NCBI RefSeq assembly: GCF_025144335.1
Contig: NZ_CP083539.1
Location: 2,233,501-2,297,500 of the forward strand
DNA: 64,000 bases
From: Jannaschia sp. W003
GTDB taxonomy: Bacteria; Pseudomonadota; Alphaproteobacteria; Rhodobacterales; Rhodobacteraceae
Direction: 5' to 3'
Shown: piece after piece, positions 1 through 64,000 of the stretch
Position numbering within the stretch: the stretch's first letter is position 1
Layout of the letters: the number at the start of each line of letters is the position of its first letter
Made by a program: the position numbers and the translations under genes
The notes under the pieces: model-generated
Database searches by the model: none
Told to the model about the DNA's origin: nothing
Seen by the model: only the letters and a program-made list of their open reading frames with translations

Positions 1-816
1 GCGGTCGGGGCGGCGGACGCGGTAGCCCGGGTCGTAGTAGGTGCGCAGCGTGATGCGCCCGCCCTGCGCGCCGGCCTCGGCGGCGTTCTTGAGGAGGTTC
101 AGCGCGACCTGCAGGAGGCGGTCGGGGTCGGCCCAGGCGAAGGGCAGCGAAGGGTCGTAGCGCTCCTCGATCTCCATGTGGGCGGCGAAGCCCACGGCGG
201 CGGAGCGGCGGGCGCGGTCGAGCACGTCGTGGAGGTTCACGGGCCGCAGGTCGGGGGGCGAGAGGTCGCCGAAGCGCTCCACCTCCTCGAGCAGCGAGAC
301 GATGCGGCGGCTCTCGGCGACGATGAGGTCCGTGAGCTCGCGGTCCTCGCCCTCCAGCCCCATGCCGAGGAGCTGGGCGGCCCCGGTGATGCCGGCGAGC
401 GGGTTCTTGATCTCGTGGGCCAGCATCTCGGCCATGCCCACCGCGGAGCGCGCGGCGCCCCGGGTGTCGCGGGTGCCGGAGAGCCGGCCCGAGACGTCGC
501 CAGGGGCCATGAGGACCACGAAGCCGTCGTCGTTCGGGGCCACGTGGAGGTCGCAGCGCTGCGGGGTCACGCCGGGGGGCGCCATGCGGGCGTCGTGCAG
601 CGTGAGCGGCGCCTCGGTGCGGCGGACCCTTTCGAGGGCCGTGCCGAGGCCGCCCTCCACGCCGAGCGCGGCGTCCGCCTCGCGCCCCGCGAGGGCGCGC
701 TGGGCGCGGTTCAGGAAGGTCTCGGCGGCGGCGTTGGCGGTCTCGATGCGCCCGCCGGCGTCCAGCGACACCGCCGGCAGGGGCAGCGCGTTCCAGACGT
801 CGGCGTGGGGGCTCAT
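1..816 (-). CDS. ntrB: Nitrogen regulation sensor histidine kinase NtrB (C-terminus cut by window edge)
   Basis: The frame is open from an ATG at 816 to the window edge, giving 272 residues. The N-terminal ~110 residues look like a PAS-type sensor. The phospho-acceptor H-box AHEIKNPLAG follows, with His at about residue 134, and an N-box (LNLLKNAAEAGA) lies near residue 240. The rest of the ATP-binding domain lies outside the window. No membrane segment is visible, which fits the soluble NtrB. In the family, NtrB phosphorylates and dephosphorylates NtrC according to PII/nitrogen status. The ATG overlaps the dusB stop (ATGA), matching the nifR3-ntrB-ntrC order known from Rhodobacter, so ntrC is expected just beyond the edge. 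Confidence 0.9.
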   Translation of the reverse strand, partial: MSPHADVWNALPLPAVSLDAGGRIETANAAAETFLNRAQRALAGREADAALGVEGGLGTALERVRRTEAPLTLHDARMAPPGVTPQRCDLHVAPNDDGFVVLMAPGDVSGRLSGTRDTRGAARSAVGMAEMLAHEIKNPLAGITGAAQLLGMGLEGEDRELTDLIVAESRRIVSLLEEVERFGDLSPPDLRPVNLHDVLDRARRSAAVGFAAHMEIEERYDPSLPFAWADPDRLLQVALNLLKNAAEAGAQGGRITLRTYYDPGYRVRRPDR

Positions 817-1814
817 GCGGCGCGCGCCTCGGCGGGCGCGAGGGCGTCCCACAGGAGTGCGGCGGCGTCGCGGGGCGCGGCGGTGAGGACGCGGCGGCGC
901 ACGGCGGGGGGCGTGGCGGCACGGTCCATGTACCAGCCGAGGTGCTTGCGCGCGACGCGGGCGCCCAAGGCTTCGCCGTAGAAGCGCATGGAAGCGTCGA
1001 GGTGCTCGACCGCGAGGGCGGCGAGCGCGGCGCCGGTGGGGGCCGGTGCGGGGCTGCCCGCGATCTCGGCCAGCAGCCAAGGGGCGCCCCCGGCGGCGCG
1101 GCCCACCATCACGCCCGCCGCGCCCGAGAGGCGCAGGGCCTCGCGGGCGGAGGCGTGGTCGCGGACGTCGCCGTTGGCGAGCACGGGGATCGAGACGGCG
1201 TCCACGATTGGGCGGATCCCGGCCCAGTCGGCCTTCCCGCGGTAGAACTGGCAGCGGGTGCGGCCGTGGATCGCCAGCATCGCCACCCCGGCGGCCTCGG
1301 CCCGGCGGGCGAGCGCGGCGGTGTCGCGGCTTTCGTCGTCCCAGCCGAGGCGGGTCTTGAGCGTCACGGGCACGTCGACGGCCCCGACCACGGCCTCGAT
1401 CAGCCGCAGCGCGTGGTCGTGGTCGCGCAGAAGCGCGGAGCCGGACAGGCCGCCCGTCACCTTCTTGGCCGGGCAGCCCATGTTGATGTCGATGACGCGC
1501 GCGCCCTCGCCCGCGACCATGCGCGCCGCCTCGGCCATCCAGTGCGCGTCGCGGCCGGCGATCTGCACCGCGGCGCCCTCGGCGCCGCCGCCCAGCTCGG
1601 CGCGGGCGCGGACCGAGGGCTTGGCCTCCACCATCTCGCGGCTCGCCACCATCTCTGACACCACCAGGCCGGCGCCGAAGCGGCGCACGAGGTCGCGGAA
1701 GGGCCGGTCGGTGATGCCCGCCATGGGCGCCAGCGTCACCGGCGCGCGCAGTCCCAGCGCCGCCAGGCGGGAGTCGAGCGGAAGGGGCGCGGCGTCGGTC
1801 ATGGGGGGCACCAT
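813..1814 (-). CDS. dusB: tRNA-dihydrouridine synthase B (NifR3 family)
   Basis: A 333-residue flavoenzyme that reduces uridine to dihydrouridine in the tRNA D-loop. The FMN-binding barrel entry [13 protein letters not shown] is near residue 28, and the catalytic-Cys loop [12 protein letters not shown] is near residue 111. It is full length for the family. It is transcribed first and overlaps ntrB by four bases, so the two are probably co-translated as in the Rhodobacter nifR3-ntrBC operon. The start could instead be the ATG at 1802; neither start has a clear ribosome-binding site. The 153 bases to divergent ispDF hold both promoters, but I could not assign their boxes. Confidence 0.93.
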
Positions 1815-1967
1815 AGGTGTGGCCGGAGCGGGACGGGATGGATCGCGAGGCTTGCACGGATGCGAGGCGGCGTTTGCCTAATTTTTGAGCAGTGCGCCAG
1901 CCCCCTGCCCGATTGCTGCCCGGCGCCGGTCTGCGTAGACCGGCCCGGCGCGTTCCCGCGAGGTTCC

Positions 1968-3071
1968 ATGATCGACTGTACCGCCCTTCTCGTCGCCGCC
2001 GGCCGCGGCACCCGCGCGGGCGGGCCGCCGAAGCAGTGGCGGATGCTCGGGGGGCGGACGGTGCTTGCGCACGCGGTCGCGGCGTTCCGGGGGATGCCGG
2101 TGGTGCTGGTCGTCCACCCCGAGGAGCGCGTGCGGGCCGAGGCCGCGTTCCCGGACGCCCGCGTCGTCGAGGGCGGAGCCACGCGCGCCGCGTCCGTCGC
2201 GGCGGGGCTGGCGGCGGTCGAAACGCCCTACGTGCTGATCCACGACGGCGCGCGGCCCCTCTTGCCCCGTGCGGTGATCGAGCGGGTGGTGGCGGCGCTG
2301 GAAGGTGGCGCCGAGGCCGCGGCGCCGGGGCTTGCGGTCACGGACGCGCTGTGGCGCGGTGCGGGGGCGGTCGAGGCCGCCGTCCCGCGCGAGGGGCTGT
2401 GGCGGGCGCAGACGCCGCAGGGGTTCCGCACGGACCGGCTGCGCGCCGCCCATGCCGGGGCGTCGGAGGACGCGGCCGACGACGTGGCGGTGGCGCGCGC
2501 CGCCGGGATGGAGGTGCGGATCGTGCCGGGAGACGAGCGGAACATGAAGATCACCGGGCCGGAGGACTTCGCGCGGGCGGAAGGATTGCTGGGGCCGGAC
2601 GTGCGGGTGGGCAACGGCTTCGACGTCCATCGCTTCGGGCCGGGCGACCACGTCACCTTGTGCGGCGTGCGGGTGCCCCACGGGCGCGGGTTGCAGGGCC
2701 ATTCCGACGCCGACGTGGGGCTACACGTGCTGTGCGACGCGCTCTACGGGGCAATGGGCGAGGGCGACATCGGGCGGCACTTCCCGCCCTCGGAGGACGC
2801 GTGGAAGGACGCCGACAGCGCGCGCTTCCTCCGTCACGCCGCGCGGCTGGCCGAGGCGCGGGGCTTCCGCATCACCGCGCTCGACGTGACGCTGATCTGC
2901 GAGCATCCGAAGATCGGCCCGCACGCCGAGGCGATGCGCGCGCGGGTGGCGGAGATCGCCGGAATGGACGTGGCGCGCGTAAGCGTGAAGGCGACCACGA
3001 CCGAGCGGCTCGGCTTCGCCGGGCGCGGCGAGGGGATCGCGGCGCAGGCCACCGCGACGGTGGTCCGATGA
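1968..3071 (+). CDS. ispDF: Bifunctional IspD/IspF enzyme of the MEP isoprenoid pathway
   Basis: A 367-residue fusion. Residues 1-~210 are IspD (MEP cytidylyltransferase): CTP-binding loop [16 protein letters not shown] at the N-terminus, then [10 protein letters not shown] and [14 protein letters not shown]. Residues ~212-367 are IspF (MEcPP synthase): [10 protein letters not shown] and [16 protein letters not shown] carry the metal-binding Asp/His. The fusion joins two non-consecutive steps (IspE acts between them) and is typical of alphaproteobacteria. The ATG at 1968 was chosen because the IspD motif begins about ten residues later; the frame extends upstream without conserved sequence. 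Its TGA overlaps the pgpA ATG. Confidence 0.96.
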
Positions 3072-3556
3072 CCGCCGCGCGCATGGTCGCCACGGTGTTC
3101 GGGTCGGGCCTCCTGCGCCCCGCGCCGGGCACCTGGGGGACGCTGGCCGCCCTGCCCCTCGGCTGGCTCGCCATGCAGGGCGGGCCGGTGCTGTTCACGG
3201 TGCTGACGGCGCTGGTGGTGCCGCTCGGCTGGTGGTCGATCCGCGAGACGACGCGGGGCATGGCGGACCACGACCCCGGCATGGTGGTGATCGACGAGCT
3301 GCTGGGCATGTGGATCGCGCTGCTGCCTGTTGCTTGGGGCGCGGCGCAAGCGGGCGTGCCGGTGCTGGCGCTCTGGCCCGGCTGGATCGCGGCGTTCGCG
3401 CTGTTCCGGCTGTTCGACATCCTGAAGCCCGGCCCCGTGGGCTGGCTGGACCGCCGCAACGACGTGGCGGGGGTGCTGTTCGATGACGCGGTGGCGGGCG
3501 CGATGGCGGCCGTGGGCGTGGTGGTGCTGGCGGGCGTGGCGCACGCATGGATCTGA
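3068..3556 (+). CDS. pgpA: Phosphatidylglycerophosphatase A
   Basis: A 162-residue membrane phosphatase predicted to remove the phosphate from phosphatidylglycerol phosphate at the inner membrane. Family features are [19 protein letters not shown] at residues ~12-30, an acidic [16 protein letters not shown] segment and [17 protein letters not shown]. Three or four hydrophobic helices are visible. The start is fixed by the ATGA overlap with ispDF. It overlaps cinA by 10 bases, so the three genes form one operon. The link between isoprenoid and phospholipid genes is positional only. Confidence 0.93.
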
Positions 3557-4029
3557 GCGCCGCCGACCTCGTGCTCGCGGCGCGCTCGCGGGGGCTGAAG
3601 CTGGCGACCGCCGAGAGCTGTACCGGCGGCATGGTGGCGGCGGCCCTGACCGATCCGCCGGGCGCTTCGGCGGCGTTCGATTGGGGCGTCGTGACCTACT
3701 CGAACGAGGCCAAGCGGCTCCTGCTGGGGGTGTCGGGCGACACTCTGGACCGGCACGGCGCCGTATCCGAGGCGGTGGCGCGCGAGATGGCGGCGGGCGC
3801 GCGGGCCCGCTCGGGGGCCGACGTGGCGGTTGGCGTGACCGGCATCGCCGGGCCGGACGGCGGGACCGAGGCGAAGCCCGTGGGGCGGGTGTGCTTCGGG
3901 CTGGCCACGGCGGACGGGGTTGTGGCGGAGACGGTGGACTTCGGCGCGCTGGGGCGCGACGCGGTGCGCCGGGCGGCGCGCGACCATGCTCTGGGGCTGC
4001 TGGCTCAGGCGGTGATGGCGGCGCGGTAG
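3547..4029 (+). CDS. cinA: CinA C-terminal domain protein (nicotinamide-nucleotide amidohydrolase family)
   Basis: 160 residues, corresponding only to the C-terminal domain of CinA (PncC-type), which in characterised members deamidates NMN to NaMN for NAD salvage. The signature [21 protein letters not shown] starts near residue 19, followed by [10 protein letters not shown] and [12 protein letters not shown]. The N-terminal COG1058 domain is absent, which is common in stand-alone alphaproteobacterial forms. The ATG lies inside pgpA. The 3' end overlaps the convergent MmgE/PrpD gene by 25 bases. Confidence 0.92.
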
Positions 4030-5210
4030 GCGGCGAGGTCGCGGGCGTCGATCGCGGCCTGCACGGTGTCGGCGAGGTCTCCGATCAGAAGGCGGGCCTT
4101 GCCCATCAGCCGCGCGCGCAGGGCGTCCCGGTCCATCGGCTCGGCGAGGTCGTGCGCGGTGACGCGGTCGCCCGCGCGGACGCGGGCGGCGGTGTCGGGC
4201 AGCGCGGGGTCGGTGACGACGGTGACGTGTTCGCGCAGAGCGACGGCCGCCGCGTCGCGGGCGAGCGCGTCCGAGAAGGTCGCCGGGTCGGCGGTATCAT
4301 GGCCGAGGGCGGCGAGGGCCAGCGCGTGGCGGTACGAGAACTTCGCGCCGAGGCCGGTGTCGGGGGACCGCTGGTCGCAGACGCGGAGCCAGCGGGGGTG
4401 GGTGGTGACCTCGATCGCGTCCACGGGGCCCGCGTGGGCGCGCACGGCTTCCAAGGCGGCGTGGAGGCCGTGGCAGCAGGCGTGGAGCTTGTGGCTTACA
4501 AGGTGGAAGCGTGGCGCGTCGGGGACCCGCGCCCCCTCGCCCGCGTGGGTCGCGCCGAAGCCCTGCGGGCCGTCGAGCGCGTCCCTCGCGGAGCCGGCCC
4601 CGGCGGCGGCGAGCGCGGCGCAGTCCACGCCTGCCGAGGCGGCCAGCCCGGCGTTGAGCGGCTTGCCGTCGGTGCCGAACTGCGACTTCAGGCCCGACGC
4701 GCGGGTGGCGCAGAGGCCGAGCGCGTGGGCGGTGCGCTCCCGGTCCAGCCCCAAGCAACGGGCGGCCGCGAGGGTGGCGCCGAAGGCGCCGGCGGTAGCG
4801 GTGCCGTGGAAGCCAGCGTCGTAGTGCGCGCGGCCGAGCCAGACGCCCATCCGCACGGCGCCCTCGGCACCCGCGAGGGCGGCGGCCTCGAACGTTTCCC
4901 AGTCGCCCGCCAGCGCGAGGGCGGCGGGCAGAACCACGGTGCTGACGTGGCCCACGTGGTCGAAGTGGGTGTCGTCGTAATCGAGCGCGTGCCCGGCGGT
5001 GGCGTTGAAGAGGGCCGCGCGGGCGGGCGTGGCCGCGCCGCCGCCGACGAGGGCCGCCGCGCCCGGATCGGCCAGCGCGCGGGCGGCGCGGGCCGAGGGC
5101 TCCGCCACGCCGGCGAGGGCGCATGCGGTCCAGTCCAGGATCGACAGGCGCAGCATCGCGCGCCCCTCGGGGTCGCCGCCCGGCGCATCCAGGAGCGCGC
5201 GGAGGATCAC
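4005..5210 (-). CDS. MmgE/PrpD family protein
   Basis: A 401-residue protein of the fold that includes 2-methylcitrate dehydratase and cis-aconitate decarboxylase. Family features are the N-terminal all-alpha domain with [32 protein letters not shown] sequence (residues ~57-85), [24 protein letters not shown], and [18 protein letters not shown] in the lid domain. It is shorter than typical PrpD (about 450-480). The GTG start at 5210 is supported by a GTGA overlap with the stop of the upstream START-domain gene. No prpBC genes are nearby, so a methylcitrate-cycle role is not supported and the substrate is unknown. Confidence 0.85.
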
Positions 5211-5662
5211 GCCGCCTCGGGTCCGTAAAGCTGGCGCGCGCGGCGCTCGAAGGCGGCGACCACACGGCGCATGGCCTCGTCGAACACGGTGCCGATGACG
5301 CGCCCGAGGATGCGGTTGCGGAACTCGAAGTCGACCCAGAACGAGACGCGGCATCCGCCTTCCACGTCCTCGAAGCGCCATTCGGACTGGAGGTGGCGGA
5401 ACGGGCCGTCGATGTAGCGCGTCTCGATGCGGCGCTCGTCGGGGTGGAGCGTCACCTCGCTGCCGAAGCTCTCGCGGAACACCTTGAACGAGATCACGAG
5501 GTCGGCGAGCAGCACCTCCCCGTCGCCGCGCGGCTTGCGCGAGCGGATGCGCGCGGCGCCGGTCCAGGGCAGGAACTCGGGGTATCGCTCCACGTCCGCG
5601 ACGAGGTCGTACATCTGCGCCGCCGTGTAGGGCAGCACGCGGGTCTCGGAGTGTCGTGGCAT
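5207..5662 (-). CDS. COQ10/RatA-type START-domain protein (ubiquinone-binding family)
   Basis: A 151-residue polyketide-cyclase/START-like protein. The opening MPRHSETRVLPYTAAQMYDL and VERYPEFLPWTGAARI are characteristic of the COQ10/RatA group, and the C-terminus NRILGRVIGTVFDEAMRRVVAAFERRA forms the long closing helix. Databases often call this family RatA toxin, but in alphaproteobacteria the likelier role is as a coenzyme-Q-binding chaperone for respiration. Its stop overlaps the GTG of the MmgE/PrpD gene. The 77 bases upstream, toward the membrane protein gene, hold nothing clear. Confidence 0.88.
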   Translation of the reverse strand: MPRHSETRVLPYTAAQMYDLVADVERYPEFLPWTGAARIRSRKPRGDGEVLLADLVISFKVFRESFGSEVTLHPDERRIETRYIDGPFRHLQSEWRFEDVEGGCRVSFWVDFEFRNRILGRVIGTVFDEAMRRVVAAFERRARQLYGPEAA

Positions 5663-5739
5663 GTTCTCTCCCGGCGGCCTCTCGGGTCGAACGCGTCTTC
5701 GCGCGGTTCGATCCCGCTGTCGAGGCGGAGAGTGCCCGA

Positions 5740-6321
5740 TCAGGTGGCCATTCGGGACCGGCGCAGTTCGCGCAGCTCCTCGGCCGTGGGGCCGGCCGCG
5801 CGCTTGTCGGGCACCGCGCCCCCGCGGGAGCCGGCGCCGAGCTGGCGGAAGAAGGCGACCGCCACCGTGGACAGCACGGCAAGGCCCGCGACCGCCTTCA
5901 CGACGTTAGGAACCGCGCCCGCGACCGCGTTCCGGTAGTCGCGCGGCACCTGCATCTCCACCAGGAGGTCGAGCGCCGGCAGGAGCGCGGCGGTGGCGGC
6001 GAGGATCAGCGCCGCCTTGAGCGCGCCGGCCAGCACGGTGTGGGGGTTCGCGATCCCGCGCGGCAGGAGGACCGGGAAGGCCAGGAGGAGGCCCCAGACG
6101 AAGTAGACGACGGTCGCGGTCTGCGGGGTGATCCCGTGCAGCACCGCGGCGCACTTCTCGGGGTCGGCCAGCGTGCGGATCGCCCAGGCGAGCGCCACGA
6201 GTCCCAGGCCGAGGATGCGGAGCATGACCCAGTCCACCGCGCGATAGGCCTTCATCAAAGGGCCTACGTTCGGCAGCGCCACCGGGGCGGCGCGGCCGGG
6301 TTTGGCGATCCTGTCCGACAT
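5740..6321 (-). CDS. Conserved four-helix membrane protein of unknown function
   Basis: 193 residues, with four predicted membrane helices near residues 33-55, 72-91, 100-125 and 143-165, a basic N-terminus and a charged C-terminal tail (AEELRELRRSRMAT). I do not recognise a family. The ATG at 6321 was preferred over an upstream in-frame GTG at 6333 because GGAGG sits about seven bases before it. It follows aglK on the same strand after 64 bases that include a weak C-run/G-run hairpin, so co-transcription with the agl operon is uncertain. Confidence 0.75.
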   Translation of the reverse strand: MSDRIAKPGRAAPVALPNVGPLMKAYRAVDWVMLRILGLGLVALAWAIRTLADPEKCAAVLHGITPQTATVVYFVWGLLLAFPVLLPRGIANPHTVLAGALKAALILAATAALLPALDLLVEMQVPRDYRNAVAGAVPNVVKAVAGLAVLSTVAVAFFRQLGAGSRGGAVPDKRAAGPTAEELRELRRSRMAT

Positions 6322-6385
6322 GGGCGCCTCCACCTGTTCCGTCCCCCCCGTTTTGGGGAGAGGAATGCGGCGGCGGTGCGGCAGG

Positions 6386-7501
<1,116 letters not shown>

Positions 7502-7511
7502 CGTAGTCCCC

Positions 7512-9200
7512 CTATGTCGGTCGCGCCGCGTCCCGGAGGCGCAGCATCGTGTAGCTCCACGGTCCGAGGTGAATGCCCCCGGAGCCGTCCTGCGGGTTCT
7601 CGCATCCGATCCCGTCGATCAGCGCCCAGCCGGCGCCGGCGGGCGCGGGCACGGTCGTGGTCTCGCCGCCGAGGTTGAAGGCGCAGAAGATGCGCTCGCC
7701 CTCCAGCACGCGGGTGAAGGTCAGCACGTCGCCGTGGGCCGCCTCGTCCACCTGATCGCCGCGCTGGAGCACCGCGGAGCCGCGGCGGAGCGCGATCACC
7801 GCGCGGTAGTGGTGCAGCAGCGCGTCGGCGCGCATCTCCTGCACGTTCACCGCATTCCCGAGGTGCTCGGAGGCGACCGGAAGCCAGGGCTTGCCGTCGG
7901 TGAAGCCGCCCGAGCGGTTGTCGGACTCCCACACCATGGGCGTGCGGCAGCCGTCGCGGCCCGCGAACTCGGGCCAGAACTTGATGCCGTAGGGATCCTG
8001 CAGGTCCTCGTAGGCGATGCGCGCCTCCACGAGGCCCAGCTCCTCGCCTTGGTAGAGGCAGACCGAGCCGCGCAGCGCGTGGATCAGCGTGGCGAAGCAG
8101 CGCGCGCCGCGCAGGTCGAGGTTCCAGCGGCTGATGTGGCGGGCCACGTCGTGGTTCGAGAAGGCCCAGCAGGCCCAGCCGTCGGGCGCCGCCTCGCGCA
8201 GGCGGCGGAACACGTCGACCACGCCCGCCGCGGTCAGGCGATCGTAGGAGAGGAAGTCGAAGGCGTAGCACATCTGCACCCCCTGCCCCTCGCGCGTGTA
8301 CTGGCCGAGCAGCTCCATGCCGAGCTGCGCGTCGCCCACCTCACCCACGGCGCAGGCGCCGTACTCGTCGAGCAGCGTGCGGAAGCGGCGCAGGAACGCG
8401 AGGTTCTCGGGCTGGTTCTTGGAGTAGATGTGCTCCTGGTGGTTGTAGGGGTTCACCGAGGGCGCGATGGTGGCGTTCCGCCGCTCGGGCGGCAGCGCCG
8501 GATTGTCGCGCAGGTCCTTGTCAGCGAAGTAGAAGTTGATGGTGTCGAGGCGGAAGCCGTCGACGCCCCGGTCGAGCCAGAACCGCGTCACGTCCAGCAG
8601 CGCGTCCTGCACGTCCGGGTGGTGGAGGTTCAGGTCGGGCTGCGAGACCAGGAAGTTGTGCATGTAGTACTGCTGGCGCCGCACGTCCCATTCCCACGCC
8701 CCGCCGCCGAAGATCGACAGCCAGTTGTTGGGGGGCGTGCCGTCGGGCTTGGGGTTGCCCCAGACGTACCAGTCGGCGCGGGGGTTCGTGTGGCTGGAGC
8801 GCGATTCCTGGAACCAGGAGTGCTCGTCCGAGGAGTGCGACAGCACGAGGTCGATCATCACCCGCACGCCCAGCGAATGGGCGCGGGCCACCAGTGCATC
8901 GAAGTCCGCGAGCGAGCCGAACATCGGGTCCACGTCACAGTAGTCCGAGACGTCGTAGCCGAAGTCCTTCATGGGCGAGGTGAAGAACGGGCTGATCCAG
9001 ATGGCGTCCACGCCGAGCGCGGCGACGTAGGGAAGCCGCTCGGTGATGCCGGCGAGGTCGCCCACGCCGTCGCCGTCCGTGTCCTGGTAGGAGCGCGGGT
9101 AGATCTGGTAGATGATCCCGCCGCGCCACCATTCGGGGTTGCCCGCCGTCTCGGGAAGTTGCGCCGGTGCGGGCTCCGCGCCCTCTGCCAATGCCGTCAT
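7512..9200 (-). CDS. aglA: Cytoplasmic alpha-glucosidase, GH13 family
   Basis: A 562-residue GH13 enzyme predicted to hydrolyse imported alpha-glucosides such as maltose, sucrose or trehalose to glucose. Visible GH13 signatures are YQIYPRSYQDTDGDGVGDL, GVDGFRLDTINFYF with the nucleophile Asp, GEVGD with the acid/base Glu, and FSNHDVARH with the transition-state Asp. There is no signal peptide. The frame runs to 9311, but the ATG at 9200 lies 10 bases after the aglG stop and starts the conserved sequence. The encoded uptake system implies that hydrolysis follows transport. Exact glucoside specificity cannot be read from the sequence. Confidence 0.93.
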   Translation of the reverse strand: MTALAEGAEPAPAQLPETAGNPEWWRGGIIYQIYPRSYQDTDGDGVGDLAGITERLPYVAALGVDAIWISPFFTSPMKDFGYDVSDYCDVDPMFGSLADFDALVARAHSLGVRVMIDLVLSHSSDEHSWFQESRSSHTNPRADWYVWGNPKPDGTPPNNWLSIFGGGAWEWDVRRQQYYMHNFLVSQPDLNLHHPDVQDALLDVTRFWLDRGVDGFRLDTINFYFADKDLRDNPALPPERRNATIAPSVNPYNHQEHIYSKNQPENLAFLRRFRTLLDEYGACAVGEVGDAQLGMELLGQYTREGQGVQMCYAFDFLSYDRLTAAGVVDVFRRLREAAPDGWACWAFSNHDVARHISRWNLDLRGARCFATLIHALRGSVCLYQGEELGLVEARIAYEDLQDPYGIKFWPEFAGRDGCRTPMVWESDNRSGGFTDGKPWLPVASEHLGNAVNVQEMRADALLHHYRAVIALRRGSAVLQRGDQVDEAAHGDVLTFTRVLEGERIFCAFNLGGETTTVPAPAGAGWALIDGIGCENPQDGSGGIHLGPWSYTMLRLRDAARPT

Positions 9201-9210
9201 GCGGTGTGCC

Positions 9211-10344
9211 TCATTTGACCGAGCCTGCGAGCAGGCCGCGGACGAGGTACCGCTGCATCGTGAAGAAGACCACAAGGGGCACGGCGATGGACGCGAATGC
9301 CGCTGCGGCAAGAATGCCCCAGTCCCCGCCGCGCGAGCCGAGCAGGTCGTCCGCGATCTTGCGGGTCATCACCATCGCGCTGTCGCCGTCGGGCAGGAAC
9401 ACCTTGGCGACGAGGAGGTCGTTCCAGGTCCACAGGAACTGGAAGATCGCGAACGAGGCGAGCGCCGGGAAGCTGAGCGGCAGCACGATCTTCGTGAACA
9501 CCTGGAAGTCGGTGGCGCCGTCGACCTTGGCGCTCTCGATGATGTCGCGCGGCAGGCCGACCATGTAGTTGCGCAGCAGGTAGATGGCCAAGGGCAGGCC
9601 GAAGCCGGTGTGTGCCAGCCAGACACCCACGAAGGAGCGGCCGATGCCGATCTCGGTGTGGAGCTTCAGGAGCGGCACGAGCGCGAGCTGGAGCGGCACC
9701 ACCAGGAGGCCGACCACGAGCGCGATCAGGAGGCCCCGCAGCGGGAACTGCATCCACGCCAGCGCGTAGGCCGCGAAGGCCGCCACGAGGATGGGGATGA
9801 TGGTCGCCGGTATCGTCACCGTGAGGGTGTTGATGAAGGCCTGCCCCATGCCCCCTGCCCCGAGCACGGTGCGGTAGTTGTCGAGCGAGAACGAGGGCGG
9901 CGTCTCGGCCAAGAAGTAGATTCGCTGGCCGCGGCGCCCCGGCTCCTCGGGGGTCACGTAGCGGTAGGTGCCGTCGGCGTTCACGACGAGCGACTCGTCG
10001 TCGCCCAAAGCGGCGGTCTCGCCGACGGCGAACTCGCCCGGGTCCACGGCGCGGGTGCCGAAGGCCGAGATGGTGCCCGTGGCGTCGGACTCGTCGAAGA
10101 GGTTGCCCTCGACCACGTAGAGACCGGCGTCCGAGGAGGTCGGCTCCGAGCCGGCGCGGGCGCGGTAGCTCTGCTCGGCCGAGAACGGCGCCATCCACCA
10201 GCCCGAGGCGCTGATCTGGTCGCGGTCGCGGAACGAGGAGACCAGCAGGCCGACCGTGGGGATCACCCATACCAGCACCATGAAGACCACGGCGATGTTG
10301 ACGGCCCACCCGAGCGAGGACTTCTGACCTGCGATGTTGTCCAT
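9211..10344 (-). CDS. aglG: Alpha-glucoside ABC transporter permease (MalG-type)
   Basis: A 377-residue inner-membrane permease. A first helix (residues ~13-35) is followed by a long periplasmic loop to about residue 140, then five more helices. The EAA coupling loop is ESAKVDGATDFQVFTKIVLPLSFPAL. The large periplasmic loop is longer than in MalG and is expected for AglG. It is one base from aglF and ten from aglA in the operon. It pairs with AglF to form the channel. Confidence 0.92.
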   Translation of the reverse strand: MDNIAGQKSSLGWAVNIAVVFMVLVWVIPTVGLLVSSFRDRDQISASGWWMAPFSAEQSYRARAGSEPTSSDAGLYVVEGNLFDESDATGTISAFGTRAVDPGEFAVGETAALGDDESLVVNADGTYRYVTPEEPGRRGQRIYFLAETPPSFSLDNYRTVLGAGGMGQAFINTLTVTIPATIIPILVAAFAAYALAWMQFPLRGLLIALVVGLLVVPLQLALVPLLKLHTEIGIGRSFVGVWLAHTGFGLPLAIYLLRNYMVGLPRDIIESAKVDGATDFQVFTKIVLPLSFPALASFAIFQFLWTWNDLLVAKVFLPDGDSAMVMTRKIADDLLGSRGGDWGILAAAAFASIAVPLVVFFTMQRYLVRGLLAGSVK

Positions 10345-10345
10345 G

Positions 10346-11326
10346 TCAGCGCATCTCCTTGCGGGTCTGGACCATGTTCCAGATCATCACGGGCGAGACG
10401 ATCAGCATGATCACGAAGGCCACCGCGGTGGCGCGCCCGTCGTCGCGGAACATGAACTCGAACATGTAGGAGGGCAGGATCTGGGTGCCGAAGTTGCCCC
10501 CGGTCATCGTGTAGACGATGTCGAACACCTTGAGGACGAGGATGGTGATCGTGGTCCAGACCACGACGATGGTGCCCATGATCTGCGGCACCTTGATGCG
10601 GAAGAACACCTGCAGCGGCGAGGCGCCATCGACGATGGCCGCCTCCACGGTCTCCTCGGGGATGCCGCGCAGCGCGGCCGAGAGGATCACCATGGCGAAG
10701 CCGGTCTGGATCCAGATCAGAATGAACATCAGGAAGAAGTTGTTCCAGAACGACACCTGGAGCGGGTCGAGCGGGTCGGACCCGAAGGCCCAGGCGCGGA
10801 ACGCGTTGATGATGCCGATCTCGGGGTCCACGGCGTAGACGAACTTCCAGATCAGCGAGGCGCCCACGAAGCTGATGGCCATGGGCATGAAGATCAGCGA
10901 CTTCGCGATGTTGCCCCAGCTCAGGCGGTCGGTGAGCTGCGCCGCGATCAGTCCGAAGAACGTCGAGCCGGCGGGCACGAAGAGCGCCCAGAGGATGTTG
11001 TTGAACACCGCCTGCCGGAACTCGCCCTCGCCCAGGAGCCACTGGTAGTTGCCCAGGCCGATGAACGTGTTGCCCGAGCGGTCGTAGAGCGAGCGGATGA
11101 ACGAGCCCACCACCGGGTAGGCGAGATAGAGCCCCAGCGCGAAGATGGCCGGGAACAGGAACAGCCAGGGGCGGATCTGGTTGGCGCGGTTGATGTTGCG
11201 CCCGGCGTTCGGCCCGCGGGGCGGGAAGATGTAGCGGTCGAGCACGAGGTTCGACGCCCAGAAGTAGGCGATGCATCCGCCCACCCCGAGGACGATCGTG
11301 ATCAGGCCCTGTACGATCGGCGGCAT
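10346..11326 (-). CDS. aglF: Alpha-glucoside ABC transporter permease (MalF-type)
   Basis: A 326-residue permease with about eight hydrophobic segments. The EAA loop EAAIVDGASPLQVFFRIKVPQI lies near residue 225. The N-terminal ~30 residues form an extra helix before WLFLFPAIFALGLYLAYPVV. It follows aglE after 104 bases that contain a strong hairpin (11394-11417), and precedes aglG by one base. With AglG it forms the membrane channel. Confidence 0.92.
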   Translation of the reverse strand: MPPIVQGLITIVLGVGGCIAYFWASNLVLDRYIFPPRGPNAGRNINRANQIRPWLFLFPAIFALGLYLAYPVVGSFIRSLYDRSGNTFIGLGNYQWLLGEGEFRQAVFNNILWALFVPAGSTFFGLIAAQLTDRLSWGNIAKSLIFMPMAISFVGASLIWKFVYAVDPEIGIINAFRAWAFGSDPLDPLQVSFWNNFFLMFILIWIQTGFAMVILSAALRGIPEETVEAAIVDGASPLQVFFRIKVPQIMGTIVVVWTTITILVLKVFDIVYTMTGGNFGTQILPSYMFEFMFRDDGRATAVAFVIMLIVSPVMIWNMVQTRKEMR

Positions 11327-11393
11327 CGCGCGCTCCCCTCCCCGGTGCGTTGCGTGTCGTGGGTCGTGCGGCGGCCCGCGCGGGGCCGCGGTG

Positions 11394-11417
11394 CCGGGGG
11401 CGCGGGCGCGCCCCCGG
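11394..11417 (-). terminator. Hairpin between aglE and aglF (partial terminator or mRNA-stabilising stem)
   Basis: A perfect 10-bp stem (CCGGGGGCGC / GCGCCCCCGG) with a four-base loop starts 13 bases after the aglE stop, inside the operon. No T-run follows. A hairpin directly after the binding-protein gene is known in other sugar ABC operons, where it raises the level of the binding-protein transcript relative to the permeases. Confidence 0.65.
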
Positions 11418-11430
11418 CGGGGTCAGCCGA

Positions 11431-12795
11431 TCACTTGATGGCGTCCCAGCGCTGCTGGATCTCGGACGCCACGGTCTGCGCGTCCGCGCCGGTGGTGTAG
11501 TCCACCATGCCGGTCCAGAACGCGCCCGCGCCGATCTCGCCGGGCATCAGATCCGAGCCGTCGAAGCGGAATGTGGTGGCGTTCTGGATGATCTCCGCCT
11601 GGCCGCGCAGCGCGTCGTCGGAATACAGTTCCGGGTCCACGCCGCCGTGGGCCGTGAGGAACCCGCCTTGGGCCATCCAGATCTCGTGGGCGATGGGCAG
11701 CTTCAGGAACTCGATGAACGCGTTCGCCGTGTCCGACGGGTTGGTGATCGAGAACAGCGTGCCCGCGCCCAGCACCGGCTGGCCGAGGTCCTTGTCGGCG
11801 TAGGCGGGGAAGTAGAAGAAGTCGACGTCCTCGCCCACCTCGGTGCCTTCCGGGAAGAAGGCCGGGATGAACGACGCCTGGCGGTGCATGTAGCAGTCGG
11901 GCGGCACCTCGAAGAGGCCCTTCGGGCTGTCGCGGAAGTCGGTCGACGCCACGGTCTCGCCGCCGCCCGAAACGTACTCCTCGTTGCGTGCGAAGTAGCC
12001 GAACTCCTCGATCGCGGCGACGACCTCGGGGCTGTCGAAGGGCAGCTCGTTCTCGACCCAGGCGTCGTAGGTCTCGGGGGACTGGGTGCGGAGCATCATG
12101 TCCTCGACCCAGTCGGTCGCCGGCCAGCCGGTGGCCGCGCCCGAGCCGAGGCCGATGCACCACGGGGTGCCGCCGTCCTCGACGATCTGGTCGGTGAGGG
12201 CCTTGAGGTCCTCCATCGTCTCGGGGACCTCGTAGTCCATCTCCTCGAAGGCCTCGGGCACGTACCAGACGAGCGACTTGAGGTCGACGCGGTAGAACAT
12301 TCCGTAGAGGTCCTCCTCGCCGTCCTGGCCCTCGTAGGTGCCCAGGTCGACCCAGGACTGGCCGGCGGCGAAGTTCTCGGCGACGAAGTCCGCGGTGCCC
12401 TCGGGCAGCGGGCTGAGCTGGCCGCGCGCGGCCATGTCGGAGGCGAGGCCCGGCTGCGGGAACACGGCGAGGTTGGGCGCGGAGCCCGCCTCGGCGGCGA
12501 TCACGATGTCCTGCTCGAAGCTGTCGGAGCCGGAATACTCGGCGTCGGCGCCGGTGGCCTCGGCGAAGAGCGCGACGATCGCGTCGAACTTGGCCTTCTC
12601 GTCACCGGTCCAGGGGCCGGTAATCGAGAGCGACTGGCCCGTGAGGTCGGTGGATTCGGCGAAGCCCTCGTAGCCGCTCCAGTCGAAGTCGCCAGAGCCG
12701 GGCTGGAAGTCGGCGTGGGCGTCGGCGAAGGCGGCGCCGGCGGTGGCCAGCCCGATCGCAGTGCTCGCCGCGAGCAGCGTGCGCGTGTTGGTCAT
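11431..12795 (-). CDS. aglE: Alpha-glucoside ABC transporter periplasmic binding protein
   Basis: A 454-residue extracellular solute-binding protein. A Sec signal peptide (MTNTRTLLAASTAIGLATAGAAFA, cleavage near residue 24) precedes the mature protein. The family-1 binding-protein fold is visible in SLSITGPWTGDEKAKFDAIVALFAEATG and the acidic, Trp-rich cleft segments. The ATG at 12795 was chosen because the signal peptide begins there; the open frame upstream is non-homologous. It is the first gene of the agl operon and diverges from the regulator gene, so it is probably the most highly expressed gene of the set. Confidence 0.93.
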   Translation of the reverse strand: MTNTRTLLAASTAIGLATAGAAFADAHADFQPGSGDFDWSGYEGFAESTDLTGQSLSITGPWTGDEKAKFDAIVALFAEATGADAEYSGSDSFEQDIVIAAEAGSAPNLAVFPQPGLASDMAARGQLSPLPEGTADFVAENFAAGQSWVDLGTYEGQDGEEDLYGMFYRVDLKSLVWYVPEAFEEMDYEVPETMEDLKALTDQIVEDGGTPWCIGLGSGAATGWPATDWVEDMMLRTQSPETYDAWVENELPFDSPEVVAAIEEFGYFARNEEYVSGGGETVASTDFRDSPKGLFEVPPDCYMHRQASFIPAFFPEGTEVGEDVDFFYFPAYADKDLGQPVLGAGTLFSITNPSDTANAFIEFLKLPIAHEIWMAQGGFLTAHGGVDPELYSDDALRGQAEIIQNATTFRFDGSDLMPGEIGAGAFWTGMVDYTTGADAQTVASEIQQRWDAIK

Positions 12796-12863
12796 ATGAT
12801 CTCTCCCTTGCGGGCGGCGGGGCCGCCCCTGCTGAACGTGGCGGGGCCCTCTCCCGGGACCCA

Positions 12864-12910
12864 AACCGCTTTCACCCCGCACCTAGCCCGACCGCCCCGG
12901 CCCTTGTCAA
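12864..12910 (-). promoter_or_regulatory. Candidate aglE promoter with overlapping operator
   Basis: On the minus strand a TTGACA box occupies 12910-12905. The -10 region about 17 bases further on is poor (GCTAGG). Transcription would start near 12875, where the imperfect palindrome AAACCGCTTT (12863-12872) lies. The 10-mer AACCGCTTTC at 12864-12873 recurs inverted at 13000-13009 in the same intergenic region. A repressor bound over the start site would block the operon. This is inferred from position and repetition only. Confidence 0.45.
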
Positions 12911-12996
12911 TCGTCCAACCGCGATGCTGCGCCGCGGCGGTGAAATCCCTTGCCACGAAGGCTTCCGGTGAGTCACCCAAGGGTGGCGACGGGGTG

Positions 12997-13014
12997 CTCG
13001 AAAGCGGTTGCGAG
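12997..13014. promoter_or_regulatory. Candidate operator for the LacI-type regulator, near its own start
   Basis: The 18-base imperfect palindrome CTCGAAAGCGGTTGCGAG (7 of 9 positions symmetric) contains the inverse of the 10-mer found at the aglE promoter. It ends 27 bases before the regulator's GTG. A central CG-containing palindrome with A/T flanks fits LacI-family sites. It would allow autoregulation and, with the other copy about 130 bases away, DNA looping. Confidence 0.45.
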
Positions 13015-13040
13015 GCGGCACGCGGACGGAAGGCGGACAG

Positions 13041-14090
13041 GTGAATCTGCGCGAATTCTCCAAGACCCTCGGCCTCTCGCCCACCACCGTCAGCCGCGCG
13101 CTCGGCGGCTACCCCGAGGTCTCGCCCCGCACCCGACGCCTCGTGCAGGAGGCCGCGCGCGAGCAGGGATACCGCCCCGACCGCCGCGCCGCGGCGCTGG
13201 CCACCGGGCGCGCCATGACCATCGGCCATGTGATTCCCGCACAGATGGGCCGCGAGATGCTCAACCCGGTGTTCGGCGACTTCATGGCCGGCGCGGGCGA
13301 GGTTTACTCGGCGGCCGGCTACGACATGGCGATCTCGTTCGTGCCCGACGAGGACGAGCTGCGGGTCTACCGCCAGATCGTCTCGGCGCGCTCGGCGGAC
13401 GGGGTGATCGTCCATGCGCCCCGCGTCGGCGACACGCGCGTCCCGTTCCTGCGCGCCTGCGGCCTGCCCTTCGTGGTCCACGGCCGCGTGCCAGGCGAGC
13501 CGCTGGACTACCCGTTCGTGGACATCGCAAACCGCCGCGCCTTCCGCCGCCTCACCTCGTTCCTCCTGGACCTCGGGCACCGGCGCGTGGCGCTGGTGAA
13601 CGGCGAGCCGCAGCTCGAGTTCGCGCGCCGCCGTCATGAGGGCTGGGCCGAGGCGCACGGGGCCGCGGGCCTCGCACCCGACCCCGAGCTGGTCCGCGCC
13701 GGGCCCATGTCCGAAGGCAATGGGCACCGCTTCGCAGCCGAGCTGCTCGCCCTGCCCGACCCGCCCACCGCCTTCGTCTGCGGCTCGGTGATCACCGCGG
13801 TGGGCGTGCGCCGCGCCGCCCACGCCGCCGGGCTCCTGCCGGGCCGCGACGTGTCGATCGCCGCCCACGACGACATGCTGGGCTACTTCGGCAACGGCGA
13901 GGCGGAGCCGGTGTTCACCGCCACCCGCTCCTCGGCCATGGAGGCGGGACGCCGCTGCGCCGAGATCCTGCTCGCGCAGATCGCGCGGCCCGACGCGCCG
14001 CTCGAGCAGGAGGTGTGGGACTGCGACCTCGTGCTCGGCGCCTCGACCGGGCCTCTGCGGGCCGGCGCCCTTTCCACCCGTGGCGATTAG
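13041..14090 (+). CDS. aglR: LacI-family transcriptional regulator of the alpha-glucoside locus
   Basis: A 349-residue repressor-type protein. The N-terminal helix-turn-helix and hinge helix are in FSKTLGLSPTTVSRALGGYP and RPDRRAAALATGRA. The effector domain runs from about residue 60 (IGHVIPAQ) to the end, with the typical LGHRRVALVNG and PDPPTAFVCGS segments. The GTG at 13041 directly precedes the HTH; an upstream ATG in frame would add 11 unlikely residues. Divergent placement next to aglE matches aglR of rhizobia, so it probably represses agl genes without sugar. Confidence 0.88.
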   Translation: MNLREFSKTLGLSPTTVSRALGGYPEVSPRTRRLVQEAAREQGYRPDRRAAALATGRAMTIGHVIPAQMGREMLNPVFGDFMAGAGEVYSAAGYDMAISFVPDEDELRVYRQIVSARSADGVIVHAPRVGDTRVPFLRACGLPFVVHGRVPGEPLDYPFVDIANRRAFRRLTSFLLDLGHRRVALVNGEPQLEFARRRHEGWAEAHGAAGLAPDPELVRAGPMSEGNGHRFAAELLALPDPPTAFVCGSVITAVGVRRAAHAAGLLPGRDVSIAAHDDMLGYFGNGEAEPVFTATRSSAMEAGRRCAEILLAQIARPDAPLEQEVWDCDLVLGASTGPLRAGALSTRGD

Positions 14091-14131
14091 TGGGTTAAGG
14101 GGCGCCGCACAGGCAACCGAGGGCGCACCCC

Positions 14132-15472
14132 GTGAAAGACACCAACCCCCTGCCCGAGCTCTCGGTCGGACGCGCCGACTTTCCCGAGGGCTTCCGACTG
14201 TCCACCGCCACCTCGGCCTACCAGATCGAGGGCCATGCCTTCGGCGGCGCGGGGCCGACGCACTGGGACACCTTCGCCTCGATCCCCGGCAAGGTGGCGC
14301 GCGAGGAGGACGGGGCGGTGGCCTGCGACCACTACCACCGCTGGGAGGAGGACCTCGATCTCATCGCCGCCGGCAACTTCGACGCCTACCGCTTCTCGAC
14401 CTCGTGGGCGCGGGTCATGCCCGACGGCGTGACGGTGAACCCCGAAGGCCTCGACTTCTACGACCGCCTCGTGGACGGGATGCTTGAGCGGGGCATCGCG
14501 CCCATGGGCACGCTCTACCACTGGGAGCTGCCTGAGGCCCTGAACCAGCGCGGCGGCTGGCTCGTGCGCGAGACGCCGGAGCGCTTCGCGGAGTTCACCC
14601 GCGTGGTGGCCGAGCGCATCGGCGACCGGCTCCATGCGGTCGCCCCGATCAACGAGCCTTGGTGCGTCGCGTGGCTGTCGCACTATCACGGCTTCCACGC
14701 CCCCGGGCACGCCTCGCTGGAGGCGGGCGTGCGGGCGATGCACCACGTCGCCCTCGCCCACGGGCTGTCCGCCGAGGTGCTTCACGGGATGGGCCAGCGC
14801 GGCGTGGGCGCGGCCTGCAACTTCGAGTACGCGCTGCCGGCCTCGGACACGGATGCGGACCGCGCTGCGGCGCGCCTCTACGACGGCATCTACAACCGCT
14901 GGTTCGTGCAGGCGATGACGCAAGGTACCTACCCCGAGGACGTGCTCGAGGGCTTCGCGCCGCACATGCCGGAGGGCTGGGAGGCGGACCTCGCCACCAT
15001 CCGCCAGCCGCTCGACTGGTTCGGGGTCAACTACTACACCTGCCAGCGCCTCGCGGCAGGCGCCGGGGACTGGCCGGGCTATCAGCCCGTGCCGGGACCG
15101 CTGCCGAAGACCGCGATGGGGTGGGAGATCTGCCCGGAGGGGCTCGCCTACATCCTCAAGCGCCTCCACGGCGAGTTCACCGGCGACGTGCCGCTGTTCA
15201 TCACCGAGAACGGGCTGGCCAACGCCGACCAGCCGGGCCGCCCCGACCGCGAGCGCATCGCCTACACCGACGCGCATCTCCACGCCTGCCTCGATGCCAT
15301 CCGCGCGGGCGTGCCGCTGGCCGGCTACACGGCGTGGTCGCTCATGGACAACTACGAGTGGACCTTCGGCTACGAGAAGCGCTTCGGCCTCGTCCACGTG
15401 GACTTCGAGACGCAGGAGCGCACGCCGAAGGCCAGCTACCACGCGCTTGCCCGCGCCTTCGCGCGCGCCTAG
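14132..15472 (+). CDS. Beta-glucosidase, GH1 family
   Basis: A 446-residue GH1 enzyme hydrolysing beta-linked glucosides. Visible signatures are the N-terminal FRLSTATSAYQIEG, the acid/base Glu in APINEPW (near residue 174), the nucleophile Glu in FITENGLAN (near residue 357), and the closing YTAWSLMDNYEWTFGYEKRFGL. No signal peptide is present, so it is cytoplasmic. The GTG at 14132 has a purine-rich GAGGG upstream. It lies between the regulator and glucokinase, 41 and 10 bases away, so it probably belongs to the same operon and supplies glucose to Glk. Confidence 0.93.
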   Translation: MKDTNPLPELSVGRADFPEGFRLSTATSAYQIEGHAFGGAGPTHWDTFASIPGKVAREEDGAVACDHYHRWEEDLDLIAAGNFDAYRFSTSWARVMPDGVTVNPEGLDFYDRLVDGMLERGIAPMGTLYHWELPEALNQRGGWLVRETPERFAEFTRVVAERIGDRLHAVAPINEPWCVAWLSHYHGFHAPGHASLEAGVRAMHHVALAHGLSAEVLHGMGQRGVGAACNFEYALPASDTDADRAAARLYDGIYNRWFVQAMTQGTYPEDVLEGFAPHMPEGWEADLATIRQPLDWFGVNYYTCQRLAAGAGDWPGYQPVPGPLPKTAMGWEICPEGLAYILKRLHGEFTGDVPLFITENGLANADQPGRPDRERIAYTDAHLHACLDAIRAGVPLAGYTAWSLMDNYEWTFGYEKRFGLVHVDFETQERTPKASYHALARAFARA

Positions 15473-15482
15473 GGGGCCCGGC

Positions 15483-16439
15483 ATGGACGATCCCAGACTC
15501 TTCCTCGTGGCCGACGTCGGCGGAACGAACACCCGCGTCGGCATGGCGCGCGGCAACATCGTGCTGCCCGAGACGGTGCGCCGCTACCGCAACCGCGACT
15601 TCGCCAACCTCGCCCCGGTGCTGCGCCGCTACCGCGAGGAGGAGGGCGGCCCCGCCCCCGACGGCGCCTGCGTCGCCGTGGCCGGCCCCGTGCGCGACGG
15701 TCGGGCCGAGCTGACCAACCTCGACTGGTCGATCGACGCCGCCCGGCTGATCGACGCCACCGGCGCGCGCGGCGCGGCGATCCTCAACGACCTGCAGGCG
15801 CAGGGCTTCGCGCTGGGGCATCTCGATCCCGACCAGGTCCGCCCGATCGTCGAGGGCCCCGCCCCCGAGGGCGCCGCGCGCCTCGTGATCGGCGTGGGCA
15901 CCGGCTTCAACGCCGCGCCGGTGCACGTCGTGCCCACGGGCCGGCTCGTGCCGCCCTGCGAAGCGGGCCACGCCAACCTGCCGATCCGCACCGAGGCCGA
16001 CCTGCGCCTCGCCACCTTCCTGTCCACCGCCCACGGCTTCGCCGCCGTGGAGGACGTGCTGTCGGGCCGGGGGCTGGAGCAGGTCTATCACTGGCTCGCT
16101 TCCGAGGCCGGCTCTTTCGACGAGTTCGGGGCCGCCGAGATCATGGCGCGCCTCGGCAGCGACGCCCGCGCGGAGGCCGCCGTGCGGCTGTTCTGCGGGA
16201 TGCTCGGCACCGTGGCCGGGAACCTCGCCCTGATCCACCTGCCGCTCGGGGGCGTGTTCCTCGTGGGTGGGGTGGCGCGGGCCATGGGTCCGCACCTGCG
16301 CGAGATGGGCTTCGCCGACGGCTTCCGCGACAAGGGCCGCTTCGCCGGCTTCATGGGCAACTTCGCGGTGAGCCTCGTGGAGGACGACTACGCCGCTCTC
16401 ACCGGGTGCGCGGCGCACCTCCGGGAGCTGGCGGGGTAG
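15483..16439 (+). CDS. glk: Glucokinase
   Basis: A 318-residue cytoplasmic kinase converting glucose to glucose 6-phosphate. The ATP-binding N-terminus LVADVGGTNTRVGMARG starts near residue 8. Then come LTNLDWSIDA, ILNDLQAQGFAL, GVGTGFNAAPV and the glucose-binding EAGHANLP segment. The ATG at 15483 begins the phosphate-1 motif region; the open frame upstream is a shadow of the GH1 gene. As the terminal gene of the regulator-GH1-glk string it would phosphorylate glucose released by both AglA and the GH1 enzyme. Confidence 0.94.
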   Translation: MDDPRLFLVADVGGTNTRVGMARGNIVLPETVRRYRNRDFANLAPVLRRYREEEGGPAPDGACVAVAGPVRDGRAELTNLDWSIDAARLIDATGARGAAILNDLQAQGFALGHLDPDQVRPIVEGPAPEGAARLVIGVGTGFNAAPVHVVPTGRLVPPCEAGHANLPIRTEADLRLATFLSTAHGFAAVEDVLSGRGLEQVYHWLASEAGSFDEFGAAEIMARLGSDARAEAAVRLFCGMLGTVAGNLALIHLPLGGVFLVGGVARAMGPHLREMGFADGFRDKGRFAGFMGNFAVSLVEDDYAALTGCAAHLRELAG

Positions 16440-16452
16440 ATTGCGCCAAGAC

Positions 16453-16548
16453 GCCCCGGCCCTAAGCCGGGGCCTCCGTTAGACGACGGCGCTCCGTTCC
16501 GTAGCGAAGCGCGAACGGCAGCCGGAGGCCCCGGCGCAAGGCCGGGGC
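16453..16548. repeat. Nested inverted repeats between convergent glk and exporter genes (probable bidirectional terminator)
   Basis: Two 8-bp hairpins, each GCCCCGGC / GCCGGGGC with five-base loops (16453-16473 and 16528-16548), also pair with each other: GCCGGGGCCTCCG at 16466-16478 is the exact inverse of 16523-16535. The element fills the 119-base gap between two converging genes. It could stop transcription from both sides. The symmetric architecture also resembles REP-type repeats. Confidence 0.65.
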
Positions 16549-16558
16549 GAGACCTGTC

Positions 16559-18373
16559 TCACGCCGCTTCCTCCTCCTCGCGCTGCTGCTGCGACCACAT
16601 CGAGGCGTAGCGCCCGCGATGGGCCAGCAGCATCTCGTGCGTGCCCTGCTCGACGATCTCGCCCGCCTCCAGCACCACGATCCGGTCCGCGTCCACCACC
16701 GTGGACAGGCGGTGCGCGATGGTGATGACGCTGCGCCCGCGGCTCATGGCGCGCAGCTCGGCCTGGATCTCGCGCTCGGTCTCGGTGTCGAGCGCGCTGG
16801 TCGCCTCATCCAGAAGCAGGATCGGCGGGTCCTTCAGCAGCGTGCGCGCGATGCCCACGCGCTGCTTCTCGCCGCCCGACAGCTTCAGGCCCCGCTCGCC
16901 CACGGCGGTCTCGTAGCCCTGCGGCAGGTCGCGGATGAAGCCGTCGATCTTGGCGGCGCGCGCGGCCTCCTCGATCTCGGCGAACGAGGCGTCGGGGCGC
17001 CCGTAGGCGATGTTGTAGCGCAGGGTGTCGTTGAAGAGCACGGTATCCTGCGGAACCACCCCGATCGAGGCATGGAGGCTGTCCTGCGTGACCGAGCGCA
17101 CGTCCTGCCCGTCGATCTCCACCGCGCCCGCGTCCACGTCGTAGAAGCGGAACAGCAGGCGCCCGATCGTGGACTTGCCGGAACCCGACGGCCCCACCAC
17201 GGCCACCGTCTCGCCCGCGCCGACCTCGATGGTCACGCCCCGCAGGATGGGCCGCGCGGCCTCGTAGCCGAAGCGCACGTCGCGGAACAGGATGCGGCCC
17301 TCGGGCACGGCGAGGGGCCTAGCGTCCGGCGCGTCCTGAACCTCCTCGGGCTGCTCCAGCAGGCCGAACATCTCGCCCATGTCCACGAGCGCCTGGCGGA
17401 TCTCGCGGTACACCGTGCCGAGGAAGTTCAGCGGCATGGTGATCTGGATCATGTAAGCGTTGACCAGCACGAAGTCCCCGACCGTCAGCTCGCCCGCCTG
17501 CACCCCCATCGCGGCCAGAACCATCACGCCCACCAGCCCGGCTGTGATGATGAGCGCCTGCCCGAAGTTGAGGAACGCGAGGGAGTAGGCGGTCTTGAGC
17601 GCCGCCGCCTCGTAGCCCTCCATCGCGCCGTCGTAGCGCCGCGCCTCGCGGGCCTCGGCGCCGAAGTACTTCACGGTCTCGAAGTTCAGCAGGCTGTCGA
17701 TCGCCTTCTGGTTAGCGTCGGTGTCCTGGTCGTTCATCGCCTTGCGGATCCGGACCCGCCACTCGGTGACCCGGAACGTGAAGACGACGTACGCGAAGAT
17801 CGTCGCCAGCACGATCACGAGGTACCAGACGTCGAACACGAAGAAGAGGATCGCCGAGATCAGCAGCAGCTCCAGCACGAGCGGGCCGATCGAGAAGAGG
17901 AGGAAGCGCAGGAGGAAGTCGACGCCCTTCACGCCCCGCTCGATGATGCGGCTCAGACCCCCGGTCTTGCGGGTGATGTGGTAGCGCATCGACAGGCGGT
18001 GCATGTGGCTGAAGGTCTGCGAGGCCAGACGCCGCAGCGCCCGCTGGCCGACCCGCGCGAAGGCGACGTCGCGGAGCTGCTGGAACCCGATGTTGAAGGC
18101 GCGCGCGCCGCCGTAGGCGACCGTCAGCGCCACGGCCCCCGCCCCGAGCGCCCAGGCGGGCGTCGCGGTCTCGGGCGTCAGCCCGTCCACGGCGGCCTTG
18201 TAGAGGAACGGGGTGAGCACGGCGATGATCTTGCTCAGAACGAGGGCCGTCAGCGCGAAGACCACGCGGCGCTTCACCCACCCCTCGCCGTCGGGCCAGA
18301 GGTAGGGCAGCACGCGGCGGATGATGTCGAGGCTGCCCGCGGGCGGCTCGGTCTGGGTGATCTGGCTCGGCAT
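16559..18373 (-). CDS. Atm1-type ABC exporter (permease fused to ATPase)
   Basis: A 604-residue half-transporter that works as a dimer. Six membrane helices occupy about residues 35-320. They are followed by the ATPase domain with Walker A GPSGSGKST, signature LSGGEKQR and Walker B ILLLDEATSALD. The segments RTGGLSRIIERG-like (KTGGLSRIIERGVKG) and NFETVKYFGAEAREARRYD are typical of the Atm1/HMT1 group. Family members export glutathione-based compounds linked to Fe-S maturation or metal detoxification. It stands alone between a bidirectional terminator and the LysM gene. Substrate is not determined. Confidence 0.9.
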   Translation of the reverse strand: MPSQITQTEPPAGSLDIIRRVLPYLWPDGEGWVKRRVVFALTALVLSKIIAVLTPFLYKAAVDGLTPETATPAWALGAGAVALTVAYGGARAFNIGFQQLRDVAFARVGQRALRRLASQTFSHMHRLSMRYHITRKTGGLSRIIERGVKGVDFLLRFLLFSIGPLVLELLLISAILFFVFDVWYLVIVLATIFAYVVFTFRVTEWRVRIRKAMNDQDTDANQKAIDSLLNFETVKYFGAEAREARRYDGAMEGYEAAALKTAYSLAFLNFGQALIITAGLVGVMVLAAMGVQAGELTVGDFVLVNAYMIQITMPLNFLGTVYREIRQALVDMGEMFGLLEQPEEVQDAPDARPLAVPEGRILFRDVRFGYEAARPILRGVTIEVGAGETVAVVGPSGSGKSTIGRLLFRFYDVDAGAVEIDGQDVRSVTQDSLHASIGVVPQDTVLFNDTLRYNIAYGRPDASFAEIEEAARAAKIDGFIRDLPQGYETAVGERGLKLSGGEKQRVGIARTLLKDPPILLLDEATSALDTETEREIQAELRAMSRGRSVITIAHRLSTVVDADRIVVLEAGEIVEQGTHEMLLAHRGRYASMWSQQQREEEEAA

Positions 18374-18410
18374 CCGGTCCTTCTAGGATCGCCGCGCCCC
18401 GGGCGCCACC

Positions 18411-20411
18411 TCAGTCGGCGGCGGCCTCCGCGGCGCCGGACGGCTCGGCGCCCTCGACCTGGGGAAGCGCGAAGACCTGTCCCGGGTAGATGAGGTCGGG
18501 GTCGCGGATCAGGCCACGGTTGGCCTCGTAGATCTGCACGTACTGGGTGCCCTCGCCGAAGTAGCCCTCGGACAGCGCCCAGAGCGTGTAGCCCGGCTGG
18601 ACGGTGATCGCGCGGCGCCCCTCGCGGCGGGCGGCGGCGGCGACCGCGGGGGCGGTGCGCTCGAACGGCGTCTCGAGGCGGCCCACCACGGTGCCGTCGG
18701 CGCCGAGCGCGTCGATCCGCAGGGTATAGACGCCCTCGTCGACCTTGGGCAGCGGCGAGGCCCAGGCCCCGTCCGGTCCCACGGCCACGTCGCGCACGGG
18801 GCGCCCGTCGAGGTAGACCCGCAGCGCCGTACCCGCGTCGCCCCGCCCGGCGAGCTGCACCGCGCCGCCCTCGTCGTAGGCGATGGCGTCGAGCCCGAGG
18901 CTCTCGGCCGCCTCGGGCGGACGTTCGGCGGCCGTCTCCAGCCGGATGCCCGCCGGGCCGGCGCGGAACAGGCGCGGCGCGGCGGGGGGCGCGGGGGCCG
19001 CGGAGGCCAGCGCGTCGCCTCCGGGCGCGGCGGGCGGAGGGTCCGTGCGCGAGGTTGTAGCAGAAGGCCGCAGCTCCGCCGGCCCGGCGGTCGCGGCGGA
19101 AGGCGACATCGGAGTGTCCGGCTCGACGGCGGATGACCCGTCCCCGCCCGGCGAAATGCCCGCGGTCAGCGCGTCCGGCGCCTGCGGCTGGGCGCCCTCG
19201 CGGGAGGCGCCAAGGGGAGCGTCCGACAATGCGGCGGGTGACCCGGCGGACGGATCGCCGGGCGCATCGATCGCGAGCGGGGCGGCGGAGGTGATTGTGG
19301 GGGGCGGTTCGGGGCGCAAGGCGGGCTTCGCGTCAACGCCGGGGACGTCGGGACGCGAGGACGGTTCCACCAAGGGGTCGACGCGCGCGCTGCCTTCGGG
19401 GGAGACTTGCGGAAGCGGAGCCGATGCGAACGCCTCGCCGGGACGCACCGGCTCCGGCGCGTCGTTCAGGACGCCTGCCGACTTCGCGCCATCCAGCGCG
19501 CCGTCGAGGGCCCCGTCCGCCGCGGTGTCGATCTCCGGGGCCTCGGGAATCACGGCTGCAGTGGGTGCGGCGGGCGCGATGATGATGCTCTCCGCGCCCT
19601 GCAGGAAGCGGCCGTCGGCGTCCTCGGACTCGATCGCAAGCACCTGCGGCGCCTCCGAGGGCGGCAGGTCGAGGAAGGCCACGAAGTTGCCGGACAGGTC
19701 CGCCTGCGCCCGCCCCACCGCCGCGCCGTCGAGCCGCAGCGTCACGGTGCCGCCGGCGGGCGCGCGGCCGGCCAGCACGGCGGCGCCCGCGGCGTCCACG
19801 CGAACGAGGTCGAGCGCCGGTCCCGAGGGCGGATCGGCGGGGGGCGCGACCGGGGTGCGGTCGGCCGTGGTCGGGGCGCCGCCGGGAAGCGGCGCGAGGT
19901 TCGCGAGCGCGGTGCCGTCGGGGGCGGCGGGCGGTTCGGGCGTGGCGGACGGCGTCTGCGCGGCGTCGGGTTCCGGCGGAGTGGCGGAGGCGGTTGCCTC
20001 GAAAGCGGGCGTCGCGGCTTCCGGTTCGGGCGCAGGAACCGACGTTTGCGCGGCGTCGGAATCAGTCGGCGTAGGAGCACCGGCGATGGTTTGGTCAGCA
20101 TCGGGCGATACGCCCTCAGGGATCACCATGTTCTCGTCCACGGCCGCCGACTGGGCGGACGGTTCCGAGATCACCGTCACGGCGTCGTCGCCCGACGCCG
20201 CATCCGTGGAACGCGCAGGATCGGTGATCCGCGCGACGCCTCCCGAATTGCCCTCGACGTCCCCCCGCCCGTCGCCACCACCGGCCTCGGGCCGGATCGC
20301 GGCGGCGGAGCCGTTCCGCATCTCGTTCCAGACCCCGTGGGCGAACAGCAGGACGAAGACGACGCCGAGGGCCGCGCCGCCGCCCAGAACCGCGCTCGTC
20401 TTGCGTCCCAT
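18411..20411 (-). CDS. LysM-domain envelope protein with long Pro/Ala-rich linker
   Basis: 666 residues. A single N-terminal membrane anchor (residues ~7-26) is followed by ~450 residues of Ala/Pro/Asp-rich low-complexity sequence. Two Ig-like/bacterial adhesion-style segments are interspersed (LVRVDAAGAAVLAGRAPAGGTVTLRLDG and IAYDEGGAVQLAGRGDAGTALRVYLDG). The C-terminal LysM module is ITVQPGYTLWALSEGYFGEG...YVQIYEANRGLIRDPDLIYPGQVFALP. It is presumably periplasmic and peptidoglycan-binding. Similar proteins are common in Rhodobacterales but uncharacterised. Confidence 0.82.
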   Translation of the reverse strand: MGRKTSAVLGGGAALGVVFVLLFAHGVWNEMRNGSAAAIRPEAGGGDGRGDVEGNSGGVARITDPARSTDAASGDDAVTVISEPSAQSAAVDENMVIPEGVSPDADQTIAGAPTPTDSDAAQTSVPAPEPEAATPAFEATASATPPEPDAAQTPSATPEPPAAPDGTALANLAPLPGGAPTTADRTPVAPPADPPSGPALDLVRVDAAGAAVLAGRAPAGGTVTLRLDGAAVGRAQADLSGNFVAFLDLPPSEAPQVLAIESEDADGRFLQGAESIIIAPAAPTAAVIPEAPEIDTAADGALDGALDGAKSAGVLNDAPEPVRPGEAFASAPLPQVSPEGSARVDPLVEPSSRPDVPGVDAKPALRPEPPPTITSAAPLAIDAPGDPSAGSPAALSDAPLGASREGAQPQAPDALTAGISPGGDGSSAVEPDTPMSPSAATAGPAELRPSATTSRTDPPPAAPGGDALASAAPAPPAAPRLFRAGPAGIRLETAAERPPEAAESLGLDAIAYDEGGAVQLAGRGDAGTALRVYLDGRPVRDVAVGPDGAWASPLPKVDEGVYTLRIDALGADGTVVGRLETPFERTAPAVAAAARREGRRAITVQPGYTLWALSEGYFGEGTQYVQIYEANRGLIRDPDLIYPGQVFALPQVEGAEPSGAAEAAAD

Positions 20412-20501
20412 GACCGGCCCTCCCGCTCGGGTGGCGAATCCCGCCGGATGGCGGACCGCGCGTCAGGCTATCAGCGGGGAAACGTCGATGCAAAAACGCG
20501 C

Positions 20502-20533
20502 GGGGGCGGCGCCCGTTTCCGGACGCCGCCCCC
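20502..20533 (-). terminator. Rho-independent terminator after the host-attachment gene
   Basis: A perfect 10-bp stem (GGGGGCGGCG / CGCCGCCCCC) with a 12-base loop. On the minus strand it is followed within a few bases by TTTTT. It begins 22 bases after the stop at 20555 and precedes the LysM gene start at 20411. Confidence 0.7.
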
Positions 20534-20554
20534 ACCATACCACGTCCGCGGGAT

Positions 20555-21013
20555 TCAGGCCTGCTCGTGCAGGCTGTCCACGACGACCTTCTCGATCTCG
20601 CTCAAGGGATGGTTGGTCAGCGTCTTGTCGATCGTCGCCACCAGCTTGTCCGAGACCTCCTTGTGCATTTCGTCGCGCACGACCCCGAGCACCTGCGGCG
20701 AGGCCACCAGCACGAGGTGGTCGTACTCGCCGCGGTGCGCCATCTTGTACAGCCGGTCGGCCAGATCGGAGGCGAAGCGCTCCTTCTGGAGCTCGTGGAA
20801 GTCGGTCTCGTCGTAGGCGTGCTTGCCCGGCTGGGCGCTCTCGCCCACGCGGCCGCGGCGGTTGGCGGACTGCTCGCGGTCGGGGGGATTGTCCTCCTCG
20901 CGCTTCGAGACGACCTCGAGGTTCGGGTTCTCGTCGTCGGTCCGGTTCACGAGGAACAGGGCCTTCTCGCTGTCGGTGACGACGACGAGGGTTCCGTTGC
21001 GCAGCTTGGCCAT
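20555..21013 (-). CDS. Host attachment protein family (PF10116-type)
   Basis: A 152-residue protein of the family first described as needed for Agrobacterium attachment to plant cells and structurally related to the baeRF release-factor-like fold. It opens with MAKLRNGTLVVVTDSEKALFL. A charged middle (DRLYKMAHRGEYDHLVLVASPQVLGVVRDEMHKEV) and an amphipathic C-terminus follow. No signal peptide or membrane segment is visible, so a direct adhesin role is doubtful. The ATG at 21013 shares one base with the upstream small gene's TGA. Confidence 0.82.
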   Translation of the reverse strand: MAKLRNGTLVVVTDSEKALFLVNRTDDENPNLEVVSKREEDNPPDREQSANRRGRVGESAQPGKHAYDETDFHELQKERFASDLADRLYKMAHRGEYDHLVLVASPQVLGVVRDEMHKEVSDKLVATIDKTLTNHPLSEIEKVVVDSLHEQA

Positions 21014-21258
21014 CAGTCCTTCGAGCCCCCGTGCGGCCCGCCGTGATTGCCGTCCTCGTCGCGGTCCTCGTTGGTCTTGCCCACGCGGGTCACGCCGCGC
21101 GTGCCTTGCGTGGTGGCGCGCAGCAGCGAATCGCGGGTGCCCACCTCGGTCGCGACGTCGCCGCCGGCCCGGCCCTGGTGGCTGGGGGTCTCGGGCATGT
21201 CCTCGATGAACTGGTCGGTCTCGCGGGTGCCGTCGTTGGAGCGGTGTCGCTCGGCCAT
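21013..21258 (-). CDS. Small hydrophilic protein of unknown function
   Basis: 81 residues, very charged and rich in Gly, Arg, Asp and Thr, with no hydrophobic segment. It is probably disordered. It is preceded by GGAGGCACGAC before the ATG (a good ribosome-binding site) and its TGA overlaps the ATG of the host-attachment gene by one base. Coupling supports a real gene; I do not recognise a family. Confidence 0.65.
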   Translation of the reverse strand: MAERHRSNDGTRETDQFIEDMPETPSHQGRAGGDVATEVGTRDSLLRATTQGTRGVTRVGKTNEDRDEDGNHGGPHGGSKD

Positions 21259-21321
21259 GTCGTGCCTCCGTTTGCTGGTTCACCGGGCCAACGCCCCGCG
21301 CCGGAGGCGGTTCCGAAACGC

Positions 21322-21347
21322 GCCGGGGCCCCGCATGGGGCCCCGGC
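21322..21347 (-). terminator. Terminator hairpin after sodB
   Basis: An 11-bp perfect stem (GCCGGGGCCCC / GGGGCCCCGGC) with a GCAT loop lies 46 bases past the sodB stop on the minus strand. It is followed by GCGTTTC, only a short T-run. It separates sodB from the small charged gene. Confidence 0.6.
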
Positions 21348-21392
21348 AGCCCGACGTCGGGCAAGCGGAATCAGAAGGTTGCGACCGGTTCC

Positions 21393-21992
21393 TCACATGC
21401 GCGAGGCAACGTTCTCCCAGTTCACCAGCTCGTCGAGGAAGTTCTGCAGGTAGGCGGGGCGCTTGTTGCGGTAGTCGATGTAGTAGGAGTGCTCCCATAC
21501 GTCGCAGCCCAGGAGCGCGGTCTGGCCGAAGCACAGCGGGTTCACGCCGTTCTCGGTCTTGGTGACCTTCAGCGCGCCACCCTCGTCCTTTACGAGCCAC
21601 GCCCAGCCCGAGCCGAACTGCCCGGCGCCGGCGGCGGCGAACTCCTTCTTGAAGTCGTCCACGGAGCCGAAGCTCTCGGTGATCGCCCGCTCCAGCTCGC
21701 CCGGCATGGCCCCGCCGCTCGGTCCCATCATCTCCCAGAACTGGGCGTGGTTCCAATGCTGCGAGGCGTTGTTGAAGATCCCGTTCTGGGCCACCGCGCC
21801 CTTCTGGTAGGTGCCGCGCACGATCTCCTCGACAGACTTGCCCTCCCACTCGGTGCCGGCGATCAGCTTGTTGCCGTTGTCGACGTAGGCCTTGTGGTGG
21901 AGGTCGTGGTGGTACTCCAGCGTCTCCTTCGACATGCCCTTGGAGGCGAGGGCGTCGTGGGCGTAAGGCAGATCGGGAAGCTCGAAGGCCAT
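21393..21992 (-). CDS. sodB: Superoxide dismutase, Fe/Mn family
   Basis: A 199-residue cytoplasmic dismutase that converts superoxide to peroxide and oxygen. Metal ligands are seen as His in LEYHHDLHHKAYVD (near 27), His in SQHWNHAQFW (near 79), and Asp/His in GCDVWEHSYYIDYRNKRPAYL (near 161 and 165). NNASQHWNHAQFW and GSGWAWLV are closer to iron than manganese enzymes. The ATG at 21992 was chosen because MAFELPDLPYAHDAL is the standard N-terminus. It appears monocistronic. Confidence 0.95.
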   Translation of the reverse strand: MAFELPDLPYAHDALASKGMSKETLEYHHDLHHKAYVDNGNKLIAGTEWEGKSVEEIVRGTYQKGAVAQNGIFNNASQHWNHAQFWEMMGPSGGAMPGELERAITESFGSVDDFKKEFAAAGAGQFGSGWAWLVKDEGGALKVTKTENGVNPLCFGQTALLGCDVWEHSYYIDYRNKRPAYLQNFLDELVNWENVASRM

Positions 21993-22049
21993 GGCGTGAC
22001 TCCTTTCGGGATGTGTCCGCCCTCCCATGTCGCGCCGGGCGGCGGGCGG

Positions 22050-22547
22050 TCAAGCCCCGTGCAGGCGGGGCATGGGCGCGTCGGCGGCGTTGCGGAGCAG
22101 CGCGTGGGCGTAGTCCGCGACCGAGCGGAAGCATACCACGCGCCAGCCCTCGCCCTTGCGCCAGAGGGCCGCGGGCACCTGCGCCATGCGGGTGCGGCGC
22201 ACCTCCGCGGGGTCGAGCCGCGCGAAGTCCACGGGCATCAGCTTGGCGAGGGTCGCGGCGGCGTCCCTGCCCTCCACGTCGAACACCGCGCGGGCGTCCG
22301 AGACGTCTGCCACGGTGGCGAACTCGTCAGCGAGCGCCTTCGCCAGTGCAGCGGCCCTTGCAGGCGCGTCGTCGCAGATCAGAAGCAGTTCGTCGGGCGA
22401 CATCCACAGGACGTGCTCGCCGCTCTCGCGCACCGACAGCCGCTGCCCGGGCACGGCGCAACCGATCGCGCCGCACAGCAGGCCGAGGTCGCCGCGCAGG
22501 GTCACCATGCCGACGCCGGTGCGGCGCTCGATGCGGACGTCAGACAT
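22050..22547 (-). CDS. soxG: Sarcosine oxidase gamma subunit
   Basis: 165 residues, the smallest catalytic-complex subunit of heterotetrameric sarcosine oxidase, related to the GcvT/YgfZ fold. Conserved segments are RVVCFRSVADYAHALLRNAAD at the C-terminus and LSVRESGEHVLWMSPDELLLI. The ATG at 22547 overlaps the soxA stop by eight bases and has a GGGGGAGAAGCAGG ribosome-binding region. It is the last gene of soxBDAG. The complex oxidises sarcosine to glycine, formaldehyde (as methylene-THF) and H2O2. Confidence 0.9.
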   Translation of the reverse strand: MSDVRIERRTGVGMVTLRGDLGLLCGAIGCAVPGQRLSVRESGEHVLWMSPDELLLICDDAPARAAALAKALADEFATVADVSDARAVFDVEGRDAAATLAKLMPVDFARLDPAEVRRTRMAQVPAALWRKGEGWRVVCFRSVADYAHALLRNAADAPMPRLHGA

Positions 22548-25503
22548 CCTGCTTCTCCCCCTTGGGGTCGTAGAACACCGGCGAGACGATGCGCGCCTCC
22601 ACCTCGCCACCGCCCTCGCCAGTGAAGCGCAGCACCTCGCCCATCCGCTCAGGGCCGCGCCGCACGAGGCCCATGGCGATTCCGCGGTTCAGCGTCGGCG
22701 AGTGGTAGGTGGAGGTGACGCGGCCCTGCACGTTGCGCTGTCCATTGGCATTGACGCCCTCATCCACCGCATAGGCGCCGTCGGGCAGCACCGAGCCGTC
22801 GAGCGTGTGCAGCCCGACCAGCTTCCAACGGTCGGGGTCGGCGAGGTGGGTGCGCTGCTGGCCGCGCTTGCCGAGGAAGTCGGCCTTCTTCTTCGAGATC
22901 GCCCAGTCCAGCCCGAGGTCCTGCGGGATCACGGTCCCGTCGGTCTCGTCGCCGATCATGATGAACCCCTTCTCGGCGCGCATCACGTGGAGCGCCTCGG
23001 TGCCGTACGGCGTGGCGTCGAACGCCGCGCCCGCCTCCAGCAGCTTGTCCCACAGCGCCCGGCCCTCGTTCGCGGGGACCGCGATCTCGTAGCTCAGCTC
23101 GCCCGAGAAGGAGATGCGGAACGCCCGGACGCGGTGTCCGGCGAGCGTGCCCGCGCCCCACGTCATGAACGGGAGGGTGCCGGCGGACACGTCCATGCCG
23201 CCCAGCTTCTCCAGCACCTTGCGGGCGTTCGGTCCCACGACGGCCACTTGCGCGAACTGCTCCGTCAGGTTCACGGCGTGGACCTTCAGGTTCCACCACT
23301 CGCACTGGAGCCAGTCCTCCATCCACGCGTGGATGCGGTCGGCGCCGCCCGTGGTGGTGTGGCACAGGAAGCTGTCGTCGCCGAGGCGCGCCACCACGCC
23401 GTCGTCCATGAGGAAGCCGTTCTCGTCGCACATCAATCCGTAGCGGCAGCGGCCCGGCTTCAGGGTCGACATCATGTTGGTGTACATGAGGTCGAGGAAC
23501 TTGGCCGCATCGGGCCCCTTCACGAGGATCTTGCCCAGCGTCGAGGCGTCGAGCAGGCCGAGGCTGCCGCGCGTCGCCCGGACCTCGCGCGCGACCGCCT
23601 GCTCGGGGCTCTCGCCGCCGCGGGGGTAGCAGTAGGGGCGCCGCCACTGGCCGACCGGCTCCCAGTGGGCGCCGTTCGCCTCGTGCCAGCGGTGGAGCGG
23701 CGTCTTGCGGACGGGCTGGAACAGCGCGCCCTTCGCCTCGCCGGTCAGGGCGGCTATGGTGACGGGCGTCCAGGGCGGGCGGAAGGTGGTGGTGCCGACC
23801 TGCGGGATAGGCGCATCAAGCGCATCCGCGAGCGTCGCCAGACCGTTGATGTTGCTCAGCTTGCCCTGGTCGGTCGCCATCCCGAGCGTGGTGTAGCGCT
23901 TGGCGTGCTCGACGCTCTCGAAGCCCTCCTGCGCGGCGAGCCGCACGTCGGAGACCTTCACGTCGTTCTGGAAGTCGAGGAACGCCTTCATCCGCAGCGC
24001 GGGCCCCGCGCGAGCAGGCACGAGCCACGCGGGCGTCATGGCGCCCTCGCGCTCGTCCTCCGCCTCGGGCGCCTCGCCGTCCATCGCATCGGCGGCGCTC
24101 TCCAGCACCTCGGCGGTGGTCATCGCGCCCGCCGCCGTGCCGACGGCGACCACGAAGCCCTCGCCGTCCGCGCCGCGGGGCGGGCGGTCCGGGTCGGGCA
24201 CGAACATGGCGTTCGCCTCGTCCCACAGCAGCTTGCCGCCGCAGTGGGACCACAGGTGCACCACCGGCGACCAGCCGCCCGACATGCCCAAGCAGTCGCA
24301 GCGGATCTCCTGCAGGACGGCGCCACCCTCGCCCGCCTGGTCGCACACGGCCACGCCGCGCACCCGGTCGCGCCCGATCACGTGGGCGACGCCGCGGCCC
24401 GCATGAACCTTGACCCCCAACGCCTTGACTTCGTTCACCAATGGCCCAGAGGGGTTCTGGCGCACGTCGAGGATCGCCGGCACTTGGAGACCCGCCTCGC
24501 GCAGCACGCGCGCGGTGCGGTAGGCGTCGTCGTTGTTGGTCACAATCACCGTCCGCTCGCCCACGCCCACGCCGTAGTCCACCGCGTAGTCGCGCACCGC
24601 CGAGGCCAGCATCACGCCGGGCCGGTCGTTGCCGGCGAAGGCAAGGGGGCGCTCGATGGCCCCCGTCGCCGTCACGGTGCGGCCCGCCCGCACGCGCCAG
24701 AGCCGCTCGCGGGGGCCGTCCCCCTCCAGCCGTTCGTTCAGCAGCACGTAGCCGTGGTCGTAGACGCCGGCACCCTGGCAATCGAGGAGGAGCGTGACGT
24801 TCTCCATCCCCTCAAGCGCTTGCACGGTGTCGTTCACCCACGCATCCGCCGCCTGCCCGTCGATCCGCGCGCCGTCGACGGGCGCCCGCCCGCCCCAGCG
24901 CGACGTCTGCTCGCACAGGATCACGCGCTCGCCCCGCTCGCCTGCGATGCGCGCCGCCAGAAGGCCCGCGACGCCTCCGCCGACCACCAGCACGTCGCAG
25001 AACGCGTAGATCTGCTCGTAGCGATCCGCGTCGGCCCGGTCGGGCGCGGCGCCGAGGCCCGCGGCGCGGCGGATCACCGGCTCGAACACGTGCTTCCAGA
25101 AGGGGCGCGGGTGGATGAACGTCTTGTAGTAGAAGCCCGCCGGCAGGAAGCGCGCGCCGAGGTCGTTCAGGATGCCCACGTCGCGCTCCAGCGAGGGCCA
25201 GGCGTTCTGCGAGCGCACGAGGGCGCCGTCGCGCGCGGGCTCGGTGGTGGCGCGCACGTTGGGCGTGAACCGCCCGCCCTCGCCCACGCCCAGCAGCGCG
25301 TTCGGCTCCTCCGGCCCGCTGCCCACCACGGAGCGCGGGCGGTGGTACTTGAACGAGCGGCCCATGAGCAACTGCCCCGACCCCAGCAGCGCCGAAGCCA
25401 GCGTGTCGCCGTGGTAGCCCCGCACCTCCCGCCCGTCGAAGCGGAAGCGCAAGGGCTTCGAGCGGTCGATGCGCCGCCCGCCGGTCCGGAGCCGCGCGCT
25501 CAT
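22540..25503 (-). CDS. soxA: Sarcosine oxidase alpha subunit
   Basis: 987 residues, full length. An N-terminal 2Fe-2S-like domain (residues ~10-100, FRFDGREVRGYHGDTLASALL) is followed by an NAD/FAD-binding Rossmann domain with DVLVVGGGVAGLLAARIAGERG near residue 170. The C-terminal ~380 residues are a GcvT-type aminomethyltransferase domain that passes the methyl-derived carbon to tetrahydrofolate (SLGLLDASTLGKILVKGPDAAKFLD). The ATG overlaps the soxD stop. It is the NAD/THF-binding subunit. Confidence 0.95.
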   Translation of the reverse strand: MSARLRTGGRRIDRSKPLRFRFDGREVRGYHGDTLASALLGSGQLLMGRSFKYHRPRSVVGSGPEEPNALLGVGEGGRFTPNVRATTEPARDGALVRSQNAWPSLERDVGILNDLGARFLPAGFYYKTFIHPRPFWKHVFEPVIRRAAGLGAAPDRADADRYEQIYAFCDVLVVGGGVAGLLAARIAGERGERVILCEQTSRWGGRAPVDGARIDGQAADAWVNDTVQALEGMENVTLLLDCQGAGVYDHGYVLLNERLEGDGPRERLWRVRAGRTVTATGAIERPLAFAGNDRPGVMLASAVRDYAVDYGVGVGERTVIVTNNDDAYRTARVLREAGLQVPAILDVRQNPSGPLVNEVKALGVKVHAGRGVAHVIGRDRVRGVAVCDQAGEGGAVLQEIRCDCLGMSGGWSPVVHLWSHCGGKLLWDEANAMFVPDPDRPPRGADGEGFVVAVGTAAGAMTTAEVLESAADAMDGEAPEAEDEREGAMTPAWLVPARAGPALRMKAFLDFQNDVKVSDVRLAAQEGFESVEHAKRYTTLGMATDQGKLSNINGLATLADALDAPIPQVGTTTFRPPWTPVTIAALTGEAKGALFQPVRKTPLHRWHEANGAHWEPVGQWRRPYCYPRGGESPEQAVAREVRATRGSLGLLDASTLGKILVKGPDAAKFLDLMYTNMMSTLKPGRCRYGLMCDENGFLMDDGVVARLGDDSFLCHTTTGGADRIHAWMEDWLQCEWWNLKVHAVNLTEQFAQVAVVGPNARKVLEKLGGMDVSAGTLPFMTWGAGTLAGHRVRAFRISFSGELSYEIAVPANEGRALWDKLLEAGAAFDATPYGTEALHVMRAEKGFIMIGDETDGTVIPQDLGLDWAISKKKADFLGKRGQQRTHLADPDRWKLVGLHTLDGSVLPDGAYAVDEGVNANGQRNVQGRVTSTYHSPTLNRGIAMGLVRRGPERMGEVLRFTGEGGGEVEARIVSPVFYDPKGEKQDV

Positions 25504-25802
25504 GCCTCGCCCCGCATCCGGTTCAGGATCTCAACCGGGGGCGCTTCGGTCTGCGCCGGGTAGGTACCGAAGACCCGCATCGTCGCCGTGTCGCGCGCAG
25601 CGAGGAACCACTTGCCGCAGCCGTAGGCGTGGCGCCACCGCTCGAGATGCGGACCCTTCGGGTTGTCGCGCAGGAAAAGGTACTGCTCGAAGTCGTCGTC
25701 GGACGACTCCGGTCCGTGGCGCTTCAGATGGGCCTCGCCGCCGGGCGCGAGTTCCGTCTCCTCGACGGCGAGCCCGCAATACGGACAGGTCAGCAGAAGC
25801 AT
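25500..25802 (-). CDS. soxD: Sarcosine oxidase delta subunit
   Basis: A 100-residue zinc-binding subunit. CPYCG at residues 6-10 and a later Cys in HAYGCGKWFLAARDTATMRVFGTY supply the metal site. The WRHAYGCGKWF sequence is diagnostic of SoxD. Its stop overlaps the soxA start, and it follows a small membrane-protein gene by 27 bases. Full length. Confidence 0.92.
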   Translation of the reverse strand: MLLLTCPYCGLAVEETELAPGGEAHLKRHGPESSDDDFEQYLFLRDNPKGPHLERWRHAYGCGKWFLAARDTATMRVFGTYPAQTEAPPVEILNRMRGEA

Positions 25803-25829
25803 GGGGCCCCCTCGGCGGAGGCCGCCGGC

Positions 25830-26015
25830 TCAGCGTTGGAAGACGTGCATGGCGGGATCGTCGATGCGGACCTGCGGCGCGCCGAGGCCGCCGAGGTCGA
25901 TCTCTCCCCCGACGGCGAGATAGACCACCACCGCGATCGCGACCACCGAACCTCCCAGAAGGAAGTTGAGGCCGCGGGGCCGGCGCTGGCGGGGTCGGAG
26001 CATGGGGTCTCGCAT
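25830..26015 (-). CDS. Small single-helix membrane protein within the sox operon
   Basis: 61 residues, with a basic N-terminus (MRDPMLRPRQRRPRG), one hydrophobic helix at about residues 17-37 (LNFLLGGSVVAIAVVVYLAV) and a polar tail. It lies between soxB and soxD, on the same strand, 27 bases before soxD. No homologue in characterised sox operons is known to me. It could be a membrane tether or a coincidental gene; the clear helix and location argue for a real one. Confidence 0.55.
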   Translation of the reverse strand: MRDPMLRPRQRRPRGLNFLLGGSVVAIAVVVYLAVGGEIDLGGLGAPQVRIDDPAMHVFQR

Positions 26016-26065
26016 CTGCTTGGTGAGATGAGGCCAACATACCAGCCGGCCGTTCCGTTCCGCAT

Positions 26066-26081
26066 CCCCCCACCGGGGGGG
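26066..26081 (-). terminator. Short hairpin downstream of soxB
   Basis: A six-base C/G stem (CCCCCC-ACC-GGGGGG) lies 34 bases past the soxB stop within the operon. No T-run follows on the minus strand. It may act as a partial barrier that sets soxB apart from soxDAG. Confidence 0.4.
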
Positions 26082-26115
26082 AACGATCGCGATCCCGCAT
26101 CCGCGTCCGCGCGCA

Positions 26116-27360
26116 TCAGTGCGCCACTCCGGCCGCGACGCTCTCGTCGATGAAGCGCCCCTCGCGGAACCGCTCCAGCCCGAACGCCTCCGTAAGCGGC
26201 GAATGCCCCGTCGCCATCAGCTCCGCGAAGCCGAAGCCCGAGCCGGGGATCGCCTTGAAGCCGCCCGTTCCCCAACCGCAGTTCAGGAACATGCCTTCGA
26301 CGGGCGTGCGCGACAGGATCGGCGAGCGGTCGCCCGTGACGTCCACGATCCCGCCCCACTGGCGCAGCATCTTGAGGCGCGAGAGCATCGGGAAGGTCTC
26401 GACCAGCGCGCGCAGCGTCTCCTCGACGTGCTGGAAGCTGCCGCGCTGGGTGTAGCCGGCGTATCCGTCGGTGCCGCCGCCGATCACCATCTCGCCCTTG
26501 TCGGACTGGCTGAGGTACCCGTGCACCGTGTTCGCCATCACCACGATGTCCATGCAGGGCTTGATCGGCTCGGAGACCAGCGCCTGCAGCGGCACCGACT
26601 CCAGCGGCAGCCGGAAGCCCGCCATGCCCGCCAGCACCGAGGAGTGCCCCGCCACCACGCCGCCGAGCTTCTCGCACTCGATCCGCCCCTGCGTCGTCTC
26701 CACGGCGCGCACCCGGCCGCCGGTGGTGTCGATGCCGGTGACCTCGCACTGCTGGATGATGTCCATGCCCATGTCCGAGCACGCGCGCGCGTAGCCCCAC
26801 GCCACCGCGTCGTGGCGCGCGGTGCCGCCGCGCGCCTGCCAGAGGCCGCCTAGCACCGGGTAGCGCGGCCCCTCGATGTTCATGATGGGGCAGAGTTCCT
26901 TGACCCGCTGCGGGCCGATCCACTCGGTCGTGACCCCCTGCAGCGCGTTCGCGTGTGCCGTACGCTTGTAGCCCCGCACCTCGTGGTGGGTCTGCGCCAG
27001 CATCAGCACGCCGCGGGGGCTGAACATGACGTTGTAGTTCAGCTCCTGACTCAGCGTCTCGTAGAGGCTGCGCGCCTTCTCGTAGATCGCGGCCGACGGG
27101 TCTTGGAGGTAGTTCGAGCGAATGATGGTGGTGTTGCGGCCCGTGTTGCCGCCGCCCAGCCAGCCCTTCTCGATCACCGCGACATCCGTGATGCCGTGCT
27201 CCTTGCCGAGGTAGTAGGCCGTGGCCAGCCCGTGCCCGCCGGCGCCCACGATCACCACGTCGTAGCGCCGCTTCGGCGCACGCTTGGCCCAGGCCCGCTC
27301 CCACCCCTGGTGGTAGCGCGCCGCCTCGCGGGCGATGGCGAAGACCGAGTAGCGTCGCAT
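26116..27360 (-). CDS. soxB: Sarcosine oxidase beta subunit
   Basis: A 414-residue flavoprotein carrying the catalytic covalent-FMN/FAD site. The FAD-binding GxGxxG is in YDVVIVGAGGHGLATAYYLGKEHG near residue 33. GGGNTGRNTTIIRSNY is typical of the heterotetrameric enzyme, in which a His near this region carries FMN. The C-terminal PVEGMFLNCGWGTGGFKAIPGSG completes the fold. The ATG at 27360 (MRRYSVFAIAREA) is the conserved start. It is the first gene of the sox operon and diverges from ccmI across 163 bases in which I could not define promoters. Confidence 0.95.
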   Translation of the reverse strand: MRRYSVFAIAREAARYHQGWERAWAKRAPKRRYDVVIVGAGGHGLATAYYLGKEHGITDVAVIEKGWLGGGNTGRNTTIIRSNYLQDPSAAIYEKARSLYETLSQELNYNVMFSPRGVLMLAQTHHEVRGYKRTAHANALQGVTTEWIGPQRVKELCPIMNIEGPRYPVLGGLWQARGGTARHDAVAWGYARACSDMGMDIIQQCEVTGIDTTGGRVRAVETTQGRIECEKLGGVVAGHSSVLAGMAGFRLPLESVPLQALVSEPIKPCMDIVVMANTVHGYLSQSDKGEMVIGGGTDGYAGYTQRGSFQHVEETLRALVETFPMLSRLKMLRQWGGIVDVTGDRSPILSRTPVEGMFLNCGWGTGGFKAIPGSGFGFAELMATGHSPLTEAFGLERFREGRFIDESVAAGVAH

Positions 27361-27523
27361 GCAGTTCCCCCTCCGCCCGCCTTCTGCGGCGCCGGCCGTT
27401 CCGGGAATCCCTCCGGCGCGGCGCTGCGGGCGCCGATTGCGACATGCGCGCGCGTTCACGTCGCCGCAAGCGGCGGGGCGCACCCCTTGCGGCGCTGCGC
27501 GCATTCGGCGCAGGAGTCCGTCG

Positions 27524-28726
27524 ATGTTCTGGATCGCCGCCTTACTGCTCGCCGCCGCCGTGGTCGCGCTCCTCGTGCGGGCGCTGGCGACCCCGCCAGA
27601 GGCCGAGACCGCCACCGCCGACGTCGTCGTCTACCGCGACCAGCTCCGCGAGCTGGAGCGCGACGTGGCCCGCGGCACGCTCGCCCCCGAGGCCGCCGAG
27701 GCCGCGCGGGCCGAGGTCGCCCGCCGCCTCCTTGCCGCCGACGCCGCCCCGCATGCCGCGCGGAGGGGCGGGCGCACGGTCGCGGGCGGGCTCCTCGCGG
27801 GCGGCATCGTCGTCGCCGTGGCGATGCTCACCTACCTCGCGGTCGGCGCGCCGGGCTATCCCGACCTGCCCCTCGCGGACCGCATCGCGCGCATCGAGGA
27901 GCGGCGCGCCGCCCGCCCCGCGCAGGCCGTCGCCGAGAGCGCCGTGCCCGTCTCGCCCGCCGCCGCGGACCCGGAGACCCTGCGCCTCGCCGAGCAGCTC
28001 CGCGCCGTGCTTGAGGAGCGGCCCGACGATCTGGAGGGCTGGCGCTTGCGCGTGCGGATCGAGGCGGGGCTCGGCGACCTGCGCGCCGCGTGGCGGGCGC
28101 AGGAGCGCGTGATCGCGCTGCTCGGGGACGCGGCGACCGCGACCGACCACGCGCTGCTGGCGGAGCTGATGATCGGCGCCGCGGGCGGCTTCGTCTCGCT
28201 CGAGGCCGAGCGGGCGCTGGCCGCCGCGCTGCGCCTCGACCCGCGCGACGGATCGGCCCGCTACCACGCGGGCCTGATGTTCGCGCAAGGGGGCCGGCCC
28301 GACCGGGCCTGGCCCATGTGGCGCCGCCTCGTGGCCGACAGCGCGCCGGGCGACCCGTGGCTGGAGCCGATCTACGCGCAGATCGAGGAGATCAGCCAGC
28401 TCGCCGGCCAGCCGACGCCGCTCGCCGACCTGCCGCGCCCCGGGGCGCGCGGGCCGTCCGAGGCGGACGTAACGGCGGCGGCGGACCTCGACCCCGAGGC
28501 GCGCATGGAGATGATCGGCGGCATGGTGGACGGCCTCGCGGCCAGCCTCGCCTCGGACGGCGGCCCGCCCGCGGACTGGGCGCGGCTCATCACCTCGCTC
28601 GGCGTGCTGGGCCGCGGCGACGCGGCCGCCGAGGTCTACGCCGAGGCGCGCACGGTGTTCGCGGACGATCCGGGCGCGCGCGACGTGCTGCGCGCGGCGG
28701 CCGAGCGGGCGGGCATCGCGCCGTGA
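27524..28726 (+). CDS. ccmI: Cytochrome c biogenesis protein CcmI
   Basis: 400 residues. Two N-terminal membrane helices (about residues 2-22 and 86-107) flank a cytoplasmic coiled loop (VYRDQLRELERDVARGTLAPEAAEAARAEV, the CcmI leucine-zipper-like region). A periplasmic TPR domain from ~155 onward holds apocytochrome c for heme attachment (CcmFHI complex). The ATG at 27524 directly precedes the first helix. No other ccm genes are in the window. It overlaps ruvX through GTGA. Confidence 0.9.
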   Translation: MFWIAALLLAAAVVALLVRALATPPEAETATADVVVYRDQLRELERDVARGTLAPEAAEAARAEVARRLLAADAAPHAARRGGRTVAGGLLAGGIVVAVAMLTYLAVGAPGYPDLPLADRIARIEERRAARPAQAVAESAVPVSPAAADPETLRLAEQLRAVLEERPDDLEGWRLRVRIEAGLGDLRAAWRAQERVIALLGDAATATDHALLAELMIGAAGGFVSLEAERALAAALRLDPRDGSARYHAGLMFAQGGRPDRAWPMWRRLVADSAPGDPWLEPIYAQIEEISQLAGQPTPLADLPRPGARGPSEADVTAAADLDPEARMEMIGGMVDGLAASLASDGGPPADWARLITSLGVLGRGDAAAEVYAEARTVFADDPGARDVLRAAAERAGIAP

Positions 28727-29196
28727 TCCACGACACCATCGAGGGGTTCGCCGTTGCCCTGCCCCCGTTCGGCGCCCTCGTGGGGCTGGACCTCGGCACC
28801 AAGACCATCGGCCTCGCGATCTCCGACGCCACCCGCTCCGTCGCCTCGCCGCTGCGGACCTTGAAGCGCCGCAAGTTCACGCTCGACGCCGAGGCCATCG
28901 AGGCGCTGGTGGCCGAGCGCGCCGCCGTGGGGCTGGTGCTGGGCCTGCCGCTGAACATGGACGGCTCGGGCGGACCGCGCCTCCAGTCCACGGAGGCGTT
29001 CGCGCGCAACCTGGCGCGGCGCGGGCCGCTCCCCATCGCCTTCTGGGACGAGCGCCTCAGCACCGTGGCCGCCGAACGCGCGCTCCTGGAGGCGGACACG
29101 TCGCGAAAGCGTCGCGCCGAGGTCATCGACTCGGTCGCCGCCGGCTATATCCTCCAAGGCGCGCTGGACCGCCTTCGCCACTTGGGAGCGACATGA
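28723..29196 (+). CDS. ruvX: Holliday junction resolvase-like protein RuvX (YqgF family)
   Basis: A 157-residue RNase H-fold nuclease. GLDLGTKTIGLAISD near residue 21 carries the first catalytic Asp. GLPLNMDGSGGPRLQS and FWDERLSTVAAERALLEADTSRKRRAEVIDSVAAGYILQ supply the Glu/Asp of the active site. The family processes 16S rRNA precursor ends and may resolve junctions. The GTG at 28723 overlaps the ccmI stop (GTGA). It overlaps the DUF1289 gene through ATGA. Confidence 0.93.
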   Translation: MIHDTIEGFAVALPPFGALVGLDLGTKTIGLAISDATRSVASPLRTLKRRKFTLDAEAIEALVAERAAVGLVLGLPLNMDGSGGPRLQSTEAFARNLARRGPLPIAFWDERLSTVAAERALLEADTSRKRRAEVIDSVAAGYILQGALDRLRHLGAT

Positions 29197-29420
29197 CCGA
29201 CCAGACCTGGAGCCGCACGGAGGTGGATTCGCCCTGCATCAAGCTGTGCTCGATCCACCCCGCGACCCGCCTGTGCGTGGGCTGCCACCGCACGATCGAC
29301 GAGATCACGGCGTGGTCCGGCATGACCCCCGAGGCGCGGCGCGCGGTGATGGACGCGCTGCCCGAGCGGGCGGGCCTTCACAAGGTCCGCCGCGGCGGGC
29401 GCGGGGCGCGGCGCGCTTAG
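29193..29420 (+). CDS. DUF1289 cysteine-rich small protein
   Basis: 75 residues. Four cysteines in SPCIKLCSIHPATRLCVGCHR (residues ~14-34) form a CX3C...CX2C pattern that looks able to bind a metal. The domain matches DUF1289, often found as a short cytoplasmic protein in proteobacteria. Function is unknown. Its TAG shares bases with the stop of the convergent TauE/SafE gene, so there is no intergenic space. Confidence 0.88.
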   Translation: MTDQTWSRTEVDSPCIKLCSIHPATRLCVGCHRTIDEITAWSGMTPEARRAVMDALPERAGLHKVRRGGRGARRA

Positions 29421-30235
29421 AGCAGCGCGCGGCGCAGCATGTTGAGGGCGACGAGGAACAGGAACGCCGCGAACACGCGCTTGAGCGGCGCGGGGTCCAT
29501 CGCATGGGCCAGCTTCGCCCCCAGGGGCGCGGTCAGCAGCGTCATGGCGATCACCACCGCGAAGGCCGGCAGGTTCACGTAGCCCACCGTGAAGGGCGGG
29601 CGCACCGCGTCCACGGGCATCAGGAGGAACAGCGCCGCCGAGGGCGCGGCGATCAGCATCCCGAACCCCGCCGCCGTGGCGACGGCCCGGTGGATCGGCA
29701 CCCCGTGCAGCGTCATCAGCGGCACCCCGAACGAGCCGCCGCCGATCCCCATCAGCACCGACAGGAAGCCCGTCGCCGGCGAATACAGCCACACCCGCCA
29801 GCCCTCGGGCATCCGCTCCGCCAGCCGCCAGTGCGCCCGTGAGAAGCCCATGTAGGCCGAGACCACCAGCGCCAGCACCGCGAAGATCGCCGTCAGGGTG
29901 TCGGAGCGCAGCCGCGTCGCCACCAGCACGCCGACCAGCGCGCCCACCGCGATGCCCGGCCCCCAGCGGCGCAGCGTCTCGCCGTCCACCGCACCCCGCC
30001 GCGCGTGCGAGCGCACGGAGCGCAGCGAGGTCACCACGATGGTGGCGAGCGAGGTCGCCACGCAGATCTGCATGAGTTGCGCGCTCTCGTAGCCCAGCGC
30101 GGCGAACACGTAGAAGAAGGCCGGCACCAGCACGATGCCGCCGCCCACGCCCAGGAGGCCCGCCAGCACGCCGGCGCCTGCGCCCACGAGGAGCAGGAAC
30201 AGCACCAGCGGAGCGAGTGCGGAGATCTCTGGCAT
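29417..30235 (-). CDS. TauE/SafE family sulfite/sulfonate exporter-like permease
   Basis: A 272-residue permease with about eight membrane helices. Two TauE/SafE half-repeats are recognised by GVLAGLLGVGGGIVLVPAFFYV near residue 20 and GFLSVLMGIGGGSFGVPLMTLHG near residue 150. The family moves anions such as sulfite, sulfoacetate or other organic acids. The ATG at 30235 begins the hydrophobic N-terminus. Substrate cannot be assigned; dusA lies 13 bases upstream on the same strand. Confidence 0.88.
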   Translation of the reverse strand: MPEISALAPLVLFLLLVGAGAGVLAGLLGVGGGIVLVPAFFYVFAALGYESAQLMQICVATSLATIVVTSLRSVRSHARRGAVDGETLRRWGPGIAVGALVGVLVATRLRSDTLTAIFAVLALVVSAYMGFSRAHWRLAERMPEGWRVWLYSPATGFLSVLMGIGGGSFGVPLMTLHGVPIHRAVATAAGFGMLIAAPSAALFLLMPVDAVRPPFTVGYVNLPAFAVVIAMTLLTAPLGAKLAHAMDPAPLKRVFAAFLFLVALNMLRRALL

Positions 30236-30248
30236 GGCGCGTTCCCCC

Positions 30249-31247
<999 letters not shown>

Positions 31248-31378
31248 CGGGGGGCCTTCGGCGTAGCGAGAGCGGGGGAATGCCCCAACGCGCGCCGATC
31301 CGCAACGATCGCGCACCGGGTCGTGAGTTGGGGGCCGCGCCCGCGTGCGGTAGGGCAAGGGCCAGCACAGGAGCCGCC

Positions 31379-31816
31379 ATGCCCCTCACCCGCCGCGCGA
31401 TCCTCCTCGGCGCCCTCGCCGCGCCCCTGCCCGCCCGCGCGTTCCTCCACCGCGCCGCGTTCGACGGCCCCACGCTCGCCGCCCCCGAGGCGCTGGAGCG
31501 GGTCCGGGCCGGCACGCTCACACTCGTCGACATCCGGCGCCCCGACGAATGGCGCCGCACCGGCGTGCCCGAGGGCGCCTGGGCCATCGACATGCGCCGC
31601 CCGGACTTCGCTGCGGCGGTGCTCCAGGCCGCGGGCGGCGACCCGAGCCGTCCCGTCGCCCTGATCTGCGCGCGCGGCGTGCGCTCGGCGCGCGTGGCGG
31701 CGCTGCTGGATGCGGAGGGGTTCGGCGCGGTGCTCGACGTCCCCGAGGGGATGCTCGGATCGGCCGCGGGGCCGGGCTGGCTCGCGCGCGGCCTTCCCGT
31801 GCGGGCGGCGGACTAG
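31379..31816 (+). CDS. Secreted rhodanese-like domain protein
   Basis: 145 residues. A signal peptide with an RR motif (TRRAILLGALAAPLPARA, residues 4-21) could be Tat- or Sec-type. A single rhodanese domain follows, with TLVDIRRPDEWRRTGVPEGAWAID and the active-site loop CARGVRSARVAALL, whose Cys would accept the sulfane sulfur. It is likely periplasmic. Its TAG overlaps the stop of the convergent opgH. Confidence 0.87.
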   Translation: MPLTRRAILLGALAAPLPARAFLHRAAFDGPTLAAPEALERVRAGTLTLVDIRRPDEWRRTGVPEGAWAIDMRRPDFAAAVLQAAGGDPSRPVALICARGVRSARVAALLDAEGFGAVLDVPEGMLGSAAGPGWLARGLPVRAAD

Positions 31817-33576
31817 GCGGCGGCCTCGGACGCCGCGGGCACGCGCAGCGCCTCGCCCCACCACGCCGCGCGCACGGCGATGGGCGGCACGTGCAGGTCC
31901 TGCGGCGTGCGCAGCACCGCGGGCGGCCAGACCATGCCCGACAGCGCCGAGAGCGGCACCGCGAGCGCCAGCGGCACCGCCACCGGCAGGAGCCACGGCG
32001 ACACCGCGCCCGCCGCGATGCCCGCCAGCGCGGCGGCGCCCAGCACGGTCTCCGCGCGGTGAAAGCGCAGGAGCGCGCCCAAGCTCCGCCGCGCACCGCT
32101 GCTCGGCTGCCAGTCCTGCCGCCGCCCCAGCGCGGCCCGCGCGACGGCCTCGGTATGCTGCACCATCAGGATCGGCGCGAACAGCATCGAGAGTCCCGCC
32201 TCGGCCAGGAGCGAGCCCGCGAAGCGCCAGGCCCCCCCGAGGCGCCGCATCGGCGTCCCCGACAGCAGCAGCGCCGTGGCCCCGATCAGGCGCGGCGCGG
32301 CGAGCAGGGCATAGACCGCCGTCATCAGCGCCAGATGCCCGCCCGCCGCCGGCGCGGCGGCGCCCGACACGGTCCACAGGAGCAGCAGCGCGAGCCACAG
32401 GGGCGACAGCAGGTAGCCCATCGCCCCCTGCAGGAGGTGGACGCGCGTCGCGGTGCGGAAGCCCCGCGCGTGGACGAGGCGCAGGTGCTGCATGTTGCCC
32501 CGGCACCAGCGCCGGTCGCGCAGGCAGTGGTCGACCAGCGTGGGCGGCGTCTCCTCGAACGACTCGGCGACGCGGGGCAGGACGCGCACGGCCCAGCCCG
32601 CACGGCGCAGGAGGCCCGCCTCGACCACGTCGTGGCTGAGGATCAGCGCGCCGCCCAGATGCGGCAGCCCCGCCGAGCGGGCGAAGGCGTGCGTGCGCAC
32701 GATGGCGTTGTGCCCCCAGTAGGTGCCCTCGGCCCCGGCCCAGCGCGCCAGCCCCTCGGCCAACGCGCGCCCGTGGACCGCGCCCGCGAACTGCTGCGAG
32801 CGGGCGAAGAGCGTACGCGCCCCCAAGATGCGCGGGCAGCTCTGGATCAGCCCCGCGGCGGGATCGGCGGCGAGCGCGTCCGCAAGGTCGCGCAGCGCCC
32901 GCGGCCCCATGAGGCTGTCCGCGTCGAGCACCACCATCGCGTCGTGCGCGCCGCCCCACCGCACCAGCCAGTCGGCGAGGTTGCCCACCTTGCGGTCCAC
33001 GTTGCGCGCCCGGCGGCGGTACCACACGGGGCCGAGCCCGCCCGCGCGCAGGGCGGCGAAGGCCGCCCGCTCCGCGTCGGCGGCGGCACCCTCGGGCGTG
33101 TCCGACAGCACGTAGAGCGCGAAGCGGTGCGGGCCGGAACGCCGGCGCAGCGCCTCGAGCATCGCGGCGGCGCGGCCGAACACCGCCGCGGCCGCCTCGC
33201 CGTGGACCGGCACCAGAAGGGCCACGTCGAGGCCGCGCGCCGGGGCTGCTGCGCGCCTCGGCGCAGGCCGCCGCAGCATCGAGACCGCGCCGCCCAGCGC
33301 CGTGCAGACGGCGAGCGCGATCGGGAAGAACCCCAGCGCGATGAGCATGGAGATCGCGATCTCGGCCCCCCGCGCGCCGCCCGGCGCGAACAGCGAGGGC
33401 GCGATCCACAGCACCGCGGCGGCCGCGGCGACGGCGGGCAGGAACACGGCGAGGCGCCAGAGCGTCACGTTCCCGTCGCCCGTGCCCTCCGCCGGGGCCG
33501 CCCCGTCGCGGAACGCCTCCGCGAAGTCCTGCCGGGGGTGGGGCAGCGGGCTCTCGGGCGGCATCGCACCCGTCAT
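31813..33576 (-). CDS. opgH: Glucan glucosyltransferase OpgH (MdoH)
   Basis: 587 residues. An inner-membrane GT2 synthase for osmoregulated periplasmic glucans. Two N-terminal helices (about 36-57 and 70-95), a cytoplasmic GT2 domain with VALLVPVHGE, the metal-binding LDADSLMG and the QxxRW-like DRRWCRGN, and a cluster of C-terminal helices are visible. It is shorter than E. coli MdoH (about 847), as in other Rhodobacterales. The ATG overlaps the opgC stop (ATGA). UDP-glucose is the donor in the family. Confidence 0.9.
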   Translation of the reverse strand: MTGAMPPESPLPHPRQDFAEAFRDGAAPAEGTGDGNVTLWRLAVFLPAVAAAAAVLWIAPSLFAPGGARGAEIAISMLIALGFFPIALAVCTALGGAVSMLRRPAPRRAAAPARGLDVALLVPVHGEAAAAVFGRAAAMLEALRRRSGPHRFALYVLSDTPEGAAADAERAAFAALRAGGLGPVWYRRRARNVDRKVGNLADWLVRWGGAHDAMVVLDADSLMGPRALRDLADALAADPAAGLIQSCPRILGARTLFARSQQFAGAVHGRALAEGLARWAGAEGTYWGHNAIVRTHAFARSAGLPHLGGALILSHDVVEAGLLRRAGWAVRVLPRVAESFEETPPTLVDHCLRDRRWCRGNMQHLRLVHARGFRTATRVHLLQGAMGYLLSPLWLALLLLWTVSGAAAPAAGGHLALMTAVYALLAAPRLIGATALLLSGTPMRRLGGAWRFAGSLLAEAGLSMLFAPILMVQHTEAVARAALGRRQDWQPSSGARRSLGALLRFHRAETVLGAAALAGIAAGAVSPWLLPVAVPLALAVPLSALSGMVWPPAVLRTPQDLHVPPIAVRAAWWGEALRVPAASEAAA

Positions 33577-34862
33577 CGCGCGGCCCGCCACGGCTGCGCC
33601 TTGAACCACGCCGCCACGTGCGCGCACGCGACGAGCAGCGCGAAGCCGGCGAGGTTCACCGCGGCCCACGTCCCCGCGTCCCGCCCCACCACGTCCAGCA
33701 CCAGACCGCTCGCCCGCGCGAGCACCATCGAGAACACGAACACCGCGAGGCTCTGCTGGCCCACCTTGCGGACCATGCCGACCAGACCGTTCCACAGCCC
33801 GGCTCCGCGCCCCGTCGCGTGCAGCCTGCGCCCCCCCTCGCCCGCCGCGGCCCAAGCGAGGTAGGCCAGCGCGAGGAAGTGCACGTGGCGCAGCACGCCG
33901 TAGTCGGTCTTGTGGAACCACGCGCCGTGCGCGGCGCGCCAGTCGAACACCGGGTTGCAGGCGCCGAAGCCGCTCTCGGCGCAGCCCGTGAGGGCCACGT
34001 AGGCGTCCTGCACCGCCCCCATCTCGAACAGCCGGAAGCCGGCGTTCGACAGGAGCGCGGACAGGATCACCACCGCGGCGGCGAGGCCCAGCAGCCACGC
34101 GCGCGCCGGCGGCGCGGGCAGCCAGCCCCGCGCGAAGGCGAAGCCGGTGAAGAACACCAGTTGCCAGCCGAACGGATTGAAGAACCACGGCCGGTCCGAC
34201 CACGGCTCCGCCGGCAGGGCGAGGTACCACGCCCCCAGCCCGAGGCGCACCAGCAGCGCCTCCTGCGCCAGCGCCCAGACCGCCACCGAGGCCGCCATCG
34301 CCAGCGCGGGCGAGACCCGCGCGAGCAGCATCGCCACCGGCATCATCGCCAGCACCGCCATGTACATGGGCAGGATGTCGAAGTAGTTCGGGACGTATCG
34401 CAGCGTCATCAGCCCGATGAGTTGCGGCGCGGGGTCCTTGAAGAACCGCCAGAGGTTCAGCGTGCCGATGTAGACCGTCCCGGGCCGCAGCCCGCTCGCG
34501 TCCACGGCGGCGAGCAGCGTGGCGATCGCGAGGAACATCGCGATGTGGCACCAGTAGATCTGCCAGATGCGGTAGCCCACCCGCGCCGTGCCCATTCCCC
34601 AGCCCGCCCGGTCGAACGAGCGCCCGAAGGCGATGGCCGACGCCATGCCCGAGCAGAACACGAAGATCTCGGTGGCGTCCGAGAACCCGAACCGCGCCGG
34701 GATCCACAGGGTCCACGCGTTGCCTGGCGTGTGGGCGAGCAGGATGATGAACATCGCCAGCCCGCGGAACACGTCGAGGCGCGGGTCGCGCGCCGCGGCC
34801 TCCGGCGCCCCGCGGCGCGCCGCCGGGGCGGTGAAGGTGTCGAAGGGGGCTGCGGCGGTCAT
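33573..34862 (-). CDS. opgC: OpgC family glucan succinyltransferase
   Basis: A 429-residue integral membrane protein with about ten helices. PRLDVFRGLAMFIILLAHTPGN at residues ~27-48 and FGFSDATEIFVFCSGMASAIAFG are typical of OpgC (acyltransferase-like), which adds succinyl groups to periplasmic glucans. The gene overlaps opgH by four bases. The ATG at 34862 follows the TPR gene's stop by 10 bases. The periplasmic polymerisation partner OpgG is not in the window. Confidence 0.9.
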   Translation of the reverse strand: MTAAAPFDTFTAPAARRGAPEAAARDPRLDVFRGLAMFIILLAHTPGNAWTLWIPARFGFSDATEIFVFCSGMASAIAFGRSFDRAGWGMGTARVGYRIWQIYWCHIAMFLAIATLLAAVDASGLRPGTVYIGTLNLWRFFKDPAPQLIGLMTLRYVPNYFDILPMYMAVLAMMPVAMLLARVSPALAMAASVAVWALAQEALLVRLGLGAWYLALPAEPWSDRPWFFNPFGWQLVFFTGFAFARGWLPAPPARAWLLGLAAAVVILSALLSNAGFRLFEMGAVQDAYVALTGCAESGFGACNPVFDWRAAHGAWFHKTDYGVLRHVHFLALAYLAWAAAGEGGRRLHATGRGAGLWNGLVGMVRKVGQQSLAVFVFSMVLARASGLVLDVVGRDAGTWAAVNLAGFALLVACAHVAAWFKAQPWRAAR

Positions 34863-34872
34863 GGCCCGAGGG

Positions 34873-36222
34873 TCACGCGCGGGCCCGGCGGATGCAAGCG
34901 GCACGCGCCCGTGCCACCGCCGCGTGCCGGCGCGCGGCGTAGCCGTCCGCGTGGCCGCGCCGGCGGGTGCGCTCGCGCAGCAGCGCCTCGGTCTCGTCCA
35001 AGCGCCCGGCCCGCAGTCCCGCCTCCACGGCGAGGCGGTCGAACACGTCGCGCTGGGCGTGGCTGCCGCCGATCGCGGGCAGCGCCGGCCGCGCGGCGGC
35101 GAACGCGTCGAAGGCGGCGCCGTATTGCCCTGCCCCGAAGGCCGCGAGGCCCCGCGCCACGGCCGCGCCGGGATGCCCCATGACCGCCGCGGTCTCGGAG
35201 CCGCCCCGCGCGGCGGCGAGACGCGCGGCGAGCCGGTCCGCCGCCTCCGCGCGCGCCCCGCCCACGAGGGCGAGCATGTAGTGGAGGTCCGCGAAGGCGA
35301 GGCAGCCGTCCGCGCAGCGCGCTTCGGCCAGAGCGGCAAGCTCCTCCCAGCGGCGGCCGACGTCCACGCCTTCCAGCTCCAGCCGCACCAGCAGCGAGGT
35401 GGCGTTGGCGATGTCGCGGTAGTCGTCGGTCCGCTCGGGCCGCACGTCGCGGTCGTACTGCGCCAGCGCCTCGGCATGGCGCCCGAGATCCAGCAGCATC
35501 AGCGCCCGGTGCCACCAGACGTGGAAGCGGAAATTGTTGCAGTGCGCCCATGCGGCGCGGTGCCCGTCGAGCCAGCGCAGCCCCCCGTCGGCGTCGCCGC
35601 TCATGTCGTGGACGTGCGCGACCGCGTGGAGGCCCCAGGCGTCGTCGGGCGCCGCGCGCAGGGCGCCGAGGCCCGCGATGCGCGCGCCGGCGTAGTCGCC
35701 CGTCTCCTCGCGCGCGAAGGCCGCGCAGCCCAACGCGTAGCCCCGCCCCGGATGGCCCGCCTCGTGGGCAGCGGCGGCGCAGTCGGCCGAGCGGCGCATC
35801 CCCGCCGCGTCGCCACGCAGGAACCGCATGAGCTGGCCGATCTTCAGCAGCAGCGTGTCGCCCGGGGCGACGGCGAGCCGGGCCTCCACGGCCGCGGCCG
35901 CCTCCCCGGGCTCGCCCGCGAGCAGCAGGCGCAGGGCTTCGGCGAGCGTCCGCTCGCGCACACCCGCCGCCGGGAGGCGCGGCTCCGCGAGCCGCAGGGC
36001 CGCGCGGGCGTCCGCCACCGTCTCGCGCCGCGCGAGCAGCGCGAGGAACAGGCCCCGCAGCAGCTCGGGACCGACTGCCTCGGGCGCGAGCGCGCGCAGC
36101 CGCGCGAGGTGGTCGGGCGCGGAGGCCCCGTGGGCGAGGAAGGCGCGCAGCGTCGCATCCCACGCCGGAACCGCCTCGGGCGGCAGCGCGACGGGCTGGT
36201 GGAAGGCGTCGAGGGCGGGCAT
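34873..36222 (-). CDS. TPR-repeat protein related to TTC38
   Basis: A 449-residue soluble helical-repeat protein. Alternating Ala/Leu-rich helix pairs run along the length. RAHEAG-type (AAHEAGHPGRGYALGCAAFA), DDAWGLHAVAHVHDMSGD and NNFRFHVWWHRALMLLDLGRHAEAL are hallmarks of the TTC38 group. No catalytic residues or signal peptide are apparent. It is ten bases upstream of opgC and 95 bases after the CaiB gene. A role with periplasmic glucan genes is only positional. Confidence 0.82.
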   Translation of the reverse strand: MPALDAFHQPVALPPEAVPAWDATLRAFLAHGASAPDHLARLRALAPEAVGPELLRGLFLALLARRETVADARAALRLAEPRLPAAGVRERTLAEALRLLLAGEPGEAAAAVEARLAVAPGDTLLLKIGQLMRFLRGDAAGMRRSADCAAAAHEAGHPGRGYALGCAAFAREETGDYAGARIAGLGALRAAPDDAWGLHAVAHVHDMSGDADGGLRWLDGHRAAWAHCNNFRFHVWWHRALMLLDLGRHAEALAQYDRDVRPERTDDYRDIANATSLLVRLELEGVDVGRRWEELAALAEARCADGCLAFADLHYMLALVGGARAEAADRLAARLAAARGGSETAAVMGHPGAAVARGLAAFGAGQYGAAFDAFAAARPALPAIGGSHAQRDVFDRLAVEAGLRAGRLDETEALLRERTRRRGHADGYAARRHAAVARARAACIRRARA

Positions 36223-36317
36223 GGCGTCTCCGGGAGCGTCCGCCTCCACGCCTAGCGCCCCTCCGCCCTCGCGCTCCAGACCCGCGCCCCCCTGCCTGAC
36301 GCAGACGTGACGCCGCG

Positions 36318-37535
36318 TCAGTCCTCGAACGGGTCGTCGCGCTCCAACGCGTCCCCGTGGGCGCCGAAGCGCGGCGGCGGAAGGCGGTAGCGCACCGGGG
36401 TCGCCGAGAAGCGCAGCGGGTTGCCCAGGAGCGGCAGGCGCAGGCCGTCCGACTCCATGTCCACGGCCATGTCCCTCGCCCGCACCTGCTCGGTCTCGAA
36501 GACTTCCGGGAGGGTGAGCACCGGCCCCACCGGCACGCCCCCCGCCTCCAGCGCCTCGGTGACGGCGGCGGTGGTCATGGCCCGCAGCGCCGGCTCCAGC
36601 ACGTCCGCCAGCGCGCCCCGGTTGCGGATGCGGGCGGGGTTGGTGGCGAAGCGCTCGTCTCCGGGCAGCGCCCCCTGCCCCACCGCGGCGGCGAAGCGGC
36701 GGAACTGCCCGTCGTTGCCCACCGCGACGATCACGTGGCCGTCGGCGGTCTCGTACACGCCGTACGGCACGATGTTGGGGTGGTCGTTGCCCCGGCGCAG
36801 CGGCGCCTCGCCGGAAAGGCGCGTGTTCACGCCCTCGTTGATGGTCCAGGCCACCTGCGCGTCCACCAGCGCCAGGTCGATCTGCTGCCCCTCGCCGGTC
36901 GCCTCCGCGTGGCGCAGCGCGGCCAAGATGCCGATGGCCGCGTACATCCCGCACATCACGTCCGCGATGCCCACGCCCACCTTCATCGGCAGCCCATCGG
37001 GCGCCCCGGTCAGCGACATGATTCCGCCGAAGCCCTGCGCCATCAGGTCGTAGCCAGGCTTGTGGCTGTTCGGCCCGGTCTGCCCGAAGCCCGAGATCGA
37101 GCAGTAGACGAGGCGCGGATTCACCGCCCGCATCGCCTCCCAGTCCAGCCCGTACTTGCGCAGGCCCCCGGGCTTGAAGTTCTCGACCAGGATGTCGGCC
37201 AACCCCGCCAGTCGGCGCACGGCGGCCTGCCCCTCCGCGGTGGCAATGTCGAGCGCCACCGACCGCTTGTTGCGGTTCGCGGCCATGAAGTAGCCCGACA
37301 GGTCGGTCGGCCCCTCGGGGCCTTCCACGTAGGGCGGCCCCCACTGGCGCGTGTCGTCGCCGCCCGTATCCGGGTTCTCAATCTTCAGAACGCTCGCGCC
37401 CAGGTCGCCCAGCATCTGCGTGGCGGTGGGACCGGCCAAGATGCGGCTGAGGTCCAGCACCTTCACGCCGTGGAGCGGTCCGCGGGGGGCGTCGTCGGTC
37501 ACGGCGCGCGCCGCGGGCTGGGGGTGGAGGCGCAT
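36318..37535 (-). CDS. CaiB/BaiF-type (class III) CoA transferase
   Basis: A 405-residue family III CoA transferase. GVKVLDLSRILAGPTATQMLGDLGASVLKIE (residues 23-53), NRNKRSVALDI and the catalytic Asp at about 163 in GYDLMAQGFGG are visible. It moves CoA between an acyl-CoA donor and a carboxylate. The gene follows the SAF-domain oxidoreductase by 12 bases, so they probably form one pathway. The acid is unknown; carnitine, formyl/oxalyl or branched acids are among family substrates. Confidence 0.9.
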   Translation of the reverse strand: MRLHPQPAARAVTDDAPRGPLHGVKVLDLSRILAGPTATQMLGDLGASVLKIENPDTGGDDTRQWGPPYVEGPEGPTDLSGYFMAANRNKRSVALDIATAEGQAAVRRLAGLADILVENFKPGGLRKYGLDWEAMRAVNPRLVYCSISGFGQTGPNSHKPGYDLMAQGFGGIMSLTGAPDGLPMKVGVGIADVMCGMYAAIGILAALRHAEATGEGQQIDLALVDAQVAWTINEGVNTRLSGEAPLRRGNDHPNIVPYGVYETADGHVIVAVGNDGQFRRFAAAVGQGALPGDERFATNPARIRNRGALADVLEPALRAMTTAAVTEALEAGGVPVGPVLTLPEVFETEQVRARDMAVDMESDGLRLPLLGNPLRFSATPVRYRLPPPRFGAHGDALERDDPFED

Positions 37536-37547
37536 GTCATGCCCGGC

Positions 37548-38867
37548 TCATCCCGCGCCCGGCCCGTCCGCGCAAGCCCCGGCACCCACCGCCTCGCGGT
37601 ACATCGCCGCCACGGGGTCGTCGTCCAGCTCCACGTCCGCGAAGGTGACCACCGCCCCCTCGGCCACGTCGCGCTTCAGTTGAACCCGGTGGGCCAGCCC
37701 GATCGGCAGCGCATCCCGCGCGTCCGCAACCCGCTGCGCCTTGCCCCAGACGGTGAACCCGCCCTCGCCGTCCAACTCCTCGCCCGCGCGCAAGGCCCGC
37801 TTGGCCACCGCCGCCACCGTGCCGCGCATCTCGCGCGCCTGCCCCGTCGGCTCGCCGCGCAGCGCCGCCGACAGCACCGAGACCGACAGCTCCAGCCCGA
37901 TCAGGTGGAACGGCTTGTACATCGCCGCGAACCGCCCCGTGTCGTCCGTGGGCAGGCCGTACTGGCGGAAGCACGCGGCGGCGTAGTCCGTGGGCGCCTC
38001 CAGCACCACGTAGACGCCCCAGCGCAGGTCGCGGAAGACGGGCCGCCCGTCGCGCTCCAGCGAGGAGACGGTCTCCGCGATGCCCCGCCCCTCGAGCTGG
38101 CCGCCCACCTCGCGCGGGCGCAGCACGCGGGCGAGGTCGTCGACGCCGCAGGGCGGGAAGGCGAGGCCGGCCGAGGGCACGTCCAGCCCGCAGGCGTTGG
38201 CGATGGCGCACATCTCGATGGCGCTCTTGGTGCCGTCGAGGAAGCTGTTGAACATCTGCGGATTCATGCCCGCCGCCTTCGCCTCCGCCGGGATCAGCCC
38301 GTAGTGCGACCACACGTCGTCGGGCGTCACCGCGTGGTAGCTCGGCAGGTACTTCGTGCCCTTGCCCGCGGCGGCGACGCGGAACCCCGTGGCGCGGGCC
38401 CAGTCCACCATCTCGGACACCAGCGCGGGCTGGTCGCCGTAGGCCATGGAGTAGACCACGCCGGCCCGCTTCGCCTTCTTCGCAAGCAGCGGCCCCACCA
38501 GCACGTCGGCCTCGACGTTCACCATCACCACGTGGACGCCGGCGGCGATCGCGGCCTCGGCGTGGCGGATGCCGGCGCGGGGGTTGCCCGTCGCCTCGAT
38601 CACCACGTCCACGTCGCCCCGCGCGGCCAGCGCCGCGCCGTCCTCCTCGAAGGCGCAAGCGGCGATGCGCCCCTCGTCCCAGCCCACCGCGCGGCACGCC
38701 TCGCGGGCGCGCGCGGGGTCGAGGTCGGCGACGGCCGTGACCTCCAGCCCCGCGATGTGCGGCACCTGCGCCAGGAACATCGAGCCGAACTTGCCCGCTC
38801 CGACGAGGCCCGCCCGCACCGGGCCGCCGCGCTCCGCCGCCTCGGCGGCCAGTCGTGCGAGGTTCAT
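37548..38867 (-). CDS. NAD(P)-dependent oxidoreductase with C-terminal SAF domain (COG4091-like)
   Basis: 439 residues. An N-terminal Rossmann domain with VRAGLVGAGKFGSMFLAQV (residues ~17-35) and VVIEATGNPRAGIRHAEAAI is followed by a homoserine-dehydrogenase-like middle (AAGKGTKYLPSYHAVTPDDVW). A SAF-type domain closes the protein (VTFADVELDD). COG4091 members are described as predicted homoserine dehydrogenases, but related proteins act in pentose/polyol breakdown. A transcribed partner is the CaiB CoA transferase. The ATG at 38867 lies directly before the first strand. Confidence 0.82.
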   Translation of the reverse strand: MNLARLAAEAAERGGPVRAGLVGAGKFGSMFLAQVPHIAGLEVTAVADLDPARAREACRAVGWDEGRIAACAFEEDGAALAARGDVDVVIEATGNPRAGIRHAEAAIAAGVHVVMVNVEADVLVGPLLAKKAKRAGVVYSMAYGDQPALVSEMVDWARATGFRVAAAGKGTKYLPSYHAVTPDDVWSHYGLIPAEAKAAGMNPQMFNSFLDGTKSAIEMCAIANACGLDVPSAGLAFPPCGVDDLARVLRPREVGGQLEGRGIAETVSSLERDGRPVFRDLRWGVYVVLEAPTDYAAACFRQYGLPTDDTGRFAAMYKPFHLIGLELSVSVLSAALRGEPTGQAREMRGTVAAVAKRALRAGEELDGEGGFTVWGKAQRVADARDALPIGLAHRVQLKRDVAEGAVVTFADVELDDDPVAAMYREAVGAGACADGPGAG

Positions 38868-38952
38868 GGTGGGGCCTCCCAGCGTTCCCGATCGCAGCCG
38901 AGAATGCCCGATCGCGCGCCGAGGTCCAGCGGGGAAGCGGTAAAAGGGGGGG

Positions 38953-39042
38953 TGGCGGACAGGAAGGGATTCGAACCCTCGAGACGGTCTCCCGCCTACG
39001 CACTTTCCAGGCGCGCGCCTTCGACCACTCGGCCACCTGTCC
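38953..39042 (-). tRNA. tRNA-Ser (anticodon GGA)
   Basis: A 90-base gene reads on the minus strand from 39042. The acceptor stem GGACAGG / CCTGTCC pairs perfectly. The D-arm is TGGCCGAGTGGTCGAAGGC, the anticodon loop CTGGAAA, then a long variable arm (as expected for Ser) and T-arm GAGGG-TTCGAAT-CCCTT. The discriminator is G and the CCA end is encoded (38953-38955). It reads UCC/UCU codons. Confidence 0.96.
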
Positions 39043-39335
39043 GCGGGCGGGTCTAGCGGGACCGTCCGGCGGGGGCAAGCGCCCCGGCGCCCCTTCCCCG
39101 CGCTTGACAACCCACCCGCGTTCCCCCACCTGTCCCCCCGACGCCGCGCTGCCGCGTGAGCAAGCCGCACCCCGAGGGGTGCATCGGCGTCCCCATCCGA
39201 GTTCCCCATCACGCAGGGTTCCCGACGCGAAGGCCGACGCCCCGGGATCCGCCCGCCGCGCCGCGTCTGCGCGAACCCCCCAGCGTCCGTGCGGGCGCGA
39301 TCCGGCGCACCTCCGTGCGTCCGAAAGGATACCAT

Positions 39336-40664
39336 TTGACCGCCACCTTCGAAGAGCTGGGCCTCGCGCCCGCGATCCTGCAGTCGCTGCGCGACGCCAA
39401 GCTCGAGACCCCCACCCCGATCCAGGCGCAGGCGATCCCGCTGGCGATGCAGGGCCGCGACGTGCTCGGCCTCGCGCAGACCGGCACCGGCAAGACGCTG
39501 GCCTTTGGCCTGCCGCTGATCGACGCGCTGATGGCGCAGCCCGGCAAGCCCGCGCCGAAATGCGCGAAGTCGCTGATCCTCGCGCCCACGCGCGAGCTGA
39601 TCAACCAGATCGCCGACTCCCTGCGCGGCCTGACCGCCGGCACCAAGGTGCGCGTCGTCACGGTCGTGGGCGGGCAGTCCATCAACAAGCAGATCGAGCG
39701 CATGAGCCGCGGCTGCGACATCCTCGTCGCCACGCCGGGCCGCCTGATCGACCTCATGGACCGCCGCGCCGTGGACCTGTCGTCGGCCCGCCACCTCGTG
39801 CTCGACGAGGCCGACCAGATGCTCGACATGGGCTTCATCCACGCCCTGCGCCGCATCGCGCCCAAGCTCGGCACGCCGCGCCAGACCATGCTGTTCTCGG
39901 CCACCATGCCGAAGCAGATGGAGGAGCTGGCCTCCGCCTACCTCTCCGACCCGGTGCGCGTGCAGGTCTCGCCCCCGGGCAAGGCCGCCGACAAGGTCGA
40001 GCAGTCGATCCACTTCCTCGACAAGGCCGACAAGCCCGCCAAGCTGCGCGAGATCCTCTCGGCCGATCCCGGCGCGCTGACGCTCGTGTTCGGGCGCACG
40101 AAGCACGGCTCCGAGAAGCTGATGAAGGGGCTCGTAGCCGACGGCTTCAACGCCGCCTCGATCCACGGCAACAAGAGCCAGGGTCAGCGCGACCGCGCCA
40201 TCAAGGCGTTCCGCGACGGCTCCGTGAACATCCTCGTGGCGACGGACGTAGCCGCGCGCGGGATCGACATCCCCGGGGTCGCCTACGTGGTGAACTACGA
40301 GCTGCCCGAGGTGGCCGACAACTACGTGCACCGCATCGGCCGCACCGCCCGCGCGGGCCGCGAGGGCGAGGCCATCGCACTGTGTTCGCCCGAGGAGGCC
40401 GACCTCTTCCGCCAGATCGAGAAGGTGCTGAAGACCGAGATCCCCGTGGCCTCGGGCACCGCGCCCACCGGCCCCGGCGAGAAGCGTGGGCGTCGCGGCG
40501 GCGGCGGGGGCGGCGGTCAGCGCCGCGGCCAGGGTGGCGGCGGCGGGCGTCCGCAAGGCGCCAAGCCTGCGGGCCGCAAGCCGCAGGACGACGCGAAGCC
40601 CGCGAACGTCCACGGCAAGCCGAACCGCCTCAAGCGCCAGCGCACCCGCCAGCGCGCGGCCTGA
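39336..40664 (+). CDS. DEAD-box ATP-dependent RNA helicase
   Basis: A 442-residue helicase. The Q-motif (TPTPIQAQAIPLA), motif I AQTGTGKT, Ia PTRELINQI, II DEAD, III SAT and VI HRIGRTARAG are all present. The C-terminal ~60 residues are Gly/Arg/Lys-rich (RNA-binding tail). The start is TTG at 39336: AAAGGA lies six bases upstream, the protein then begins TATFEELGL, and the next ATG would remove part of the Q-motif. An in-frame upstream ATG (39156) would add 60 unconserved residues. The 293 bases between it and the tRNA hold a TTGACA at 39104 but no clear -10. Confidence 0.92.
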   Translation: MTATFEELGLAPAILQSLRDAKLETPTPIQAQAIPLAMQGRDVLGLAQTGTGKTLAFGLPLIDALMAQPGKPAPKCAKSLILAPTRELINQIADSLRGLTAGTKVRVVTVVGGQSINKQIERMSRGCDILVATPGRLIDLMDRRAVDLSSARHLVLDEADQMLDMGFIHALRRIAPKLGTPRQTMLFSATMPKQMEELASAYLSDPVRVQVSPPGKAADKVEQSIHFLDKADKPAKLREILSADPGALTLVFGRTKHGSEKLMKGLVADGFNAASIHGNKSQGQRDRAIKAFRDGSVNILVATDVAARGIDIPGVAYVVNYELPEVADNYVHRIGRTARAGREGEAIALCSPEEADLFRQIEKVLKTEIPVASGTAPTGPGEKRGRRGGGGGGGQRRGQGGGGGRPQGAKPAGRKPQDDAKPANVHGKPNRLKRQRTRQRAA

Positions 40665-40730
40665 AACGCGACGGAGCGCGGGACGACCCGCGCTCCATCA
40701 TCGACGACCGACGACCGGCCCTTCCTCTGG

Positions 40731-40780
40731 CCCCAAATATCTCGGGGGACGCCGCCGGAGGCGGCGGGGGCAGAGCCCCC
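40731..40780 (-). repeat. Two-hairpin 3' element, copy 1 (after acuI)
   Basis: Read on the minus strand from 40780: hairpin GGGGGC-TCT-GCCCCC, hairpin CGCCGCC-TCC-GGCGGCG, then CCCCCGAGATATTTGGGG. It starts 13 bases after the acuI stop. The same order of parts recurs after xerD at 54244-54290. It also separates acuI from the convergent helicase and may act as a terminator. Confidence 0.65.
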
Positions 40781-40793
40781 TCCCCGCCCCGCC

Positions 40794-41783
40794 CTACCCC
40801 TTCACGTCCACCACGACGCGCCCGCGCACCTGGCCCTTCAGGATGTCGGCGCCCAGCCGCGGCAGGTCGTCCAAGGTGGCGGGCACCACCATCGCCTCCA
40901 GCTTCTCCATCGGCAGCAGCTCGGCGATGCGCGTCCACGCGCGGACCCGCGACTCGTAGGGCTGCATCACGCTGTCGATCCCCAGGAGGTTCACGCCCCG
41001 CAGCAGGAACGGCACCACGGTGGCGGGCAGGTTGGCCCCTCCGGCGAGGCCCACGGCCGCGACGCTCGCCCCATACCGCATCTGCCCCAGCACGCGGGCC
41101 AGCATCGCGCCGCCCACGGCGTCCACGCAGCCGCCCCAGGACTCGGACTCGAGCGGGCGCTTCACGGTCTCCGCCAGATCGGCGCGCGGCACGATCTGCG
41201 TGGCGCCCAGGCTCCGCAGGTACTCCTCCTGCTCGGGGCGCCCCGTCACGGCGGCCACGTCGTGGCCCATCGCCGCGAGCAGCGCCACCGCCACCGAGCC
41301 CACGCCGCCCGCGGCGCCGGTCACCAGGATCGGGTCGGCCTTGAGCCCATGGTCCTCCAGCGCCTGGACGGCGAGCATCGCCGTGAAGCCGGCGGTCCCG
41401 ATCGCCATGGCCTGCCGCGTCGTCAGCCCCTCGGGCAGCGGCACCAGCCAGTCGGCGCGCACGCGCGCCTTCTCGGCGTAGCCGCCCCAGTGCGCCTCGC
41501 CCACGCGCCAGCCGGTCAGCACCACCTTGTCGCCCGCCTTGTAGCGGTCGTCCGAGGAGGCCTCCACGGTGCCCGCGAAGTCGATGCCCGGCACGTGGGG
41601 ATAGTTGCGCACCAGACCGCCGCCGGGGCCGATGCACAGCCCGTCCTTGTAGTTCACCGTGGAGTGCTCGACCGCCACCGTGACCTCGGTCTCGGGCAGC
41701 CGCGACTCGTCGATGCGCTGCACGGAGGCCGCGGTCTCGCCGTCCTCGCCCTTCTCGACCACGAGGGCCCTGATCGTCGCCAT
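40794..41783 (-). CDS. acuI: Acryloyl-CoA reductase AcuI (MDR family)
   Basis: A 329-residue zinc-free medium-chain reductase predicted to reduce acryloyl-CoA to propionyl-CoA with NADPH. The active-site region NYKDGLCIGPGGGLVRNYPHVPGIDFAG (near residue 44), the nucleotide motif LVTGAAGGVGSVAVALLAAMGH (near 153) and TGRPEQEEYL (NADPH 2'-phosphate contact) are visible. Being the last gene of the dmdA operon, 5 bases after dmdA, it matches the dmdA-acuI pair known from Ruegeria pomeroyi, where AcuI protects against acrylate products of DMSP. Confidence 0.93.
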   Translation of the reverse strand: MATIRALVVEKGEDGETAASVQRIDESRLPETEVTVAVEHSTVNYKDGLCIGPGGGLVRNYPHVPGIDFAGTVEASSDDRYKAGDKVVLTGWRVGEAHWGGYAEKARVRADWLVPLPEGLTTRQAMAIGTAGFTAMLAVQALEDHGLKADPILVTGAAGGVGSVAVALLAAMGHDVAAVTGRPEQEEYLRSLGATQIVPRADLAETVKRPLESESWGGCVDAVGGAMLARVLGQMRYGASVAAVGLAGGANLPATVVPFLLRGVNLLGIDSVMQPYESRVRAWTRIAELLPMEKLEAMVVPATLDDLPRLGADILKGQVRGRVVVDVKG

Positions 41784-41788
41784 TGTCG

Positions 41789-42868
41789 CTACCTCCAGAA
41801 TGTCTCGCGCAAGCGCGCCCGCTTCGGCCCGTCCTGCGTGTGTACCACCACCTCGGTGCCGGCGTCCCAGCGGCGGTCGATCATGCCGATCGCGACGCCG
41901 CAGCCGAACTCCTGGCTCCAGGCGGCCGAGGTCACCACGCCCAGGCGCGTGTCCCCTTCCGTGATCGGCCAGGCCCGGTCGCACACGGGCACCGGCCCCT
42001 CCATCTCCACCGCCATGAGGCGGCGGTCCGAGACGTGCGCCTCCAGCGCCGCCCCTCCGATGCAGTCGAAGCGCTGCACGTACTTGTCCAGCCCGACCTC
42101 GAACGGCGTGTCCACGTCGCTCATGTCGTTGCCGTAGCTGAGCATGCCGCCCTCGATCCGCTCCACGAGGTTCGGGCAGCCCGCGCGCACGTCGAGGTCG
42201 GCGCCTGCGTCGAACAGCGCGTTCCACAAGGGCGCGGCCAGTTCCTGCCGCTCCACGTAGATCTCGAAGCCGCCCTGCTTGGAGTAGCCCGACCGGCTGA
42301 CGATCATCTCCGTGCCGCGGAACGGGAACCGCCCCCAGCGGAAGAACCTGAGGTCGCGCACCGCGTCCCCGAACACCCGCGCCGCCAGCTCGTCCGACTT
42401 CGGCCCCTGGATGGCGAGGGGCTGCACGTCGGCCTCGAATACCGTCACGCCGTAGCCGCCCGCCTCGGCCATGCCCTCGATCCACAGGCGCAGCTCGCCG
42501 TCGGCGAGGCTGACCCACCACGTGTCGGGGCGCGGCTTGAACGCGACGGGATCGTTCAGCATGCCGCCCGAGCGGTTGCAGATCGGCACGTACATGCACT
42601 GATCCGGCTTGATCGCCGACAGGTCGCGCGGCGTCAGCATCTGCATCAGCGTGTCGGCGTCCGGCCCGGTGATCTCCACCTGCCGCTCGCAGGCCACGTC
42701 CCAGACCTGCACCGCGCGCTTGAGGTGCGCGGCGTCCACGTCCGTGCCTGCGAAGGCCGCCGGCAGCATCATGCGGTTGTAGACCGTGTAGGCCGAGCAC
42801 CCGGCCGCATCCACGGCCGAGGTCCACCACGTCCGGCGCACCCGGTTCGACCGGGCCAGCGCGCTCAT
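41789..42868 (-). CDS. dmdA: Dimethylsulfoniopropionate demethylase DmdA
   Basis: A 359-residue GcvT-fold enzyme predicted to transfer a methyl group from DMSP to tetrahydrofolate, giving methylmercaptopropionate. TVYNRMMLPAAF, QVWDVACERQVEITGPDA, GGMLNDPVAFK, AIQGPKSDELAARVFGDAVRDLRFFR and SYGNDMSDVDTPFE resemble, from memory, Ruegeria pomeroyi DmdA more than glycine-cleavage GcvT. The adjacency of acuI strongly supports this. The family contains DmdA-like proteins with no DMSP activity, so enzymatic proof is lacking. The ATG overlaps the DinB gene stop (ATGA). Confidence 0.85.
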   Translation of the reverse strand: MSALARSNRVRRTWWTSAVDAAGCSAYTVYNRMMLPAAFAGTDVDAAHLKRAVQVWDVACERQVEITGPDADTLMQMLTPRDLSAIKPDQCMYVPICNRSGGMLNDPVAFKPRPDTWWVSLADGELRLWIEGMAEAGGYGVTVFEADVQPLAIQGPKSDELAARVFGDAVRDLRFFRWGRFPFRGTEMIVSRSGYSKQGGFEIYVERQELAAPLWNALFDAGADLDVRAGCPNLVERIEGGMLSYGNDMSDVDTPFEVGLDKYVQRFDCIGGAALEAHVSDRRLMAVEMEGPVPVCDRAWPITEGDTRLGVVTSAAWSQEFGCGVAIGMIDRRWDAGTEVVVHTQDGPKRARLRETFWR

Positions 42869-43377
42869 GCCGCCTCCGCCATGAAGGCCAGGTCCGTGGT
42901 CCCGGTCGGCACGCCCGCCGCGGTGAGCATGGCGTGGATCTGCCCGCGGTGGTGGGTCTGGTGGTTGAACAGGTGGGTGAGCAGCACCGAACGCGGCCGG
43001 CTCACCTCGCGCTCCATCACGCCGGACCACCAGCGCACCTCGCCCTCGCAGCTCTCCAGGCCCTCGGCCCAGTCCACGAGCCCCGCGTCGGCGTCCCGCC
43101 GCCGCGCCGCCCAGTCCGCGACCGTGCCGGTCCATCCAACCGACTCGGGGATGCCGCCCGCCTCGATCGGCGCGCCCCGGAAGCGGCCGAGCCAGACCTC
43201 GTCGGCCCAGAGCAGGTGGCTCGCCGTGCCGAGGATCGAGCCGAAGAACGCGCCCCGCTCGCGCCGGGCCTCGTCCTCGCCGAGGCCCTCCACCGCGGGC
43301 ACCAGCCATTCGTCCTGCCACGCGTTGTAGCGGGCCATCATCCGCACCCAGCCGGGCGTGACGAGCGCCTCGCTCAC
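42865..43377 (-). CDS. DinB/YfiT-fold protein in the dmdA operon
   Basis: 170 residues. A four-helix-bundle DinB-type protein: the motif TASHLLWADEVWLGRF (residues ~51-66) and THLFNHQTHHRGQIHAML near the C-terminus carry the His residues that bind a divalent metal in this family. The family includes thiol-dependent transferases as well as proteins of unknown role. The GTG start at 43377 overlaps the DUF1326 stop (GTGA) and the TGA overlaps the dmdA ATG, so it is translated with both. Confidence 0.85.
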   Translation of the reverse strand: MSEALVTPGWVRMMARYNAWQDEWLVPAVEGLGEDEARRERGAFFGSILGTASHLLWADEVWLGRFRGAPIEAGGIPESVGWTGTVADWAARRRDADAGLVDWAEGLESCEGEVRWWSGVMEREVSRPRSVLLTHLFNHQTHHRGQIHAMLTAAGVPTGTTDLAFMAEAA

Positions 43378-44057
43378 CGCGGCACCTCCGGCCCCGACCA
43401 GTCGATCTGGCAGATCTCGGCCGAGCGGCCCTCGAAGTCCCACACGCGGCCATAAGCGCGCACGCGCCCCCGGTTGGCCTGCGCCACGGTGATGTCGGGG
43501 CCCATCCAGTACTCGGTGTTGGTGGCGACGATGTCCTCGCCCTCGCGCTTGCCCTTCACGGGCACCACCTCGCCGGCGATCTTCTTGCCCACGGTCAGGC
43601 GGCGCGTCTTGCCCTCGTTCTCGTAGGTGATCGGCTGGCGCTCGGCGCCCATGAACTCGGAGACGAGGATCTTGAACAGCCCCGTCGTCCCCTTGGCCCG
43701 TCCCGAGAAGATCTCGATCAGCCCGAGGTAGGCCGCCTGGTCGGCGCGGTCGTCGATGAAGGCCGCGGCCTTCCAGCCGCCGCGCGCCATCATGCCGGGG
43801 ATCTCCAGCAGGAGGCCGACGTTCAGACCAGAAAGGTCGCTGTCGCCGTAGTGCCCCTCGTCGATGCGCACGCCCGACCACGCCTGGCAGACGCCTTCCG
43901 TGGGCGGGTGCTTGCCCAGGGAGACCACGCAGGGGCAGAACACCGTGCAGTTGCAGTTCAGGATCAGCTCGCCCTTGATGGCCCAGGGCGTCATGCCCCC
44001 CTTCGGGCTGGGCGACATGCGGCTCGACACCACCGGCGCCGGAATGCGATTGCTCAC
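43374..44057 (-). CDS. DUF1326 cysteine-motif protein
   Basis: A 227-residue protein of the DUF1326 family. Near residue 34 the motif NCNCTVFCPCVVSLGK contains four cysteines, with a fifth shortly after (GVCQAWSG). This suggests metal or redox chemistry. No signal peptide or membrane helix is visible, so it is probably cytoplasmic. The GTG at 44057 follows a GGAGGTCTTTC ribosome site and overlaps the DUF2182 stop (GTGA). Pairing with DUF2182 is common in genomes but function is undescribed to my knowledge. Confidence 0.85.
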   Translation of the reverse strand: MSNRIPAPVVSSRMSPSPKGGMTPWAIKGELILNCNCTVFCPCVVSLGKHPPTEGVCQAWSGVRIDEGHYGDSDLSGLNVGLLLEIPGMMARGGWKAAAFIDDRADQAAYLGLIEIFSGRAKGTTGLFKILVSEFMGAERQPITYENEGKTRRLTVGKKIAGEVVPVKGKREGEDIVATNTEYWMGPDITVAQANRGRVRAYGRVWDFEGRSAEICQIDWSGPEVPR

Positions 44058-44764
44058 GAAAGACCTCCGATCAGGAAGCCCGCCCCGGCGAGGCAGGCGA
44101 TTGCGATGGCGCGAGGGACCAGCGTCCCCCGGCCCAGTTTCTCCAGCGTCATCAGCACCGTCGCCAGCGCCATGAACCCGAGCGACATGGCCCCGCCCAC
44201 GAGGGCGAGCGCCATCAGCGCCCAGCAGCAGCCCAGGCACACCGCGCCGAGGCGAAGCCCCATGCGCCAGGGGCCGTCGTTCCAGTGCGCCATGAAGAAG
44301 GTCAGCGGCATGCGGCAGCGGCTCAGGCACGCCTCCTTCAGCGGCGAAACCTGATAGGCGGCAGCCAGCACCAGCATCGCGGCGGCGAAGGCGGGCGAGA
44401 ACGCCTCCGGAGCGGCGAGCATCTGCGCCGCCGTCGCCACCCCCGCGAAGCCCAGCCACACGGCGCCGTAGCCCGCCACCAACGTCGCCCCGCCGCCCAG
44501 CCTGTGGGCGTGGGCGATCTCGTCGTAGGTGGCGAAGGCGGGCAGCGCGGTGGGCAGCATCATCGCCGCGGCCATCAGCACCCACATCGCGAAGGCGCCG
44601 CCCCAGCCCGCGGCCTCGGGCGTCGCGCGGCAGAGCGAGACCAGCAGCGCGCCGAAATCCGGAGCGGCGGGCGCGGCCCAGAGCCACAGCACCGCCCACG
44701 CCCCGAGGATCGCGCCGTAGAGCGCCAACCAGTGCGGCGCGGTCATTCGGCCCAGATCGCGCAT
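44054..44764 (-). CDS. DUF2182 predicted metal-binding membrane protein
   Basis: A 236-residue membrane protein with about six helices. Conserved features are WVLMAAAMMLPTALPAF (the DUF2182 signature with Met-rich helix) and cysteines in SPLKEACLSRCRMPLTFFMAHW and GAVCLGCCWALMALAL. Met and Cys in and near the helices suggest soft-metal (for example copper) handling. The ATG at 44764 has GGGGAGG seven bases upstream; an ATG at 44794 also is possible. It is the first gene of the dmdA operon, facing the GntR regulator. Confidence 0.83.
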   Translation of the reverse strand: MRDLGRMTAPHWLALYGAILGAWAVLWLWAAPAAPDFGALLVSLCRATPEAAGWGGAFAMWVLMAAAMMLPTALPAFATYDEIAHAHRLGGGATLVAGYGAVWLGFAGVATAAQMLAAPEAFSPAFAAAMLVLAAAYQVSPLKEACLSRCRMPLTFFMAHWNDGPWRMGLRLGAVCLGCCWALMALALVGGAMSLGFMALATVLMTLEKLGRGTLVPRAIAIACLAGAGFLIGGLS

Positions 44765-44779
44765 CGCCCCTCCCCGGCC

Positions 44780-44808
44780 TTGCTCGAACGTCACTCACGC
44801 CGTTTACT
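44780..44808 (+). promoter_or_regulatory. Candidate promoter of the GntR regulator gene
   Basis: TTGCTC at 44780-44785 and TTTACT at 44803-44808 are separated by 17 bases. A start near 44815 leaves a ~28-base leader containing the palindrome at 44822-44832. Matches to consensus are moderate. Confidence 0.4.
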
Positions 44809-44821
44809 GGCAGAGCGCGAA

Positions 44822-44832
44822 TTGTCTGACAA
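44822..44832. promoter_or_regulatory. GntR/FCD-type operator between the regulator and the dmdA operon
   Basis: TTGTCTGACAA is a perfect 5-1-5 palindrome, the form favoured by FCD-type GntR repressors (TTGTCnGACAA). It ends ten bases before the regulator's ATG, in its leader, and includes the likely -35 (TTGTCA) of the divergent DUF2182-dmdA operon. One bound dimer could therefore control both directions. Confidence 0.6.
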
Positions 44833-44842
44833 ATGGTTTTCG

Positions 44843-45553
44843 ATGCCCGATCCCCTTCCGCAGATCATCGCCGGTGCGCTCCACGAGCGGATCGCCTCGG
44901 GCGCACTGGCCGAGGGCGAGCGCCTGCCCTCCGAGACCGACCTCGCCGCCGCTCACGACTGCTCGCGCGCGACCGTGCGCGAGGCGCTCAAGATCCTCGC
45001 GGCCCGCAACCTGATCCGCACCCGGCGCGGCGCCGCCGGGGGCGCCTTCGTGAGCCGCCTCACCTTCGAGGCCGCGGTCGAGGCGCACGTCGCCACCTCC
45101 ACCCTGCTCCTCAGCATGAACGCCGTCGACTTCGAGACCGCCGCCGAGGCACGCTACGCGCTGGAATCGGCCTGCTGCGACCTCGCCTGCACGGCCCGCA
45201 CCGACGCCGACCTCGCCGCGCTGGCATCGGGCGTCGCCGCGCTCGAGGCTCCTTGCGACGACCGCGCCTTCTGCGCCGCCGACGTCGCCTTCCACCGCGC
45301 CTTCGCCGATGCGGCCCGCAACCCGGTGCTCGGCTACCACCTCGCCGGCGCCATCGAGGCGATGCAGCCCCTGATGAACATGATCACCTACCGCCTGCGC
45401 GACCGCCACGCGATGCTGCGCCATTACCACGCGCTGGTGGACGCCGTGCGGCGGCGCGACGCGGACGCCGCCCGCGCCTCCTTGCGCGCGCAGGAGGCGG
45501 CGATGGTCGCCCTCTACCACCGCCGCCTTGCGGCGCCCGTGGCGCCCGCCTAG
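44843..45553 (+). CDS. GntR-family (FCD subfamily) regulator of the dmdA operon
   Basis: A 236-residue regulator. The N-terminal winged helix is in RLPSETDLAAAHDCSRATVREALKILAARNLIRTRRG. The all-helical FCD effector domain begins near residue 80, with FHRAFADAARNPVL and the C-terminal RHYHALVDAVRRRDADAARASL supplying metal-binding His residues. It diverges from the dmdA operon, like the GntR gene next to dmdA in Ruegeria pomeroyi. DMSP or acrylate are plausible effectors. Ribosome-binding sequence is weak, which may favour low expression. Confidence 0.88.
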   Translation: MPDPLPQIIAGALHERIASGALAEGERLPSETDLAAAHDCSRATVREALKILAARNLIRTRRGAAGGAFVSRLTFEAAVEAHVATSTLLLSMNAVDFETAAEARYALESACCDLACTARTDADLAALASGVAALEAPCDDRAFCAADVAFHRAFADAARNPVLGYHLAGAIEAMQPLMNMITYRLRDRHAMLRHYHALVDAVRRRDADAARASLRAQEAAMVALYHRRLAAPVAPA

Positions 45554-45590
45554 CTTCCCCTGCAAAGAAACGACCAACAGGGAAACCGCC

Positions 45591-46625
45591 ATGACCGTCC
45601 GCCTCGCCGCCCTCCTCGCGGCCACCGCCGCGCTGCCCGCCGGCGCCCAGACCCTCACCGTGTTCGACTACTCGGGCTTCGAGGACGCCGCCTTCCACGC
45701 CGACTACGTCGAGAAGCACGGGTCGGGCCCCGACTTTGCGTTCTTCGGCGACGAGGAGGAGGCGTTCCAGAAGCTGTCCTCCGGCTTCCGCGCCCCGGGC
45801 GTCACCCACATCTGCGCGGGCTCGGTCACGAAGTTCGTGGAATCCGGCCTCGTGGAGCCGTGGGACACCAGCCGCATCGACGCCTACGGCGATCTGAACA
45901 CCGACCTGACGGGCACGGACGTGGCCGGCGGCGGCGAGGTCTACTTCATCCCCACCGACTACGGATCGACGGCGACGGCCTACAACGCCGACGACGTGCC
46001 CGAGGAGGACGTGGCCACCCTCGAGGTGTTCAAGGACCCGAAGTACCAGGGCCGCGTCGCCCTGCCCGACAACGTCGACGACGCCTACGCGCTGGCCTAC
46101 CTCGCCACCGGCACCACCGACTGGACGAACGCCACCGACGAGCAGTTCGAGGCCGCCAGCGACTGGCTGCGCGAGGTGCACCCCAACCTGCGCACCTACT
46201 GGACCGACCCGGCGGAGCTGTCGCAGCTCCTCGCCTCGGGCGAGGTGCAGGTGGCCTGGGCTTGGAACGAGACCCTGCCGACCATGGCCGACGAGGGCTT
46301 CCCGATCGGCTTCGAGCGCGAGGCCGCCGAGGGCTCCTCGCTCTGGCTCTGCGGCTACGTCAACATGAAGGAATCCGACAGCGACGAGGACCTCGCCTAC
46401 GACTACGTCAACGCGATGCTGGCCCCCTCCTCGGCCGTGCCGCTGATGGAGGCCGGCTACGGCTCCTCGAATGCCGCCGCCATGTCCGAGCAGATCACCG
46501 AGGAGCAGCGCGTTGCCGGCGGCCTCGGCGAGATCGACGCCCCCGTGCTCGCGCAGCTCCCCATGGACGGCCAGCTCCGCCAGAAGCAGTCGGAGACCTT
46601 CGAGCGGATCAAGGCTGGCTTCTGA
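45591..46625 (+). CDS. Orphan periplasmic binding protein, PotD/spermidine-putrescine type
   Basis: 344 residues. Signal peptide MTVRLAALLAATAALPAGAQ (cleavage near residue 20), then the PotD-type fold with LTVFDYSGFEDAAF, YFIPTDYGSTATAYNAD, and AYDYVNAMLAPSSAVPLMEAGYGSSNAAA. No permease or ATPase genes are adjacent, so its transporter must be encoded elsewhere. It follows the GntR gene by 37 bases, so the two might be co-transcribed. A strong terminator follows. The actual ligand (polyamine or another cation) is unknown. Confidence 0.85.
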   Translation: MTVRLAALLAATAALPAGAQTLTVFDYSGFEDAAFHADYVEKHGSGPDFAFFGDEEEAFQKLSSGFRAPGVTHICAGSVTKFVESGLVEPWDTSRIDAYGDLNTDLTGTDVAGGGEVYFIPTDYGSTATAYNADDVPEEDVATLEVFKDPKYQGRVALPDNVDDAYALAYLATGTTDWTNATDEQFEAASDWLREVHPNLRTYWTDPAELSQLLASGEVQVAWAWNETLPTMADEGFPIGFEREAAEGSSLWLCGYVNMKESDSDEDLAYDYVNAMLAPSSAVPLMEAGYGSSNAAAMSEQITEEQRVAGGLGEIDAPVLAQLPMDGQLRQKQSETFERIKAGF

Positions 46626-46645
46626 GCCGGCGGAGATCGCCGCGG

Positions 46646-46672
46646 AAGGCCGCCCCCCGTGGGCGGCCTTTT
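46646..46672 (+). terminator. Strong rho-independent terminator after the binding-protein gene
   Basis: AAGGCCGCCC / GGGCGGCCTT forms a perfect 10-bp stem with a five-base loop, followed by TTTT. It ends the GntR/binding-protein transcript and insulates ssrA. Confidence 0.85.
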
Positions 46673-46717
46673 CGCGTTCCGGCCGTTAACCAATCGTACG
46701 GACGGCGCCCCTGCGTA

Positions 46718-46739
46718 TGCACGGGGGGTGCACGGGGGG
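46718..46739 (+). repeat. Two tandem copies of an 11-base repeat upstream of ssrA
   Basis: TGCACGGGGGG occurs twice in a row, flanked by GCGTA upstream and TACGC downstream, 32 bases before the ssrA -35 box. It might be an upstream control site or a simple slippage product. The remainder of the gap between the terminator and the ssrA promoter shows nothing else. Confidence 0.5.
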
Positions 46740-46770
46740 TGTACGCATGGCGCCCCCCCTCCCATGCCCC

Positions 46771-46799
46771 TTGATCGTCGGCCCGCGGGGGCCTACATT
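46771..46799 (+). promoter_or_regulatory. Candidate ssrA promoter
   Basis: TTGATC (46771-46776) and TACATT (46794-46799) are 17 bases apart. The start would be near 46806, which gives an acceptor piece of about 79 bases, the length expected for alphaproteobacterial tmRNA. Confidence 0.55.
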
Positions 46800-46805
46800 C
46801 GTCTC

Positions 46806-47120
46806 GTTCCTTCGGGGACTATGGTGATAAACGCGCCCGTAATAAGCGGATCGGACCCGGGGGCGGTACCCGGCGGCTCCACCAAACACCCTCATTGGGG
46901 GATCTTGGGGCCGAAACAGGATCGACGGACGTCTAAAGGGGTTAGCTTTTGCCCGGTGAGATACCACCGTTATCGGTTCAAGCTTTATAGTTGCCAATGA
47001 CAACAAAGCTCCGGTCGCGCTCGCTGCGTAAGCAGTGCGCAAGACCAAAACCTTAAGCCCTTGCGCCTAGCAGCGTAAGGCGGGGTCCGCAGGCACCTGG
47101 CAACAGAAGCCTGCACCTTT
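46806..47120 (+). ncRNA. ssrA: Permuted two-piece tmRNA
   Basis: The gene is circularly permuted. The acceptor piece comes first and ends CGGCTCC-A-CCA at 46874-46884. A ~22-base intervening segment follows. The coding piece then begins GGGGCCGAAACAGGATCGAC at 46907. GGGGCCG pairs perfectly with CGGCTCC to make the acceptor stem. The tag reading frame starts at GCC (46993) and reads ANDNKAPVALAA then TAA (47029-47031). A stem GCAGGC/GCCTGC near 47092-47117 closes the coding piece; both outer ends are approximate. It rescues stalled ribosomes and marks products for ClpXP. Confidence 0.93.
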
Positions 47121-47186
47121 CCCCCCGCGTTCCGCCACCGATTCGGGCATCCGGCCATTCCCCGCTCCCGTGGGGGCGATCCCGCC

Positions 47187-47217
47187 TTGTCTGCCCCGGG
47201 CCCGTCTGGTCTATCAT
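47187..47217 (+). promoter_or_regulatory. Possible sspB promoter
   Basis: A good -10 box TATCAT (47212-47217) lies 31 bases before the GTG of sspB. The best -35, TTGTCT (47187-47192), is 19 bases away, which is long. sspB may instead depend on read-through from ssrA. Confidence 0.3.
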
Positions 47218-47247
47218 GGTTTCCGTGACGGTCTTGGGGGTGTGACG

Positions 47248-47724
47248 GTGAGTGACGCGAGCGACGAGCCGGCCATCGACTACGGAACGATGATGCACGA
47301 CGCCATGCGCGGCCTGATCGCGCGCGTCCTGCGCCGCGTCGCCCGCGAGGGGCTGCCCGGCGAGCACCACTTCTTCATCACCTTCGACACCACCCACCCC
47401 GGCGTCGCCATCGCCGACTGGCTGCGCGAGCGCTATCCCGACGAGATGACCATCGTGCTCCAGCACTGGTTCCAGGGCCTCGAGGTGCGCGACGACGGCT
47501 TCACCGTCACGCTCAACTTCGGCGACAGCCCCGAGCCGCTGGTCGTGCCCTGGGGCGCGCTGGTGACCTTCGTAGACCCCTCCGTCGAGTTCGGCCTGCG
47601 CTTCGAGACCCGCGAGGACGCGACCCTCGAGGAGGAGGCCCCCTTCGCCGAGGTCGAGGCGGAGCCCGACACGCCCGCGGGGTCGGCCGAGGTCGTCTCG
47701 CTCGACAAGTTCCGCAAGCACTGA
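47248..47724 (+). CDS. sspB: ClpXP adaptor protein SspB
   Basis: A 158-residue adaptor that delivers ssrA-tagged proteins to Clp[41 protein letters not shown] is the alphaproteobacterial SspB N-terminus (residues ~11-49). The tag-binding domain is followed by an acidic linker ([16 protein letters not shown]) and the ClpX-docking C-terminal peptide [10 protein letters not shown]. The GTG at 47248 follows GGGGGTG; a GTG at 47242 is also possible. It directly follows ssrA, whose tag starts with the ANDN that alphaproteobacterial SspB recognises. Confidence 0.93.
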
Positions 47725-47797
47725 GGCAGCGGGCGACAGACGCCTTTCGCTGCCCTCCCGCCCCCGCTATGCCTCCGCCCGTGACACGGAGGCGCCC

Positions 47798-49189
47798 ATG
47801 ACCGACACCCGCACCGAGACCGACAGCTTCGGTCCCCTCGAGGTCCCCGCGGACCGCCTGTGGGGCGCGCAGACCCAGCGCAGCATCCGCAACTTCCCGA
47901 TCGGGTGGGAGCGCCAGCCGGTCGCGATCGTGCGGGCGCTGGGCGCCGTGAAGCTCGCCGCCGCCACCGTGAACGAGGGCTTCGGCGACCTCGACGCGGA
48001 GCGCGCCAACGCCATCCGCGAGGCGGCGCGCGAGGTGTTCGAGGGCCGCCTCGACGACCACTTCCCGCTCGTGGTCTGGCAGACCGGATCGGGCACCCAG
48101 TCGAACATGAACGCCAACGAGGTGATCGCGAACCGCGCGATCCAGATCCTCGGCGGCACCGTCGGGTCCAAGGACACCGTGCACCCGAACGACCACTGCA
48201 ACATGGGCCAGTCGTCCAACGACACCTTCCCCACGGCGATGCACGTGGCCATCGGCATGACCGCCCGCGACGTGCTGCTGCCGGGGCTTCGCACGCTGCA
48301 CGAGGCCCTCGAGGCGAAGTCGGCCGAGTTCGCCGACATCATCAAGATCGGCCGCACCCACACCCAGGATGCCACGCCGCTGACCCTCGGCCAGGAGTTC
48401 GGTGGCTACGCCCACCAGGTCGCCAAGGGTATCGAGCGGGTCGAGGCCTGCCTGCCCGACATCTACGAGCTGGCCCAGGGCGGCACCGCCGTGGGCACGG
48501 GTCTGAACACCCGCAAGGGCTTCGCCGAGAAGGTCGCCGCCGAGATCGCCGCGATCACCGGCCTGCCCTTCGTGACCGCGCCGAACAAGTTCGAGGCCCT
48601 CGCCGCCCACGACGCGATGGTCATGTTCTCGGGCGCGCTTAAGACCGTGGCGGCCTCGCTGTTCAAGATCGCCAACGACATGCGCCTGCTCGGCTCCGGC
48701 CCCCGCTCGGGTCTGGGCGAGCTGATCCTGCCCGAGAACGAGCCGGGCAGCTCGATCATGCCGGGCAAGGTGAACCCCACGCAGGCCGAGGCGCTAACCA
48801 TGGTCTGCGCCCACGTCATGGGCAACGACGCCGCCGTCGGCTTCGCCGGCAGCCAGGGCCACTTCGAGCTCAACGTCTACAATCCGATGATGAGCTACAA
48901 CGTGCTCCAGTCCATGCAGCTTCTCGGCGACGCCGCCGCCAGCTTCACCGACAACATGGTGGTGGGCACGCAGGCCAACGTGGAGCGCATCGACCGGCTG
49001 ATGAAGGAGAGCCTGATGCTGGTCACCGCGCTCGCCCCGACCATCGGCTACGACAACGCCACCAAGGTCGCCAAGACCGCCCACCGCAACGGCACGACGC
49101 TGCGCGAGGAGGCCGTTGCCCTCGGCTTCGTGGACGAGGAGACCTTCGACCGCGTGGTGCGCCCCGAGCTGATGATCGGCCCGAAGTGA
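47798..49189 (+). CDS. fumC: Fumarate hydratase, class II
   Basis: A 463-residue iron-independent fumarase converting fumarate to malate. [11 protein letters not shown] (near residue 318), the NHPNDHCN-like [18 protein letters not shown] (residues ~128-145) and [17 protein letters not shown] are diagnostic. Full length. It begins a string with three small genes, starting with a GTGA overlap with the DUF4169 gene. Confidence 0.96.
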
Positions 49190-49368
49190 GCGGAACGGTC
49201 GTCTCGCTGCGGGCGGCCCGCAAGGCGCGCGCCCGCGATGCCCGCCGCGCCGAGGCCGACGCCAACGCCGCGCGCCACGGGCGCACCAAGGTCGAGAAGG
49301 CGCGCGAGGCGGCCGAGGCCGAGGCGGCCCGCCGCCGCCTCGACGGCCACCGGCGGGACGAGCCGTGA
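49186..49368 (+). CDS. DUF4169 small basic helical protein
   Basis: 60 residues. The opening [22 protein letters not shown] and [20 protein letters not shown], rich in Arg and Ala and predicted helical, match DUF4169. It has no known function. The GTG overlaps the fumC stop by four bases and the TGA overlaps the next gene's GTG, so all are translated together. Confidence 0.82.
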
Positions 49369-49595
49369 CCGCCGCCCGGCCCCGCAAGCGGAGCCTGACG
49401 CTCCACGGCCACCGCACCAGCGTATCGCTCGAGGAGCCGTTCTGGATCGAACTGCAGGAGATGGCCCGCGACGAGGGGCTGTCGATCAACGCCCTCGCCG
49501 CCCGCATCGACCGCGAGCGCGGCGTCTCCGCCGGCCTCGCCTCGGCGCTGCGGGTCGCCGTCCTCAAGCGGCTCCGTGCGTTAGCCGAGGATTAA
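49365..49595 (+). CDS. Ribbon-helix-helix domain protein
   Basis: A 76-residue protein. HGHRTSVSLEEPFWIELQEMARDEGLSINALAARID fits the RHH fold (beta strand, two helices), expected to bind DNA as a dimer. No toxin gene is adjacent, so an antitoxin role is not supported. The GTG at 49365 overlaps the DUF4169 stop. Confidence 0.82.
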   Translation: MTAARPRKRSLTLHGHRTSVSLEEPFWIELQEMARDEGLSINALAARIDRERGVSAGLASALRVAVLKRLRALAED

Positions 49596-49619
49596 CCCTC
49601 ACCGGTTCATGATTCGCGG

Positions 49620-49853
49620 ATGGATGCGGAATACCTGCTCAGCCCCGCGGCGACCCAGTGGCTCGCGCAACTGTTCGAGAGCCGGGCCGCGCGAGACGGC
49701 GCGGTGATCCGGCGCAAGATGCGCGACGTCGATCGCCGGGTCGGGCGCGCGCCGTTCCTCGCGGAGATGCGGCGCCGCGGGTTCGGGGTGGTGGAGAATG
49801 CGGGGCAGTACGTCATCTTCTGCAACCGCGAGCCGCTGCGCCGCGTCGTCTGA
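49620..49853 (+). CDS. Conserved small protein of unknown function
   Basis: 77 residues, basic. WLAQLFESRAARDGAVIRRKMRDVDRRVGRAPFLAEMRRRGFGVVENAGQYVIFCNREP. It resembles short Rhodobacterales proteins sometimes mislabelled as phosphoribosylanthranilate isomerase; no such barrel is possible at this length. It begins 24 bases after the RHH gene, and a cluster of palindromes follows its stop. Confidence 0.72.
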   Translation: MDAEYLLSPAATQWLAQLFESRAARDGAVIRRKMRDVDRRVGRAPFLAEMRRRGFGVVENAGQYVIFCNREPLRRVV

Positions 49854-49858
49854 CGCCC

Positions 49859-49935
49859 GCGAACCCTTCGCGAAGGGTTCGCCCCACGGAGCCTTCGCGA
49901 AGGCTCCGCAGCGAAGTCTTGGCTCAAGACTTCGC
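49859..49935. repeat. Three consecutive palindromes between a small gene and aroB
   Basis: Palindrome 1 (49859-49882) is a loop-free 24-base perfect inverted repeat. Palindrome 2 (49888-49907) is 20 bases, GGAGCCTTCGCGAAGGCTCC. Palindrome 3 (49911-49935) is an 11-bp stem around GCT that includes the aroB stop and last codons. The first two share a CCTTCGCGAAGG core. It lies between convergent genes, so it could stop both transcripts, but three units suggest a repeat family. Confidence 0.75.
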
Positions 49936-51027
49936 GTCGCCAGACGCCGCCAGCACCGCCAGCACGGCCTCGCGTGGCACGTCCGCCGTCACGAAGGCCT
50001 CGCCCACGCCGCGCACCAGCACGAAGCGGAGCTTGCCGTCCCGCACCTTCTTGTCCTGCCCCATGAGGTCCAGCAGCGCCTCCGGCCCCGGCAGTCCCGG
50101 AACGTCGCGCAGCTCGCGGGGCAGGCCCATCGCCTCCAGGTGCGCCCGAACCCGCCCCGGCGCCTCCTGCGCACAAATGCCCAGTTGTGCCGACAGGTCG
50201 AAGGCCAGCGCGCAGCCCACCGCCACCGCCTCGCCGTGCAGCAGCCGGTCCGAGTAGCCCGTGGCCGCCTCCAGCGCGTGCGCGAAGGTGTGGCCGAGGT
50301 TCAGCAGCGCCCGGTCGCCCGCCTCGCGCTCGTCGCGCGCGACGATGGCGGCCTTCATCTCGACCGACCGGCGCACCGCCTCGGACAGTGCCGCCGGGTC
50401 GCCGCGCAGCCCCGGACCGTGCCGTTCCAGCCACGCGAAGAACCCCTCGTTCCCCAGCAGCCCGTACTTCGCCACCTCGCCGTAGCCCGCGCGGAAGTCG
50501 CGGTCCGGCAGCGTACCCAGCGCGCCCGTGTCGCACAGCACGAGCCGCGGCTGGTGGAACGCGCCCACAAGGTTCTTGCCGTGGCGCGTGTTGATGCCGG
50601 TCTTGCCGCCCACGGAGCTGTCGACCTGCGCCAGCAGCGTGGTCGGCACCTGCACGAACGGCACGCCGCGCAGGAGCGTTGCTGCCGCATAGCCGGCGAG
50701 GTCGCCGATCACGCCGCCACCGAGGGCGAGCACCACGTCGGCCCGCTCCGGGCGCTGATCCAGCAGCCATTCCACCGCGCGTGCGTACCCGTCCCAGCCC
50801 TTGGTCGCCTCGCCCGGCGGCAGCGCCAGCGCGGGCGCCTCGATCCCGCCCAGCCCCGCGCGCAGGCGGTCCAGCCAGAGGGGCGCGACCCGCTCCTCGG
50901 TCAGCACCAGCACCCGGCCGCGCGGCGCCTGGGGCGCCACCAGCGGCTCGGCACGGGCGATCAGGCCCGCGCCCACGTGGACCTCGTAGGATCGGTCCCC
51001 GAGGGGCACCGGGACGACGTGGGTCAT
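49924..51027 (-). CDS. aroB: 3-Dehydroquinate synthase
   Basis: A 367-residue NAD-dependent, metal-dependent enzyme making 3-dehydroquinate from DAHP in the shikimate pathway. LALGGGVIGDLAGYAAATLLRG (residues ~98-119), TTLLAQVDSSVGGKTGIN, GYGEVAKYGLLGNEGFF and LLNLGHTFAHALE (metal His) are present. The ATG at 51027 overlaps the aroK stop (ATGA). Its last codons lie inside the palindromic cluster. Confidence 0.95.
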   Translation of the reverse strand: MTHVVPVPLGDRSYEVHVGAGLIARAEPLVAPQAPRGRVLVLTEERVAPLWLDRLRAGLGGIEAPALALPPGEATKGWDGYARAVEWLLDQRPERADVVLALGGGVIGDLAGYAAATLLRGVPFVQVPTTLLAQVDSSVGGKTGINTRHGKNLVGAFHQPRLVLCDTGALGTLPDRDFRAGYGEVAKYGLLGNEGFFAWLERHGPGLRGDPAALSEAVRRSVEMKAAIVARDEREAGDRALLNLGHTFAHALEAATGYSDRLLHGEAVAVGCALAFDLSAQLGICAQEAPGRVRAHLEAMGLPRELRDVPGLPGPEALLDLMGQDKKVRDGKLRFVLVRGVGEAFVTADVPREAVLAVLAASGDAKS

Positions 51028-51587
51028 GCGCGCTCCGCGATCAGGTCGGCCCCGCGCAGGGTGTCGATCACCCGCGAGACCATGTCGGCGACCGTGTAGG
51101 CCGGGTCCGCGTCGACCACCAGCGGCGCCTCGGCGTAGCTCGGCCCGCGCTCGCGCAGGAGGCGAGCGAGCGTCGCCCTCGGATCGTCGGTCATCAGCAG
51201 CGGCCGCGTGGTCTTGTGGCGCACCCGGCTCCACAGAAGGTCCAGTTCGGCGCGCAGCCACACGGCGGTACCGGCCTCGGCGATGGCGGCGCGGTTCTCG
51301 GGGCGCAGGAACACCCCGCCGCCCGTGGACACGACGCCCGGCCCCGCGGCCAGCAGACGGCGCAGCACCTCGGTCTCGCGGTCGCGGAAGAAGCGCTCGC
51401 CGTCGCGCTCGAAGATCTCGGGGATGGTCATGCGCGAGGCGGCGACGATGGCCTCGTCGGTGTCGCGGAACGGCACGCCGAGGCGCTGGGCCAGGGCTGT
51501 GCCCACCGCCGTCTTGCCGCAACCCATCATGCCCACCAGAACGACCGGGGCGCGGAGGCCCGGCGCGTCTTCGCCCAACTCGACCAT
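51024..51587 (-). CDS. aroK: Shikimate kinase
   Basis: A 187-residue kinase with Walker A GMMGCGKTAVG (near residue 18) and the shikimate-binding DTDEAI and STGGGVFLRPENR segments. ARG-lid region RPLLMTDDPRATLARLLRERGPSY is typical. The ATG at 51587 has AAGGAAG upstream. It is translated with aroB. It diverges from a small membrane protein gene across 95 bases. Confidence 0.94.
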   Translation of the reverse strand: MVELGEDAPGLRAPVVLVGMMGCGKTAVGTALAQRLGVPFRDTDEAIVAASRMTIPEIFERDGERFFRDRETEVLRRLLAAGPGVVSTGGGVFLRPENRAAIAEAGTAVWLRAELDLLWSRVRHKTTRPLLMTDDPRATLARLLRERGPSYAEAPLVVDADPAYTVADMVSRVIDTLRGADLIAERA

Positions 51588-51682
51588 GGCGCTTCCTTGC
51601 CTGTTGCGGCCCCCGATGCCAAGGTCGCGCCGCGCCGGCGCCCTCGCGCGCGGGCCGAGAATCTGCACGAGACGGGACCTCC

Positions 51683-51811
51683 ATGCTGCGTTTGCTCAAG
51701 TACCTGCTGATCCTGGCGGTGGTCGCCGTCGTCGCGCTGTTCGGCTACTCCTACCTGCTGGAGCCGCAGGGCGCCCCCGTAACCCGAACCATCGAGATCG
51801 ATGCGGGCTGA
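51683..51811 (+). CDS. Short single-helix membrane protein
   Basis: 42 residues. MLRLLKYLLILAVVAVVALFGYSYLLEP forms a membrane helix with a short polar tail (TRTIEIDAG). GGGACCTCC lies before the ATG. Its final codons overlap the next gene's start by 11 bases. Similar short proteins occur before xerD-linked genes in relatives, in my recollection. Function unknown. Confidence 0.65.
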   Translation: MLRLLKYLLILAVVAVVALFGYSYLLEPQGAPVTRTIEIDAG

Positions 51812-53321
51812 CCTCCGCGCCGCGGCGCTGCTGCTTCTCGCCTCGGCGGTGGCGGCACCGGCGGCCGGGGACGCGCCGCGCTCGGCGATCCCGTGGCTGT
51901 CCGACAGCCTGCGCGCGCCGTCCGCCGCCGTGCCGCCCGCGGCGAGCGGCGCGGCCCCCGCCGCCGGCGAGCCCGCGGCGACCGCCGTGTCCGGCAGCGA
52001 GATCGCGGTGATGCCGATCGGCACGGTGCGGCGCGATGCGGTCGGGCTGCGCCCCGCGCAGGCGCTCGGCCTGCCGCGCGACCTCTTCGCCGGGTCCGAC
52101 CCCGTGCGCCTCGCGGAGCGCCTCTCCGCGGCGCCGGTGGACGCGCTGCCGGCGGCGCAGGCACTCGTGCGGATGCTGCTCGTGGCCGAGCTAGACCCGC
52201 CCCGCGCCGCGGGCGATCCCGACGCGCTGTTCCTCGCGCGGATCGACGCGCTGCTGCGCCGGGGCGCGCTGGACGACGCGCAGGCCTTCCTGGAGCGGGC
52301 GGGTGCCGCGGACCGCGGGGCCTTCCTGCGCTGGTTCGACGTGTCGCTGCTGACCGGCGACGACACCCGCGCCTGCGAGGCGATGGCGGCCAACCCCGGC
52401 ATCGCCCCCACGTTGCAGGCCCGCGTGTTCTGCCTCGCCCGCGCCGGCGACTGGGCCGCCGCCGCGCTGACGCTCGACACCGGTCGCGCGCTCGGAGCCA
52501 TCGCCCCCGCGGACGAGCTGCTGCTAGCCCATTTCCTCGACCCCGAATCCTTCGAGGGCGAGCCGCCCCCGCCCACGCCGCGTCCCATGACCCCGCTCGC
52601 CTACCGCCTGCTCGACGGCATCGGCGAGACGCCCGCCACGCGGGGCCTGCCGCTGGCCTTCTCGTTCGCGGACCTGCGCCCCAACGTCGGCTGGAAGGCG
52701 CAGATCGAGGCCGCGGAGCGCCTCGTGCGAGCCGGCGCGCTCGACCCGAACCGCCTGCTTGCGCTCTACACCGAACGGCGGCCCTCGGCTTCGGGCGGTG
52801 TGTGGGACCGGGCCGAGGCGGTGCAGCGCGTCGACGCCGCCCTTCTCGGCGGCGACCGGGCGGCCCTCGCCGCCGCGCTGCCCGACGCCGTGGAGCGCCT
52901 CGGCGCGGCCGACCTGCTCCTGCCTCTCGCCACGCTGCTCGGCGAGCGCGCGGCCCGCGCGCTGCCGGGTGACCCCCACGCGGCGCGGCTCGGTCTCCTG
53001 TCGCCCGGCGCCGAGTCGGTGGCCGACGCGGCCGCAGAGACGCACCCCTTCGCCGCCGGCGTGGCGCGCGGCGAGCCCGTCGACCCGACGACCCCGATCG
53101 AGCGTGCGGTCGCGGACGGCTTCGCCCGCCCGACCCCGGAGCGGCTGGAGCGGATGGCCCGCGAGGGACGGCTGGGCGAGGCCCTGCTCGACGTCGCGGA
53201 CGCGCTCCGGGGCGGCACCGACACGCCCCCGGACGAGCTGGAGGACGCGATCGCCACGCTGCGGGCCGCCGGCCTGCCCTCACTCGCCCGGCGCGTCGCG
53301 CTCGAGGCGCTGCTGCTGTGA
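51801..53321 (+). CDS. Secreted or periplasmic protein of unknown function
   Basis: 506 residues. The N-terminus MRADLRAAALLLLASAVAAPAAG is a signal peptide. The rest is a soluble, Ala/Leu-rich helical-repeat-like protein (repeated helix pairs with RAGDWAAAALTLDTGRALG, RAALAAALPDAVERLG), suggesting a TPR-like solenoid. No domain is recognised. It overlaps xerD by four bases (GTGA) and the small membrane gene by 11, so the three are translationally linked. Confidence 0.72.
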   Translation: MRADLRAAALLLLASAVAAPAAGDAPRSAIPWLSDSLRAPSAAVPPAASGAAPAAGEPAATAVSGSEIAVMPIGTVRRDAVGLRPAQALGLPRDLFAGSDPVRLAERLSAAPVDALPAAQALVRMLLVAELDPPRAAGDPDALFLARIDALLRRGALDDAQAFLERAGAADRGAFLRWFDVSLLTGDDTRACEAMAANPGIAPTLQARVFCLARAGDWAAAALTLDTGRALGAIAPADELLLAHFLDPESFEGEPPPPTPRPMTPLAYRLLDGIGETPATRGLPLAFSFADLRPNVGWKAQIEAAERLVRAGALDPNRLLALYTERRPSASGGVWDRAEAVQRVDAALLGGDRAALAAALPDAVERLGAADLLLPLATLLGERAARALPGDPHAARLGLLSPGAESVADAAAETHPFAAGVARGEPVDPTTPIERAVADGFARPTPERLERMAREGRLGEALLDVADALRGGTDTPPDELEDAIATLRAAGLPSLARRVALEALLL

Positions 53322-54244
53322 CCGCGTGGATCGACCGCTTCCTCGAGGCGCAGGCCGCCGAGCGGGGCGCGGCGCTGAACTCGCTGCTCGCCTACCGCCG
53401 CGATCTGGAAGCCTACGCCGCGCATCTCGCCCACCGGGGCAAGGCCGACGTGGAGACGGCGCGGCGCGCCGACGTGGAGGGCTTCCTCGTGGCCTGCGAG
53501 GCCGAGGGGCTCGCCGCCTCCACCCGCGCGCGCCGACTGGCGGCCGTGCGCGGCCTCTACCGCTTCGCCTACGAGGAGGGGCTGCGCGCCGACGACCCCG
53601 CGATCCGCGTCACCGGCCCGGCCCGCCGCAAGGCGCTGCCGAAGACCATGAGCGAGGGAGACGTCGACGCCCTGCTCGCCGCCGCCGGCACCCTCGGCAG
53701 GACCGAAGCCGAGCGGGTGCGCGACGCCTGCCTGATGCAGCTCCTCTATGCGACCGGCATGCGTGCGAGCGAGCTGGTATCGCTGCCCGCCTCCGCGGCT
53801 CGGGGCGATCCGCGGATGCTGCTCGTGCGCGGCAAGGGCGGCAAGGAGCGCATGGTCCCCCTTTCGCCCCCGGCCCGCGAGGCGCTGGTCGCCTGGCTCG
53901 GGGTCCGCGACGCCGCCGAGGCCCAGGCGCGCACTGCCAGGGGCACGCCGCCCTCGGCCTTCCTGTTCCCGTCTCACGGCAAGGCGGCGCACCTCACGCG
54001 CATCTGGTTCCACGGCCGGGTCAAGGCGCTGGCCGCCGCCGCCGGGCTCGACCCCGCGAAGGTCAGCCCCCACGTGCTGCGCCACGCCTTCGCCACGCAC
54101 CTGCTGGCGGGCGGCGCCGACCTGCGCGCGATCCAGACGATGCTCGGGCACTCCGACATAGGCACCACCGAGATCTACACCCACGTGCTGGAGAGCCGGC
54201 TGCGGGAGCTGGTGATGACGCATCATCCGATGGCGGGGGACTAG
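53318..54244 (+). CDS. xerD: Tyrosine site-specific recombinase XerD
   Basis: 308 residues. An N-terminal SAM-like core-binding domain (residues ~1-90) precedes the catalytic domain. Active-site residues are Arg in YATGMRASELVSLP, Lys in GKGGKERMVPL, HVLRHAFATHLL (His and Arg), His in LGHSDIGTTEIYTHV and the Tyr nucleophile in that same motif. It resolves chromosome dimers at dif with XerC. The GTG overlaps the upstream stop. A two-hairpin element follows directly. Confidence 0.93.
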   Translation: MTAWIDRFLEAQAAERGAALNSLLAYRRDLEAYAAHLAHRGKADVETARRADVEGFLVACEAEGLAASTRARRLAAVRGLYRFAYEEGLRADDPAIRVTGPARRKALPKTMSEGDVDALLAAAGTLGRTEAERVRDACLMQLLYATGMRASELVSLPASAARGDPRMLLVRGKGGKERMVPLSPPAREALVAWLGVRDAAEAQARTARGTPPSAFLFPSHGKAAHLTRIWFHGRVKALAAAAGLDPAKVSPHVLRHAFATHLLAGGADLRAIQTMLGHSDIGTTEIYTHVLESRLRELVMTHHPMAGD

Positions 54245-54290
54245 GGGGCGCCGCCCCCGGCCTGCGGCCTCCCCCGAGGTATCTGCGAAA
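54244..54290 (+). repeat. Two-hairpin 3' element, copy 2 (after xerD)
   Basis: Hairpin GGGGGC-GCC-GCCCCC begins at the last base of the xerD stop. A second short hairpin GGCC-TGC-GGCC and then CCCCCGAGGTATCTGCGAAA follow. Order and sequence match copy 1 after acuI. Only the last 60 bases before the next gene follow it. Confidence 0.65.
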
Positions 54291-54349
54291 CGGAAACGAG
54301 GGGCGTGGACGCGCTTGCCGACGCGCCGCCCCGGCACTAAGCCCGCCGC

Positions 54350-55663
54350 ATGGAAACAGCCGCCGCAACCATGGGATGGGGGACCGCCTGGGGCATCGCC
54401 GGGGCCATCCTCTTCCTCCTGATGACCTCCGCGTTCTTCTCGGGCTCCGAGACCGCGCTCACCGCCGCCAGCCGCGCCAAGCTGCGGATGCAGGCCGACA
54501 AGGGCGCGCAGGGCGCCGACAAGGCGCTGCTCGTGACCGAGGACAGCGAGCGCCTGATCGGCGCCGTGCTGCTCGGCAACAACATCGTCAACATCCTGTC
54601 GGCCTCGCTGGCGACCGCGCTCTTCACCGCCCTCTTCGGCGAGGGCGGCGTGGCCATCGCCACGCTGGTGATGACCGCGCTGGTGCTCGTCTTCTCCGAG
54701 GTGCTGCCGAAGACCTACGCGATCTCGAACCCCGAGACGGCGGCCAGCCGCGTCGCGCCCGCGATCGTCGTGGTGGTGCGCCTGTTCGCGCCCGTGGTGG
54801 ACGTGGTGCGCGCGCTGGTGCGCCTGATCCTGCGGGGCTTCGGCGTAGACATCGACCCCGAGAGCCGGATCATGTCCGCCCACGAGGAGATCATGGGCGC
54901 CATCGCCCTGGGCCACACCGAGGGCTCCGTCGAGAAGGAGGACCGCGACCGCCTGCTCGGCGCCCTCGACCTCGGCGAGCGCTACGTCGAGGAGATCATG
55001 CTTCACCGCTCGGGCATCGAGATGGTGGACGTGGAGGCCGAGCCGGGCGCGATCCTCGACCAGTGCCTGGCCTCGCGCTACACCCGCCTGCCCGTCTACC
55101 GCGGCGAGCCCGAGAACATCATCGGCGTCGTCCACGCCAAGGATCTCCTGCGCCACATCGACGGGCTAGTGCGCGGCTCCGGCGGCGACCTGACGCGGCT
55201 GTCCTCGCTCGACGTTACCGAGGTGATGCGCGATCCCTACTTCATCCCCGAGACCACCACGCTCGACGACCAGCTCCGCCAGTTCCTGCGCCAGCACACC
55301 CACTTCGCGCTGGTGGTCGACGAGTACGGAGCCCTCCAAGGCCTCATCACGCTCGAGGACATCCTCGAGGAGATCGTGGGCGAGATCACCGACGAGTACG
55401 ACGAGCCCGATGCCCCCCAGCTCGAGCCCGATGCCACGGGGGCCTACGTGGTCGACGGGCAGATGACGATCCGCGACCTGAACCGCTCCACCGACTGGTC
55501 GCTGCCCGACGAGGAGGCGAACACCATCGCCGGGCTCGTGATCCACGAGGCGCAGACAATCCCCACCGTGGGGCAGGTGTTCAGCTTCCACGGCTTCCGC
55601 TTCGAGGTCTCGGGCCGCGAGGCCAACCGCATCACCCAGCTCCGCATCCGGCCGCTGGAGTGA
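54350..55663 (+). CDS. CNNM/CorC-type membrane protein with CBS domains
   Basis: 437 residues. A DUF21 (CNNM) membrane domain of about four helices (residues ~12-190) begins with SAFFSGSETALTAASRAKLRM. Two CBS domains follow (EIMLHRSGIEMVDVEAEPG and DVTEVMRDPYFIPETTTLDDQL), then a C-terminal CorC_HlyC domain (YVVDGQMTIRDLNRS). Family members move or sense magnesium/cobalt; the older label of hemolysin is not meaningful. The start ATG at 54350 places the first helix near the N-terminus. Confidence 0.9.
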   Translation: METAAATMGWGTAWGIAGAILFLLMTSAFFSGSETALTAASRAKLRMQADKGAQGADKALLVTEDSERLIGAVLLGNNIVNILSASLATALFTALFGEGGVAIATLVMTALVLVFSEVLPKTYAISNPETAASRVAPAIVVVVRLFAPVVDVVRALVRLILRGFGVDIDPESRIMSAHEEIMGAIALGHTEGSVEKEDRDRLLGALDLGERYVEEIMLHRSGIEMVDVEAEPGAILDQCLASRYTRLPVYRGEPENIIGVVHAKDLLRHIDGLVRGSGGDLTRLSSLDVTEVMRDPYFIPETTTLDDQLRQFLRQHTHFALVVDEYGALQGLITLEDILEEIVGEITDEYDEPDAPQLEPDATGAYVVDGQMTIRDLNRSTDWSLPDEEANTIAGLVIHEAQTIPTVGQVFSFHGFRFEVSGREANRITQLRIRPLE

Positions 55664-55670
55664 TGCGCCC

Positions 55671-56588
55671 ATGACCGCCGGCGCCCGCGCCGCGCTGTGG
55701 ATGATCGGCTCCATCGTCTCGTTCACCCTGATGGCGGTGGCGGGGCGGCAGCTCGCGGGCGCCCACGACACGTTCGAGATCATGCTCTACCGCTCCGCGC
55801 TCGGCCTCGCGCTGGTGGTGGGCGCCGCGGCAGCGACAGGCACGCTCCGCGACGTGCGGCGCGAGCGGCTGGGCCTGCACACGGTCCGCAACTTCGCCCA
55901 CTTCACCGGCCAGAATCTGTGGTTCGCCTCGCTCGCCATGATCCCGCTGGCGCAGGTCTTCGCGATGGAGTTCACCTCGCCGCTCTGGGTGCTGCTCCTG
56001 GCCCCGCCGTTGCTGGGCGAGCGGGTGCGCCCCGCGCAGTACGCGGTGGCGGCCCTCGGCTTCGCGGGCGTGCTCGCCGTGGCCCGCCCCTGGGGTGGCG
56101 CAGTGGAGCCGGGGCTGCTGCTCGCGGGCCTCGCGGCGGTGTTCTTCGCGCTGACCAACCTGATGACCCGGCGCCTGACGCGCACCGACGGCCTCGTGTC
56201 GATCCTGTTCTGGCTCACCGCGATCCAGCTCTTGCTCGGGCTGGTGGCGGCCGGCCACGACGGGCAGATCGCCCCGCCCACCGCCGCCACCGCGCCCTGG
56301 CTCGCGGCGATCGGCGTGGCGGGGCTGTGCGCGCACCTGTGCCTGACCAAGGCGCTCGGCCTCGCGCCCGCCTCCACGGTGATGCCCGTGGACTTCCTGC
56401 GCCTGCCCGTCATCGCCGCCGTAGGCGCCCTCGCCTACGGCGAATCGCTCGCGCCCGAAGTCGCCTTCGGGGCGGCCCTGATCGTCGGGGCGTCCTGGGC
56501 CAACCTGCGCCTCGCGGCCCGCGCGCCCGCGGGGAATGTTGCGCCGGCGCAACCGAATGCGGCGAAAGCGTTTCCCCCCGGGTCGTGA
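55671..56588 (+). CDS. DMT-superfamily (EamA) transporter
   Basis: 305 residues with ten predicted helices in two EamA halves (ALWMIGSIVSFTLMAVAGRQLAGAH; GLLLAGLAAVFFALTNLMTRRLTR). The C-terminus PAGNVAPAQPNAAKAFPPGS is a hydrophilic tail. Substrate is unknown (amino-acid or nucleoside-type efflux in the family). It starts seven bases after the CorC-type gene. Confidence 0.88.
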   Translation: MTAGARAALWMIGSIVSFTLMAVAGRQLAGAHDTFEIMLYRSALGLALVVGAAAATGTLRDVRRERLGLHTVRNFAHFTGQNLWFASLAMIPLAQVFAMEFTSPLWVLLLAPPLLGERVRPAQYAVAALGFAGVLAVARPWGGAVEPGLLLAGLAAVFFALTNLMTRRLTRTDGLVSILFWLTAIQLLLGLVAAGHDGQIAPPTAATAPWLAAIGVAGLCAHLCLTKALGLAPASTVMPVDFLRLPVIAAVGALAYGESLAPEVAFGAALIVGASWANLRLAARAPAGNVAPAQPNAAKAFPPGS

Positions 56589-56601
56589 CGTAGGGTCCGA
56601 T

Positions 56602-56630
56602 TTGACCCCTCCGGGGCGCTCGGCATCCAT
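56602..56630 (+). promoter_or_regulatory. Weak candidate promoter of the FadL-type gene
   Basis: TTGACC at 56602-56607 matches a -35 at five of six positions. The sequence 17 bases on, ATCCAT, is a poor -10. It lies 76 bases before the ATG, in the 117-base gap after the EamA gene; GGGAGAGA before the ATG is a good ribosome site. Confidence 0.3.
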
Positions 56631-56705
56631 CGCGGCACACGGACGCGTCCGCCTCGGGAGAGGGCCGGCGCGCAGCCCCCACGGGCCCACAGGGAGAGAC
56701 CACAC

Positions 56706-58079
56706 ATGATCCGCATCGCAACCGCGCTGCTCGCCACCACCGCGATCGCCACCGGCGCCCAGGCCGGCGGGCTCGACCGCTCCCAGCAGAGCGTGCTCAG
56801 CATCTTCGACCCCGAGGACACGGTGTCGCTGACCTTCAACTACGTCATGCCCGACGTCACCGGCACCGACTTCGGCGCGGGCCGCGGCTCCTACGACGTG
56901 GGCGAGAACTACAGCTCCACCCAGCTGAGCTTCACCAACCGCCTGAACGAGCGGGTGACCTACTCGGTGATCGCCGACCAGCCCTTCGGCGCCGACATCG
57001 ACTACGACTTCGACCCGCGCACCTCGAACCTCGGCGGCACCGCCGCGGACCTCAGCGCCGAGGCCCTGAGCTTTATCGCCCGCATGGAGGTCAACGAGAA
57101 CGTCAGCGTGTTCGGCGGCGTGCGCGCCCAGCGCGCGGGCGGCACCGTGAAGCTGAACGGCCAGGCCTATGCCGCCGCCCTCGGCGCGCGCGCCGCGGCC
57201 CGTCCGCTCGGCACCGCGGTCGGCACTGCCGCCGCCACGCCCGGCGCCCCGAACCAGGCCGCCGCGCAGGCGATCCTCGGCGCGCTCGGCGACGGCGCCG
57301 GAACCGCCTTCGCGGGCGTCGCCACCGGCGATCCCCGCGCCGCCGCGCTGGGCGGCCAGCTGACCGCCGCCGGCTTCGGTGCTGACGTGGCCACGGCCCA
57401 GGGCACCTTCGGCGCCATCGCCGGCCCGACCGGCGCGTTCGTCGCGGGTGGCGGCTACTCCGTCGACATCGAGGACAGCTGGGGCGCGGGCCTCACCCTC
57501 GGCGCGGCCTACGAGATCCCCGAGATCGCCCTGCGCCTCGCGGTCACCTACCACTCCGAGGTCGTCCACGACGGCAACTCCGTGGAGCGCTTCGGCTTCA
57601 TCGGCGGCGGCGCGCCCATCGTCGGCGAGACCTCGTTCTCCACGCCGCAGTCGATCAACGTCGACTTCCAGACCGGCATCAACGAGCAGACCCTGCTGAT
57701 CGCCGGTCTGCGCTGGGCCGACTGGGACGACTTCGATGTGATCCCGCCGAACCTCGGCACCGACCTCGCCGACATCGACGACGTGTACCGCGTCTCGCTG
57801 GGCGTCGCGCGGCGCTTCACGCCCGACTTCGTGGGCCTCGCCACGGTGACCTACGAGGAGGACAACGGCTCCTCGACGGTCTCGCCGCTGGGCCCGAACG
57901 ACGGCCAGATCGGCCTGTCGCTGGGCGGGCGCTACAGCACCGCCAACATGAACGTCTCGGGCGGCCTCAACTACACCAAGCTGGGCGATGCCGACGCGGG
58001 CGTCGCCGGCCGCCCCGTGGCCGCGTTCCGCGACAACGACGCGCTCGGCGTCGGCCTGCGGCTCACCTACGAGTTCTGA
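56706..58079 (+). CDS. FadL/OmpP1-type outer membrane transport protein
   Basis: 457 residues. Signal peptide MIRIATALLATTAIATGAQAG, mature N-terminus GGLDRSQQSVLSIF, and beta-barrel repeats ending in Phe (RLTYEF), which suits outer-membrane assembly. LRLAVTYHSEVVHD and INEQTLLIAGLRWADWDDFDVIPP are typical of FadL-family porins for hydrophobic molecules. Between about residues 157 and 245 there is a long Ala/Gly-rich low-complexity insertion. Substrate is not assigned. Confidence 0.85.
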   Translation: MIRIATALLATTAIATGAQAGGLDRSQQSVLSIFDPEDTVSLTFNYVMPDVTGTDFGAGRGSYDVGENYSSTQLSFTNRLNERVTYSVIADQPFGADIDYDFDPRTSNLGGTAADLSAEALSFIARMEVNENVSVFGGVRAQRAGGTVKLNGQAYAAALGARAAARPLGTAVGTAAATPGAPNQAAAQAILGALGDGAGTAFAGVATGDPRAAALGGQLTAAGFGADVATAQGTFGAIAGPTGAFVAGGGYSVDIEDSWGAGLTLGAAYEIPEIALRLAVTYHSEVVHDGNSVERFGFIGGGAPIVGETSFSTPQSINVDFQTGINEQTLLIAGLRWADWDDFDVIPPNLGTDLADIDDVYRVSLGVARRFTPDFVGLATVTYEEDNGSSTVSPLGPNDGQIGLSLGGRYSTANMNVSGGLNYTKLGDADAGVAGRPVAAFRDNDALGVGLRLTYEF

Positions 58080-58100
58080 TCCGGCCCCCGACGGCTTTGG

Positions 58101-58129
58101 AACGCCCCGCCTTCACCGGCGGGGCGTTT
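58101..58129 (+). terminator. Rho-independent terminator after the FadL-type gene
   Basis: AACGCCCCGCC / GGCGGGGCGTT forms a perfect 11-bp stem with a six-base loop and is followed by TTTCG-like T residues, 21 bases after the stop. Confidence 0.8.
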
Positions 58130-58189
58130 CGCGTCTTGGACCGCACGATCCGGGTCGCCCCGGCGCGCGGCGCGCGGTAGGCCCGCCCC

Positions 58190-59098
58190 ATGCCCGACAT
58201 GTCCCCCCGCGCCTGGGCCGAGCTCGGCCTCCTCGCCCTGGTCTGGGGCGCCTCGTTCCTCGCCGTGCGCGTGGCGCTCGACGAGATCGGGTTCCTCGCC
58301 TCCGTGGCCTGGCGCGTGGCCCCGGCGGCGCTGGCGCTCTGGGCCGTGGTGCTGTGGCGCGGGCTCGCCGTGCCCCGCGCCCTGAGTGTCTGGGGCGCGC
58401 TCCTGGTGATGGGCGTCCTGAACAACGTCGTGCCGTTCACGCTCATGGCTTGGGGGCAGCTGAGCATCGAGACCGGGCTGGTCTCGATCTTGAACGCCGG
58501 CACGGCCGTCTGGGGCGTGCTGCTCGCCGCCCTGTTCCTCGCCGACGAGCGCCTCACGCCCCGCCGCGCTGCGGGCGTCGCCATCGGCTTCGCCGGCGTC
58601 GCCACCGCCATCGGCTTCGGCAGCTTCGCCGCGCTGGATCTCCGCTCCCTCGCGCAACTCGCCGTGGTGGCGGGCACGGTGGGCTACGCGCTCGCCGGCG
58701 TCTGGGCGCGGCTGCACCTGCGCGGCCTCGCCCCCGAGGTGGCCGCCGCCGGGATGCTGACCGGCTCCACCCTCGTGATGCTGCCCGTGGCCGCACTGAC
58801 CGAAGGCCTCGCGCTGCCCGCGGCGCCAGCGACCTGGGCCGCCATCGCCTACTACGCGCTCGTGGCGACCGCCTTCGCCTACCTCCTCTACTTCCGCGTC
58901 CTCGCCGTCGCCGGGTCCGGCAACACCATGCTCGTCACGCTGCTGGTGGCCCCCGTCGCCATCGTGCTGGGCGCCGTGGTGCGCGGCGAGACGCTGGGGC
59001 CGCACGCCCTCGGGGGCTTCGCGGTCCTCGCCCTCGGCCTCCTCGTGCTCGACGGCCGTCTTCTGCGCCGCGTTGCGATTCCCCGCGCACGCCGCTAA
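58190..59098 (+). CDS. EamA-family transporter (second in window)
   Basis: 302 residues with ten helices. The first half starts AELGLLALVWGASFLAVRVALDEIGF, and the second LAQLAVVAGTVGYALAGVWARLHLR. It is not closely similar to the other EamA gene at 55671. The upstream terminator makes it the start of a new unit. Substrate unknown. Confidence 0.88.
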   Translation: MPDMSPRAWAELGLLALVWGASFLAVRVALDEIGFLASVAWRVAPAALALWAVVLWRGLAVPRALSVWGALLVMGVLNNVVPFTLMAWGQLSIETGLVSILNAGTAVWGVLLAALFLADERLTPRRAAGVAIGFAGVATAIGFGSFAALDLRSLAQLAVVAGTVGYALAGVWARLHLRGLAPEVAAAGMLTGSTLVMLPVAALTEGLALPAAPATWAAIAYYALVATAFAYLLYFRVLAVAGSGNTMLVTLLVAPVAIVLGAVVRGETLGPHALGGFAVLALGLLVLDGRLLRRVAIPRARR

Positions 59099-59108
59099 CC
59101 CGCGCCCC

Positions 59109-59969
59109 ATGCTCTACCGCACCCCAGAGGACTGGCGCCGCGCGCCCCGCAAGCGGGTCGCCTTCTTCGGCATGTCCGGCTTGGGCAAGACCCACCTCGC
59201 CCGCATCCTGCGCGCGTCCGGCGAGTGGTTCCACTACTCCGTGGACTACCGCATCGGCACCGCCCACATGGGCGAGTTCATCAACGACAACCTCAAGCGC
59301 GAGGCGATGAAGGTCCCGTTCCTGCGCGACCTGCTACGCGGCGACGGCATCTGGATCGGCGCCAACATGAGCTTCGAGAACCTCTCGCCGCTCTCGGCCT
59401 TCCTCGGCAAGCCGGGCGACCCTGTGCGGGGCGGCCTAGCCTTCCCGGAGTACCTGCGTCGGCAGGACCTCCACGTCGAGGCCGAGCGCCGCGCCCTCCT
59501 CGACACGCCGTTCTTCGTGGAGCGCTCCGCCGACCTCTACGGCTACGACCACTTCGTGTGCGACACGGGCGGCTCGATCTGCGAGGTGGTCGACCCGGAC
59601 GACCCCGCCGACCCGGTGCTGAACACGCTTCACGACAGCGCCCTCATGGTCTGGATCCGCGGCGGCGAGGACCACGTGGACCGCCTCGTCCGCCGCTTCC
59701 GCGCCGACCCCAAGCCCATGTGCTACCCGCGCGCCGTGAACGAGGCGCTCTGGGCCGAGTTCTCCGCCGAGCACGGCACGGACGGCGACCCCGACGCCTT
59801 CGCCGCCTTCGCCTACGAGCGCGCCATGCGCCGCCGCGAGCCGATCTACGGCGCGATGGCCGCCCGCTGGGGCGTCTCCGTGGATGTGAACGAGGTGTCG
59901 GGCGTCCGCGACGCCGCCGACGCCGTGGAGATGGTCGCCCGCGCCCTCGCCCGGCGCGCCGAGGGCTAG
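59109..59969 (+). CDS. P-loop ATPase of unknown role, upstream of metA
   Basis: 286 residues, cytoplasmic. The Walker A is GMSGLGKTHLARI at residues ~20-32; KRVAFFGMSG forms the preceding strand. HYSVDYRIGTAHMGEFINDNLK and YDHFVCDTGGSICEVVDPDDP are further conserved-looking parts. It resembles small kinases but no substrate motif is known to me. It lies three bases upstream of metA, so the two may be co-transcribed. Confidence 0.78.
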   Translation: MLYRTPEDWRRAPRKRVAFFGMSGLGKTHLARILRASGEWFHYSVDYRIGTAHMGEFINDNLKREAMKVPFLRDLLRGDGIWIGANMSFENLSPLSAFLGKPGDPVRGGLAFPEYLRRQDLHVEAERRALLDTPFFVERSADLYGYDHFVCDTGGSICEVVDPDDPADPVLNTLHDSALMVWIRGGEDHVDRLVRRFRADPKPMCYPRAVNEALWAEFSAEHGTDGDPDAFAAFAYERAMRRREPIYGAMAARWGVSVDVNEVSGVRDAADAVEMVARALARRAEG

Positions 59970-59972
59970 GCC

Positions 59973-60899
59973 ATGCCCATCACCCTGCACCGCGACCTGC
60001 CCGCCTACCGCATCCTCGAGCGCGAGGGCGTGATGGTCATGAGCGACGACGACGCGACCCGCCAGGACATCCGCCCGCTGCGGATCGGCCTCCTGAACCT
60101 GATGCCCATGAAGATCGCCACGGAGACGCAGTTCGCCCGGCTGATCGGCGCCACGCCGCTGCAGATCGACCTGACGCTGATCCGCATGAGCGAGCACCAG
60201 TCGCGCCACACCGCGCCCGAGCACATGGAGAGCTTCTACCACCCCTTCTCGGAGGTCCGCGACCAGCGCTTCGACGGCCTGCTGATCACCGGCGCGCCCA
60301 TCGAGCACCTCGCCTTCGAGGACGTCACCTACTGGCCCGAGCTGCGCGAGGTGATGGACTGGACGCAGACGAACGTGCACCACACCTTCGCCGTGTGCTG
60401 GGGCGCCATGGCGATGGCCTGGCACTTCGCGGGCGTGCCCAAGCACGAGCTGGACGCCAAGGCGTTCGGCTGCTTCCCGGTCGCCAACGAGGCGCCCGCC
60501 TCGCCCTACCTGCGCGGCTTCTCCGACGAGTGCGTGATCCCCGTCTCGCGCTGGACCGAGATGCGCCGCGCCGAGCTGGAGGCCGCGGGGATGCGCGTGC
60601 TGCTCGGCTCCGAGGCGACCGGCCCCTGCCTCGTCGAGGACCCGGCCCGCCGGGCGCTGCACATCTTCAACCACTTCGAGTACGACACCGACACGCTCAA
60701 GCGCGAGTACGACCGCGACGTGGCCGCGGGCGTGCCGATCAACGTTCCGGGCAACTACTACCCGGGCGACGACCCCGCGCGCCCGCCGCTGAACCGCTGG
60801 CGCAGCCACGCGCACCTCCTCTACGGCAACTGGATCAACCAGATCTACCAGACCACGCCCTTCGACCTCGCGGAGATCGGGGTGGAGCGCGCAGGGTAG
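59973..60899 (+). CDS. metA: Homoserine O-acyltransferase MetA, predicted acetyl-CoA type
   Basis: A 308-residue enzyme for the first step of methionine synthesis. The nucleophile Cys142 is in [17 protein letters not shown], and His/Glu of the triad lie further on ([19 protein letters not shown]). In [11 protein letters not shown] the residue at position 111 is Glu. In MetA, Glu111 is known to favour acetyl-CoA and Gly111 succinyl-CoA, so O-acetylhomoserine is the predicted product despite the usual succinyltransferase name. Confidence 0.92.
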
Positions 60900-60900
60900 C

Positions 60901-61887
60901 ATGCTCTGGGCCGCGCTCGTGATCCTGGCGAAGCTGAGCCTTGCCGTGCCGCTGAGCTTGCGCCGCGCCGCCCGCCGCGCGCTGGACCACGAGCGGCGCT
61001 TCCCGCCCGAGGGCGAGGTGATCGACGTCGGCGGCGTGCCGGTCCACGCGCTGGTGCGCGGACGGGGGCCGGACGTGGTGCTGATCCACGGGGCGTCGGG
61101 CAACCTGCGCGACTTCACGTTCCGCCTCGTGGACCTGCTCGCCGCGCGCTACCGCGTGATCGCCCTCGACCGCCCCGGCCTCGGCCACACGGGCCGCACC
61201 GATTCGGCCTACGCGCGAGGCTTCTCCCGCCGCGCCGAGACCATCGAGGAGCAGGCGAGCCTCCTGCGCCGCGCCGCCGCGCAACTGGGCGCGGAGAACC
61301 CCATCGTCGTCGGCCACTCCTTCGGCGGCGCCGTGGCCCTCGCCTGGGCGCTCCAGTCGCCGCCCGCCGCGCTTGTGCTGCTGGGCGCCGTCACGCGGGT
61401 CTGGCCCGGCTCGATCGGCCCGCTCTACGGCACGCTCGGCTCCGCGCTCGGCGGCGGGCTGGTCGCGCCCGTGCTCGCCGCCACGGTCCCGGCCCGCCGC
61501 GTGCGCACCGCCGTGGCTGCGATCTTCCACCCCGACCCGGTGCCCGAGGGCTACGCCCGCCACGTCGGCGGCGCGCTCGCCCTGCGCCTCGGCGCCATGC
61601 GCGCCAACGCCCGCCATCTGCGCAACCTGAAGCCGCAGATCGCCGCCCAACAGCCGCGCTACGACGCGCTCCGCCTGCCTATCGAGATGGTCCACGGCGC
61701 CCGCGACACCATCGTGCCGCCCTCGATCCACGCCGTGCCCTTAGCCGAAGCCGTCCCCTCGGCGCATCTCACCATGCTCGAAGGCGTCGGCCACATGCCC
61801 CACCACGTCCGCCCCAAGGAGACGGTGGCGGCCATCGACCGCGCCGCCGCCCGCGCGGGCCTGCGCGCCGCAGCGGCCGCGCAGTAG
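60901..61887 (+). CDS. Alpha/beta-fold hydrolase
   Basis: 328 residues. An N-terminal hydrophobic segment (LWAALVILAKLSLAVPLSL) may be a membrane anchor. LIHGASGNLRDFT is the oxyanion region, VVGHSFGGAVALAWAL carries the nucleophile Ser, and HGARDTIVPPSIH and GVGHMPHHVRP carry the Asp and His. It is one base after metA, so translationally close, but there is no known functional link to methionine. Substrate unknown. Confidence 0.88.
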   Translation: MLWAALVILAKLSLAVPLSLRRAARRALDHERRFPPEGEVIDVGGVPVHALVRGRGPDVVLIHGASGNLRDFTFRLVDLLAARYRVIALDRPGLGHTGRTDSAYARGFSRRAETIEEQASLLRRAAAQLGAENPIVVGHSFGGAVALAWALQSPPAALVLLGAVTRVWPGSIGPLYGTLGSALGGGLVAPVLAATVPARRVRTAVAAIFHPDPVPEGYARHVGGALALRLGAMRANARHLRNLKPQIAAQQPRYDALRLPIEMVHGARDTIVPPSIHAVPLAEAVPSAHLTMLEGVGHMPHHVRPKETVAAIDRAAARAGLRAAAAAQ

Positions 61888-61950
61888 CGCCCTCGCCGCC
61901 CGCCGCACGGCCTGCTAGCTGTCGGCAACCCGAGCCTCCGGAGCCCTTCC

Positions 61951-62823
61951 ATGACCAAGCCCTTCGACGGCGCCATCTCCCGCTACGCCGAGACCGAGGC
62001 CCCCGAGCCCGTGCGCCGCGCCCTCGCCGTGGCGGGCCGCAAGGAGATCGCGACCGAGGGCTACCCCTACCCCGAATGGCTGTCCAAGAAGCGCTACGAG
62101 CGCGATCTGGATGCGCTTCAGGTCGAGCTGGTGAAGTGCCAGCGCTGGATGCAGGAGAGCGGCGCTCGCCTCGCCGTCGTGTTCGAGGGCCGCGACGCGG
62201 CCGGCAAGGGATCGACCATACGCCGCCTCACCGCCAACCTCTCCGCCCGCTCGGCCCGCGTCGTGGCGTTGTCGAAGCCCACCGAAACCGAGGCCGGCCA
62301 GTGGTACTTCCAACGCTACCTCGCGCACCTGCCCACCGCCGGCGAGATGGCGATCTTCGACCGTTCCTGGTACAACCGCGCCGTGGTCGAGCATGTCTTT
62401 GGCTTCTGCACCCCCGCCCAGCGCGAGGCGTTCTTCGCGCAAGTCCCGGAGGTCGAGCACCTGCTGGTCGAGGACGGCATCATCCTCGTGAAGCTGTGGA
62501 TGAACGTCGGCCGCGTGGAGCAGCTGCGCCGCATGCTCCGCCGCGAGGGCGACCCCCTCAAGCAGTGGAAGCTGAGCCGCATCGACGTCGAGGGGCTGGC
62601 CAAGTGGGACGAGTACACGGCCGCCATCGGCGAGACGCTGGAGCGCGCCTCGTTTCATTACGCGCCCTGGACCGTCGTGCGCTCGGACGACAAGCGCCGC
62701 GCCCGGCTCGAGGCGATCCGCACCGTGCTCTCGGCCGTTCCCTACGAGGGCCGCGACGACGCGCTGACGGCGCCCGATCCGCAGATCGCCGGCGGCCCCG
62801 ATCTCTGGCTGAATGGTGCCTAA
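61951..62823 (+). CDS. ppk2: Polyphosphate kinase 2
   Basis: A 290-residue class I-type PPK2 that uses polyphosphate to phosphorylate ADP or GDP. Walker [17 protein letters not shown] (near residue 79), the lid and Walker B region [17 protein letters not shown], and [23 protein letters not shown] are present. Nucleotide preference cannot be read. It overlaps the TetR gene by 11 bases. Confidence 0.93.
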
Positions 62824-63433
62824 GCAGGGCTACCATCACGGCAACCTCCGGCAGGCGCTGGTGGATGCGGCCCTCAGCCTGATCGAGGAGAAGGGCCCCA
62901 CCGGCTTCACCCTCTCCGAGGCCGCGCGCGCCGCCGGCGTCACGCCCGCCGCCGTCTATCGCCACTTCGAGGGGCGCGAGGACCTCATCATCGAGTGCGC
63001 GCTCCAGGGCCACGCGATGTTCGCCGACCTCATGGCCCACGCCTGGCAGGAGGGGCAGCCCTCCGCGCTGGCCTCGTTCGAGGCGACCGGCCGCGCCTAC
63101 CTCGCCTTCGCGCGCCGCTTCCGGGGGCACTACACGGCGATGTTCGAGTCCGGCCTGAACCGCAACGCGACGCCCGAGCTGGCGCGCGCCTACGCCCGCT
63201 CCCGCGAGGTGCTGGACCGGGCGGCCGCCTCGCTGTCGGAGCGCATTCCGGAGGGCCGCCGCCCTCCCGCCGCGATGGTGACGGCCCATATATGGGCCAT
63301 GAGCCACGGCGTGGTGGAGCTGTTCGCGCGCGGCGAGCCGGGCAGCAACGCGCCCTACCCGCCCGAGGACCTGCTGGAGGCCGGCATCGGCATCTACCTG
63401 CGGGGCCTCGGCCTGATCGCGAAGGACGAGTGA
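62813..63433 (+). CDS. TetR/AcrR-family regulator
   Basis: 206 residues. The HTH is in [28 protein letters not shown] (residues ~33-60). The C-terminal helical domain ([14 protein letters not shown]) resembles the TetR_C_13/WHG-type group. The ATG lies inside ppk2. Its TGA overlaps the selO ATG by one base (TGATG). It may control ppk2-selO; no operator was identified. Confidence 0.9.
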
Positions 63434-64000
63434 TGTTCCGCTTCGACAACTCCTACGCCCGCCTGCCCGAGCGATTCGGCACCAAGATGGCCCCTGCGCC
63501 CGTGGCCGATCCCGGTTGGGTCGCATGGAACGGGGCGCTCGCCGCGGAGATGGGCCTCGACCCGGCGGAGGTGGAGGCCTCGCTGGATGTGTTCGCCGGC
63601 AACCGCGTGCCCGAGGGCGCCGAGCCGATGGCGCAGCTCTACGCCGGCCACCAGTTCGGCGGCTGGTCGCCCCAGCTCGGCGACGGCCGCGCGATCCTCT
63701 TGGGCGAGCACGTGCACGGCGACCGGCGCTGGGACGTGGCGCTCAAGGGCTCCGGCCCCACCCCCTACAGCCGCATGGGCGACGGCCGCTCCGCGCTGGG
63801 GCCGGTGATCCGCGAGTACCTCGTGTCCGAGGCCATGCACGCCCTCGGTGTGCCCACGACGCGGGCGCTGGCCGCCGTCACCACGGGCGAGACCGTGCTG
63901 CGGCAGGAGGGCGACGTGGCGGGCGGCATCCTCACGCGGGTGGCGGCCTCCCACATCCGCGTCGGCACCTTCCAGGTCTTCGCCGCACGCGACGACGCCG
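63433..64000 (+). CDS. selO: Protein adenylyltransferase SelO (C-terminus cut by window edge)
   Basis: The first 189 residues of a SelO/YdiU pseudokinase, which transfers AMP from ATP to proteins and is linked to redox stress. [47 protein letters not shown] and [20 protein letters not shown] (ATP region) are typical. The C-terminal two-thirds lie outside the window. The ATG shares a base with the TetR stop. Confidence 0.93.

Follow-up and report, generated by a model that had tools for sequence, protein, structure and literature searches.

The locus analysed here raises the question of what three small genes, encoding a PpoB2 (DUF2182) membrane protein, a DUF1326 protein and a DinB-fold protein, are doing in one operon with dmdA and acuI, two genes of a marine sulfur pathway that is among the most thoroughly studied. 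The initial annotation of the window, that is, of the whole 64,000-nucleotide stretch of Jannaschia sp. W003 DNA, had taken the three as one module that might handle a metal or a thiol intermediate linked to DMSP demethylation. The features concerned are the following, with positions counted in the window:

40794–41783, minus strand: acuI, acrylyl-CoA reductase family, last gene of the operon (TIGR02823, 441.8 bits, cut-off 297.25)
41789–42868, minus strand: dmdA, DMSP demethylase family (NF009133, 484.7 bits, curated cut-off 410)
42865–43377, minus strand: DinB-fold protein, optional operon member (PF05163, 72.6 bits, gathering cut-off 23)
43374–44057, minus strand: DUF1326 protein, predicted soluble barrel with five invariant cysteines (PF07040, 171.1 bits, gathering cut-off 25)
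44054–44794, minus strand: ppoB2 (DUF2182), membrane protein, first gene of the operon (PF09948, 161.4 bits, gathering cut-off 28.7)
44822–44832, no strand: palindrome TTGTCTGACAA, candidate operator between the GntR gene and ppoB2 (from its position and the relatives' sites)
44843–45553, plus strand: GntR-FCD regulator, divergent (PF00392, 54.5 bits, cut-off 27; PF07729, 73.4 bits, cut-off 24.3)

The gene coordinates and overlap sequences bear out the five-gene operon as first described, with four-base overlaps between PpoB2 and DUF1326 (GTGA, 44054–44057), DUF1326 and DinB (GTGA, 43374–43377), and DinB and dmdA (ATGA, 42865–42868), and a gap of 5 bases between dmdA and acuI. The span originally assigned to it, 41789–44764, captures a real operon but leaves acuI outside and misses the divergent GntR gene and the palindrome; its end point is an alternative ATG start of ppoB2 at 44764, while with the GTG start the gene extends to 44794. 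Exact four-base overlaps were considered as a trait common to the relatives and rejected, a PpoB2/DUF1326 overlap being possible in 27 of 112 loci; the corresponding counts are 24/44 for DUF1326/DinB, 11/35 for DUF1326/DmdA, 0/26 for DUF1326/AcuI and 0/5 for DUF1326/acyl-CoA synthetase. By the NF009133 cut-off the dmdA product is assigned as a DMSP demethylase with predicted tetrahydrofolate-dependent activity; its score lies below the 500–705 bits of most other family members above that cut-off, and it matches PDB 3tfh with 280 bits and the SKQGG stretch in common. The acuI product matches the PDB AcuI entries 5gxe/5gxf with 555 bits and is called AcuI-like, at family level, since its NF051456 score of 418.3 bits is under the equivalog cut-off of 440.

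The linkage of the small genes to the DMSP operon is not chance. DmdA and DUF1326 occur in the same 16 of 20 genus genomes, side by side in all of them, and the 394 genomes of the family, which are related rather than independent and for which both DUF1326 types are pooled, divide into 144 with both, 25 with DmdA only, 65 with DUF1326 only and 160 with neither (odds ratio 14). Of the 95 dmdA genes checkable among the matches listed, 90 have DUF1326 upstream in the same orientation; this comparison includes the listed matches of genomes G000 and G065, and 36 DmdA-positive genomes have no DUF1326 position among the matches listed. The linkage thus recurs far beyond this genome, and the concern that the genes might adjoin dmdA only here does not apply.

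The steadier partner, however, is acuI, not dmdA. Among 80 named loci selected by DUF1326 alone (the best 80 of 568 confirmed), acuI lies downstream in 69, and 7 of the 11 loci without it end within 1.3 kb; a DmdA-type gene is present in 55 of the 80 and absent from 25. The acuI-linked DUF1326 proteins form one clade with PpoB2 upstream, whereas acuI is near in none of 24 loci of the other DUF1326 proteins (type B); in two type A loci from another family an acyl-CoA synthetase replaces acuI. The notion of a single three-gene module does not survive, as, of the 16 positive genomes at genus level, 4 lack DinB, and the DUF1326 tree calls for at least 18 changes in whether it is present.

Whatever the first gene of the operon, the divergent GntR gene and a palindrome of the form WTGTCNGACAW stand before it. 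A site with at most two mismatches is found in 116/116 of the relatives' regions and one with at most one mismatch in 103 of 116, compared with 0.4% of base (not dinucleotide) shuffles, for a consensus picked after inspection of the window's own site and with a FadR-type pattern as a guide. The genome itself contains five exact sites, and the reversed control none. At the other four exact sites no further member of a wider regulon was recognised; each is located inside a reading frame or at its start, and on visual inspection these frames look like dnaA, a LacI-type regulator, an ftsJ/ppx region and an unnamed frame.

The metal-binding motifs noticed in the window are present and conserved among the relatives. 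In PpoB2, which contains KEACLSRC and CLGCC, residues K153, C156, C160, C186, C189 and C190 are invariant in a 31-row alignment, likewise M70, M74, M78, M79 and M194, and the predicted structure is helical (pLDDT 84.6). DUF1326 contains the CNC...FCPC cluster, and its residues C35, C37, C41, C43 and C57 are all invariant in a 22-row alignment. The metal-site histidines of the DinB protein, H55, H140, H143 and H144 (numbering of P0002), are kept in 95–100% of 43 rows, and its PF04978 score of 25.2 bits is under the mycothiol-S-transferase gathering cut-off of 27. DUF2182 is Pfam's PpoB2 family (PF09948), and according to PMC2855505 the PpoB2 of Marinomonas takes part in copper transfer to tyrosinase, serving one client enzyme and not another; the copper function is known from this one member, in another bacterium, and is suggested here by family membership. 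A metal role for the small genes is plausible because they include a member of this copper-transfer family with invariant soft-metal residues, and to this extent the earlier proposal stands, although not as a tie to DMSP demethylation.

Our preferred reading, to which we assign a probability of roughly 0.35, is an acuI-centred operon for acrylate and DMSP, controlled by the GntR protein and equipped with PpoB2 and DUF1326 as partners in handling a soft metal, for which Cu(I) is the likeliest candidate. The operon would deal with acrylate, acryloyl-CoA and DMSP, with dmdA and DinB as optional members, and the GntR-FCD protein probably represses it at WTGTCNGACAW until acrylate or a derived CoA ester releases the repression. 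Within the membrane-plus-soluble pair, the invariant Met/Cys set of PpoB2 would carry the metal across the inner membrane, and the five DUF1326 cysteines would take it up or give it in the cytoplasm. Acrylate and acryloyl-CoA may use up the low-molecular thiols by which Cu(I) is buffered, and their loss would free Cu(I); a Cu(I) binder and conduit would therefore be induced along with the reductase, and DinB may be a thiol S-transferase against the same stress. The acrylate-responsive part is supported by the dmdA-acuI operon of Ruegeria pomeroyi, in which acrylate and DMSP induce expression and acuI protects against acrylate (PMC3338564). Counting against this reading are the two type A loci with an acyl-CoA synthetase in the place of acuI, the DmdA-positive genomes that lack DUF1326, and a constant chromosomal setting that could keep genes together even if they shared no function. 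An extension of this model, in which roseobacters and their relatives possess a system devoted to the uptake and hand-over of Cu(I), turned on by acrylate and required either for survival or for acryloyl-CoA reduction in DMSP breakdown, we consider improbable; if true, copper status would be one of the points at which the marine DMSP switch is controlled.

A possible, if somewhat doubtful, alternative is that the pair of PpoB2 and DUF1326 supplies copper to one specific enzyme required during acrylate or DMSP consumption. The sole studied PpoB2 works so, for the Marinomonas tyrosinase (PMC2855505), and the copper enzyme methanethiol oxidase (MtoX), the obvious client, co-occurs with DUF1326 at an odds ratio of 5.2 over the 394 genomes (105/104/30/155), as it does within the DmdA-negative ones (17/65 versus 18/160, p 0.008). 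However, the operon contains no copper enzyme, and MtoX was rejected as the client for this genome only, from which its gene is absent; nor is it enriched with DUF1326 within DmdA-positive genomes (88/144 versus 12/25, p 0.27), and elsewhere it comes with its own SCO1 gene (PMC5739008). In a few genomes an MtoX gene is found near dmdA (72 bases in G085, 1.1 kb in G363 and 2.7 kb in G043). Cupin DMSP lyases (PF16867), the family covered by the genome-wide lyase search, were also rejected as a common denominator: the window's own genome has none, and the association with DUF1326 is not clear (97/112/69/116, p 0.08; p 0.54 and 0.83 within DmdA strata).

It is unlikely that DUF1326 is instead an enzyme resembling acetoacetate decarboxylase, with an intermediate of the acrylate, propionate or methylmercaptopropionate type as its substrate and with cysteines that are catalytic or structural. 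The predicted model is a barrel that may be acetoacetate-decarboxylase-like (pLDDT 86.1, pTM 0.82), but its TM-scores against such structures are only about 0.4 with about 10% identity. The known enzymes of this kind work through a Schiff-base lysine, and in an alignment of 15 close relatives none of the fully or almost fully conserved columns is a lysine; moreover, the cysteines are conserved also at loci without acuI.

That the small genes serve demethylation specifically, for instance through a role in methanethiol or metal handling on that branch, appears very unlikely in spite of the odds ratio of 14 and the DmdA-type gene in 55 of the best 80 of 568 loci. Apart from the 25 of those 80 that have none, genomes without above-cut-off DmdA contribute 33 window-type loci, and in 25 of these acuI comes after PpoB2-DUF1326(-DinB) in the same orientation. 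At least 17 changes of dmdA linkage are counted on the DUF1326 tree, where DmdA denotes at least 120 bits to the window protein, taking in relatives below the curated cut-off, and where the DmdA share is lowered by pooling loci, 40 of them from DmdA-negative genomes; AcuI changes 6 times, against 6–8 with shuffled labels, its fewer changes being mostly due to its rarely being absent. Finally, 25 of the 169 DmdA-positive genomes are without DUF1326; demethylation therefore does not require it, the pair is dispensable, and the proposed tie to demethylation itself is not supported. An inherited neighbourhood, with the genes at a fixed chromosomal site in the family and no functional tie, has equally little to recommend it: the flanks fumC-sspB and photolyase-CMAS do recur with or without each member, such surroundings could prolong linkage without function, and the kinship of the genomes makes the 2×2 test overstate significance, but PpoB2-DUF1326-acuI stays while dmdA and DinB turn over, Stappiaceae loci (L264, L272, L278, L280 and L283) keep the unit without those flanks, the same family's other DUF1326/PpoB2 pairs adjoin acuI in 0/7, and the candidate operator is common to relatives.

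The acuI-centred operon with its proposed Cu(I) pair hints at an unrecognised link between copper and DMSP, in that the genes by which many marine bacteria degrade DMSP and acrylate, its toxic by-product, share an operon with two little-studied proteins, one of them from a family connected with copper transfer; the open papers searched contain no description of the DUF1326-PpoB2 pair and nowhere mention the family names. Should the pair prove to handle copper, this metal would be coupled to acrylate in organisms that determine what becomes of DMSP in the ocean.

Compared by passages of its published description (PMC3338564), the R. pomeroyi operon likewise has dmdA directly before acuI, and the window's versions fit the same families. 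That account begins at dmdA and has no small genes before it, which may explain why the pair went unnoticed, whereas the window has three upstream, and dmdA itself is missing in many relatives of the window locus. The ppoB1-ppoB2 tyrosinase operon of Marinomonas mediterranea (PMC2855505) is similar in placing a PpoB2-family membrane protein within the operon of a metabolic enzyme; the window operon, in contrast, is without tyrosinase, its PpoB2 is paired with DUF1326, and its enzymes are DmdA and AcuI. The type B DUF1326-PpoB2 pairs of Alphaproteobacteria combine the same two Pfam families, with PpoB2 near in 17 of 24 loci and the same invariant Met/Cys residues as in the window type. Unlike the window type, their PpoB2 lies downstream of DUF1326 where the genes are co-directional, with neither acuI nor DmdA near (0/24), and this split between clades linked to acuI or not, together with the candidate operator, renders the model directly testable.

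The five same-strand genes of the initial annotation all lie on the minus strand of the window, with the claimed four-base overlaps at three junctions and the five-base spacing ahead of acuI, and family scans recover its identities for PpoB2/DUF2182, DUF1326, DinB and the DMSP demethylase DmdA. The assignment of acuI holds at the family level (TIGR02823 cut-off passed) but misses the strict AcuI cut-off of NF051456 (418.3 versus 440 bits), and the fifth gene product is, as judged from sequence, an AcuI-like acrylyl-CoA reductase. The span originally proposed covers the first four genes and omits acuI, the divergent GntR-FCD gene and a palindrome:

40794-41783, minus strand, acuI
44822-44832, palindrome between the GntR-FCD gene and ppoB2
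44843-45553, plus strand, divergent GntR-FCD gene

The operon region is flanked on one side by a tmRNA (46792-47122, plus strand, tag ANDNKAPVALAA) and on the other by a tRNA-Ser(GGA) (38953-39042, minus strand). Among the best 80 of 568 loci, the named organisms whose DUF1326 protein comes closest to the window's are Jannaschia species (Roseobacteraceae).

The membrane protein PpoB2 and the soluble DUF1326 protein, hereafter the pair, are accompanied by acuI more often than by dmdA in loci of the window's kind. The 80 named loci (best 80 of 568), chosen on DUF1326 similarity alone, all contain acuI or a DmdA-type gene, with acuI in 69, a DmdA type in 55 and DinB in 31; seven of the 11 lacking acuI stop within 1.3 kb of DUF1326. 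A further sample comprised 40 loci from 39 family genomes with DUF1326 and no DmdA over the cut-off. DUF1326 is of the window's kind (type A) in 33 of these, where acuI lies downstream on the same strand in 25 and nearby on the opposite strand in two, while two have no such neighbour other than a DmdA-like or acyl-CoA synthetase gene, two have none of these genes near and two meet a contig edge. The other seven are type B, with PpoB2 downstream and acuI in none. Elsewhere in the class 17 of 20 loci are type B, all without acuI, and the three type-A loci have acyl-CoA synthetase next (two) or none of these genes (one). At dmdA loci in genomes without DUF1326, acuI is nearby in 12 of 20.

Every one of 116 regions (97 distinct) from the GntR gene to the first operon gene contains a site within two mismatches of TTGTCNGACAA, and 103 contain one within a single mismatch, against 5% and 0.4%, respectively, of base-shuffled control regions. 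Since the site is present whether the leading gene is PpoB2 (102 regions), DmdA (9), AcuI (2), DinB (2) or DUF1326 (1), one candidate control element appears to serve both the pair and the classical operon of dmdA and acuI. According to excerpts of PMC3338564, the R. pomeroyi dmdA-acuI operon is upregulated about 10-14-fold on DMSP or acrylate, and acuI is protective against acrylate; we infer acrylate or a CoA ester as the effector via the window's GntR protein. An orphan gene for a PotD-like solute-binding protein (45594-46625, plus strand; PF13343, 33.3 bits) lies 40 bases past the GntR gene. The 31 related reading frames in the compared loci are mostly on the GntR side, so the regulator may control this gene as well.

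To a protective role of the pair under thiol-buffer alkylation we assign a probability of roughly one in three. Acrylate and acryloyl-CoA would alkylate the cell's thiol buffer, and a presumably acrylate-responsive acuI operon would co-induce PpoB2-DUF1326 as a protective soft-metal pair, the metal being probably Cu(I). Alternatively, with a somewhat lower probability, the co-induced pair would deliver copper to some enzyme. Methanethiol oxidase co-occurs with DUF1326 across the family, but a genome search did not find it in the window's genome, which removes it as the copper client there, and in R. pomeroyi it comes with its own SCO1 gene (excerpts of PMC5739008). Two family genomes carry a methanethiol oxidase gene close downstream of dmdA (G085 C1:189548-192088 and G363 C1:233180-237421). 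That DUF1326 is itself an enzyme is unlikely, and a role specific to demethylation is considered very unlikely. Cupin lyases are absent from the window's genome and do not track with the pair over the family genomes.

DUF1326 is present in 16 of 20 genus-level genomes, with DmdA over the cut-off in the same 16 and, by coordinates, less than 0.75 kb away on one strand in each. The co-occurrence with dmdA in relatives, raised as a check in the initial annotation, is evident across 394 family genomes (both 144, DmdA only 25, DUF1326 only 65, neither 160; odds ratio 14.2). Among the matches listed, 90 of 95 dmdA genes are preceded, no more than 1.7 kb away and in the same orientation, by DUF1326, and the other five are not, the spacing being at most 300 bases in 44 of the 90, 328-817 bases in 38 (mostly about 550, space for DinB) and 1.5-1.7 kb in eight. 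A single change parts types A and B when 135 distinct DUF1326 sequences are placed on a tree, and across 92 distinct type-A loci, each with at least 3.5 kb downstream, PpoB2 is near DUF1326 in 90, AcuI in 84, a DmdA type in 47 and DinB in 37. The fewest changes on the tree are 6 for AcuI, 17 for DmdA and 18 for DinB, compared with 6-8, 26-39 and 27-33 after label shuffling; thus the small count for AcuI mainly reflects its rare absence, and DmdA and DinB are clustered yet have been gained or lost many times. A first tree of 140 rows gave 6, 19 and 19 changes, respectively, and one change for the side of PpoB2.

Mere shared neighbourhood is likewise very unlikely: five Roseibium/Labrenzia loci (L264, L272, L278, L283 and L280, which stops early) retain GntR, PpoB2 and DUF1326 with acuI and/or dmdA, outside the home family (Hyphomicrobiales; Roseibium is in the Stappiaceae), and none of the five is bordered by fumC-sspB or photolyase-CMAS, flanks often seen in the home family. 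The order PpoB2, DUF1326, DmdA, acyl-CoA synthetase, AcuI is seen in two Labrenzia loci and one alphaproteobacterium (L240, L264, L278), where the substrate of the synthetase may be MMPA or acrylate. Two loci of another alphaproteobacterial family (L180, L182) have an acyl-CoA synthetase gene after PpoB2-DUF1326 (NF006020, 826 and 835 bits against a cut-off of 677); a few kb off lies an M24 protein resembling DddP, which at 387 and 398 bits stays below the DddP cut-off of 600. GcvT-family DmdA-like proteins stand directly ahead of PpoB2 or acyl-CoA synthetase in L151, L152, L155 and L293; the two scanned reach 368 (L152) and 349 bits (L293), below the DmdA cut-off of 410 (NF009133), and these proteins are possibly a second demethylase type tied to the PpoB2-DUF1326 unit. 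A short DUF1326-like stretch (44 bits) between GntR and acyl-CoA synthetase/dmdA in L201 (10342-10665, minus strand), whose genome is scored as DUF1326-negative in our counts, is perhaps a relic of a lost gene.

DUF1326, DUF2182 and their Pfam numbers are absent from a collection of 5.39 million open-access papers; so is COG5588, presumably the DUF1326 orthologous group, and COG5486 occurs there only in a Marinomonas review. No open paper listed for dmdA together with acuI, operon and GntR, for dmdA together with DinB and acrylate (25 of 90 matches listed), or for DMSP together with copper chaperones in Roseobacter was about the pair, and no description of it was noted in excerpts of PMC3338564, PMC4334477, PMC5395565 and PMC5739008. 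The linkage of dmdA to acuI is already known, and PpoB2-DUF1326 together with this known operon is well supported as a genomic unit, its functional roles being proposals.
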